DNA of 35,000 bases from Deltaproteobacteria bacterium (GTDB lineage: Bacteria > BMS3Abin14), in the NCBI GenBank assembly GCA_013151915.1, contig JAADHJ010000019.1:1-35000 (forward strand), in the 5' to 3' direction. The notes under the pieces were generated by a model. It had not been told where the DNA came from and searched no databases. It worked only from the letters and a program-made list of their open reading frames with translations. Shown here piece after piece: positions 1-35,000 of the stretch. The position numbers and the translations under genes are program-made. The first letter of the stretch is position 1. The number at the start of each line of letters is the position of its first letter.

Positions 1-90
1 TACGAATGCCAGGCGGCGTGTCCAAAGGGGATTGACGTAAAGTTCATCGCGAAACTCAACAGGGAATACCTGAAATCCGTGTTCTGCTAG
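1..90 (+). CDS. C-terminal end of a succinate dehydrogenase/fumarate reductase-type iron-sulfur subunit (partial)
   Basis: Frame 1 is open from the first base to a TAG at 88-90 and gives 29 residues. The segment ECQAACPKGIDVKFIAKLN contains the CxxxCPKGI half-motif seen at the end of SdhB/FrdB-type Fe-S subunits, where a final Cys followed by Pro completes a cluster. The basic tail ending in KSVFC is also usual there. Such subunits pass electrons between a flavoprotein and the quinone pool at the inner membrane. Only the last exon-length piece is visible, so other ferredoxin-like proteins with a C-terminal CP motif cannot be excluded. A repeat-family hairpin starts two bases after the stop codon. 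Confidence 0.6.
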   Translation, partial: YECQAACPKGIDVKFIAKLNREYLKSVFC

Positions 91-91
91 A

Positions 92-119
92 ACTTGATGA
101 CTTCTTACGAAGGCATCAA
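92..119 (+). repeat. Hairpin related to the last arm of the multi-hairpin repeat
   Basis: Arms TTGATGACTT (94-103) and AAGGCATCAA (110-119) surround a 6-base loop, with one mismatch. The two full repeat copies end in the same hairpin (23304-23331 and 31885-31912). The loop CTTACG is closest to their loops ATTGCG and TTTGCG in the plus orientation. It lies directly after the stop codon at 88-90. Confidence 0.6.
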
Positions 120-323
120 TAACAGGGAAAAGCTTATTTAACACAGGGTACACGGAGTTTCACAGGGTTCATTCAAATCAACTTTTTCGTCAGGCTTGTT
201 CCAATTTGACTGTTGTAGTGAATCGGGGAATCAACGCCCTTTATTTGGGTGAGGGGATGCGGTCTCCTTCGGGAAGTATAAAACCAGGACCTTATGGTTT
301 TAGATCTTCTCTGTAAAACCCTC

Positions 324-371
324 CTTTAAAACCCTGTGGTGCAGCCTGCAATCGGCTGTACTGTGTTAAAA
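324..371 (+). repeat. 48-bp dispersed repeat, copy 1
   Basis: This 48-bp segment matches 6016-6063 at 45 of 48 positions with no gaps. Both copies contain CAGCC and GGCTG arms around a 7-base loop, extendable by a G-T and a T-A pair. Both lie in long gaps and neither is coding. Confidence 0.8.
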
Positions 372-472
372 GCTTTTAACCCTGTCAAGACAGGATGAAC
401 TTTTCGGCCTTGACCCGGAAGGATGTCCCGTGTTAGTTAGAATGCTGAAGGGGATGTTGGTGACCTCGTAAA

Positions 473-507
473 GTAAAAAGCCATTAATGGACTTTTTACG
501 ACCCTAC
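473..507 (-). repeat. Partial inverted copy of the multi-hairpin repeat (first hairpin only)
   Basis: Read on the minus strand from 507, it begins GTAGGGTCGTAAAAAGTCCA and closes with CTTTTTAC. This matches the opening of the full copies at 23173 and 31734: TAGGGTCG, then an A-run, a loop containing TCCATT, then CTTTTT. The 8-bp arms GTAAAAAG/CTTTTTAC are perfect. Confidence 0.6.
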
Positions 508-565
508 CTAAGGATATGCGCTCTGAACTACACACATCCTTTGCTCTTTCGGGCCTGGAACGGTC

Positions 566-646
566 ATGGTGGTGGTGCGTGAAAATAGCAGCTTCGCCGG
601 AAGGCCGTCAGGGCGTCTGATTCTTAAGGACAAAAAGTCACAATAA
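566..646 (+). CDS. Possible 26-residue small ORF just before a terminator
   Basis: ATG at 566 opens a frame that ends in TAA at 644-646, one base before the terminator stem. The product would be a basic 26-residue peptide containing RENSSFAGRPSGRLI. A GGAA at 557-560 is a weak ribosome site. Length alone gives no support, and the stretch could equally be part of a structured RNA. It is recorded mainly because of its tight position before the terminator. Confidence 0.15.
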   Translation: MVVVRENSSFAGRPSGRLILKDKKSQ

Positions 647-675
647 GCCCCGCCGGAACCGGCGGGGCTTTTTTT
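647..675 (+). terminator. Rho-independent terminator
   Basis: Perfect 10-base arms GCCCCGCCGG (647-656) and CCGGCGGGGC (659-668) are followed by seven T residues (669-675). It is the clearest intrinsic terminator in the window. It ends transcription entering from the left, or acts on a leader of the downstream binding-protein operon, whose start codon is at 721. Confidence 0.93.
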
Positions 676-720
676 GTGCGTTAGCAGGTAGTGTTAACCT
701 TTGAAAGGAAGGGGACGGAC

Positions 721-1869
721 ATGAAAGGGAAATTGACAGGGATTTTTGCAATTGCGGCCATGGTATTGACCATGGGGATGATAACACCGGAGGCCCGGGC
801 GTTGGAACCCTACAGGATCGGCGCGGCCTTTGCTCTGACAGGCCCGGCTGCCATGATTGGGGAACCGTCCAGCAGGATGGCCCAAATACTTTTGGAGGAG
901 GTCAACGCCGCCGGGGGCGTTAACGGTCATCCAATCGAGATGATCACCTACGACACGAAATCCGATCCTACCCAGGCCGTCCTCGTCATTCGCAAGCTGG
1001 TTCTCAAGGATAAGGTTCTGGCGATTATCGGGCCGACGACCACCGGATCCGCCATGGCATCCATCAAGTTCATCCAGGAGAGTAAGGTGCCGATGGTAGC
1101 CTGTGTGGGAGGGTCTCCTGTGGTCATTCCCGTGAAAAAATGGGTTTTCAAAACCCCACAGACGGGTATCCTTGCTGTACAACGGCTTTACGAATATTTT
1201 GCCAAAAAGGGATACAGAAAGGTAGCCATTTTAACCGCTGCTGGAGGATTCGGCGATAGCGGCAAGAAAGCGCTTCTGGCGCAGGCCGGGCCGATGGGTA
1301 TCGAGATTGTTGCAAAAGAACGTTACAATGATAAGGATACCAATATGAGTTCCCAACTCACTTCCATCAGGGGTACTGACGCGCAGGCCATAGTCGTCTG
1401 GGGGATCGGTCCGGCCCCGGCAATTATCTGCAAGAATGCCAGGCAGCTTGGGATCAAAACCCCGGTTTTTTTAAGCCACGGCGAAGCGGATCCGAGCTTT
1501 ATTAAATTGGCAGGCGACGCAGGTGAGGGTGTCATGATGCCCGCGAGCCGTTTCATCGTTGCCCAGGAGCTTTCCGACAATGATCCAAGAAAGGCCTTCC
1601 TGATGAAGATTAAGGAAAAATATGAGAAACGCTACGGTCCGGTCAGCACACACACCGGCTACGCGTACGATGCCCTCAGGATAATCGAGCAGGCCCTGAA
1701 AAAGGCCGGACCCGATCGAGCCGGCATCAGGGACGCCATCGAAAAAACAGACAATTATGTCGGCATCAACGGGACTTTCAATATGTCGCCTTCAGACCAC
1801 AACGGCCTCACCAAGGATTCCCTCGTTATGGTGAAGGTGGAGAATGGGGGATGGGTGATTGTACCCTGA
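721..1869 (+). CDS. ABC-type branched-chain/aromatic substrate-binding protein (periplasmic, LivK-like)
   Basis: The 382-residue protein has a signal peptide (MKGKLTGIFAIAAMVLTMGM, probable cleavage after EARA near residue 26). A type I periplasmic-binding fold of the LivJ/LivK (Peripla_BP_6) family follows: PYRIGAAFALTGPAA opening, LLEEVNAAGGVNG helix, IIGPTTTGSAMA segment, and a late YAYDALRIIEQALKKAG helix. It should bind a branched-chain, aromatic or related carboxylate for uptake. The start is ATG 721, behind AAGGAAGGGG; a GTG at 691 has no such site. The gene overlaps iorA by 11 bases, which ties it to aryl- or acyl-CoA metabolism. No permease or ATPase genes of the Liv type are next to it, so it must share a transporter encoded elsewhere, or serve as a sensor. 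Confidence 0.88.
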   Translation: MKGKLTGIFAIAAMVLTMGMITPEARALEPYRIGAAFALTGPAAMIGEPSSRMAQILLEEVNAAGGVNGHPIEMITYDTKSDPTQAVLVIRKLVLKDKVLAIIGPTTTGSAMASIKFIQESKVPMVACVGGSPVVIPVKKWVFKTPQTGILAVQRLYEYFAKKGYRKVAILTAAGGFGDSGKKALLAQAGPMGIEIVAKERYNDKDTNMSSQLTSIRGTDAQAIVVWGIGPAPAIICKNARQLGIKTPVFLSHGEADPSFIKLAGDAGEGVMMPASRFIVAQELSDNDPRKAFLMKIKEKYEKRYGPVSTHTGYAYDALRIIEQALKKAGPDRAGIRDAIEKTDNYVGINGTFNMSPSDHNGLTKDSLVMVKVENGGWVIVP

Positions 1870-3727
1870 CACCCCCGTTGAAACCCCGGGAGGGGGGGCG
1901 CGCCTCCTCCTGGGGAATGAGGCTATAGCGCAGGGGCTCTTCGAGGCCGGGTGCCGTGTGGCAACGGCCTACCCGGGTACTCCATCAACAGAGATTCTGG
2001 AAGCGCTGGCCGCTTACGGGGCGGCGGATCTTCATGTGGAATGGTCGGTCAACGAGAAGGTCGCGCTGGAGATCGCCGTCGCCGGGTCCTACAGCGGCTT
2101 GAGAACGGCCACGATCATGAAGCAGGTCGGTCTTAACGTGGCCTCGGACCCCCTCATGAGCCTGGCATATACCGGTGTCGTGGGCGGACTTCTTATCGTG
2201 GTGGCCGATGATCCGGGACCACATAGTTCCCAGACGGAACAGGACACGCGAGCCCTGGCCATGGCGGCCGGCGTTCCTGTTCTGGACCCCATGACGCCCG
2301 AGGAGAGCCGGGAGATGGTGGATCTCGGGTTCAGGCTCTCCGAAAAATACGGCATCCCCGTTATTCTCAGACCTGTTCTCAGGGTGTGCCATTCAAGGGC
2401 CGCCATCCAGGCCCCCGGGTCGCGCCCCGATCCCGGAACGGCGGGTTTCCGTAAAGATCCGGATCGCTGGGCGGCGACGCCAAAACACCGATACGTCCTG
2501 CATGGGGAGTTGAACGAAAAAGTCCGTGCCATAGCCTCTGACCCTCTTTCCCTCCGGACCTACAGATACATGGTCCAGGACAGCGGTATGCCTTCGTGCG
2601 CCATTGTCGCCTCCGGGGTCCCCGCGGCCTACGCGGCAGACGTCATACGGCGAAGAGGGCTGGCTGATCGACTGAGACTCATATCCGTGGGGCTTCCCTT
2701 CCCACTGAACCCGAAGAGGGTATCCTCCATGCTCGGAGACGTTGAGACAACCCTGGTCCTCGAGGAGACGGGTCCTGTTATGGAAACTGTCCTGGCGGGT
2801 TGTCTGAACATCTCAGGCAGGCTTGACGGCACGATTCCGTCGGAGGGGGAGATAACGCCTGACCTGGTGGATTTTGCCATCCAAAATCTCGTGGGGGTAT
2901 CCCGGACATCCATTGAAGCCCGGGGCGTCAGGGATTATTTCCACCGACCCGAAAGGGAAGGCGTCGGAAGCCCGCCTACGCTTTGTGCCGGATGTTCCCA
3001 TCGTTCGTCGTTCTGGGCATTGAAAAAGGCAATGCCCGGCGGGATCTACACGGGGGACATCGGGTGCTACACCCTTGGTATCGCGTTAGGCGCCGTGGAT
3101 ACCGTGCTTTGCATGGGGGCATCTATTTCCCAAGCCTCCGGTTTCTTCTGGGCCTACGGACAATCCGACGACTCAAAGCCGGCCATTGCCGCCGTAATCG
3201 GGGACTCGACCTTCTACCATTCCGGAATCCCCGCCCTTGTCAATGCCGTCCAACAGGGGGCCGCTTTCGTGGTACTGGTCCTGGATAACGGGACAACAGC
3301 CATGACGGGGGGGCAGCCTACCCCCGGAACCGGGACGCTCGCCTGTGGAGAAAACGGAAAGCAGGTTCCCCTTGAGGGGATTATCGCGGGATGTGGAGTT
3401 TCGAAATTGTGGATCACCGATCCCATGGACTATAATGGGCTGGTCGATGATATCAGGGCCGCCGCGGACGCGGCGGCCTGTGGCGAAATGGCCGTGGTTA
3501 TCTGCCGTTCTCCCTGCGTGCTGAGGATCGATGGCCGGCAGGGGGGCGTTCCCGTTATAGATCCGGATGTCTGTAACGGATGCCGCGTCTGTACGGACCG
3601 GTTCGGCTGTCCGGCCATCGTCTGGGGCCCCAAGGGGCCGATTATCATCGCCGACCGGTGTCCGGGGTGCGGAGTCTGCCTTCACGTCTGTTCCCCGGGA
3701 GCCATCCGTCCGGAGGCGGGTGGATGA
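1859..3727 (+). CDS. iorA: Indolepyruvate:ferredoxin oxidoreductase, alpha subunit
   Basis: This 622-residue subunit is full length for IorA. It oxidatively decarboxylates aryl-pyruvates (from Trp, Phe, Tyr) to aryl-acetyl-CoA and reduces ferredoxin. The N-terminal pyrimidine domain shows LLLGNEAIAQG and AYPGTPSTEI (about residues 17-46). The thiamine-diphosphate domain shows GDIGCYTLG (about 398), GDSTFYHSGI (about 447) and DNGTTAMTGGQPTPG (about 475). The C-terminal ferredoxin domain has two cysteine clusters, CNGCRVC and CPGCGVCLHVC (about 571-615), for two 4Fe-4S centres. The start is TTG 1859, the first start-like codon after an in-frame stop, with GGGGGA about seven bases upstream; the reading frame overlaps the previous gene by 11 bases. 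The stop overlaps the iorB start (ATGA). Confidence 0.95.
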   Translation: MYPDTPVETPGGGARLLLGNEAIAQGLFEAGCRVATAYPGTPSTEILEALAAYGAADLHVEWSVNEKVALEIAVAGSYSGLRTATIMKQVGLNVASDPLMSLAYTGVVGGLLIVVADDPGPHSSQTEQDTRALAMAAGVPVLDPMTPEESREMVDLGFRLSEKYGIPVILRPVLRVCHSRAAIQAPGSRPDPGTAGFRKDPDRWAATPKHRYVLHGELNEKVRAIASDPLSLRTYRYMVQDSGMPSCAIVASGVPAAYAADVIRRRGLADRLRLISVGLPFPLNPKRVSSMLGDVETTLVLEETGPVMETVLAGCLNISGRLDGTIPSEGEITPDLVDFAIQNLVGVSRTSIEARGVRDYFHRPEREGVGSPPTLCAGCSHRSSFWALKKAMPGGIYTGDIGCYTLGIALGAVDTVLCMGASISQASGFFWAYGQSDDSKPAIAAVIGDSTFYHSGIPALVNAVQQGAAFVVLVLDNGTTAMTGGQPTPGTGTLACGENGKQVPLEGIIAGCGVSKLWITDPMDYNGLVDDIRAAADAAACGEMAVVICRSPCVLRIDGRQGGVPVIDPDVCNGCRVCTDRFGCPAIVWGPKGPIIIADRCPGCGVCLHVCSPGAIRPEAGG

Positions 3728-4314
3728 TCTCCCGGCCTTCATTCGATATCGTCCTGGCGGGACGGGGCGGGCAGGGCGTAATCTTCCTTTCCCGCGTGAT
3801 AGGCGAGGCGGCCATGCTCCAGGGGCTTGGCGTCAGGACCACGGAGACCCATGGAATGGCCATGAGGGGCGGATCAGTTCTGTGCTTCGTGCGTATCGGC
3901 GATGTCCTGGGCCCGCTGTTTCCCGGAGGTTCTGCATCTGTTCTGATGGCGCTGCATCCGGATGAGGCCCTGTCCGGGTGCGTCTATCTGGAATCGACTG
4001 GAGTGGTGGTCATAAATACCTCAAAGCTGCCGGAGCAGATAAAATACCCTGCGAACAGAAAAATTATTACTGTAGACGCCGAATCTCTGGCTGGAAACGA
4101 GGGTGTCCCCCGTTCATTCAACCTCGCTCTTCTGGGAGCCGCAGCCGTCCTGGATGGCTTTCCCATAGAATCTGAGGGTCTGGAGTCGGTTATCTCGTCG
4201 AAGGGGCCGAAAGACGTACGGGAGCGCAACCTGAGAATTTTCCGGCTTGGCGGGGAGCGAAGTGAGAAAGCCGTGATCCAGGTACGGAGTGAACGAGGTG
4301 AAAGGAGCCATTGA
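3724..4314 (+). CDS. iorB: Indolepyruvate:ferredoxin oxidoreductase, beta subunit
   Basis: The 196-residue protein belongs to the pyruvate/ketoisovalerate oxidoreductase gamma-type domain family that forms IorB. The N-terminal glycine-rich stretch VLAGRGGQGVIFLSRVIGEA (about 10-29) and the TETHGMAMRGGSV segment are typical. It pairs with IorA to form the 2-oxoacid oxidoreductase. The start is ATG 3724, overlapping the iorA stop as ATGA, which implies coupled translation and balanced subunit output. The open frame extends further upstream inside iorA, but that part is only the shadow of iorA's ferredoxin domain. The C-terminal 20 residues are highly charged and may not be conserved. Confidence 0.93.
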   Translation: MISRPSFDIVLAGRGGQGVIFLSRVIGEAAMLQGLGVRTTETHGMAMRGGSVLCFVRIGDVLGPLFPGGSASVLMALHPDEALSGCVYLESTGVVVINTSKLPEQIKYPANRKIITVDAESLAGNEGVPRSFNLALLGAAAVLDGFPIESEGLESVISSKGPKDVRERNLRIFRLGGERSEKAVIQVRSERGERSH

Positions 4315-5579
4315 TGTTTCAGCCTGACAAGGAAACCCTTTCCAGGGAGGAACTGGCCGGGGATCAACTTGGACAACTGCGTTGGACTGTTGGCCGCATT
4401 AAGGAGAACAACCCGGACTATCATCGCCGGATCGGTTCGCTTGACCCGGAGGAGATTCGATCCATCGAGGATCTCCGCGAAATCCCTTTTATGAGTAAGG
4501 ATGACCTGAGAGAGGGATATCCCTTTCGGTTCGCATGTGCTCCCAGGGAAAACTTCGTAAGGATGCACATGAGTTCCGGGACCACAGGGACACCAATCAT
4601 CATCCCCTACACGGAGGCTGATGTGGACCAATGGGGGGAGATTATGGCCAGGTGTTTAGCCGCCGCAGGTGTGGGTCCAACCGACGTGGTCCAGATAACC
4701 CCGTCCTTCGGTCTGTTCAACGGAGGGTTCGGATTTCACTATGGGGCCAGTCGGTTGGGCTGCTTCATCGTTCCCATGGGGGCCGGCCGGAGTTCCCTGC
4801 AGCTTCAGTTCATGAGGGATCTCGGGACGACCGCCCTTACGGCCATTGCTTCGTATCCACTGCGGTTGATGGAGGTCGCGAGGCAGGAGGGGTTTGATTG
4901 GACCTCCATCCCATTGAAGGTCGGGATCTTCGGGGCGGAGGTCTGGAGCGACGAAATGAGAGAGCGGATCGAAGATGAGATGGGTATTCAGGCATACGAC
5001 ATCATCGGTATGGCCGAGACGGGTGGGGTTGGAATGGGGATCGATTGCAACGCGCGCGATGGAATCCACATCTGGGAGGACCACTACTTCGTGGAGATTG
5101 TGGACCCTGAGAGTGGAGATGTGCTCCCGGACGGTGAGACCGGTGAAATGGTGGTCACTACGCTTACCAGGGAGGCCATCCCTCTGGTCCGATTCAGAAC
5201 CAGGGACATAACGTCCATCGTGTCCCGGGAAAGGTGCGACTGCGGAAGAACACATATGAGAGTTGCCCGTATTACAGGCCGTAACGACGACATGATCAAG
5301 GTCAAGGGGGTGAACTTCTATCCCCGCCAGGTCGAATCCCTGCTTCTTAAGGAGCAGGGAACGGGGAACGACTACCTTATCGAGGTTGACAGGGTCGATG
5401 GAGCCGATCGTCTCAGGGTTACGGTGGAAGTTGAGAAGCCTTCGGATGTGCACCTGGCGGATAGGTTAGGGGAGATCCTTTACGACTTTCTGGGGTTCGG
5501 GGCCAAGATCTCTCTCCTGCCCATCGGGGGGATAGAAAAGCCTCCCGGGAAGGCGGTGAGGATTGTGGACCGCCGGTAA
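4314..5579 (+). CDS. paaK: Phenylacetate-CoA ligase family protein
   Basis: The 421-residue AMP-forming acyl-CoA ligase has the short PaaK length. It shows the P-loop-like MSSGTTGTPIIIPYT (about 85-99), the GMAETGG adenylation motif (about 231-237), RFRTRDIT, RITGRNDDMIKVKGVNFYP (about 318-336) and a C-terminal EKPPGKAVR with the conserved Lys. The likely reaction is aryl-acetate + ATP + CoA to aryl-acetyl-CoA + AMP + PPi in the cytoplasm. Translation starts at ATG 4314 behind AGGAG (4303-4307) and overlaps the iorB stop by one base (TGATG). Position beside iorAB suggests it activates the same aryl acids that IOR makes as CoA esters. Its exact substrate (phenylacetate, indoleacetate, hydroxyphenylacetate or benzoate type) cannot be read from sequence. 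Confidence 0.88.
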   Translation: MFQPDKETLSREELAGDQLGQLRWTVGRIKENNPDYHRRIGSLDPEEIRSIEDLREIPFMSKDDLREGYPFRFACAPRENFVRMHMSSGTTGTPIIIPYTEADVDQWGEIMARCLAAAGVGPTDVVQITPSFGLFNGGFGFHYGASRLGCFIVPMGAGRSSLQLQFMRDLGTTALTAIASYPLRLMEVARQEGFDWTSIPLKVGIFGAEVWSDEMRERIEDEMGIQAYDIIGMAETGGVGMGIDCNARDGIHIWEDHYFVEIVDPESGDVLPDGETGEMVVTTLTREAIPLVRFRTRDITSIVSRERCDCGRTHMRVARITGRNDDMIKVKGVNFYPRQVESLLLKEQGTGNDYLIEVDRVDGADRLRVTVEVEKPSDVHLADRLGEILYDFLGFGAKISLLPIGGIEKPPGKAVRIVDRR

Positions 5580-5769
5580 AAGCCCCCTGAAAGGCTGTCT
5601 CACACAGAGTAAACCAAGGTCAAGAGCTAATTTACCACAGTCACGCCGATGGCGTGATTCGAAGGTCACACCACAGGGTTAGTAAACAGGGTAAAACCTG
5701 ACGATTCCTGTTTTTTACTTTAAGATTCATCACAATAATGCGTACCTCACTGCATCTAAAGGCACGATT

Positions 5770-5908
5770 TAACAGGGATGAAGGGGATGGCGGGGATAGG
5801 GCAAACACCGTAAGCGCAGAGAACCAGAAATCTTTGGGGGTATCTTTTCCATGGACACCGGGGCTCTGAAAGGGGTTGTTCGGGAATTTATCCCCTTCAT
5901 CCCTGTTA
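5770..5908. repeat. 139-bp unit bounded by a perfect 19-bp inverted repeat
   Basis: TAACAGGGATGAAGGGGAT at 5770-5788 returns as its exact reverse complement at 5890-5908. About 100 bases between them show no gene. The unit could be a small non-autonomous element or two chance-oriented copies of a common intergenic motif; I saw no target-site duplication. Confidence 0.6.
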
Positions 5909-6015
5909 GAAAAGGTTCATGATGATTATCCGCCCCAGACTCCGACGAAGCTGAACAGGGAGCGAGCGTGAGAAAAGAATTTCACAGCCAGGTACTCGTT
6001 TTTGCGATGACCCTA

Positions 6016-6063
6016 CTTTAAAACCCTGTGATGCAGCCTGCAAGCGGCTGTACTGTGGTAAAA
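6016..6063 (+). repeat. 48-bp dispersed repeat, copy 2
   Basis: Matches 324-371 at 45 of 48 positions, same orientation, same length, with the CAGCC/GGCTG hairpin preserved. The three differences lie outside the 5-bp stem arms. Confidence 0.8.
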
Positions 6064-6173
6064 TAATGTGCTTTTCGCGGTGAGCCGCTCCTTTAGCCAA
6101 TCAGGTACGTGTTGTCCGTATGCCCCAGAATCCCATCTTTGGCGCCAAAGAGAAAAAATCCACTTGACAGAAA

Positions 6174-6223
6174 GTAACGGATATAATACTGACTGGCCAA
6201 CCAGTCAGTATTATATCCGTTAC
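6174..6223. promoter_or_regulatory. 50-bp palindrome, probable TetR-family operator with promoter elements
   Basis: Two perfect 23-base inverted arms (6174-6196 and 6201-6223) flank CCAA. The core TGACTGG-N4-CCAGTCA has the form of AcrR/TetR-type operators, and it lies 73 bases before the tetR start. TATAAT occurs in the left arm (6182-6187) and TTGACA just outside it (6164-6169), but they are only 12 bases apart, so the real promoter spacing is unclear. Binding of the encoded TetR protein here would make the whole efflux operon self-repressed. This is inferred from position and symmetry. Confidence 0.85.
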
Positions 6224-6296
6224 GGGGAAGCCATCCCCCCGCCTCGGAAAACGGCTCGAAGAGGCTTTTTACGAGGTTGCCAAGAGGTAGAAGGTC

Positions 6297-6911
6297 ATGT
6301 CCAGAAAAGAGGATATTTTAAAAGCAGCCACGGAGCTCTTCGCCCTCCGCGGCTTCAATGGAACAGCTACATCCGAAATCGCCAATCGGGCCGGTGTTGC
6401 TCACGGCACGATCTTCCATCACTTCAAAAGCAAAGAGAACCTCCTCATCGCGATCTGCGATGAATTGGTACAGGACTACGTCACGGGGCTTCAGGCTGCC
6501 ATGGAGGGGCCGGGGACCGGCTGGGACGCCTTGGAGAGCGTACTTCGGTTCGCCTTCGATTTTCTGGATTTGAGGTCGGAATCCATATCAGTGGCTTTCC
6601 GGGAGACCCGTTTTTTAAAATGTGAGACCTATGAATGCCATCATCCACACTTTCAAGAACTCATGGGGCAGATCATCCTCGTTCTCGAGGGGTGCCTGCG
6701 CAAAGGCGTGGATGACGGCAGCATCCACCCCGTCAACGTGCGGGAGACGGCCTTTCTTCTCCACATCCTCATCCAGGGGATCCACCACTCCCGGATGCAC
6801 GGTGTCCTGAAAGTGCCGGAGATGAGGCCGGAGATAATCGAATTCGTCCGGAGAAGCCTTTCAACCGATCGGAATCTTGGAGGGAATGGCGCTGACAGCA
6901 GTGGAGAGTGA
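6297..6911 (+). CDS. TetR/AcrR-family transcriptional regulator of the efflux operon
   Basis: The 204-residue protein has the TetR N-terminal DNA-binding domain: ILKAATELFALRGFNGTAT, then the helix-turn-helix ATSEIANRAGVAHGTIFHHF and KSKENLL (about residues 7-50). The C-terminal ligand and dimer domain is all-helical and not closely assignable. It should bind the 50-bp palindrome upstream and repress its own operon until an effector, perhaps a pump substrate, binds. It is the first gene of tetR-tolC-MFP-RND; the TolC-like gene starts four bases after its stop. The start is ATG 6297, with GGTAGAAGG just upstream. Confidence 0.92.
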   Translation: MSRKEDILKAATELFALRGFNGTATSEIANRAGVAHGTIFHHFKSKENLLIAICDELVQDYVTGLQAAMEGPGTGWDALESVLRFAFDFLDLRSESISVAFRETRFLKCETYECHHPHFQELMGQIILVLEGCLRKGVDDGSIHPVNVRETAFLLHILIQGIHHSRMHGVLKVPEMRPEIIEFVRRSLSTDRNLGGNGADSSGE

Positions 6912-6915
6912 TCGG

Positions 6916-8238
6916 ATGTCGATAAACAGTTTGTCCAGAACGTCCATGGGGCCGTTTTTTAAGCGTGGATGGGGTGTTATCCCTGTTCTCCTGACTTTGG
7001 CACTGACCCTTTTGCCGTGTTACAGCTTCGGTTCCGATACTCCGTCGATCTCCCTGTCGGAGGCCTACAGGCTTGCCCTTGAGAATAACGAGGACATCAG
7101 GATCGCCCAGGAGGACCTCAAACAGGGACGCCTCCTGATGAAAGAAGCCATTACCGTGCTGATCCCCAGGCTGTCGGCCAACGCGGGTACCTCAAAACAG
7201 TATTTTACGGACGGGACCTCCCTGAGCAGCAAAAGCTGGGGACTGACCCTTGACCAGACCCTCTTTTCCGGGGGGAGAACCTGGATCGCGAGAAAGGGCG
7301 CAAAGTATACCCTGAAATCCGCGGAATTCGGCCTTGCTTTCGCCAGGCAAAGCGTTTTGATGAGCGTGGTTTCCGGTTTCTACGATACGCTGTCAGCCGA
7401 CAGACTGGTGCACTTGAAAGAGGACGCCGTTGGACGGCTGAAAGAGCAGCTTCGATCCGCCCAGGCGCATTTCAATGTGGGTGATGTACCGAAAACGGAC
7501 GTATTGTCGGCGCGGGTCGGCCTGTCGGGTGCGCAGGTGGATCTTGTGCAGGCCCGTAAGGACCTCATCATGGCCCGCCGACGCCTCGAGGACCTCATAG
7601 GAGTCTCCCTGCCCAACGGCATACAGGTTCCCCCTGACGTGGGCCTTCCTGAAAAACCTCTGGCAGAACTCAAGGACATGGCGCGTCTCCAGCGGGCCGA
7701 TCTGCGGCAGGGCAGAGAGCTTATCAAGGTATCGGAGCAGCGAGCGAAATTAACCGCCAGCGGCAGGGGACCCAGCGTAAAACTCTCAGGATCGTTCAGC
7801 CGGTACGATGAGGATATCCCGTCCGTACCCGAGAAAACAGTTTCGCTCAGGCTTGATTGGCCGTTCTTCCAGGGCGGGCTTGTTGGTCTTCAGGCGAAGG
7901 AGGCCTATTCGAGGACTCGGCAGGAAAAGGAAAGATACGGCCGGCTGGTCAAGTCCGACCTTCTTTCGGTGGAGAGTGCCCTGCGGAACCTGGAGGCACT
8001 GAAGGCACAGGACAACCTCGTCAGGTCCACTCTCGATAATGCCAAAGAGACCTTTCGATTAGAGAGGCTGCAGTTCGATCTGGGGGGGGCGGTCAGCCTC
8101 GATGTACTTAAGGCACAGGAGAACCTGGTCGCAGCTGAGAACGCGGCTGTAACGCAGCGATATGAAACGAGGAGGACCCGTGCGCTTCTCCTCTATTCCA
8201 TTGGCGCCCTCGACATGGATGCCTTCGGACCCGAATAG
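6916..8238 (+). CDS. TolC-family outer-membrane efflux protein
   Basis: With the ATG at 6916 the protein has 440 residues, usual for the family. A hydrophobic export segment (WGVIPVLLTLALTLLPCYSF, about 18-37) precedes two outer-membrane-efflux repeats. The first opens with ISLSEAYRLALENNEDIRIA. The second contains a SVESALRNLEALKAQDNLV helix and a FRLERLQFDLGGAVSLDVL turn. TolC-type trimers make the outer-membrane channel of tripartite pumps. The next two genes supply the adaptor and the inner-membrane pump, so the complete machine is encoded here. GGAG at 6902-6905 favours ATG 6916; an earlier start inside tetR (6877) and a later ATG at 6946 are less likely. Confidence 0.92.
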   Translation: MSINSLSRTSMGPFFKRGWGVIPVLLTLALTLLPCYSFGSDTPSISLSEAYRLALENNEDIRIAQEDLKQGRLLMKEAITVLIPRLSANAGTSKQYFTDGTSLSSKSWGLTLDQTLFSGGRTWIARKGAKYTLKSAEFGLAFARQSVLMSVVSGFYDTLSADRLVHLKEDAVGRLKEQLRSAQAHFNVGDVPKTDVLSARVGLSGAQVDLVQARKDLIMARRRLEDLIGVSLPNGIQVPPDVGLPEKPLAELKDMARLQRADLRQGRELIKVSEQRAKLTASGRGPSVKLSGSFSRYDEDIPSVPEKTVSLRLDWPFFQGGLVGLQAKEAYSRTRQEKERYGRLVKSDLLSVESALRNLEALKAQDNLVRSTLDNAKETFRLERLQFDLGGAVSLDVLKAQENLVAAENAAVTQRYETRRTRALLLYSIGALDMDAFGPE

Positions 8239-8258
8239 ACAACCGGGAGACCAACGCA

Positions 8259-9356
8259 ATGAAAATACCATCAACCAGGAAGCTATTGACCATTATGATG
8301 GTCCTGGCGCTTATTATAGGCGCCGGGATTTTCCTCGCGAAAAAGGGAAACGGCAGTCAGGAGCAAAAGCCGGCTCCGGTCCCCGACCGGATACTCAGGG
8401 TAAAGAGACCCGTGAACGTAGTTGTTCAGACGGCGACCCCCCAGACGCTTAAAGAAAGCTTCACCCTTCCCGGAACCCTGGAGGCATGGGAAAACCTGAC
8501 GCTTTCCCTGGAGCAGCCCGGCGTAATCCTGTGGGTCGGCCCCAAGGAGGGTGATCGTCTTTCGGCCGGCGATGCCATTCTGAAGATCGACAAGGAACTG
8601 CTCATGAGCCAGAGGGCCAGAAATCAGGCCGAGTACGATCTGAAAAAGAAGCAGTTGAAACGGGTGGAGGCCCTCTTCAGTGAGAAGCTGGTCAGTGAGA
8701 GGATGCTTGACGAGGCTAAACAGGCCTACGAGTCTGCCGGATCTCTCCTTGATCAATCGGCAATCGCCATAGAAAAGAGCACCCTGATCTCCCCAATCGA
8801 TGGAATCCTGGACAGGTTGTTGGTAGACAGGGGGGAGTACGGCAACGTCGGCACCCCCGCCGCGGTGGTGGTTCAGGTGGATCGTCTCAAGGTGTTGGTC
8901 AACGTTCCTGAAAAGGACGTATTGTTTATTCAAAAAGGGGAGGCGGTCACCGTGTTTCCGGCCAGCGTGAACGGCACCAAAAGTCCGGGTATCAAGGGGA
9001 AGGTGATCAATGTCGGCTACCAGGCTGACCCGATGACCAGGACCTACCGGACAAAGATTCGGATCGATAACCGTGATGGGGCGTACAGACCCGGGATGAT
9101 TGTTCGCGTTCGTTTTATCCGGCGTCTACTGAAAGATGTACTGGCGGTTCCCCTGTACGCGGTGGTGGATCGTGACGGGGAGAAATTCGTGTTTGTGGTG
9201 GAAAACGGCAGGGCCGTGAAACACCCGGTCCGGCTGGGATCGGTGATAGACGGCAGGGTCATTGTTCAAAGCGGCCTTTCTGGTGGAGAACAACTGGTAG
9301 TAAAGGGCCAGCAGCTTATTCAGGACGGTGGTCCGGTAAACGTGGTGGAAGGTTAG
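8259..9356 (+). CDS. RND efflux periplasmic adaptor (membrane fusion protein)
   Basis: The 365-residue protein carries an N-terminal membrane anchor (LLTIMMVLALIIGAGIFLAK, about 9-28). The HlyD/AcrA order follows: barrel-sandwich start (TFTLPGTLEAW-like FTLPGTLEAWENLTL), a helical hairpin (RARNQAEYDLKKKQLKRVEA through AKQAYESAGSLLDQ), the returning lipoyl half (LISPIDGILDRLLVDRGEYG), and the beta-barrel and proximal domains with YRPGMIVRVRF. It bridges the inner-membrane RND pump and the TolC-like channel. ATG 8259 lies 20 bases after the tolC-like stop, behind GGGAG. No lipobox is seen, so it is probably anchored by its helix. Confidence 0.92.
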   Translation: MKIPSTRKLLTIMMVLALIIGAGIFLAKKGNGSQEQKPAPVPDRILRVKRPVNVVVQTATPQTLKESFTLPGTLEAWENLTLSLEQPGVILWVGPKEGDRLSAGDAILKIDKELLMSQRARNQAEYDLKKKQLKRVEALFSEKLVSERMLDEAKQAYESAGSLLDQSAIAIEKSTLISPIDGILDRLLVDRGEYGNVGTPAAVVVQVDRLKVLVNVPEKDVLFIQKGEAVTVFPASVNGTKSPGIKGKVINVGYQADPMTRTYRTKIRIDNRDGAYRPGMIVRVRFIRRLLKDVLAVPLYAVVDRDGEKFVFVVENGRAVKHPVRLGSVIDGRVIVQSGLSGGEQLVVKGQQLIQDGGPVNVVEG

Positions 9357-9364
9357 GAACGGCC

Positions 9365-12300
9365 ATGCTTATTACCAACGCATCCATCGCACGGCGTACA
9401 ACGGTTTTTGTCCTGATGTTGATCATTCTGGTGGTGGGTCTTTACAGTTATGTGACCCTGCCCCGGGAATCCAACCCGGACATCACCATCCCCTACATTC
9501 TCGTTCAGACGACCTACAAGGGCGCGGCCTCCGAGGACGTTGAGAACCTGATTACCATTCCCATCGAGCGCAAGCTGAGGGGAATAAAGGACGTGGAAAA
9601 GATCCGTTCGGTCAGTGCCGAAGGGGCATCCATGATCACCGTTGAATTCGTCCCCGACGTCATTATTGATGATGCCCTCCAGAGGGTGCGTGACAAGGTG
9701 GACCAGGTCAAGGGTGAACTTCCGGACGACCTTGAATCCGACCCCTCCGTTCTGGAGATCAACCTGTCCGAGTTCCCGGTTCTCATGGTCGCGGTTTCCG
9801 GACAGGTCGGCGAAAGAGTACTGAAAAAGGTGTCCGAGAACCTTCAGGACCGGATCGAGGAGATCCCGGGGGTCCTGGACGTAAATATTTCCGGCAGCCG
9901 GAAACGGGAGATTCGCGTGGAGTTCGACCCGGACCGGATGGCCGCCTATCGGCTCAGTTTCGCCGAAATCCTGAGACTTTTCCAGAAGGAGAACGTAAAT
10001 GTCCCGGGGGGTAGTATCGACCTGGGCCATGGAAAGTATCTCCTTCGCGTTCCCGGCGAGTTCAGTGATCCCGGGCAGATTGACAACCTGGTACTGCTCA
10101 CCCGCGATGGAAAACCGGTATATCTGAAGGACGTGGCCACTGTCCGGGACACCTTCGAGGACCCCCTGAGCTATGCCCGCATTAACGGCCAGGCCAGCGT
10201 CACGCTGGCCGTGAAAAAACGTACCGGGGAGAATATTATCGAGGTCTCGGACCATGTTTTCTCTCTCCTTGACAAGGCCCGGCCGTTGCTTCCTCCCGGA
10301 GTCAAGATGACGGTGACCCTCAACGAGTCGAAGGATATCCGAAGAATGGTGTCCGAGCTGGAGAACAACATCATCACCGGGCTCATACTCGTCCTGATCG
10401 TGCTGTTTCTCTTCCTCGGGATAAGAAGCGCTATCTTCGTTGCCATGGCTATTCCGTTCTCCATGCTCATCTCCTTTACCATACTCCAGGCCCTGGGGAT
10501 CACACTTAACATGGTGGTGCTTTTTTCCCTAATACTTGCCTTGGGCATGCTGGTGGATAACGCAATCGTCATTGTGGAGAATATCTTCAGGCATATGCAG
10601 GAGGGGCGCAACCGGATTGATGCGGCGCGGACCGCGGTCGCCGAGGTGGGCTGGCCGGTTATCGCCTCCACGATCACCACGCTTTGCGCCTTCGGGCCCA
10701 TGATGTTCTGGCCTGGAATAATGGGTGAGTTTATGAAATACCTGCCCATAACCCTCATCATCGTACTGTCGGCATCCCTTTTCGTAGCCCTGGTGATCAA
10801 TCCGGTACTGTGTGCGGCATTCCTCAAGCCCGGGAAGAAGGCGGAATGGAAAAAGGAGGATGAATCTCTTACCATCCGAACGTATCGCCGAATCCTGGAT
10901 GTTGCGCTTGACCATCGCCTCATGGTGGTTTTTTCATCGTTTATTCTTCTGGTGGGAATCATCGTGGCCTACGCGTTCATGGGCAACGGCGTTGAGCTTT
11001 TCCCGAACACCGATCCCAACCGGGCCAACATCCAGATCCAGGCTCCTCAGGGCACGAACCTTGATACAACGGATGCGCTGGTACGAACGGTGGAGTCTGA
11101 CGTCCGGGACGAGGCCGATCTTAAGAATGTCATCGCCGAAGTTGGTCTGGCAGAGGGCGGCGGCGGGGGCACGGACTCCCGACGCGGCAAGGTTTCCGTG
11201 GAGTTCGTGGATCGGCTGCAGCGGCACGAAAGCTCCACGGTGGTAATCAATCGTATACGGGAATCACTTCAGAACCTGTCGGGCGCCGATGTGAAGGTCG
11301 AAAAGGAAAAATTGGGGCCGCCGGCCGGAGCCCCTGTTGAAGTGCAGATCAGGGGAGAGGACGTGCAGGTGCTCTCCACCCTGGTCGGGAAGGTCAAGGG
11401 TCTTATCCAAAGTGTACCGGGGTTGGTGGACATGGAGGACGATCTTTCCCGGGCCCAGCCTGAAATAACCGTTGTCGTGGATCGGGAAAAAGCCTCCCTT
11501 CTGGGCCTGTCCACCATCGAGATCTCCAATACGGTTAAAGCGGCCATCAGTGGATGGAAGCTCGGCGACTATCGGGAAGGCGATGACGATTATGACATCA
11601 TAGCGCGGCTTCCCGAAAGGAGTCGGCGGACCTTCGCCCAGATCGAGGATCTGCTCATTCCAAGGGCGAACGGCGATCCTGTGCCCCTGTCCACGGTGGC
11701 CCACCTTCAGATGGGCACCGGCTACGGCGCCATCCGGCACCTGGACCAGAAGCGCCTTGCCACGGTGACCGCCAACACATCGGGGCGCAGTTCCATCGAG
11801 GTGCTCAAGGACGTGAGGGCCCGTCTTGGGCAGCTTGACCTGCCGAGGGGATATTCCATCAAGTATGGGGGGGAAAATGAGGAGAAGCAGAAGGCCTCGG
11901 CCTTCCTGGGCAAGGCGTTCGTAGGGGCCATATTCCTCATCTTCCTGGTCCTCGTCACCCAGTTCAACTCCTTTGCGCAGGCGCTTATCGTACTCACATC
12001 TGTGCTCCTGTCCCTTACCGGTGTGTTTTTCGGCCTCATGGTCACGAGGATGCCTTTCGGAATCATCATGACGGGCATTGGGGTCATCTCATTGGCCGGG
12101 GTTGTGGTGAACAACGCCATCGTCCTTATCGATTATATAAACAAGCTCAGGGAGAGAGGCCTCGAACTGAAGGACGCGCTGATTACGGGCGGGACGGTCC
12201 GTTTCAGACCGGTCATGCTTACCGCCATTACCACCATCCTGGGATTGATGCCAATGGCAGTCGGGGTGAGTTTTGACTTCAAGACCTTCAGCCTGCAGAT

Positions 12301-12481
12301 AGGCGGCGAATCCGCACAGTGGTGGGGGCCCATGGCGGTTGCGGTGATCTTCGGCCTGACGGTGGCCACCCTCCTGACCCTCGTGGTGGTTCCGGTTCTC
12401 TATTCCCTGAACGAGACAGCTTCTCTGCGAAGCTTCATCCCCAGGCTGCCCCGCCGGCGTCCGGGTGCGATGGACACTTAG
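9365..12481 (+). CDS. RND-family multidrug efflux pump (inner-membrane transporter)
   Basis: The 1,038-residue length fits the AcrB/HAE1 class. An N-terminal TM segment (TTVFVLMLIILVVGLYSYVT) precedes LPRESNPDITIPYILVQTTY. The first large periplasmic loop follows, then TM2-6 with GMLVDNAIVIVENIF (D398) and a second cytoplasmic gate. The second half repeats the pattern, ending in GVISLAGVVVNNAIVLIDYI and a FGLTVATLLTLVVVPVLYSL helix. The pump uses the proton gradient to drive lipophilic substrates out through the TolC-like channel. AcrB's Asp-Asp pair in TM4 is Asp-Asn here, a form also found in many RND proteins outside enterobacteria. ATG 9365 starts eight bases after the adaptor's stop. The substrate is unknown. 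Confidence 0.94.
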   Translation: MLITNASIARRTTVFVLMLIILVVGLYSYVTLPRESNPDITIPYILVQTTYKGAASEDVENLITIPIERKLRGIKDVEKIRSVSAEGASMITVEFVPDVIIDDALQRVRDKVDQVKGELPDDLESDPSVLEINLSEFPVLMVAVSGQVGERVLKKVSENLQDRIEEIPGVLDVNISGSRKREIRVEFDPDRMAAYRLSFAEILRLFQKENVNVPGGSIDLGHGKYLLRVPGEFSDPGQIDNLVLLTRDGKPVYLKDVATVRDTFEDPLSYARINGQASVTLAVKKRTGENIIEVSDHVFSLLDKARPLLPPGVKMTVTLNESKDIRRMVSELENNIITGLILVLIVLFLFLGIRSAIFVAMAIPFSMLISFTILQALGITLNMVVLFSLILALGMLVDNAIVIVENIFRHMQEGRNRIDAARTAVAEVGWPVIASTITTLCAFGPMMFWPGIMGEFMKYLPITLIIVLSASLFVALVINPVLCAAFLKPGKKAEWKKEDESLTIRTYRRILDVALDHRLMVVFSSFILLVGIIVAYAFMGNGVELFPNTDPNRANIQIQAPQGTNLDTTDALVRTVESDVRDEADLKNVIAEVGLAEGGGGGTDSRRGKVSVEFVDRLQRHESSTVVINRIRESLQNLSGADVKVEKEKLGPPAGAPVEVQIRGEDVQVLSTLVGKVKGLIQSVPGLVDMEDDLSRAQPEITVVVDREKASLLGLSTIEISNTVKAAISGWKLGDYREGDDDYDIIARLPERSRRTFAQIEDLLIPRANGDPVPLSTVAHLQMGTGYGAIRHLDQKRLATVTANTSGRSSIEVLKDVRARLGQLDLPRGYSIKYGGENEEKQKASAFLGKAFVGAIFLIFLVLVTQFNSFAQALIVLTSVLLSLTGVFFGLMVTRMPFGIIMTGIGVISLAGVVVNNAIVLIDYINKLRERGLELKDALITGGTVRFRPVMLTAITTILGLMPMAVGVSFDFKTFSLQIGGESAQWWGPMAVAVIFGLTVATLLTLVVVPVLYSLNETASLRSFIPRLPRRRPGAMDT

Positions 12482-12645
12482 GTGCATTCGCATCCGGATG
12501 GTGTCGGAGTACCTTGGCCGGGGAAATATCCGTGCGCTCCAATGAGCCTGCGTTATTGTTAGCCACCTTGCTTTGTGATAGGATTCCCGTTAACATTGCC
12601 TCTTATAAAACCCCGCGACAATATGGAAAATAGAGGGGAAATCTC

Positions 12646-13704
12646 TTGGATTATCTGTCCTATGGCCTGAAAATCAAGGATCTGGCGGGCGAGTCGTCGC
12701 GTGTGCTTGTAGTCGACGACGATAATTTTCTCAATAAAATCATTGCGGATGCATTGGCGGATAAGAATATCAACGTGGACCAGGCTGAGGACGGGGTGCA
12801 GGCCACCCTTCTCCTGGAAAATAATAAGTATGATCTGGTCCTCTGCGATATTGTAATGCCCGGTGTGGATGGATTGAAAATCCTCCATTTCATCCGGGAG
12901 AGGGACCCTGAACTGCCGTTCATCATGGTAACCTCTCAATCCGACATGAAAAGTGTCCTGAAAGCCATACGATTGGGGATCTCCGATTACATCACTAAAC
13001 CGTTTGATGTCCAGGAATTGGGCTGGCGGGTCGAGAAGGCCCTCGAGAGATCGAGGTTGTTGAGGGTGGAGAGGAACTACAAAAAAAATCTTGAACAGAT
13101 GCTTTTGCAGCAGGCCGAAGAAAATCGGCGCTTGTTTTTTGAGGCTGTTGAATCCCTGGTTAAGACGCTGGAAGCCAAAGACGTGTACACCAGGGGACAC
13201 TCCATAAGGGTTACTCTATACGCCATGGGGTTTGTTAAACATATCGGTCTGTCATTCGAAGAGGCGACCGATATCCAGGTTGGAGCCCGTCTTCACGATA
13301 TTGGAAAGATATCTATAAACGATGTCACACTCAACAAGCGTGGAGGGCTCACCGATGAGGAGTACGGAGAGATAAAGAAACATCCCGAGACAAGTTGTTC
13401 GATATTAAAACCCATTATCAATGACGAGACACTGGAGATAATTCTGCATCACCATGAAAGGTGGGATGGCCGTGGGTATCCCGAAGAGTTGGCCGGAGAG
13501 AAGATCCCTTTCGGGGCCAGGGTGCTTTGCCTGGCAGATGCCTTTGACGCGATTTCATCGGAACGTTCCTACAAGGCGGCCTTGCCTTTCGAGGAAAGCA
13601 TTGCTGAGATCAAGTCCGGTTCAGGGGCATATTTTTCGCCCGATCTCGTATACGGGTTCATTGAATCCCTGAGGAAGAACCGCAAACTTTACGGGTTTGA
13701 ATAA
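12646..13704 (+). CDS. Response regulator with HD-GYP domain (cyclic-di-GMP phosphodiesterase type)
   Basis: The 352-residue protein joins a REC domain to an HD-GYP domain. REC is at about 19-135, with acidic VVDDDN, phospho-acceptor in LVLCDIVMPGVDG and Lys in ITKPFD. A coiled linker (RNYKKNLEQMLLQQAEENRR) leads to the HD-GYP domain at about 165-345. That domain has HSIRVTLYA, ARLHDIGKI, LNKRGGLTDEEY, KHPETS, HHHERWDGRGYP and LADAFDAISSERSYK. All usual metal-binding residues and the GYP signature are present, so hydrolysis of cyclic-di-GMP (or a related dinucleotide) is likely active. The start is TTG 12646 with AGGGGA about eight bases upstream; no ATG fits. No histidine kinase adjoins it, so it is an orphan regulator. 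The stop is 29 bases from a convergent gene. Confidence 0.92.
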   Translation: MDYLSYGLKIKDLAGESSRVLVVDDDNFLNKIIADALADKNINVDQAEDGVQATLLLENNKYDLVLCDIVMPGVDGLKILHFIRERDPELPFIMVTSQSDMKSVLKAIRLGISDYITKPFDVQELGWRVEKALERSRLLRVERNYKKNLEQMLLQQAEENRRLFFEAVESLVKTLEAKDVYTRGHSIRVTLYAMGFVKHIGLSFEEATDIQVGARLHDIGKISINDVTLNKRGGLTDEEYGEIKKHPETSCSILKPIINDETLEIILHHHERWDGRGYPEELAGEKIPFGARVLCLADAFDAISSERSYKAALPFEESIAEIKSGSGAYFSPDLVYGFIESLRKNRKLYGFE

Positions 13705-13733
13705 CCGGGCAGGGTTGGTTATGTTTGCGGTGT

Positions 13734-15194
13734 TTACCAGTCCAGCAGCCTTCTCTCTCCCTCTAGACTGCGGATCTCCGTCACGTCCTCAGTAGCCTCC
13801 AGGCATCCTTCGTAATTTCCTTCCTCGTCCCTGATGGCATAGTAGCGGATGAACAGGAAGCGCCCGTTCATCCGGATCCAGAAATCGGCGGTGTCCTTTT
13901 CCCCGTTCCTGAAGGCGTCCAGGATCTTCTGGACGATGTGTACGCTGTCGGGCGGATGGCAGTTCTGCACGGTCCTGCCGATTATCCCCGGGCTCCTTGG
14001 GAAAACCCGCTCCTTGTTGGCCGAATAATACCGAACCCTGTCTTCGGCGTCCACAAAGGTGATATCGACGGGCAGGCTCGTCATGATGAGGTTTAGCTGC
14101 TTTGGGGTCAGACCGCCTGTGGAAAGCCACAATGAGGCATCTCCCGCCCCATGGCGTTCGGGTGGGGCTGATGCGATGGGTCCTTCGGCCAACCGCCGGC
14201 TGTCGGCCGGCTCCACCAGTGCGTATCCGATCTCGTCGCTGCCCTCGAGGACCCTCTCCCAATCCGAAGCGGACAAGGTCTCGAGAACCATTGGAAAAAG
14301 GATATTATCTTCCTTGTAGATCATGTCGGCGACAGCGGTGGTCAGAACCTGGCCGTCCACCTCGACGTCCCCGGCCCTTCCTTCGTCAAGCTCTTTTCGC
14401 ACACCTTTGAGCAGGGCGCGGATGTCATCGTGAATGGCCCACATAACCTTTGAAGGTCCCGTGATCCCGTGGTCCTCCAGGACGGGAAAGAGCTGATTTT
14501 CCTTCCTGACGTAGTGTTTCTCTATCTCCGACAGTCGGGCCAGAAGACCCTTGAGTTCGTTGAGCCGGTCTTTAAGGGTCTTTTCGTCGGGTGCCTGACC
14601 CAGGTTGGAGAGGAGCATCCTCATGCGATCGTTGACCTCCCCCAGGGCCTGGTTTTCCAGCCGGAAGGTATGGACGGGATGCCCGGGAGGAACCGCCTCC
14701 GGCGTTTTGTTCTCGAAGGACTCAGCGAATACCTGTACGTGGACGTCGCAGAGTTTCTTGATCTCATCCTCACCGATCCCGTCCTTTATCAGGGACTGCT
14801 CCATCTCGGCGATTTCCGAGGCGCTCACCTCCTGCAGCAGCCGGGCAAAACGGGCTTTCTGTTCCTCCGGCGCCTTTCCCTCGTGAAGCCCCTTGACTAT
14901 TTCCTTGAGGGTGGCGATCCGTGCTTCCCGATCTTCGGGTATCTGAGAGTTCTTTCCTGATTCGTCATCCGGTGCATGGATAATGGCAGCCGTGATCCTT
15001 CGATGGAACTCATCGTAGGACAGCCCGCTCATTTCGGCCGCGTGTTCAAAGGTGGCGAAACGGCCAAGGGTCCTGCGAAGAAGGGGATTCTTCAGTTTAT
15101 TGAACTCGGGAGAAATATCGGTCAGGACTTTGAGAAGGTGAGGATGTTCCCGCAGTAGAGTCAGGATCTTCGTGTTCTTGTCGATGTTCATCAT
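13734..15194 (-). CDS. DUF1858/DUF438/hemerythrin/PAS protein, probable oxygen- or NO-responsive sensor
   Basis: The 486-residue protein begins with a DUF1858-like segment (ILTLLREHPHLLKVLTDISP and NPLLRRTLGRFATFEHAAEM). A DUF438 region (EARIATLKEIVKGLHEG, about 90-150) follows. Next is a hemerythrin-like four-helix domain: VHTFRLENQAL, IEKHYVRKENQLFPVLE, WAIHDDIRALL and DMIYKEDNILFPM supply the His and Glu set for a di-iron site. A C-terminal PAS domain (about 360-480) contains VDAEDRVRYYSANKE and FIRYYAIRDEEGNYEGCLEA. There is no catalytic output domain. Family members are found mainly in anaerobes; an O2/NO sensing or repair role is inferred. The start is ATG 15194 (or the adjacent ATG 15191). 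The open frame continues upstream over the PBP gene, but this part is a shadow. A perfect FNR-type box lies upstream. Confidence 0.88.
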   Translation of the reverse strand: MMNIDKNTKILTLLREHPHLLKVLTDISPEFNKLKNPLLRRTLGRFATFEHAAEMSGLSYDEFHRRITAAIIHAPDDESGKNSQIPEDREARIATLKEIVKGLHEGKAPEEQKARFARLLQEVSASEIAEMEQSLIKDGIGEDEIKKLCDVHVQVFAESFENKTPEAVPPGHPVHTFRLENQALGEVNDRMRMLLSNLGQAPDEKTLKDRLNELKGLLARLSEIEKHYVRKENQLFPVLEDHGITGPSKVMWAIHDDIRALLKGVRKELDEGRAGDVEVDGQVLTTAVADMIYKEDNILFPMVLETLSASDWERVLEGSDEIGYALVEPADSRRLAEGPIASAPPERHGAGDASLWLSTGGLTPKQLNLIMTSLPVDITFVDAEDRVRYYSANKERVFPRSPGIIGRTVQNCHPPDSVHIVQKILDAFRNGEKDTADFWIRMNGRFLFIRYYAIRDEEGNYEGCLEATEDVTEIRSLEGERRLLDW

Positions 15195-15226
15195 TACCCC
15201 CGCGTCGTTTTCCGTTATTTTTTTAA

Positions 15227-15232
15227 ATAATA
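15227..15232 (-). promoter_or_regulatory. Probable -10 element of the hemerythrin/PAS gene
   Basis: On the minus strand this reads TATTAT. If it occupies -12 to -7, the transcript would start near 15220, about 26 bases before the start codon, and the FNR-type box is centred at exactly -41.5. That spacing is the class II activation geometry known for FNR. Confidence 0.65.
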
Positions 15233-15254
15233 GCAGAGATCGGCGGTTTAAGTA

Positions 15255-15268
15255 TTGATATGGATCAA
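15255..15268. promoter_or_regulatory. FNR/CRP-superfamily binding site (perfect FNR consensus)
   Basis: TTGAT-ATGG-ATCAA matches the FNR consensus TTGAT-N4-ATCAA at every fixed position and is fully symmetric. It overlaps the stop codon of the penicillin-binding protein gene (15265-15267) and lies 61-74 bases upstream of the hemerythrin/PAS start. Control by an anaerobic or NO regulator (FNR, Dnr or a relative) is inferred. Confidence 0.82.
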
Positions 15269-17253
15269 GGTATGGGGGATTGACCGGTTCGTTTGTCCTG
15301 TCCGCACTGCCGCGTCGGGGCGGTGCCCGGAAGGAAAGCCTCCACAATACGACTGGAACAGGCGGGCCCCGCCAGGAGACCCGAAACCGGATCGACCTCC
15401 ACCAGATCGATTCCTTCGGGCACGGGAAATGGTGTCGGAGGCACATCCTCAAGGGCGTTTTCCATGAAATTAATCCAGATGGGAAGGGCCGCCCTGGCCC
15501 CTGTTTCTCCGTGTCCGAGATTCTTTGAATGATCAAATCCAACCCATGCTCCGGCAACGAGGCCCGGAACGTAGCCGAGAAACCATGCGTCATGGTAATC
15601 ATCGGTGGTCCCCGTCTTGCCGGCGGTGGGGCGTCCCATGACTCTGGTCCCCCTGCCGGTCCCGTATTGGTCGACCCCCTCAAGGAGATTGGTCATCTGG
15701 AAGGCTACCTGCGGGGAGAGGACGTCCGATAGATGGGAGGAGGCCTCCCAAAGGACGGCGCCTTCACGGTCCTTCACTCTCTTGACGAGATGAGGGCCTG
15801 CCAGTATCCCGTTGTTGTCGAAAACGCCGAAGGCGGAGACCATCTGAAGGAGAGAGACATCGAAGGTCCCCAGGGCCATGGACGGGTACGGCTTCAGGTC
15901 GGCTGAAATGCCCAGGCGGCGGGCTGTGTCGATGACGGGTTGATAACCGAGGCGGAGCAGCAGGTCAACTGATGCAGCGTTGAGGGACTCCTCAAGGGCC
16001 GTTCTCATGGTGACGGGGCCATGGTATCGGCCGGAATAGTTCCTGGGGCTCCAGGGTTCGGATTGGCCCTTGATCGCTATCTCCAAGGGACTGTCATTGA
16101 GTATTTCAGAGGGGGTAAAACCGGATGAAAGAGCAGCGGCATAAAGAACGGGTTTAAAAGAGGACCCGGGCTGCCTCTTTGCCTGCGTGGCCCGATTAAA
16201 CGGCGAGGTGGTAAAGTCCCTTCCTCCAACCATGGCCTTGATCTCCCCGGTGGAGGGGTCCAGGGCGACAAACGCTGCCTGAACGGGTTCCGCACTCTCG
16301 CCGGGATGACGCATTCCGTAGCTTTTTAAGCCGTTTTTTACCGCCTTATCCGCATCCTTCTGCATGTCGAGATTCAAGGTTGACTCGATGACAAGGCCGC
16401 CACGGTAGATAAGATTGGCGCTGATTCTGGACTCCAGGTTACGCCTGACCATCTCCGTGAAATAGGGGGCAGGGTCTTCCGGGGATGCTGACGGTCGGAT
16501 GGTAACGCCCTCCTTGATGGTCCGGCGGTAGGTCTCGTCGTTGATGTATCCCTCGTTTAGAAGCCTGAGCAGGACAACCCGCATTCGGGCAACGGCCTTT
16601 TCCGGATGATTCAGAGGGGAGTAGAGGGTAGGGGAGCGTGGAAGCCCCGCGATCATGGCGCACTCGGCGAGATCAAGTTCTCTGACGCCCTTGCCGAAAT
16701 AGGTTCTCGCGGCGGCCTCGACCCCGTAGGCTCCTTCGCCAAGGTAGATCTGATTCAGATACATGGTGAGAATTTCGTCCTTTGAATATCTGCGTTCAAT
16801 ATTTATGGCTAGAATGGCCTCTTTGAGTTTTCGGGTGATAGTTTTTTCAGGGGTCAGGAACAGTACCTTGGCAAGCTGCTGTGTCAGGGTACTGCCCCCT
16901 TCGGCCATGCGCAGGGTGGTTACATCCTTCCAGAGGGCACGGGCGATACCCTTCATATCGAGGCCGAAGTGCTGATAGAAGCGGGAATCCTCGACGGCGA
17001 TAATCGCCTCGATGAGATCTTTCGGTATCTCCCGGAGGGGCACGGGTATTCTGCGCTCGACAAACAGGGAAGAGATGGGTGTCCCATCGTCCGATAGGAT
17101 GGTCGTGACGGCGCTGGGTTCATAGGTCGCAAGGGCCTCCACCTGCGGGAGATTCTGGGTCAGCGCCAGAAGTGCCCCCAACAGGGCGCCGATCACCATG
17201 GCGGCGGCAATGGGAAGCGCCACCCAATGCCATTTGATGTGTCGTAACAGCAT
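15265..17253 (-). CDS. mrcA: Penicillin-binding protein 1A (bifunctional class A PBP)
   Basis: The 662-residue protein is anchored by one N-terminal helix (VALPIAAAMVIGALLGALLA, about 11-30). The GT51 transglycosylase domain has IIAVEDSRFYQHFGLD (catalytic Glu88), EGGSTLTQQLAK and RKLKEAILAINIER. The transpeptidase domain has the nucleophile motif SSFK (Ser364), SLN (423-425) and KTGTT (546-550). It polymerises and cross-links peptidoglycan at the inner membrane. The start is ATG 17253 behind AAAGG; a longer TTG frame from 17307 would put a charged 18-residue extension before the anchor. Its stop overlaps the FNR-type box of the next gene on the same strand, so the two genes are close but separately promoted. 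The protein is shorter than enterobacterial PBP1A, as usual outside gammaproteobacteria. Confidence 0.94.
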   Translation of the reverse strand: MLLRHIKWHWVALPIAAAMVIGALLGALLALTQNLPQVEALATYEPSAVTTILSDDGTPISSLFVERRIPVPLREIPKDLIEAIIAVEDSRFYQHFGLDMKGIARALWKDVTTLRMAEGGSTLTQQLAKVLFLTPEKTITRKLKEAILAINIERRYSKDEILTMYLNQIYLGEGAYGVEAAARTYFGKGVRELDLAECAMIAGLPRSPTLYSPLNHPEKAVARMRVVLLRLLNEGYINDETYRRTIKEGVTIRPSASPEDPAPYFTEMVRRNLESRISANLIYRGGLVIESTLNLDMQKDADKAVKNGLKSYGMRHPGESAEPVQAAFVALDPSTGEIKAMVGGRDFTTSPFNRATQAKRQPGSSFKPVLYAAALSSGFTPSEILNDSPLEIAIKGQSEPWSPRNYSGRYHGPVTMRTALEESLNAASVDLLLRLGYQPVIDTARRLGISADLKPYPSMALGTFDVSLLQMVSAFGVFDNNGILAGPHLVKRVKDREGAVLWEASSHLSDVLSPQVAFQMTNLLEGVDQYGTGRGTRVMGRPTAGKTGTTDDYHDAWFLGYVPGLVAGAWVGFDHSKNLGHGETGARAALPIWINFMENALEDVPPTPFPVPEGIDLVEVDPVSGLLAGPACSSRIVEAFLPGTAPTRQCGQDKRTGQSPIP

Positions 17254-17374
17254 AATGCGTACCTTTATCTTCAGCCTGTCATTGCGAGCCGATAATATGC
17301 GACGCAATCCCGAAGATCAACAGTTAACTCATCACGCGGAAAGCCTTATAGACTGTTCATAGAGGAGATGAGTG

Positions 17375-17398
17375 TGATAATATTACAGAACATTATCA
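17375..17398. promoter_or_regulatory. Short inverted repeat in the PBP/HD-protein divergent gap
   Basis: TGATAAT (17375-17381) and ATTATCA (17392-17398) are perfect inverted 7-mers, 10 bases apart, between two divergent genes. The pair could be an operator or contain a -10 element (TGTGATAAT is extended -10-like). There is no further support. Confidence 0.25.
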
Positions 17399-17458
17399 TT
17401 GTTGAAGCGTGAAGCACCAATGGCGCAGGACAGTGGTATATCATGGAGGGATCTGGAT

Positions 17459-18004
17459 ATGACGCGTGACGAGGCACAGGACCTGGTGTTCGAGAGGGTC
17501 AAGGAGCCCGGCCTGCGGAACCACATGTTGGCTACAGAAGCGGTAATGAAGGCGTTGGCCGCCCATTTCGGTGAGGATCCTGACGAATGGGGTCTGGCGG
17601 GGTTGGTTCACGATCTTGACTATACCGAGACGGTAAACGACTTTCCTCATCATGGGTACGTGACGTCCGATATCCTGCGGAAAAAAGGGATTTCCGAGGA
17701 GATTCTCCATGCCATTGTCGCCCATGCGGGGCATGTTGCGAGGGAAACCCTCCTTGACCGGGCCCTTTATGCCGCGGACCCTGTCACCGGGTTGATCGTC
17801 GCTTCGGCACTGATACGACCGGAGAAAAAACTTGAACCGGTAAAGCTCAAGAGTCTCCGAAAGCGATTCAAGGAAAAGCAGTTCGCCCGCGGGGCTGACA
17901 GGGAGCAGATCAGAGCCTGCGAGGAGATGGGATTGGACCTGGAGGAGTTTCTTGGACTAAGCCTGGACTCCATGAAAGGAATTGCGGGGCGGATCGGGCT
18001 TTGA
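17459..18004 (+). CDS. HD-domain (HDIG-type) phosphohydrolase family protein
   Basis: The 181-residue protein has the small HD fold: VFERVKEPGLRNHMLATEAVM with the first His, GLAGLVHDLDYTE with the HD pair, HHGYVTSDILRKKG and IVAHAGH with later metal ligands. Proteins of this type are predicted metal-dependent phosphohydrolases of unknown substrate and are widespread in anaerobes. ATG 17459 is chosen because GGAGGG lies eight bases upstream (17445-17450) and because family members begin with an MTRDEA-like sequence. The frame is open further upstream (TTG 17399, ATG 17420), but without a good ribosome site. The stop overlaps the next start (TGATG), so the HD protein and the carbonic anhydrase are translated together. 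Confidence 0.88.
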   Translation: MTRDEAQDLVFERVKEPGLRNHMLATEAVMKALAAHFGEDPDEWGLAGLVHDLDYTETVNDFPHHGYVTSDILRKKGISEEILHAIVAHAGHVARETLLDRALYAADPVTGLIVASALIRPEKKLEPVKLKSLRKRFKEKQFARGADREQIRACEEMGLDLEEFLGLSLDSMKGIAGRIGL

Positions 18005-18531
18005 TGACGAATATTTTTCCTTTCGACGGGACCATGCCTGTCCTTGGAAGCGCCGTATACGTCGCCCCCACAGCAGCCATTACCGGTGACGTCCATGTCG
18101 GTGACGATTCCAGTTTCTGGTTCCAGGTTGTTGCCCGGGGGGATGTAAATTTCATCCGGATAGGGAGCCGCACCAATATCCAGGACGGCTCCATTCTTCA
18201 CGTTACATCGGGAAAATACCCCCTGTTCATCGGGGCCGGGGTGACAATCGGGCATTCCGTCGTTGTTCATGGATGTGAAATAGGGGATGGCTGCCTGATC
18301 GGGATCGGCTCCCGCGTACTTGACGGTGCGGTAATTGAAACGGGTGCGATGGTCGGCGCCGGCGCTGTCGTTACGCCCGGGACCGTGATACCGGCTGACC
18401 ACCTTGCCCTTGGTGTTCCGGCGAAAGTTGTGCGTCACCTCCGTGATTATGAGAGAAAGATGATGGCCGGGACATCGGAGCGTTATGTTAAATTAAAGGA
18501 TAAATATATTTTGGATATCAATGGGTTATGA
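18004..18531 (+). CDS. Gamma-class carbonic anhydrase family protein (left-handed beta-helix)
   Basis: The 175-residue protein is built of hexapeptide repeats forming a left-handed beta-helix. ARGDVNFIRIGSRTNIQDGS and GAGVTIGHSVVVHGCEIGDG are the family signatures. The three zinc-ligand histidines are present (His66 in ILHV, His84 in IGHS, His89 in VVHG). Family members (Cam, CaiE/YrdA/PaaY) interconvert CO2 and bicarbonate, or are inactive relatives, so activity is not certain. ATG 18004 overlaps the HD-protein stop. PaaY-like members work with phenylacetate metabolism, but the paaK-like gene here is 12 kb away, so no link is claimed. The C-terminal YERKMMAGTSERYVKLKDKY helix is usual. Confidence 0.92.
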   Translation: MTNIFPFDGTMPVLGSAVYVAPTAAITGDVHVGDDSSFWFQVVARGDVNFIRIGSRTNIQDGSILHVTSGKYPLFIGAGVTIGHSVVVHGCEIGDGCLIGIGSRVLDGAVIETGAMVGAGAVVTPGTVIPADHLALGVPAKVVRHLRDYERKMMAGTSERYVKLKDKYILDINGL

Positions 18532-18601
18532 TAGAAACTTAAAGGTGTTTATATGGATATGCTCCAGTGTCTTTAGAGCAACTTTTTGGGGGAATTGACC
18601 C

Positions 18602-19063
18602 ATGGCCAAAATAATACCTCTCCAGAAAAGTGGAACGTTCAAGAGCCTGACCGACCATGAACTTGCGCTGTTTTCCCGGATTGTTTCCGAGGAGAAGCAC
18701 GAAGCGGGAGACGTTCTCGTGGACGAGAAGATGATGAGCGACAGGTTCTTTTTTATTGAAAAGGGCAAGGCCGTCATCACAGCCCCGAACCTGAAAGGCG
18801 GTGGGGAACTTATTCTTGGGGGGTGGGAAACGTTCGGTGAGTGGTCTCTCCTCGGGCCGGAGCATCTTTCCCCCGTGTCGGCCGTGGTAACCGAGCCGTC
18901 GAACATCCTCGTTGTCCGGAGAGACGATTTCGAACAGTTCTCCAAGGATCAACCGGCCACGGCCCTTAAGGTACAGCGGGATCTCCTGAAAAAGGTCTGG
19001 CGGTCCACCCAGCTGGTTTCCGTATTTTTGGGGCTTTCCGGAGTCGAGCCCGGTGGAGCGTAG
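18602..19063 (+). CDS. Stand-alone cyclic-nucleotide-binding (CRP-like) domain protein
   Basis: The 153-residue protein is a single CRP/PKA-type effector domain: LTDHELALFSRIVSEEKHEA, AGDVLVDEKMMSDRFFFIEKG, a phosphate-binding-cassette-like FGEWSLLGPEHLSPVSAVV (about 80-98), and ILVVRRDDFEQF. There is no helix-turn-helix, kinase or channel part. The cassette has GEWSLL in place of the usual GE(L/I)ALL, with no Arg at the usual position, so nucleotide binding is uncertain. It may act as a protein-protein adaptor. ATG 18602 lies behind GGGGGAA. It is convergent with the HEAT-repeat gene of the Agl/Glt-like operon, with 28 bases between them. Any functional link to that operon is speculative. 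Confidence 0.8.
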   Translation: MAKIIPLQKSGTFKSLTDHELALFSRIVSEEKHEAGDVLVDEKMMSDRFFFIEKGKAVITAPNLKGGGELILGGWETFGEWSLLGPEHLSPVSAVVTEPSNILVVRRDDFEQFSKDQPATALKVQRDLLKKVWRSTQLVSVFLGLSGVEPGGA

Positions 19064-19071
19064 AGGAATCA

Positions 19072-19085
19072 GTCCAGAGTCCAGA
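19072..19085 (-). repeat. Two tandem heptamers (TCTGGAC on the minus strand)
   Basis: GTCCAGA-GTCCAGA lies in the 28-base gap between two convergent genes. The same heptamer is tandem at 31977-31997, with variants at 32937-32950. Confidence 0.55.
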
Positions 19086-19091
19086 CCCTTC

Positions 19092-20081
19092 CTACTTAAG
19101 CATACGATACCTGTCACCGATCTTCTCAAGTACGATCCCCCGTTTACCGAGGATCTGATGGGCCAGTTCTCTTACCACCGTGCTGTCGTCGTCTAGGAGG
19201 TCGGCAATGGCCGATATGTCCGAATCCACGGCGTTTGATGAGATTGCATTGAGGCTGATGTAGCGAACCCGTTTATCCGGATCTCCGAGGCTGTTCAGAA
19301 ATGCCTGCTTGGCATCCCGGTTGATACCCAGTTTTGACAGGGCTTCTCCACATCGAAAGCGAACGAGGTCGGAGGAATCGAAGAGGAGGCCGTTTATGAG
19401 GTTTTCGCGCGCGGCGGGTTCTCCCAGTTGACCCAGGGAGGTGGCGGCAAGGGAACGGACAACGGGGTCTTCATCTGATTCAAGCACTTTCATGAGGGGG
19501 TGTAGAGCCCCCACCGATCCAAGATTTCCAAGAGCCTGTGCGGCTGTTCCCCTCGTGAGAGAGTTGTGTGGTCTTTCCAGGTACCGCATGATGAATGCGG
19601 CTGATGATGGGTCGCCTATCCGGCCTATGCTGCGGATACATCGGGCGAGCAGGGAGATGTTTTCCGTCGACACGGCGGCGCCTATGAGAAACGAGACGGA
19701 TGACTGTTGGCCCAGGTCCCCAATGGCCCCGGCAGCCGCGATTTTAACCCCTGTATTCGGGTCAATGACAAGAATTCTTTCAAGAACAGGAAGAGCCTTT
19801 CGGTCACCCCTTGACCAGATGGCTCCTATAGCATGGCGCCTGATCTTGGGAACAGGGTCATTCTCGGCCATTTTCAGAAGGATTGGAAGGGAGGTAAGTT
19901 CCCTGTACGGTTTTATCGCCTGGATAGCGGCGAGGCGAACGGATTGATCTCCCGAACGCAGGTCGTCCAGAAGCGTCTTTGGGAAAACCCCATCCGCTGC
20001 CATGGAACCGCTTGGCAGGAGAACTGTAAAAACGGCGAGAAGGAGGGCCAAAGCGAAGAATGTTTGATTTCCACGGGTCAT
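19092..20081 (-). CDS. Secreted HEAT-repeat protein, last gene of the Agl/Glt-like operon
   Basis: The 329-residue protein has a signal peptide (FFALALLLAVFTVLLPSGSM, cleavage near AADG). About eight HEAT/PBS-lyase-type helical repeats follow, for example LLDDLRSGDQSVRLAAIQAI, LLKMAENDPVPKIRRHAIGA and LGDPDKRVRYISLNAIS. No catalytic motif is visible; such solenoids are protein-binding scaffolds. Export puts it in the periplasm, where it could dock on the TonB-like or TPR partners encoded upstream. ATG 20081 follows the AgmX/PglI-type gene by eight bases, which supports one transcript. I do not know a counterpart in the Myxococcus Agl/Glt set. Confidence 0.82.
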   Translation of the reverse strand: MTRGNQTFFALALLLAVFTVLLPSGSMAADGVFPKTLLDDLRSGDQSVRLAAIQAIKPYRELTSLPILLKMAENDPVPKIRRHAIGAIWSRGDRKALPVLERILVIDPNTGVKIAAAGAIGDLGQQSSVSFLIGAAVSTENISLLARCIRSIGRIGDPSSAAFIMRYLERPHNSLTRGTAAQALGNLGSVGALHPLMKVLESDEDPVVRSLAATSLGQLGEPAARENLINGLLFDSSDLVRFRCGEALSKLGINRDAKQAFLNSLGDPDKRVRYISLNAISSNAVDSDISAIADLLDDDSTVVRELAHQILGKRGIVLEKIGDRYRMLK

Positions 20082-20089
20082 CAGGCCGC

Positions 20090-21511
20090 CTACATGCTGG
20101 GGAAGAAGACCAGGGGGTAGCTCACGGTGACAGTCCCCTCAGGAATTTTGGGAAATTTCCAGCCCAGGACCATGCGGACAAGGGATTCCTCCAGAGGCGG
20201 CCATTTCATCTCGGATTCCTGAACCGTGCATTTTATTACATCGCCCTCCGGCGAGATGGAAAAAGCCAGGACGATCTTGCCCCTGAGGGCCGGGTTCTTT
20301 CGCAGTTCCCTGTTATAGGCGTACCGGATGGCGCCGGTATGGGAGGCAACGACCCGTGAGATTACTCGGGAGGAGCGTTCGTCCCTCGTCTCGGGGCGAA
20401 TCACCTCCGTTTTTTCGGCGGGTCCCGGGGCGGCCGTACCACCACCGATGTCAGAAACCTGTATCCGGCCGCCTATACCCTCCCCGGCGATCTTCCCGTC
20501 GATGGTTATCAGGCCGCTCCCCGTATCCTCCCGGTTCCCGGTTCCCGATCCGCCGCCGGCCCCTGTTCCGGGTACGGTTATACCACGAACCTCGGAGAGA
20601 ACCCTGTCGAGGTCGCGTTCCATTTTCTCGTTTAACTGCAGAGCCGTCACGCCTTTTTCCCCTGCCGTTCTTCCGGCGTTGCCTCGGCCGGTGAGGACCC
20701 CCAGGACACCGATTCCTGAAACGTGTCGGCGGGTTGTCTCAACTCCGCCGCCGGGGGCAGGAACCTTGGAGGGACCCGGCAGGACCGCCGATTCACGGGT
20801 TTCGGCGAGGGGCGTTTCCTTTCCCGTCTTTACCGCTCCACCCGTCTCCGGACCCTTTGGAGCCGATTCCTTTTCGGATGGCCTGATGACGCGGGGGATT
20901 GGTGGAGGAGCGGACGGTTCCAGGATGAGCCTTGAGATGCGCCTGGGAAGCTGCTGGAGGGTCCTTATCTCCGGGATAGGGTAATCACGAAGGCCGCGAA
21001 CGGAAAGGACCTCCAGGGCGAATACGAGGAGTAGAATGGCGGTGAAAACGATATCCGAGGGATCGGGAAACCCGAAACGCAGGCGGAAGGGAACGGTTCC
21101 GCACGGGGTGGCCGGGGATACTGTCTGAACCGGGAGCACCTCGCCAAAGGCCATGCGGAACGTAGTGTCCCCGATGGAGAATTCCGCGGACGTATCGTTG
21201 TCAAGGGGCATTACGTACCCGGAAGAGGTCTTATGGGCGAGTCCCCAGTGGACCATCTGGTCAAGGCTGAGGGCCGATCCACCCTTCCGGAAGCTGCCGT
21301 GAGACCCGGTGGGCAGCTTCAGGATGTACCCCCTGAAGCCCTTTTTGAGGATCGTCAGCCTTCCGTGTTCGCTGTGAGGATCGGGGATATCGCATTTCCA
21401 GTCCTTTCCGATGGACAGAGAACGGCCTTTGATGACCGATCTGCCCAGCAGTTGTCCTCCCCTGAAAAGGGATATTTCGGGTCTGAGCTTTTTCACGCCG
21501 GGATTTTCCAT
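20090..21511 (-). CDS. FHA-like/transmembrane/AgmX-PglI C-terminal (TonB-like) protein, GltG-type
   Basis: The 473-residue protein has three parts. First, a cytoplasmic FHA-like domain (about 10-130): LSIGKDWKCDI, HSEHGRLTIL and GSHGSFRKGG resemble the GR, S-H and NGT points of FHA in weakened form. Second, one membrane helix, DIVFTAILLLVFALEVLSV (about 153-171), with a Pro/Gly/Thr-rich periplasmic linker. Third, a TonB-like domain at about 385-470: IRYAYNRELRKNPALRGKIV, SPEGDVIKCTVQES and RMVLGWKFPKIPEGTV are typical of the AgmX/PglI C-terminal family. This architecture is that of GltG/PglI, which spans the envelope in Myxococcus gliding. ATG 21511 overlaps the ExbD stop (TGATG); a GTG at 21514 is also possible. 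It should carry motion or energy from the ExbB/D motor toward the outer membrane. Confidence 0.85.
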   Translation of the reverse strand: MENPGVKKLRPEISLFRGGQLLGRSVIKGRSLSIGKDWKCDIPDPHSEHGRLTILKKGFRGYILKLPTGSHGSFRKGGSALSLDQMVHWGLAHKTSSGYVMPLDNDTSAEFSIGDTTFRMAFGEVLPVQTVSPATPCGTVPFRLRFGFPDPSDIVFTAILLLVFALEVLSVRGLRDYPIPEIRTLQQLPRRISRLILEPSAPPPIPRVIRPSEKESAPKGPETGGAVKTGKETPLAETRESAVLPGPSKVPAPGGGVETTRRHVSGIGVLGVLTGRGNAGRTAGEKGVTALQLNEKMERDLDRVLSEVRGITVPGTGAGGGSGTGNREDTGSGLITIDGKIAGEGIGGRIQVSDIGGGTAAPGPAEKTEVIRPETRDERSSRVISRVVASHTGAIRYAYNRELRKNPALRGKIVLAFSISPEGDVIKCTVQESEMKWPPLEESLVRMVLGWKFPKIPEGTVTVSYPLVFFPSM

Positions 21512-22011
21512 CACTCCTTGGTGAAAACCGCGAGTGACTGGTTTATGAAACCGGCCTGGCCGCTGGTGTAGAGAATCTTTTTCAATAGTCTGAACGGGAT
21601 CTCCCTGTCGCCCTCCAGGACCATCCTTCCGGTGAACTTCACGTCCGGGTTTGCGGATGAGATTTCCTCGTATTGCCTGACCCTTTTGGAAAGGTAGTCG
21701 TAAAGCTCGGGTATCATCAGAGAATCGGAACTTTCGACCTTTCCCAGGTCAAGGGGGAGAGGAGTCCCGTTAACCACAATAACCTCCTTGGACAGCTCGA
21801 TGATAAGCCCCGGGACAGGCTGGGATTGAGTTGTGGAGTCGGGGAGGTGCAGGTCGGCGGGAATAGTCAGGATGACGCCTTCGGCCGAATAGGACTTCAG
21901 GAGGAAGATGATCAGGATGGTAAACATGTCCAGCATGGAGGTTATGTTCAAAACGACCAGGCTTGGGCTTTTTCTTCTGATACCGCGGCGCTTTGTGGGA
22001 GCGTAAGCCAT
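21511..22011 (-). CDS. ExbD/TolR-family motor protein with the proton-path Asp
   Basis: The 166-residue protein has a basic cytoplasmic N-terminus (MAYAPTKRRGIRRK), one membrane helix and a periplasmic domain. The helix LNITSMLDMFTILIIFLLKS (about 21-40) carries Asp28, the residue that takes part in proton flow in ExbD, TolR and MotB and in Myxococcus AglQ. The periplasmic part includes VILTIPADLHLPDST and the usual VVNGTPL turn. Its partners are the ExbB-like and second ExbD-like proteins directly upstream. It starts two bases after the other exbD gene's stop and overlaps the GltG-type gene. The C-terminus (SGQAGFINQSLAVFTKE) resembles the end of TolR-type domains. Confidence 0.9.
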   Translation of the reverse strand: MAYAPTKRRGIRRKSPSLVVLNITSMLDMFTILIIFLLKSYSAEGVILTIPADLHLPDSTTQSQPVPGLIIELSKEVIVVNGTPLPLDLGKVESSDSLMIPELYDYLSKRVRQYEEISSANPDVKFTGRMVLEGDREIPFRLLKKILYTSGQAGFINQSLAVFTKE

Positions 22012-22013
22012 GC

Positions 22014-22502
22014 TCAGCGGACCTCCACAACCCTGTCGGCGAGGGAGATATCCGGGAAAAGCTCCTTTCCCTCATGTTCCCTTACCGTGTCCATCACCTG
22101 AATAATGGTCTGGTAGAGAATGGAACCATCCAGGAGGAGGACGATATCCCGTTTGCCGGGGAATTCCGACTTCAGTTCGGCCAGAGACGCGCCGAGGCCG
22201 GACAGGTCCAGACCATCGTCAACCACGTCACGGAACAGTGTCAAGCTGCCTTTTCTCAGGGTCAGTTCCGTTGGGGAGATGGAGATTGCGAGGGTGAAAT
22301 CGGTCGTTGCACCGGTGTCTCCGGGCTGTTGCATCGACTCCTCGGTGGTTGGCAGATAGAGATTAACGATGCCGACCTGCTGGAATATGGCCGTGAGAAG
22401 GAGCATGGGGATAAGGGCGACGAAGAGGCTGAGCAAAGGGGCCAGATTCAGATCCACAATATAGTGGGTTCTCTTTCGCCGGTGGGTCGGTCGGAAGGCC
22501 AT
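22014..22502 (-). CDS. ExbD/TolR-family protein lacking the membrane Asp
   Basis: The 162-residue protein has the same layout as its neighbour: a basic start (RPTHRRKRTHYIVDLNLAPL), one helix and a periplasmic domain ending DISLADRVVEVR. Aligning Asn19 with Asn22 of the other ExbD puts Ser25 (codon AGC) where that protein has Asp28, so the helix has no acidic residue (LLSLFVALIPMLLLTAIF). It probably cannot take part in proton transfer itself and may be a structural half of an unequal ExbD pair. The gene abuts the ExbB-like gene exactly (TAA then ATG) and precedes the Asp-bearing ExbD gene by two bases. Confidence 0.88.
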   Translation of the reverse strand: MAFRPTHRRKRTHYIVDLNLAPLLSLFVALIPMLLLTAIFQQVGIVNLYLPTTEESMQQPGDTGATTDFTLAISISPTELTLRKGSLTLFRDVVDDGLDLSGLGASLAELKSEFPGKRDIVLLLDGSILYQTIIQVMDTVREHEGKELFPDISLADRVVEVR

Positions 22503-23132
22503 TTACCTACGGTTCCCTTCGGATGAAGACAGGATGTTGACCATTCTTACCGCCACCCGGTCCACCTGCTCGGTAAGACGGTTCGCCTTGGACTGGAGAA
22601 AAGCGTAGAAAAAGAGGCAGGGGATGGCCACTACCAGGCCGAAAGCGGTGGTGTTCAACGCGATTGCGATCCCTTTCGCAAGTACGGCGCCCTTCTGGGA
22701 AGCCTCCGCCCCGGCCACGGCGTTAAAGGAATGCATCAGGCCGATGATTGTCCCGAGAAGCCCCAAGAGGGTTGCGACATTGGCCGCCATCGCGAGATAG
22801 TGAACCCTCTTTTCGATGAGAGGAAGGACCTCCATCGCCGATTCGTCGACGGCGTTCTGAACCTCTCTCGTGGAGAGCCCCGCGCTTTTTAAGGCGGCAT
22901 TCACAACTTTGGGGATGGGGGTTCGATCACACAGGTTCAACGCTCCATCGATGTCCCCCTTGTCCGTGAATTCAACGATTTTTCCGAAAAAGGCCTCATC
23001 GTCGATGCCGTAACGGATGGCGAGAAAGTATATCCTCTCGATGATAATGGCGGCTGCGAAGATCGAGACGGCCAGGATCGGGTACATGAAGGGCCCTCCA
23101 TCCCTGAATGCCTGGGCGATAAGTGTTATCAT
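22503..23132 (-). CDS. MotA/TolQ/ExbB-family proton channel protein (AglR-like)
   Basis: The 209-residue protein has three predicted membrane helices. The first is MYPILAVSIFAAAIIIERIY (about 16-35). The second lies in YLAMAANVATLLGLLGTIIG (about 110-130). The third lies in IAIALNTTAFGLVVAIPCLF (about 153-172). The LLGLLGTIIGLMHSF and ALNTTAFGLVVAIP stretches are the ExbB/TolQ signature, including the Thr residues lining the proton path. A cytoplasmic loop (FTDKGDIDGALNLCDRT) joins helices 1 and 2. With the two ExbD proteins it would form a proton-motive-force motor for the GltG-type protein. The start is ATG 23132, behind GAGGGAAAG. The 180 bases upstream contain a repeat copy, so this gene may need its own promoter or read-through. 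Confidence 0.93.
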   Translation of the reverse strand: MITLIAQAFRDGGPFMYPILAVSIFAAAIIIERIYFLAIRYGIDDEAFFGKIVEFTDKGDIDGALNLCDRTPIPKVVNAALKSAGLSTREVQNAVDESAMEVLPLIEKRVHYLAMAANVATLLGLLGTIIGLMHSFNAVAGAEASQKGAVLAKGIAIALNTTAFGLVVAIPCLFFYAFLQSKANRLTEQVDRVAVRMVNILSSSEGNRR

Positions 23133-23172
23133 CTTCTTTCCCTCCTAATGCGTTTTCGCGCCGAAAAACAAT

Positions 23173-23331
23173 GTTGATAGGGTCGTAAAAAATTCATCCA
23201 TGGCTTTTTGCTCAACGGAAAGCGAAAAGTGTCATTTTCACTTTCCTTACAAATCAACAACTTGCGCTGCAAGTCATTGATTTGTGCGCCCATTAATGGG
23301 CGCATTGATGACTTATTGCGAAGTCATCAAT
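23173..23331 (+). repeat. Multi-hairpin dispersed repeat, copy A (159 bp)
   Basis: It starts GTTGATAGGGTCGTAAAAAA and ends in ATTGATGACTT/AAGTCATCAAT (23304-23331). Inside are a GGAAAG/CTTTCC hairpin, a CTTGC/GCAAG hairpin and a perfect GCGCCC-ATTAAT-GGGCGC hairpin (23286-23303). Copy B is 31734-31912 in the same orientation. This copy lies between the ExbB-like and 96-aa genes of one operon and overlaps the end of the latter by 19 bases. Confidence 0.88.
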
Positions 23332-23603
23332 GTTCGAAGCAGGATCTCTTCCTGTATCCGTTGCGGATCGATATATCGAGCCGCCGGTCCCCGGAAGCTC
23401 CTTTCCAGGGGAATGTGGCTGAACCGGATCACGGTTTTTGGAATAATGTAGGTGACCTCGGGGTGTTCGATAATTCCAATGATCCTTGTTTCCTCCATGC
23501 GGATATAGTTGCGGTTTTTTCCATCGTCGCCGGGGGATTTTCGCGGGGATAATAACGATAATATGGCCAACAGGACGAATGTCAGCAGTGATTTCCTCGT
23601 CAT
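23313..23603 (-). CDS. Small secreted protein of unknown function (96 aa) in the Agl/Glt-like operon
   Basis: I do not recognise a family. ATG 23603 overlaps the stop of the TPR gene as ATGA; the frame is open further upstream, but that part lies within the TPR gene. A signal peptide (MTRKSLLTFVLLAILSLLSP) is followed by a short mature part: RNYIRMEETRIIGIIEHPEV, TYIIPKTVIRFSHIPLERSF and DPQRIQEEILLR. The pattern of beta-like hydrophobic stretches and a final amphipathic helix suggests a small periplasmic fold. The last residues (LMTSQ) and the stop codon are encoded by the end of a dispersed repeat, so the original C-terminus may have differed. Position next to motor genes suggests a role in that machine. 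Confidence 0.75.
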   Translation of the reverse strand: MTRKSLLTFVLLAILSLLSPRKSPGDDGKNRNYIRMEETRIIGIIEHPEVTYIIPKTVIRFSHIPLERSFRGPAARYIDPQRIQEEILLRTLMTSQ

Positions 23604-24760
23604 TCCTTCGGTCTCTCCTTCTCCGGCCGTGAGCCGGCCCGGCCGGCCAGGTAATCGATCCACCCCTGCACCCGCTCGGACCCGCCGCCCCTGGAACCGG
23701 AAAACTTCCGGTAATGTGCCAGGGCCTTTTCCGGGGACCCCAGGTACAGTTCGTAAAGGACGCCCAGATTCAGGTGAAGATCCGGATCATCCGTGGCATT
23801 TATCCCGTCCTCGTACACCGATTCGGCGTCCCTGAAACGACCCCTTCGCCTCAATGTGAGCCCCAGGTCCAGATAACCATCTGGTGATTGTGGAGTCAAC
23901 TCTATGAATTTCCGGAAATTCTCCTCAGCAACCGGCAGATTTCCCTTCTGGAGGTTGAGAACCCCCAGAAGAAGAACAGTTTCAGGTCCGCCGGGATCCC
24001 TGTTAAAAAGGCGTTCCAGGTCCTCTTCCGCCAGGTCCGGCCGGCCCTCCTTCAGTTCGATCTTGGCCCGGGTGCCAAAAAGGGTCGGATTATTGTAATC
24101 ATCATGGCCCAGTATATCCAGCGCCTCGGAACTGAGTCCAGCGAGATCCAGGGCCACGGCCAGAGTATTCCTCACCATCTCGCTGGAGTTTGCCCTGTCA
24201 AATACAGGCTGGAGAACGGGAATGGCGTTGTCCGGCCTGCCGTTTTTTACCCTCATATAGGCAAGACGTTCGGCTGCTTGAATATTCCCCGTGGATTTAA
24301 AAACCCGGGCATAATATTTTTCGGCATCGGACATGTTTCCCGTTTTTTCCGCCAGGTCCCCCATGCCGAGAAGAGCGGTCGGGTTACCCGCGTCCAGTTG
24401 GAGCGCGTTTTGGAACGCCCGGCGGGCCATGGCGTCCTTTCCCTCATTCAACGCGGCCAGACCGAGCATCAGCCATGGATATGGATGGCTGGGCAGAACT
24501 TTCGTGAGCGCGATCATTTCGAGCGTCGTAGGGGTAGTTGATGACCGTTCCCGGTGGGAGATGGTCCCCACTATGTCGGCCAGAATTTTTTTCGCCTCTT
24601 CGGAAATATCCACCTCGCCGGCTTTAACCGCACCAGCTGCCACGGGAGGAATTGTTATCCGGACGGGTGGTTGTGAAACCTTGCCGGCGGGGGTCGCGCA
24701 TCCCCAGGTGAAAAGGGAGAGCAGGCCGACAACGGCCACGGAGGTTATCCTTTTTTTCAT
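23600..24760 (-). CDS. TPR-repeat lipoprotein (about 386 aa), GltE-like by architecture
   Basis: The signal MKKRITSVAVVGLLSLFTWGC ends in a Cys with small residues before it, so a lipoprotein is likely, though Trp at -2 is unusual. The mature protein is a TPR solenoid of about eight to ten repeats: PYPWLMLGLAALNEGKDAMA, NPTALLGMGDLAEKTGNMSD, AEKYYARVF, VLLLGVLNLQKGNLPVAEEN and GYLDLGLTLRRRGRFRDAES are typical. It should lie on the periplasmic face of the outer membrane and hold partners together. Its size, lipobox and place beside ExbB/ExbD and GltG-type genes match the TPR lipoprotein (AglT/GltE) of Myxococcus gliding, but homology must be tested. Both junctions are ATGA overlaps. Confidence 0.85.
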   Translation of the reverse strand: MKKRITSVAVVGLLSLFTWGCATPAGKVSQPPVRITIPPVAAGAVKAGEVDISEEAKKILADIVGTISHRERSSTTPTTLEMIALTKVLPSHPYPWLMLGLAALNEGKDAMARRAFQNALQLDAGNPTALLGMGDLAEKTGNMSDAEKYYARVFKSTGNIQAAERLAYMRVKNGRPDNAIPVLQPVFDRANSSEMVRNTLAVALDLAGLSSEALDILGHDDYNNPTLFGTRAKIELKEGRPDLAEEDLERLFNRDPGGPETVLLLGVLNLQKGNLPVAEENFRKFIELTPQSPDGYLDLGLTLRRRGRFRDAESVYEDGINATDDPDLHLNLGVLYELYLGSPEKALAHYRKFSGSRGGGSERVQGWIDYLAGRAGSRPEKERPKE

Positions 24761-27669
24761 GGAGTCGCCTCAGGCTTGTAATCCCTGTTCATAAGCGCCG
24801 CCGAGATGCTCTTTATGCTGGGGATTGCGGGCGCCATGATGGGCGGCGGGTGGGCAAGTGTGAGGGGATAGGATACTTTTTCCTCCCGTTCAAAAGCCCA
24901 TGGGGCAAGGTTGGCCAGCCGCTGGTAGCTTTTTTCGATCCATGGGTTCAGAATCTGAAGCGCTACGGCCCTGTCCACATTGATCCGATAGGCCTTGAGC
25001 GCCTTCTCCTCGAAGGGATATGCCTTTTCCTGGAGGAGAAGTTCATACTCTTCGAGTTCTTGCGGTGTGAGCCCATCCGGCTTTGGTGAATTGAGAATCG
25101 AATCCTTGAACTCCTCCAGAGCCAGGCCGATATAGTAGTTGGAAGCCGTGCTGACCTCGGCAATATTGTACTTTCCAGCCCCAACGAAGTTCCCGATAAC
25201 CTCCTGGAGAAGAATTCTCTTCCCCACCGTGGTCTTCTCAAGAGGCGGCTCTATCCTGAGTTCACGGTACCGTGAATATGATTCTTCAGCTATGTGCAGC
25301 TGGGATCTGGCCGCATCAGGGGCAAGGCGTTCGGAAAGAGGATTTTCTTTTTGGATGCGGATTACTTCAGCGTATTTTCCCAGGGCTTTGGCCCACATCC
25401 CGGCCGACTCCAGGTTTTCGCCCATCAGGAGAAGCTGGCGGGAACGGCGTTCTACCGGTTCGGGCGCCTCCTTGACGGCAAGCGCCCTCAGGGACGCGGC
25501 CCTCGCGAATGCCTGTCCCTCGGCGAAAAGGTCGGCCGATTGAATAAGCGCCGAAATACGATCATCACCGGAAGACCGGCCGGCCAGAGCCAGGCTGTCC
25601 TCAGCGGCCCTGACCGGGGCGCCCAGGGCCCGGAGGATGTGGACCGAAGTTGTCAAAGCCTCAGAGGCCAGGTCAGATTTTCTGTAGGCGGCGGCCAACT
25701 CTTCGAACAGGGATGTGGCTTTCATCTCAAGTCCCATGTTCCTGTAGGTCTGGCCGGCATTGTAAAGGGATATCTGGGCCACGTCGGAATCGGGAAAACG
25801 CCTGTAAATGGATTCGAAACGTTCCGCCGCATCGCTGGGTTTTTTCTGTCGGCTCAGTTCCTCGGCATCTTTGAACAGCGAGTATATGAGGAGTTTCTTC
25901 GCCTCCGTGCGATCTTCGGGGTCATCGCTTTTTCTCCATGCTTCCCGGAACCACGCTGAGGCCTGTTTGAAATCGTTTTCCTTGAAGAAGGTCTTTGCCA
26001 TAAGCAGGCGGGCGCCGGCCGACTCCCGGGAGGACGGGTATTTCCGTATGAGGTGCGAAAGGTGTCTCCTGGTCTCCTGATAGCGGGCGGAATTCAGGGA
26101 GATACGGGCCAGGGTCAGGATCGCTTTCGGTGTCGCGGGATTTTGAGGCGCGGCTTCTTCAAGAATACTGACCGTCTTGCCCAGGATACTCAGGTCGACC
26201 GTTTTTGTCCTGTTGTAAACGTCGGTCTGAAAATTAAAGGATCTGATGGCCGCCGTCTCTGCCCTGCTGATACAGGTCTCCCTCTCCGCCAGGGTGTTCA
26301 GGGTGAGTGCAGCCTCCGGATAAGCGTTCATGTCCGCCAGGGTCAGCCCCTTCAGGTACTGGATGTCGCACGGCTCCCGGCCCGAGGTAATCCGGCCGTA
26401 TTTTTCAAGATCGGCCAGAGCTTTTTCAAGCTCCTTTTCCGTGCCCCCGGCCTGGAACCTTGCGCGGCGGCGCTCAGCCGAGGTTTCCAGGTTCTCAAGG
26501 ATTGCGGCCATAGCTTCTCCACGCGCCGTTTCCCGAGCCCCTGCATACCATGGGGAGTCGGGGCCCAGAATTTCAGGATAAGATTCGGCCAGGTTAAGGG
26601 CCGCGGCCGTATCGCCTTGAATATGGTAGCTTTCGATAAGGTGGGCGAGCACGGCGGGAAGATCCTTTCCACCGGGATATCTCTTGATATAGGTCCTGAA
26701 GGTTCCGATTGCTTCAGGGTAGAGGGAACGTTCCTTGTAAAGGTCGGCAAGTCTGAAAAGGATTGCCGGGGCTCGGGAATCCCTGGGTCTGGATGAGAGT
26801 TTTTTTGCCAGTGCCGGTGTTCCTCCTTTTTCCGCGTAGGCCCTGGCGATTATGCTTATGGACTCATCCACCAGGCTTCCCGCCGACGGTTCCGGCTTCG
26901 CGTCCAGGTCCAAGAGCGAAAAAAAAGTGTCGATGGCCTCTTCGTACCTGTCAAGATTGTAATAACACCACCCGAGCTTATAAATGGCTTTGTCCTTAAA
27001 GGTGTTATTATCGCTTTTTGCCGCAATCCGGTAGTGGACGATGGCCTCTTCCAGATTCTCCTTGTCGAAATAGTATTCGCCCAGTCTCATACTTATTTCG
27101 AGTGCGTATCGGGTATCCGGATAGAGGTCAATAAGCCTGGAATACCATCCGGCGGCCCGGTCGGCGTCCCCCTGCTCCGTATAACAGTACGCCAGGCCGT
27201 AAAGAGCGTCCTCGACGAGGGGATGACGGGGGAAACGGTCAATGAGGGCTTGGTATGCCTCGATGGCCCGGTGAAAATCCGGTTTGGGATCGGCGGCCTC
27301 TCCTTTTTCATCCAGGAACTTCTGGATTCTCACTCTCTCCGTCTCGAACAGAAGCTCGGCGAGCCGGAAAGACGCTTCGGCCATGTAATCGTTGCGGTTT
27401 TCCGGAAAACGCTTGAGGAGTGATTCATAAAGTTCGATACTTCTCAAACGGGCTTCGGACTCCTGCCTGGCCAGAAAAGCCGCCCCCCCATGTTTTCTGC
27501 CGGTGATGAGCCGGTTGATGGATGTTTCCTCCGTTTTTCTGGCCCGGTCTATTTCCATCAAGAGCTTTGCCTCGCGTTCTCTGGGCGTCATGAGGGAATT
27601 GTTCGTGGGGGCTGTAGCGCATCCGGTTATCAGGAGGATTATGACCGTGGCGGCAATGGACTTTCTCAT
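24757..27669 (-). CDS. Large TPR-repeat lipoprotein (970 aa)
   Basis: The N-terminus (MRKSIAATVIILLITGC) has a good lipobox (ITGC, Cys17). The rest is a long TPR array with two denser blocks. The first block, about 60-300, includes YMAEASFRLAELLFETERVR, HPLVEDALYGLAYCYTEQGD, RYALEISMRLGEYYFDKENL and AIYKLGWCYYNLDRYEEAID. The second, about 500-700, includes LNSARYQETRRHLSHLIRKY, RLLMAKTFFKENDFKQASAW and DVAQISLYNAGQTYRNMGLE. It resembles the BamD/YbgF-like outer-membrane TPR style repeated many times. By size it could stand for the large TPR protein (AgmU/GltD) of the Myxococcus machine. ATGA overlaps join it to the genes on both sides. Confidence 0.85.
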   Translation of the reverse strand: MRKSIAATVIILLITGCATAPTNNSLMTPREREAKLLMEIDRARKTEETSINRLITGRKHGGAAFLARQESEARLRSIELYESLLKRFPENRNDYMAEASFRLAELLFETERVRIQKFLDEKGEAADPKPDFHRAIEAYQALIDRFPRHPLVEDALYGLAYCYTEQGDADRAAGWYSRLIDLYPDTRYALEISMRLGEYYFDKENLEEAIVHYRIAAKSDNNTFKDKAIYKLGWCYYNLDRYEEAIDTFFSLLDLDAKPEPSAGSLVDESISIIARAYAEKGGTPALAKKLSSRPRDSRAPAILFRLADLYKERSLYPEAIGTFRTYIKRYPGGKDLPAVLAHLIESYHIQGDTAAALNLAESYPEILGPDSPWYAGARETARGEAMAAILENLETSAERRRARFQAGGTEKELEKALADLEKYGRITSGREPCDIQYLKGLTLADMNAYPEAALTLNTLAERETCISRAETAAIRSFNFQTDVYNRTKTVDLSILGKTVSILEEAAPQNPATPKAILTLARISLNSARYQETRRHLSHLIRKYPSSRESAGARLLMAKTFFKENDFKQASAWFREAWRKSDDPEDRTEAKKLLIYSLFKDAEELSRQKKPSDAAERFESIYRRFPDSDVAQISLYNAGQTYRNMGLEMKATSLFEELAAAYRKSDLASEALTTSVHILRALGAPVRAAEDSLALAGRSSGDDRISALIQSADLFAEGQAFARAASLRALAVKEAPEPVERRSRQLLLMGENLESAGMWAKALGKYAEVIRIQKENPLSERLAPDAARSQLHIAEESYSRYRELRIEPPLEKTTVGKRILLQEVIGNFVGAGKYNIAEVSTASNYYIGLALEEFKDSILNSPKPDGLTPQELEEYELLLQEKAYPFEEKALKAYRINVDRAVALQILNPWIEKSYQRLANLAPWAFEREEKVSYPLTLAHPPPIMAPAIPSIKSISAALMNRDYKPEATP

Positions 27670-29639
27670 CTGGCAGTTTTCCGCATGGCCTGTAATGTTT
27701 TCTCCATCCGATGGATCTCTATATCTGCCGCTGTGAATACGGCCCTGGCATCTGCTTCCCTTAAAGCGGATTTGGAACTTTCCGCGATCTCAAGCAGTCT
27801 TGAATCCCTCAGCGCCGCAGTCCTGGAAAGGAAGGTGGAGATCCTTTCCATGGTTGCCGTCCCCATCTGTTTGATCCGGTGATTCAGGTCGTCCCTGGCC
27901 TGAAGCAGCCGGTCCCGCCGTTCCAGAAGAAGACTGACGGCCTTTTCATTTTTTCTCCGCAGGAGGCTGATGAGACTCATTTCCCTGGAAACCCTGGAAG
28001 AGGATTCCCTCTCGAAATTCATCGCCTCACCCTTGGCGATGAGCCAGACCCTTCCTTCAAGGGCTTGCAGAGAGGAGCGTATCCGGCGCAGGGAGGATCT
28101 GGATGAGACCAGCCCTTCATATGCGTTTTTTCTTATGCGGTTAATCTGTTCTTCCTCCCCGGAAGCGGGAATGGAGCTTTTAATGCTGTCGATGATCCCG
28201 TAAAAGCCCCGGACTTTCCCTGCGTTGGCTGTAACACTTTCAAGACGCTCCTGAGAGGCGCGGATCCTTGTGAGTAATTTTAATGCTTCCTTGGGCGCAA
28301 AATCTTTAAGTGAGTTCCTTTCGAGGGCCTGGATGACATCTTTCCTGAAAGAGGGAAGACGGGTCAGGGCGGACTGCAGCAGGACCCGGGTTTCCTTTGT
28401 CTCCTGGAGCTGCTTTTCGGTAAACCGGATCTCACGCTGGAGGAGTTCAACGGATCCCGCGCTCTTTTCCCGGAGCCTCCCCGCCTCATTCAGGAGCTTT
28501 TCGCCCCCTTCTATCAGGGTTGACATCCATCGTACCTGGGGATCCCGGGAAGCCTGGATCAACCACTGAAGGATAAATCCAGGTGTTTTATTCAGGATTT
28601 CGGGGTCAGGTTGCATGCCCCGCAGGGCGTCACCCAGAAGGACGATGAGATCGGAACCCGGTTTGAAGTCGGAAGCCTGGAGGGACCCCAGCCAAACGCG
28701 GACCTCCGTCAGGTGTTTCGATTCCCTCGTCAGAAGTTGGGCCGCGTTGCTGTAAAGTCCTAATTCCCTGTAACAGAGCGCCAGATCGATCACCCCTTTC
28801 CTGGCGGCTGGGGAGTCGGGATAGTTGTAGATGAGTTCCTGGAGCCTCACCGCGGCCCCGGTCAGATCATCCCTTCGAATAAGCACCCATGACTGGCCAT
28901 GCAGAGCCTCGGGCGCATAGGGGCTGGAGGGTGGAAGGGCAAGGAAGGAGCTTCGGGCGAGTTTGAGATTCCCCGATTCCAGGTAGTCATACCCCCTGAG
29001 AAGGTAGATGAGATCTGTTATGGGGGTTGTCTCGGTGGTTTTGAAAGAGGCCAGGATGGAGGCCGAGTCCTCCCAACGGTTTAACGCTGCATAACTCTGG
29101 GCGATGGCGGCAGTGGCCAGCGCGCTCTGATCCGTACCATCCTTTTTTACCGATTCGAAAAGTGCGATGGCTCTTTTCCCCTTACCTTCCCGCAGGAGAA
29201 GAGAACCGAGGTAAAGCGCCGTTTTATCTGTAATTCTACCGTCAAGATCCGGGGGGACAGGTGGAGGAGGGAGTCCGGGCATTGATCCCATCAGCTGGAT
29301 ATATCGAACAAGGGAAGCGTTCCACAACGGCTCTTCAGGTGACTTTGCGGCAATTGCTCCGGCGTAGGCCTCGGCCGCCCTGGAGAAAAGGCCAAGGGAT
29401 CTCAATGCTTCTCCCCGGTAATAAAGGGCCTTTACGCCTACGGACCTCGTTGTGGAAGTAAGCCTGATTACATCCATGACATCGTTTTTCATGTAACGGC
29501 CGATTACCAGGCGGTCCAGAAGGCCCTGGTCAAGCGGCGCCCATCGTCTGCCGTCAAGGGTAATTCCCGCCCGGACAGGGGCGATCCCGGTGGTTATCAG
29601 AAATAGAAGACTGAACGTCAGTGGGCGCAATCTTTTCAA
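27666..29639 (-). CDS. Secreted TPR/coiled-coil protein (657 aa)
   Basis: A signal peptide (LTFSLLFLITTGIAPVRA, about 7-24) precedes an N-terminal TPR half: GVKALYYRGEALRSLGLFSR, TAAIAQSYAALNRWEDSASI, APEALHGQSWVLIRRDDLTG and KGVIDLALCYRELGLYSNAA. The C-terminal half, from about residue 370, is rich in charged heptads, for example LLQREIRFTEKQLQETKETR, LRRIRSSLQALEGRVW and SLLLERRDRLLQARDDLNHR, and should form long coiled coils. The start is TTG 29639: it follows the previous stop directly, with AAAGGA seven bases upstream, and no ATG fits before the signal peptide. The product is probably a periplasmic scaffold long enough to bridge proteins across the envelope. I know no exact counterpart. 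Confidence 0.83.
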   Translation of the reverse strand: MKRLRPLTFSLLFLITTGIAPVRAGITLDGRRWAPLDQGLLDRLVIGRYMKNDVMDVIRLTSTTRSVGVKALYYRGEALRSLGLFSRAAEAYAGAIAAKSPEEPLWNASLVRYIQLMGSMPGLPPPPVPPDLDGRITDKTALYLGSLLLREGKGKRAIALFESVKKDGTDQSALATAAIAQSYAALNRWEDSASILASFKTTETTPITDLIYLLRGYDYLESGNLKLARSSFLALPPSSPYAPEALHGQSWVLIRRDDLTGAAVRLQELIYNYPDSPAARKGVIDLALCYRELGLYSNAAQLLTRESKHLTEVRVWLGSLQASDFKPGSDLIVLLGDALRGMQPDPEILNKTPGFILQWLIQASRDPQVRWMSTLIEGGEKLLNEAGRLREKSAGSVELLQREIRFTEKQLQETKETRVLLQSALTRLPSFRKDVIQALERNSLKDFAPKEALKLLTRIRASQERLESVTANAGKVRGFYGIIDSIKSSIPASGEEEQINRIRKNAYEGLVSSRSSLRRIRSSLQALEGRVWLIAKGEAMNFERESSSRVSREMSLISLLRRKNEKAVSLLLERRDRLLQARDDLNHRIKQMGTATMERISTFLSRTAALRDSRLLEIAESSKSALREADARAVFTAADIEIHRMEKTLQAMRKTAR

Positions 29640-30221
29640 TCAGTGTTCCTTTGACCAGTATCTGGCGGTCAGGTCGAAGCTCTTCCCCATCTTTTCCCGG
29701 TTTGTCCGAAAGAGGTTGATCTCCATGAAATTGGCCGAGGCCCTGCGCGGCTCAAATTTGAAAACGGCGGATAACGTCTCAACCTTGAGGGAGGGTTTCA
29801 CCTCCGTCTGTATCTGACACCTGACATCCAGATTGTGAGGGCCGGGCTCCATTATGCCGGAGTATATCTCCAGCGATCCCCCCCGGATAAGGAGGAAACG
29901 ATCGGCCTCCGACAACTGCCTGGTGACAAGGGGGTGGTCATCCATGCGGATTTCAAGAGAAAGGGGGATGGCCCGGATCCGGCCGCCGGATGAGAAGAAC
30001 AGTGATACCGAGGTGATTTTGGGATCAACGAGGTCCTCCAGGAGGCTGTTCACCTTCTTCTCGATTGTATTGAGTCTCTGCTCTATCTGGGACAGCTCGG
30101 TTTCGAGGCCGCTGATTGATCCTTTTCCGGTTTCCGCTCCGAAGCTGACGGTAGGAGCGGCAAAAACGATGAGAAAAAAAATCGCGGTCAGGAGAGAAAA
30201 AAATCCCGATATGGTTTTCAT
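29640..30221 (-). CDS. Secreted coiled-coil protein of unknown function (193 aa)
   Basis: A signal peptide (FSLLTAIFFLIVFAAPTVSF) is followed by a short coiled coil (GLETELSQIEQRLNTIEKKV). Then comes a beta-rich domain with TSVSLFFSSGGRIRAIPLSL, LEIRMDDHPLVTRQLSEADR, LEIYSGIMEPGPHNLDVRCQ and FKFEPRRASANFMEINLFR. The pattern, in which a ligand-like value is computed around PGPHNLDV, resembles small beta-sandwich proteins, but I cannot name a family. The coiled coil could form trimers or dimers. ATG 30221 lies behind GGAGG. The gene ends one base before the TTG of the TPR/coiled-coil gene. Confidence 0.75.
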   Translation of the reverse strand: MKTISGFFSLLTAIFFLIVFAAPTVSFGAETGKGSISGLETELSQIEQRLNTIEKKVNSLLEDLVDPKITSVSLFFSSGGRIRAIPLSLEIRMDDHPLVTRQLSEADRFLLIRGGSLEIYSGIMEPGPHNLDVRCQIQTEVKPSLKVETLSAVFKFEPRRASANFMEINLFRTNREKMGKSFDLTARYWSKEH

Positions 30222-30242
30222 GCGTCCTCCCGGTTAACCCTG

Positions 30243-31679
30243 CTATTTTGAAATAAAGTATCCATTTGGAATGGAAACCCGGGTTACAGTCCACCTGGAG
30301 TTGATTCCGGGTGACATGGTGAACGGTCCGAAGATGCGCGTAATGCGCCTGGAAGGTTCAGCCGGGTGAAGAACAACCGTCACCTGGGCCTTGCATGGAA
30401 TGCCTTTCAGCGAATGATGATAGCGGGCCCCGATTGTATAGATCCCTTTCGGGCCGCCCGCGAAGGTAAAGACCTCAGGTCCGAAACCATCCTTGTCGTC
30501 CAGATCAAGTCCGCCCCCGGGTATGGCCTCGCTGTTGTCATATGGGTCCAGGGCGCGATAGTAGGTGTGTTTCCCTTCAGGCCCCCAGACGTGAAGATCA
30601 AGATCAACCCCGGGCTTGTCCCATGTGAGGAAAACGACCATGTCCTTGGGAGCCATGTTGATGGTTTTTACGGAAATGTCAGGGCTTGTGGCGGTCTTGC
30701 CGAAAATGTCCAGCGCCTCGACCCTCAGTTTGTTCTTCTCCCGGATGAGGACGATCGGTTGAGAAAACCGTCCCTGCCCGTCTACCTCAATGCGTCTGGG
30801 AGAGCCGTTAAGGAAGAGGAAGCTCTCCTTGAGGACGGTTTTTGACATGATCTGCCCGCTGACCTGAACCACAGGGGAAATGGTGGTGTTGAACACGTCC
30901 CCATCCCTTGGATGGGCCAATTTTACCTGCGGCGGGGGCGGAATGTAAACGATCTTGACCTGGTCCCTTCCAGACCTTCCGGACCGGTCCCACGCCATGA
31001 TCTCAATGAGGTTGTCACCTTTTTCCAGGACTATCTCGCTTTCCACCCTGGATTTGTTGACGGCGATGAGGCTCGAAATTCCGTTCACGGTCAGAAGAGC
31101 GGTGTTGGAATCACCCTCAACGATGGCATTTACCCGCTGGTAGGCCCGGCTGACGGTTCCTGCCCGTGGTTCCAGAATGAGGACCTTGCCTGGATTGACA
31201 TTCGGTTGGGGAACCGGTTTTATCACTTTTCCCCCGGGGGATGCCAGGCTTATGATCACCCGTCTGTTCAGGTTCTGCGCGTCGAGGTCACCGTGGCTGA
31301 TCAGCGCCCCGCTTTCCCCTGCCGATCTGACGTCGATGCGGTCCTCCGGAAATCCGGAGACGGTCGCCAACTGGTCGGCGACTTCATGGGCATAGTAATA
31401 TCCAATGCTGATATTTTCCTCAGGAGAGCCGAAGGTGTCGGTGTGTCCGGTTACGACGATGATGAGAGAGAGGTCCTTCCTGACGCGGTCCCGCATGCGC
31501 AAAAGGCGGTCCTTGACGTCCGCACCAGCCTGATCGGCAAGCCAGCCGGCAGGAACATCCACGGAGATGTCCTCGCCGGACGTCCCGGGGCCTTTGACCA
31601 CCGGTGACCGGGCCAAGGCGCCTGTTACCATTGACAAGAATACAAGGATACTCAAAAGCGCGAGAGGTGTCCGGTTCAT
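30243..31679 (-). CDS. OmpA-like domain/DUF2135 secreted protein, first gene of the Agl/Glt-like operon
   Basis: The 478-residue protein has a signal peptide (MNRTPLALLSILVFLSMVTG). An OmpA-like domain follows (about 45-147: VVTGHTDTFGSPEENIS through GESGALISHG and QNLNRRVIIS). Two Ig-like segments with the VNGISSLIAVNKSRVE and FLFLNGSPRRIEVDGQGRFS turns come next. A DUF2135/YfaP-type domain ends it (about 341-478: VDLDLHVWGPEGKHTYYR, GGGLDLDDKDGFGPEVF, RYHHSLKG). The usual LSxxRA helix of OmpA domains reads ISIGYYYAHEV here, so peptidoglycan binding is uncertain. It could anchor the machine to the wall or outer membrane. The start is ATG 31679, not the upstream frame start at 31715, because the signal peptide begins there. 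The gene faces the ppx-like operon across a 349-bp gap. Confidence 0.85.
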   Translation of the reverse strand: MNRTPLALLSILVFLSMVTGALARSPVVKGPGTSGEDISVDVPAGWLADQAGADVKDRLLRMRDRVRKDLSLIIVVTGHTDTFGSPEENISIGYYYAHEVADQLATVSGFPEDRIDVRSAGESGALISHGDLDAQNLNRRVIISLASPGGKVIKPVPQPNVNPGKVLILEPRAGTVSRAYQRVNAIVEGDSNTALLTVNGISSLIAVNKSRVESEIVLEKGDNLIEIMAWDRSGRSGRDQVKIVYIPPPPQVKLAHPRDGDVFNTTISPVVQVSGQIMSKTVLKESFLFLNGSPRRIEVDGQGRFSQPIVLIREKNKLRVEALDIFGKTATSPDISVKTINMAPKDMVVFLTWDKPGVDLDLHVWGPEGKHTYYRALDPYDNSEAIPGGGLDLDDKDGFGPEVFTFAGGPKGIYTIGARYHHSLKGIPCKAQVTVVLHPAEPSRRITRIFGPFTMSPGINSRWTVTRVSIPNGYFISK

Positions 31680-31686
31680 CGGAACC

Positions 31687-31715
31687 TTATTAACACGCCG
31701 CCCATAGGGTTTCAA
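31687..31715 (-). promoter_or_regulatory. Possible sigma70-type promoter of the Agl/Glt-like operon
   Basis: On the minus strand, TTGAAA (31715-31710) and TAATAA (31692-31687) are 17 bases apart. The -10 element lies only seven bases before the start codon, so the transcript would begin at or next to ATG 31679, which would be leaderless. The match may be chance. Confidence 0.25.
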
Positions 31716-31733
31716 GGATTCCGGGCGTCAACC

Positions 31734-31912
31734 GTTGATAGGGTCGCAAAAAGTCCATTCGCGGCTTTTTGCTCCACGGAAAGCGAAAAGCGTCGTTTCC
31801 GCTTTCCTCACAAATCAACGACTTGTCCCGCAAATCGATGACCTGCGGAACAAGCCATTGATTTGGGCGCCCTTCAACGGGCGCATTGATGACTTTTTGC
31901 GAAGTCATCAAT
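31734..31912 (+). repeat. Multi-hairpin dispersed repeat, copy B (179 bp)
   Basis: It has the same order and orientation as copy A at 23173-23331. Hairpins are GCAAAAAG/CTTTTTGC, GGAAAGCG/CGCTTTCC, a longer CTTGT/ACAAG arm pair (about 20 bases more than copy A), GCGCCC/GGGCGC, and the final ATTGATGACTT/AAGTCATCAAT (31885-31912). Several arm changes relative to copy A keep or improve pairing. Confidence 0.88.
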
Positions 31913-31976
31913 CGTTCCCTGGATGAAAAACGGATGATATAGTGTCTATTCGGGTGTCCAGGTATCGAAGTAGGCC

Positions 31977-31997
31977 TCTGGACACTGGACTCTGGAC
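31977..31997 (+). repeat. Three tandem heptamers (TCTGGAC, ACTGGAC, TCTGGAC)
   Basis: Three exact 7-base units lie upstream of the ppx-like gene. Related units are at 19072-19085 (minus strand) and 32937-32950. Confidence 0.6.
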
Positions 31998-32028
31998 TAT
32001 TGAATTAGCCCCGGCGGGAGGTGACGTC

Positions 32029-32961
32029 ATGAAGGTCGCGGCGTTCGACGTTGGAACCAATACCATCAGGTGCCTTGTCGCGCGATCTTCCGGGGATGTA
32101 TTGGAGCCTTTGAAGATATTCCGCAGGATCACCCGTTTGGGTAAGGGGTTGAGAAAGAGCCGTCAACTGTCGGCCGGACCGGTTGACATGACCCTTCGTG
32201 CCCTCAGGGACTTTTCCGAAGAACTTGAGAGCAGGAACGTTGCACGGGCCTGGGCTGTCGGAACCAGTGCGCTGAGGGATGCACCGGCCCGGGTGGAAAT
32301 TCTTGAAAAGGCCGAAGAGGCCCTGGGCTTCCCCCTGGAGGTCATCTCGGGGGAGGAAGAGGCACGCCTGACCGCCCTGGGGGTCCAGGGCGGCATAGGG
32401 CGAATTGAGGATGGTATGGTCGTCGATATCGGGGGGGGGAGCACAGAGGTCGTTCGAATCATCTCCGGCGCCGTTCGATGGTGGAAAAGCATGCCTGTTG
32501 GGGTTGTTCACCTGACGGAAGCCTGCCTGCGTTCCGACCCACCGCTTTTGGAGGAGATCCGGCGAATGCGGAAAAAGATAGAACAGTTTATCGGCCAACT
32601 TCCCGCCGGAGGAAAGACTCTCGCCGCCACGGCAGGCACGCCGACTACCTTGGCGGCCCTTGATTTGGGCATTGACGAATACGATCCTACTCTGGTAAAT
32701 GGTCACGTCCTTTCCCTGGACCGGGTCAATGAACTCACCGACACCCTGATTCGAATGAAGATCGTGGAGAGGCTCGGCCTTCCAGGGATGGAGAAGGGGA
32801 GGGAGGACCTTATCCCCGCCGGATCGGTAATGATCGGACAGTTCATGAAGCACTGGGGGCTCCTTGAAATGATCGTCAGCGACTGGGGACTTCTGGAGGG
32901 AGTGGCCATGGAGGCCGCCACGGGAAGAGGGTATACATTGGACACTGGACTTAAAATATGA
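32029..32961 (+). CDS. Ppx/GppA-family exopolyphosphatase/pppGpp phosphohydrolase
   Basis: The 310-residue protein has the short, two-domain form of the ASKHA-fold Ppx/GppA family. Seen are [15 protein letters not shown] (about 4-18), [20 protein letters not shown], the [19 protein letters not shown] segment, the phosphate-binding [14 protein letters not shown] (about 130-143) and [17 protein letters not shown]. The enzyme removes terminal phosphate from polyphosphate or pppGpp; which one cannot be read from sequence. The start is ATG 32029 behind GGGAGGTGA; the frame open from 31942 passes through the heptamer array and is not used. The C-terminus (TLDTGLKI) is encoded by heptamer-like repeats. 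The stop overlaps tyrS (ATGA). It lacks the C-terminal HD-like domain of the long enzymes. Confidence 0.9.
32937..32950 (+). repeat. Two heptamer units at the 3' end of the ppx-like gene
   Basis: ATTGGAC-ACTGGAC matches the units at 31977-31997 with one change in the first unit. It encodes part of the LDTGL tail of the phosphatase. It could be coincidence. Confidence 0.4.
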
Positions 32962-34172
32962 ACAGAAAGAGTGAAGTAAAAAGACAGATGGACCTTATAG
33001 GCCGCGGTGCGGTGGACCTGATCTCCGCCGGGGAGATGGCCGCCAAACTGGAAAAGTCCCTTGATACCGGGGTCCCCCTCAGAATAAAGGCGGGATTCGA
33101 TCCCACGGCACCGGATCTTCATCTGGGGCACACGGTTCTCCTGCAGAAGATGAGGCATTTTCAGGATCTGGGACACCAGGTGGTCTTTCTCATCGGGGAT
33201 TTTACGGGGATGATCGGGGACCCGACAGGGCGGTCCGAGACAAGGGTGGCTCTGACAGAGGAGCAGGTATTGAAAAATGCTGAGACCTATCAGGAACAGA
33301 CCTTTAAAATTCTGGATCCCGACCGAACCGAGGTCGCTTTCAACAGCTCGTGGATGAAAAAGATGAACGCCGACGACCTCGTCGATCTGGCGGCACGCTA
33401 TAGTGTGGCCAGGATGCTGGAGAGAGACGACTTCAAAAAGAGATATTCGGAGCAGCGCCATATCAGTATCCACGAGTTTCTCTATCCCCTGATTCAGGGC
33501 TACGACTCCGTGGCGCTGAAAGCGGATGTGGAACTGGGTGGGACCGATCAGAAGTTCAACCTTCTTGTGGGAAGGGATCTCCAGAGGTCCTATGGTCAGG
33601 TCCCTCAGGTGGTCATCACCATGCCGCTCCTGGAAGGGACGGATGGAGTTCACAAGATGAGCAAATCATACAACAACTATGTGGGGGTCAGCGAGCCTGC
33701 CGCTGAAATTTACGGAAAGCTCATGTCGATATCGGACGAACTGATGCTGCGTTATTACGAGCTTTTAAGTGCCGTAAGCAATCGGGACCTGAAAAAGCTG
33801 CGAAGCGACCTTGAGACGGAAAAGGTCCACCCCATGGATGCCAAACGCGCTCTGGCTTTGGAGCTTGCCGCCCGTTACCATGGAGAGGAAGAGGGTAAAA
33901 AGGCCGAAGACGCCTTTAACAGGGTTTTCAGCCGGGGAGAAACTCCGGAGAGTATGCCTGTATTCCACCTCCTGGGGCGGAAGATCTGGATTGCCAGGAT
34001 CATGCAGGAGAGCGGACTTGTCCCCAGCACCTCCGAGGCGATGCGCCTTATACGGTCAGGGGGGGTCCGGCTGGACGGAAAGAAGCTGTCGGATACCAAG
34101 CTGGAGGTTGAATCCGGTGGGGAAAAGATACTCAAGGTGGGAAAGATGCGATTCCTCCGGATCGTCGACTAA
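32958..34172 (+). CDS. tyrS: Tyrosyl-tRNA synthetase
   Basis: The 404-residue class I synthetase charges tRNA-Tyr with tyrosine in the cytoplasm. The Rossmann catalytic domain shows [18 protein letters not shown] (HIGH motif as HLGH, residues 55-58), the [20 protein letters not shown] stretch and [21 protein letters not shown] is at residues 233-237. A C-terminal S4 RNA-binding domain ([20 protein letters not shown], then RLDGKKLSD) is at about 340-404. All catalytic motifs are intact. The length and the [13 protein letters not shown] form fit the TyrZ-like bacterial subgroup. ATG 32958 overlaps the ppx-like stop (ATGA). Confidence 0.96.
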
Positions 34173-34186
34173 GAGGCGTATCTTTA

Positions 34187-35000
34187 ATGAATTTAAAAAA
34201 TGGTCTGAATTTCCGGGGAATCGTGGTGTGGACCCTTGTGGTCTTCGGCGCTGGAATGTCTATCCTGGAGATTTCCACCCGGGCGGACGCCTGGACAGCC
34301 CTGTTCTCAAACAGCTCGCTGACAGTTGATTCCGACCTTATAGTGAAACCCGGTCCGGGTGCTTTCGCGGATGGTCCCCTTGCCAGAAGGGCCATCGAGC
34401 GTGCCTACACGAAAGAGGTCAGGGTCCAGTTGAACCACCTGCTCACAGTAAAGAGGGAGGACATCCGCAGGTCCATCTCCCTCTCCTCAAGATATGTGAA
34501 GCATATGGAGCCCGTCCTGAAACAGAACGGGCTCCCTGCCGAATTGGCCTATCTGTGCATAATCGAGAGCGGTTACCGCTCCTTCGCCAGGAGCCATGCC
34601 GGGGCAACAGGGATGTGGCAAATGATCCGGGCGACTTCACGGCGCTTTGGGCTGCGGACGGACGCGTGGGAGGACCAGAGGCTCGATTTTGTCATGAGCA
34701 CAGAGGGAGCTGCCCGCTACTTCAAATACCTGAAGAAACGTTTCCACGATTGGGACCTCGTTCTGGCCGCCTATAATGCCGGTGAAGGCAGGGTGCAGGC
34801 AGCCATCAACAGGGCCAGGCGGATGGGTCTTAAGGGCGACTTCGAGGACCTGCAGCTGCCCCGGGAGACCAGGATTTACGTCCCCGCATTTTATGCCTCA
34901 CTGCTTGTGGTAATGGAACCGGAAAGATACGGTATTTTCCCGGACTATCAGCCTCCCATTGACTTCCAGGAGGTCAATGTCCCGGGGGGGGTGAAGCTTG
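34187..35000 (+). CDS. Lytic transglycosylase, MltD-like (5' part, cut by the window end)
   Basis: From ATG 34187 the frame stays open to the last base (271 codons visible), starting 14 bases after tyrS. An N-terminal hydrophobic segment (GIVVWTLVVFGAGMSILEIS) is followed by a basic linker. The SLT (GH23) domain has LPAELAYLCIIESGYRSFA with catalytic Glu127, HAGATGMWQMI (about 138-147), and LAAYNAGEGRVQAAI (about 193-207). It cleaves peptidoglycan to 1,6-anhydro-muropeptides in the periplasm. MltD-type proteins carry LysM domains after the SLT domain; these would lie beyond the window. AGAGG about ten bases upstream supports the start. Confidence 0.9.
   Translation, partial: MNLKNGLNFRGIVVWTLVVFGAGMSILEISTRADAWTALFSNSSLTVDSDLIVKPGPGAFADGPLARRAIERAYTKEVRVQLNHLLTVKREDIRRSISLSSRYVKHMEPVLKQNGLPAELAYLCIIESGYRSFARSHAGATGMWQMIRATSRRFGLRTDAWEDQRLDFVMSTEGAARYFKYLKKRFHDWDLVLAAYNAGEGRVQAAINRARRMGLKGDFEDLQLPRETRIYVPAFYASLLVVMEPERYGIFPDYQPPIDFQEVNVPGGVKL

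What the first reader, a model, noticed from the sequence alone, without database searches (positions are those of the whole stretch)
19092..31679. Eleven-gene Agl/Glt/Nfs-like envelope machine with unrecognised parts
Seen: one minus-strand block with an ExbB-like channel, two ExbD-like proteins, an FHA-like/TM/AgmX-PglI C-terminal protein, two TPR proteins with lipoprotein-type signals, a TPR/coiled-coil protein, an OmpA-like/DUF2135 protein, a HEAT-repeat protein and two small secreted proteins. Most junctions overlap or abut. Known: Myxococcus Agl (AglR/Q/S) and Glt/Nfs proteins use such motors with GltG-type proteins and TPR lipoproteins for gliding and spore-coat assembly. Inferred: this is a related proton-driven trans-envelope machine in a bacterium with no other sign here of gliding genes. 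The OmpA-DUF2135, HEAT and 657-aa proteins have no counterpart I know, so the function may be new, for example polymer transport or surface assembly.
Basis: partly seen in the sequence, partly recalled or inferred. Interest (0 to 1): 0.85.

Follow-up and report, generated by a model that had tools for sequence, protein, structure and literature searches.

The report
Stand-alone Agl-Glt envelope motor operon
This is an eleven-gene operon for a proton-driven machine spanning both cell membranes, a new relative of the known core of the Myxococcus gliding motor, and its motor has the unusual trait that only one of its two axle proteins keeps the acid residue that binds protons.

Summary
The operon is real: eleven minus-strand genes at 19092-31715 with mostly overlapping or abutting junctions. 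It is a complete stand-alone Agl-Glt core complex (Luciano 2011 'Group B': GltC, D, E, G + AglR, Q, S), not Tol or TonB. The order GltD-GltE-AglR-Q-S-GltG recurs in about 40 loci outside this small phylum (Geobacter relatives, gamma-, beta- and alphaproteobacteria, Nitrospirota, Nitrospinota, Myxococcota). The parts called unrecognised resolve as follows: the 657-aa protein is GltC-like; the small secreted protein is GltF/CglF-like; the 193-aa protein is a conserved core gene (coiled coil plus beta-sandwich). Only the OmpA-Ig-DUF2135-like protein and the HEAT protein are accessory; one outside lineage shares both, another the first. Here ExbD1 has Ser and ExbD2 has Asp; no operon has none. Ordinary ExbD/TolR and Myxococcus-type pairs keep it in both. 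This predicts an obligate heterodimeric axle with one titratable site. Gliding is unproven; the load is probably an envelope or surface component. Novelty: a new variant of a known kind.

The parts
30243..31715 (-). OmpA-like domain + two Ig-like domains + DUF2135-like C-terminal beta domain, signal peptide (likely start ATG at 31679)
   Evidence: Pfam OmpA 2.1e-7, Glucodextran_B 4.9e-9; model and fold search, best hits bacterial Ig adhesin SiiE; strong match in 8 of 12 genomes of the phylum; distant homologues head the operon in L058 and L064. PG-binding Arg replaced by Tyr in all.
29640..30221 (-). 193-aa secreted coiled-coil + beta-sandwich protein, conserved core gene upstream of GltC
   Evidence: Alignment A2 of 30 sequences, AlphaFold pLDDT 86, no PDB match below 1e-3; distant hits in Archangium and Myxococcus.
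27666..29639 (-). GltC-like TPR/coiled-coil protein (657 aa)
   Evidence: Same position and profile family in other core operons; profile hits a GltC-type protein in Archangium and Myxococcus.
24757..27669 (-). GltD-like TPR lipoprotein (970 aa)
   Evidence: Alignment A1 incl. conserved C-terminal non-TPR region; 275 relatives in genome collection.
23600..24760 (-). GltE-like TPR lipoprotein (386 aa)
   Evidence: NCBIfam GltE 9.5e-19, below cut-off; synteny.
23313..23603 (-). GltF/CglF-like small secreted protein (96 aa)
   Evidence: Motif IxGxIExPxxxYIxP shared with the Myxococcus protein at the GltF position, which hits NCBIfam CglF.
22503..23132 (-). AglR-type ExbB/TolQ channel (209 aa)
   Evidence: PF01618 1.4e-29.
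22014..22502 (-). ExbD1 (AglQ position), lacks the TM aspartate: LAPLL[S]LF
   Evidence: PF02472 9.6e-10; residue count.
21511..22011 (-). ExbD2 (AglS position), keeps the TM aspartate: ITSML[D]MF
   Evidence: PF02472 4.4e-10.
20090..21514 (-). GltG-like transducer: N-terminal domain (FHA-like by motif only), one TM, linker, AgmX/PglI TonB-like C-terminus
   Evidence: NCBIfam GltG 6.8e-30 (below equivalog cut-off), AgmX/PglI C-terminal domain 7.4e-26 above cut-off.
19092..20081 (-). Secreted HEAT-repeat protein (329 aa)
   Evidence: HEAT_2 2.5e-41; follows GltG in other members of the phylum and in L064.

Best explanation
This is a stand-alone Agl-Glt core complex with two accessory proteins. 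Supported by homology and synteny: AglR plus two ExbD proteins form the inner-membrane proton motor; GltG is the TonB-like transducer; GltC, GltD, GltE, GltF and the 193-aa protein form the periplasmic and outer-membrane-side platform. Supported by sequence: only ExbD2 carries the proton-binding Asp. Inferred: ExbD1 and ExbD2 form an obligate heterodimer inside an AglR pentamer, with one titratable site per axle; GltG passes the motor's force to the GltC/D/E platform; the OmpA-Ig-DUF2135-like protein is the outer load or brace and the HEAT protein a periplasmic scaffold. The machine most likely moves, assembles or anchors an envelope or surface component rather than driving gliding by itself. 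The confidence given is for membership and general mechanism; for the heterodimer it is about 0.45, and for the load and cellular function only about 0.3.
For: Gene order GltD-GltE-AglR-Q-S-GltG in about 42 loci outside the phylum, with the 193-aa gene and GltC in front in about 25. GltG model 6.8e-30, GltE 9.5e-19, AgmX/PglI C-terminus above cut-off. Myxococcus loci recovered by the GltD alignment show GltC-like, GltD, GltE, GltF, GltG in the same order. Concatenated tree: the phylum's operons are one clade (100) with L064 as sister (99). ExbD pairs: N/D 43, S/D 8, D/D 8, D/A 1, none without Asp; about 40 ordinary ExbD loci and the Myxococcus/Archangium pairs are all D; of 16 unrelated adjacent ExbD pairs, 14 were D/D, one N/D, and in one only one member aligned. 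An ordinary single ExbB/ExbD set sits elsewhere in the genome (C22).
Against: GltG and GltE scores are below NCBIfam equivalog cut-offs, and no GltC-specific or AglRQS-specific model hit the window proteins. The FHA domain is not confirmed. The OmpA domain keeps the Asp but has Tyr for the DAP-binding Arg in every member, so peptidoglycan anchoring is doubtful. Heterodimer formation, stoichiometry and load are untested. In the congeneric genome G001 the contig joins the GltC gene to the GltG gene with the motor between them missing and only one ExbD remains in that genome, so the machine may be dispensable, unless this is a misassembly.
Confidence: 0.85

Rival explanations
1. It is a true gliding machine of Agl-Glt type in this phylum, directed by MglA/MglB.
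For: MglB homologue in 11 of 12 genomes, with MglA beside it in this genome; all seven core genes plus a GltF-like gene.
Against: None of the other Myxococcus gliding genes (GltA, B, H, I, J, K, CglB) is recognisable in the operon; PilM is present in 12 of 12 genomes, so MglAB may serve type IV pili; Luciano 2011 argues that the core is not sufficient for gliding.
Confidence: 0.12
2. ExbD2 alone forms the homodimeric axle in the AglR pore, and ExbD1 is an accessory helix outside the pore, like TonB or TolA.
For: ExbD1 lacks the Asp in 51 of 60 operons.
Against: ExbD1 keeps the ExbD domain along its length (PF02472) and its TM motif; the one case with the reverse loss (L078: D in ExbD1, A in ExbD2) fits a rule of at least one Asp per pair.
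Confidence: 0.25
3. It is an ordinary Tol-Pal or TonB system with extra genes.
For: TolQ/ExbB homology, an OmpA domain, TPR proteins hitting YbgF profiles.
Against: No TolB, no Pal lipoprotein, no receptor gene in the operon; two ExbDs; GltG-type transducer; separate ExbB/ExbD pair elsewhere in the genome.
Confidence: 0.02

Closest known systems
Stand-alone Agl-Glt core complex of Geobacter and gammaproteobacteria (Luciano 2011, PMC3169522)
   Same: Same core genes in one cluster; core reported as conserved and of unknown function.
   Different: Here with a GltF-like gene (classed in 2011 as restricted to Myxococcales and Bdellovibrionales), an OmpA-Ig-DUF2135-like gene first, a HEAT gene last, and Ser instead of the usual Asn at the lost Asp of ExbD1. 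Geobacter relatives have Asp in both ExbDs.
Myxococcus Agl-Glt gliding machine
   Same: AglR/Q/S, GltC, D, E, F, G counterparts.
   Different: No recognisable GltA, B, H, I, J, K in the operon; genes are in one cluster; Myxococcus-type ExbD pairs keep both Asp.
Myxococcus Nfs spore-coat machine
   Same: GltC-G type parts in one cluster.
   Different: Nfs uses AglRQS encoded elsewhere (PMC3858216); here the motor is within the operon.
Tol-Pal / TonB-ExbBD
   Same: Motor family and TonB-like C-terminal domain.
   Different: Two unlike ExbDs, TPR platform, no TolB/Pal or receptor.

Membership tests
Agl-Glt core complex (Group B) | GltD, GltE, GltG homologues clustered with AglR, Q, S | tested here: met
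Agl-Glt core complex (Group B) | GltC homologue in the cluster | tested here: met
   Profile A3 from the window family and its counterparts hits GltC-type proteins of Archangium (3.5e-28) and Myxococcus (1.3e-17), the latter NCBIfam GltC 1.2e-18; the window protein itself shows no direct GltC model hit
Agl-Glt core complex (Group B) | Motor ExbDs with conserved TM aspartate | tested here: inconclusive
   Met by ExbD2, lost in ExbD1, as in 51 of 60 core operons
Myxococcus gliding machine | Gliding-specific genes GltA, B, H, I, J, K | tested here: not met
   None recognisable in the operon; models exist for only some of them, and the rest of the genome was not searched for them
Myxococcus gliding machine | MglA/MglB regulators in the genome | tested here: met
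   not specific, since PilM is also present
Myxococcus gliding machine | Drives surface motility | not testable with these tools
   No culture or phenotype
Tol-Pal | TolB and Pal beside TolQR | tested here: not met
   No such proteins in the operon or beside it
Peptidoglycan-binding OmpA/Pal family (the 490-aa protein) | Asp and Arg that bind diaminopimelate | tested here: not met
   Asp93 kept, Arg replaced by Tyr in all members; residue roles from general knowledge

The most novel reading that the evidence does not exclude
Stand-alone Agl-Glt core motors are naturally half-charged: an obligate ExbD1-ExbD2 heterodimer with one proton-binding Asp turns in the AglR pentamer, so a turn would use about five protons instead of ten and the axle has a built-in polarity. 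That would show whether both carboxylates of a 5:2 motor are needed, and that the two ExbD proteins of Agl-type motors pair with each other.
Probability: 0.45. Interest if true: 0.8.

Novelty: new variant of a known kind. Interest (0 to 1): 0.62.

Why it matters
A 2022 review of 5:2 motors (PMC9389320) says that AglQ and AglS are both predicted to carry the Asp and that it is unknown whether they form homo- or heterodimers. The systematic loss in one partner, with near-strict retention in the other, argues for heterodimers and gives natural variants with which to test how many proton sites such a motor needs. The finding also extends the core machine to a small candidate phylum, adds GltF and the 193-aa protein to the core parts list, and points to OmpA or Ig-domain envelope proteins next to the motor as candidate loads. 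I found no report of the asymmetry in the papers searched; most subscription papers are not covered.

Tried and rejected
Tol/TonB reading: rejected by synteny and a separate ExbBD elsewhere. Plasmid search with the GltD-like protein: no match. PF09906 for DUF2135: no hit. Pfam FHA: no hit in ten GltG relatives. Fold search with the 193-aa model: only generic beta-sandwich matches, none below 1e-3. Attempt to name the phylum from accession or bin names: nothing found. MAFFT first misplaced the Geobacter ExbD1 Asp; recounted by profile column. A regular expression for the OmpA motif failed on the giant Desulfuromonadia proteins; reading the sequence showed the canonical Arg. Apparent splitting of the operon in the single-contig MAGs G003 and G009, which also lack the GltG C-terminus and the HEAT gene, was set aside as a possible assembly problem.

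Full report
What is there. Eleven minus-strand genes fill 19092-31715 with overlaps or short gaps, except for a 180-bp gap between the 96-aa gene and the ExbB gene. The genome (2.27 Mb, 60 contigs) belongs to a phylum of which only 12 genomes in one family and eight genera are held.

Which parts they are. In operon order: (1) OmpA-Ig-Ig-DUF2135-like protein; (2) 193-aa secreted protein; (3) GltC-like; (4) GltD-like; (5) GltE-like; (6) GltF/CglF-like; (7) AglR-type ExbB; (8) ExbD1; (9) ExbD2; (10) GltG-like; (11) HEAT protein. A scan of named genomes with a GltD alignment gave 275 relatives, of which 80 were kept. Of the loci examined, about 42 outside the phylum keep GltD-GltE-AglR-Q-S-GltG in order, and about 25 also have the 193-aa gene and GltC in front (a few loci are duplicates of one genome, and one, L048, is a second core operon in a phylum member, G004). 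They include Geomonas, Citrifermentans, Woeseiaceae, Peristeroidobacter, Nitrospirota and Myxococcota.

The parts called unrecognised. The 657-aa protein sits at the GltC position; its family profile hits GltC-type proteins of Archangium and Myxococcus beside their GltD. The 96-aa protein shares the motif IxGxIExPxxxYIxP with the Myxococcus protein at the GltF position, which hits the CglF model. Luciano 2011 held gltF to be restricted to Myxococcales and Bdellovibrionales, so this broadens it, on a short motif plus position. The 193-aa protein is conserved across phyla and is modelled as a coiled coil plus beta-sandwich without a specific PDB match. It may be the 'additional gene' of the core that Luciano 2011 mentions (the figure is not held), but weak homologues do occur in Myxococcus and Archangium, next to a GltC paralogue.

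Accessory parts. The OmpA protein and the HEAT protein bracket the operon in the phylum and in L064, the sister in the concatenated tree (support 99; L064 is a long branch); L058 shares the first. The OmpA domain has the Asp but not the canonical Arg. In Desulfuromonadia the same operon position holds a roughly 1700-aa protein with two OmpA domains, and in gammaproteobacteria a roughly 1800-aa DUF11/Cna-B-like secreted protein follows GltG. These are candidate loads; this is inference.

The motor asymmetry. At the proton-binding position of the ExbD transmembrane helix, 60 core pairs read N/D 43, S/D 8, D/D 8, D/A 1; none lacks Asp in both. The states need at least five changes on the ExbD1 tree. 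Ordinary ExbD/TolR and Myxococcus/Archangium pairs all have Asp, and among 16 unrelated adjacent pairs only one shows N/D. This suggests an obligate heterodimer with one titratable site, which is inferred and not shown.

Function. The standing view is that the core is a basal transport machine of unknown function and is not sufficient for gliding (PMC3169522; PMC3858216). MglA and MglB are present but so is PilM, so they are not evidence for gliding. I favour force delivery to an envelope or surface component; the identity of that component is open.

Noticed in passing
window about 23160-23325 (gap between GltF-like and ExbB genes): About 160-bp interspersed repeat with imperfect terminal inverted repeats (TTGAT...ATCAA) and several consecutive hairpins (z -9.2); 53 matches in this genome and 40 in its congener, none in one other genus of the family: MITE- or REP-like family.
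   Followed up: partly
L039:12000-12070 (genome G001): In the congeneric genome the GltC gene is joined directly to the GltG gene; the GltC C-terminus, GltD, GltE, GltF and the motor are missing and only one ExbD remains in the genome.
   Followed up: partly
L048 (genome G004, contig C30): A member of the same family carries a second, distinct core operon that groups with Desulfobacteria in the tree, probably acquired horizontally.
   Followed up: partly
L084, L089, L090, L091, L109, L114, L129 upstream; L069, L077, L121, L125 and others downstream: Giant 1500-1900-aa proteins next to core operons: two OmpA domains in those scanned from L084 and L089, DUF11/Cna-B-like domains in those scanned from L069 and L121.
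   Followed up: partly
L078:16118-17282: Core operon with the reverse asymmetry: Asp in ExbD1, Ala in ExbD2.
   Followed up: no
L233 (G000 contig C47): MglB and MglA homologues downstream of what look like ybaB and recR genes.
   Followed up: partly
window 15265-17307: Bifunctional penicillin-binding protein gene near the operon's 3' side, kept there in several relatives.
   Followed up: no
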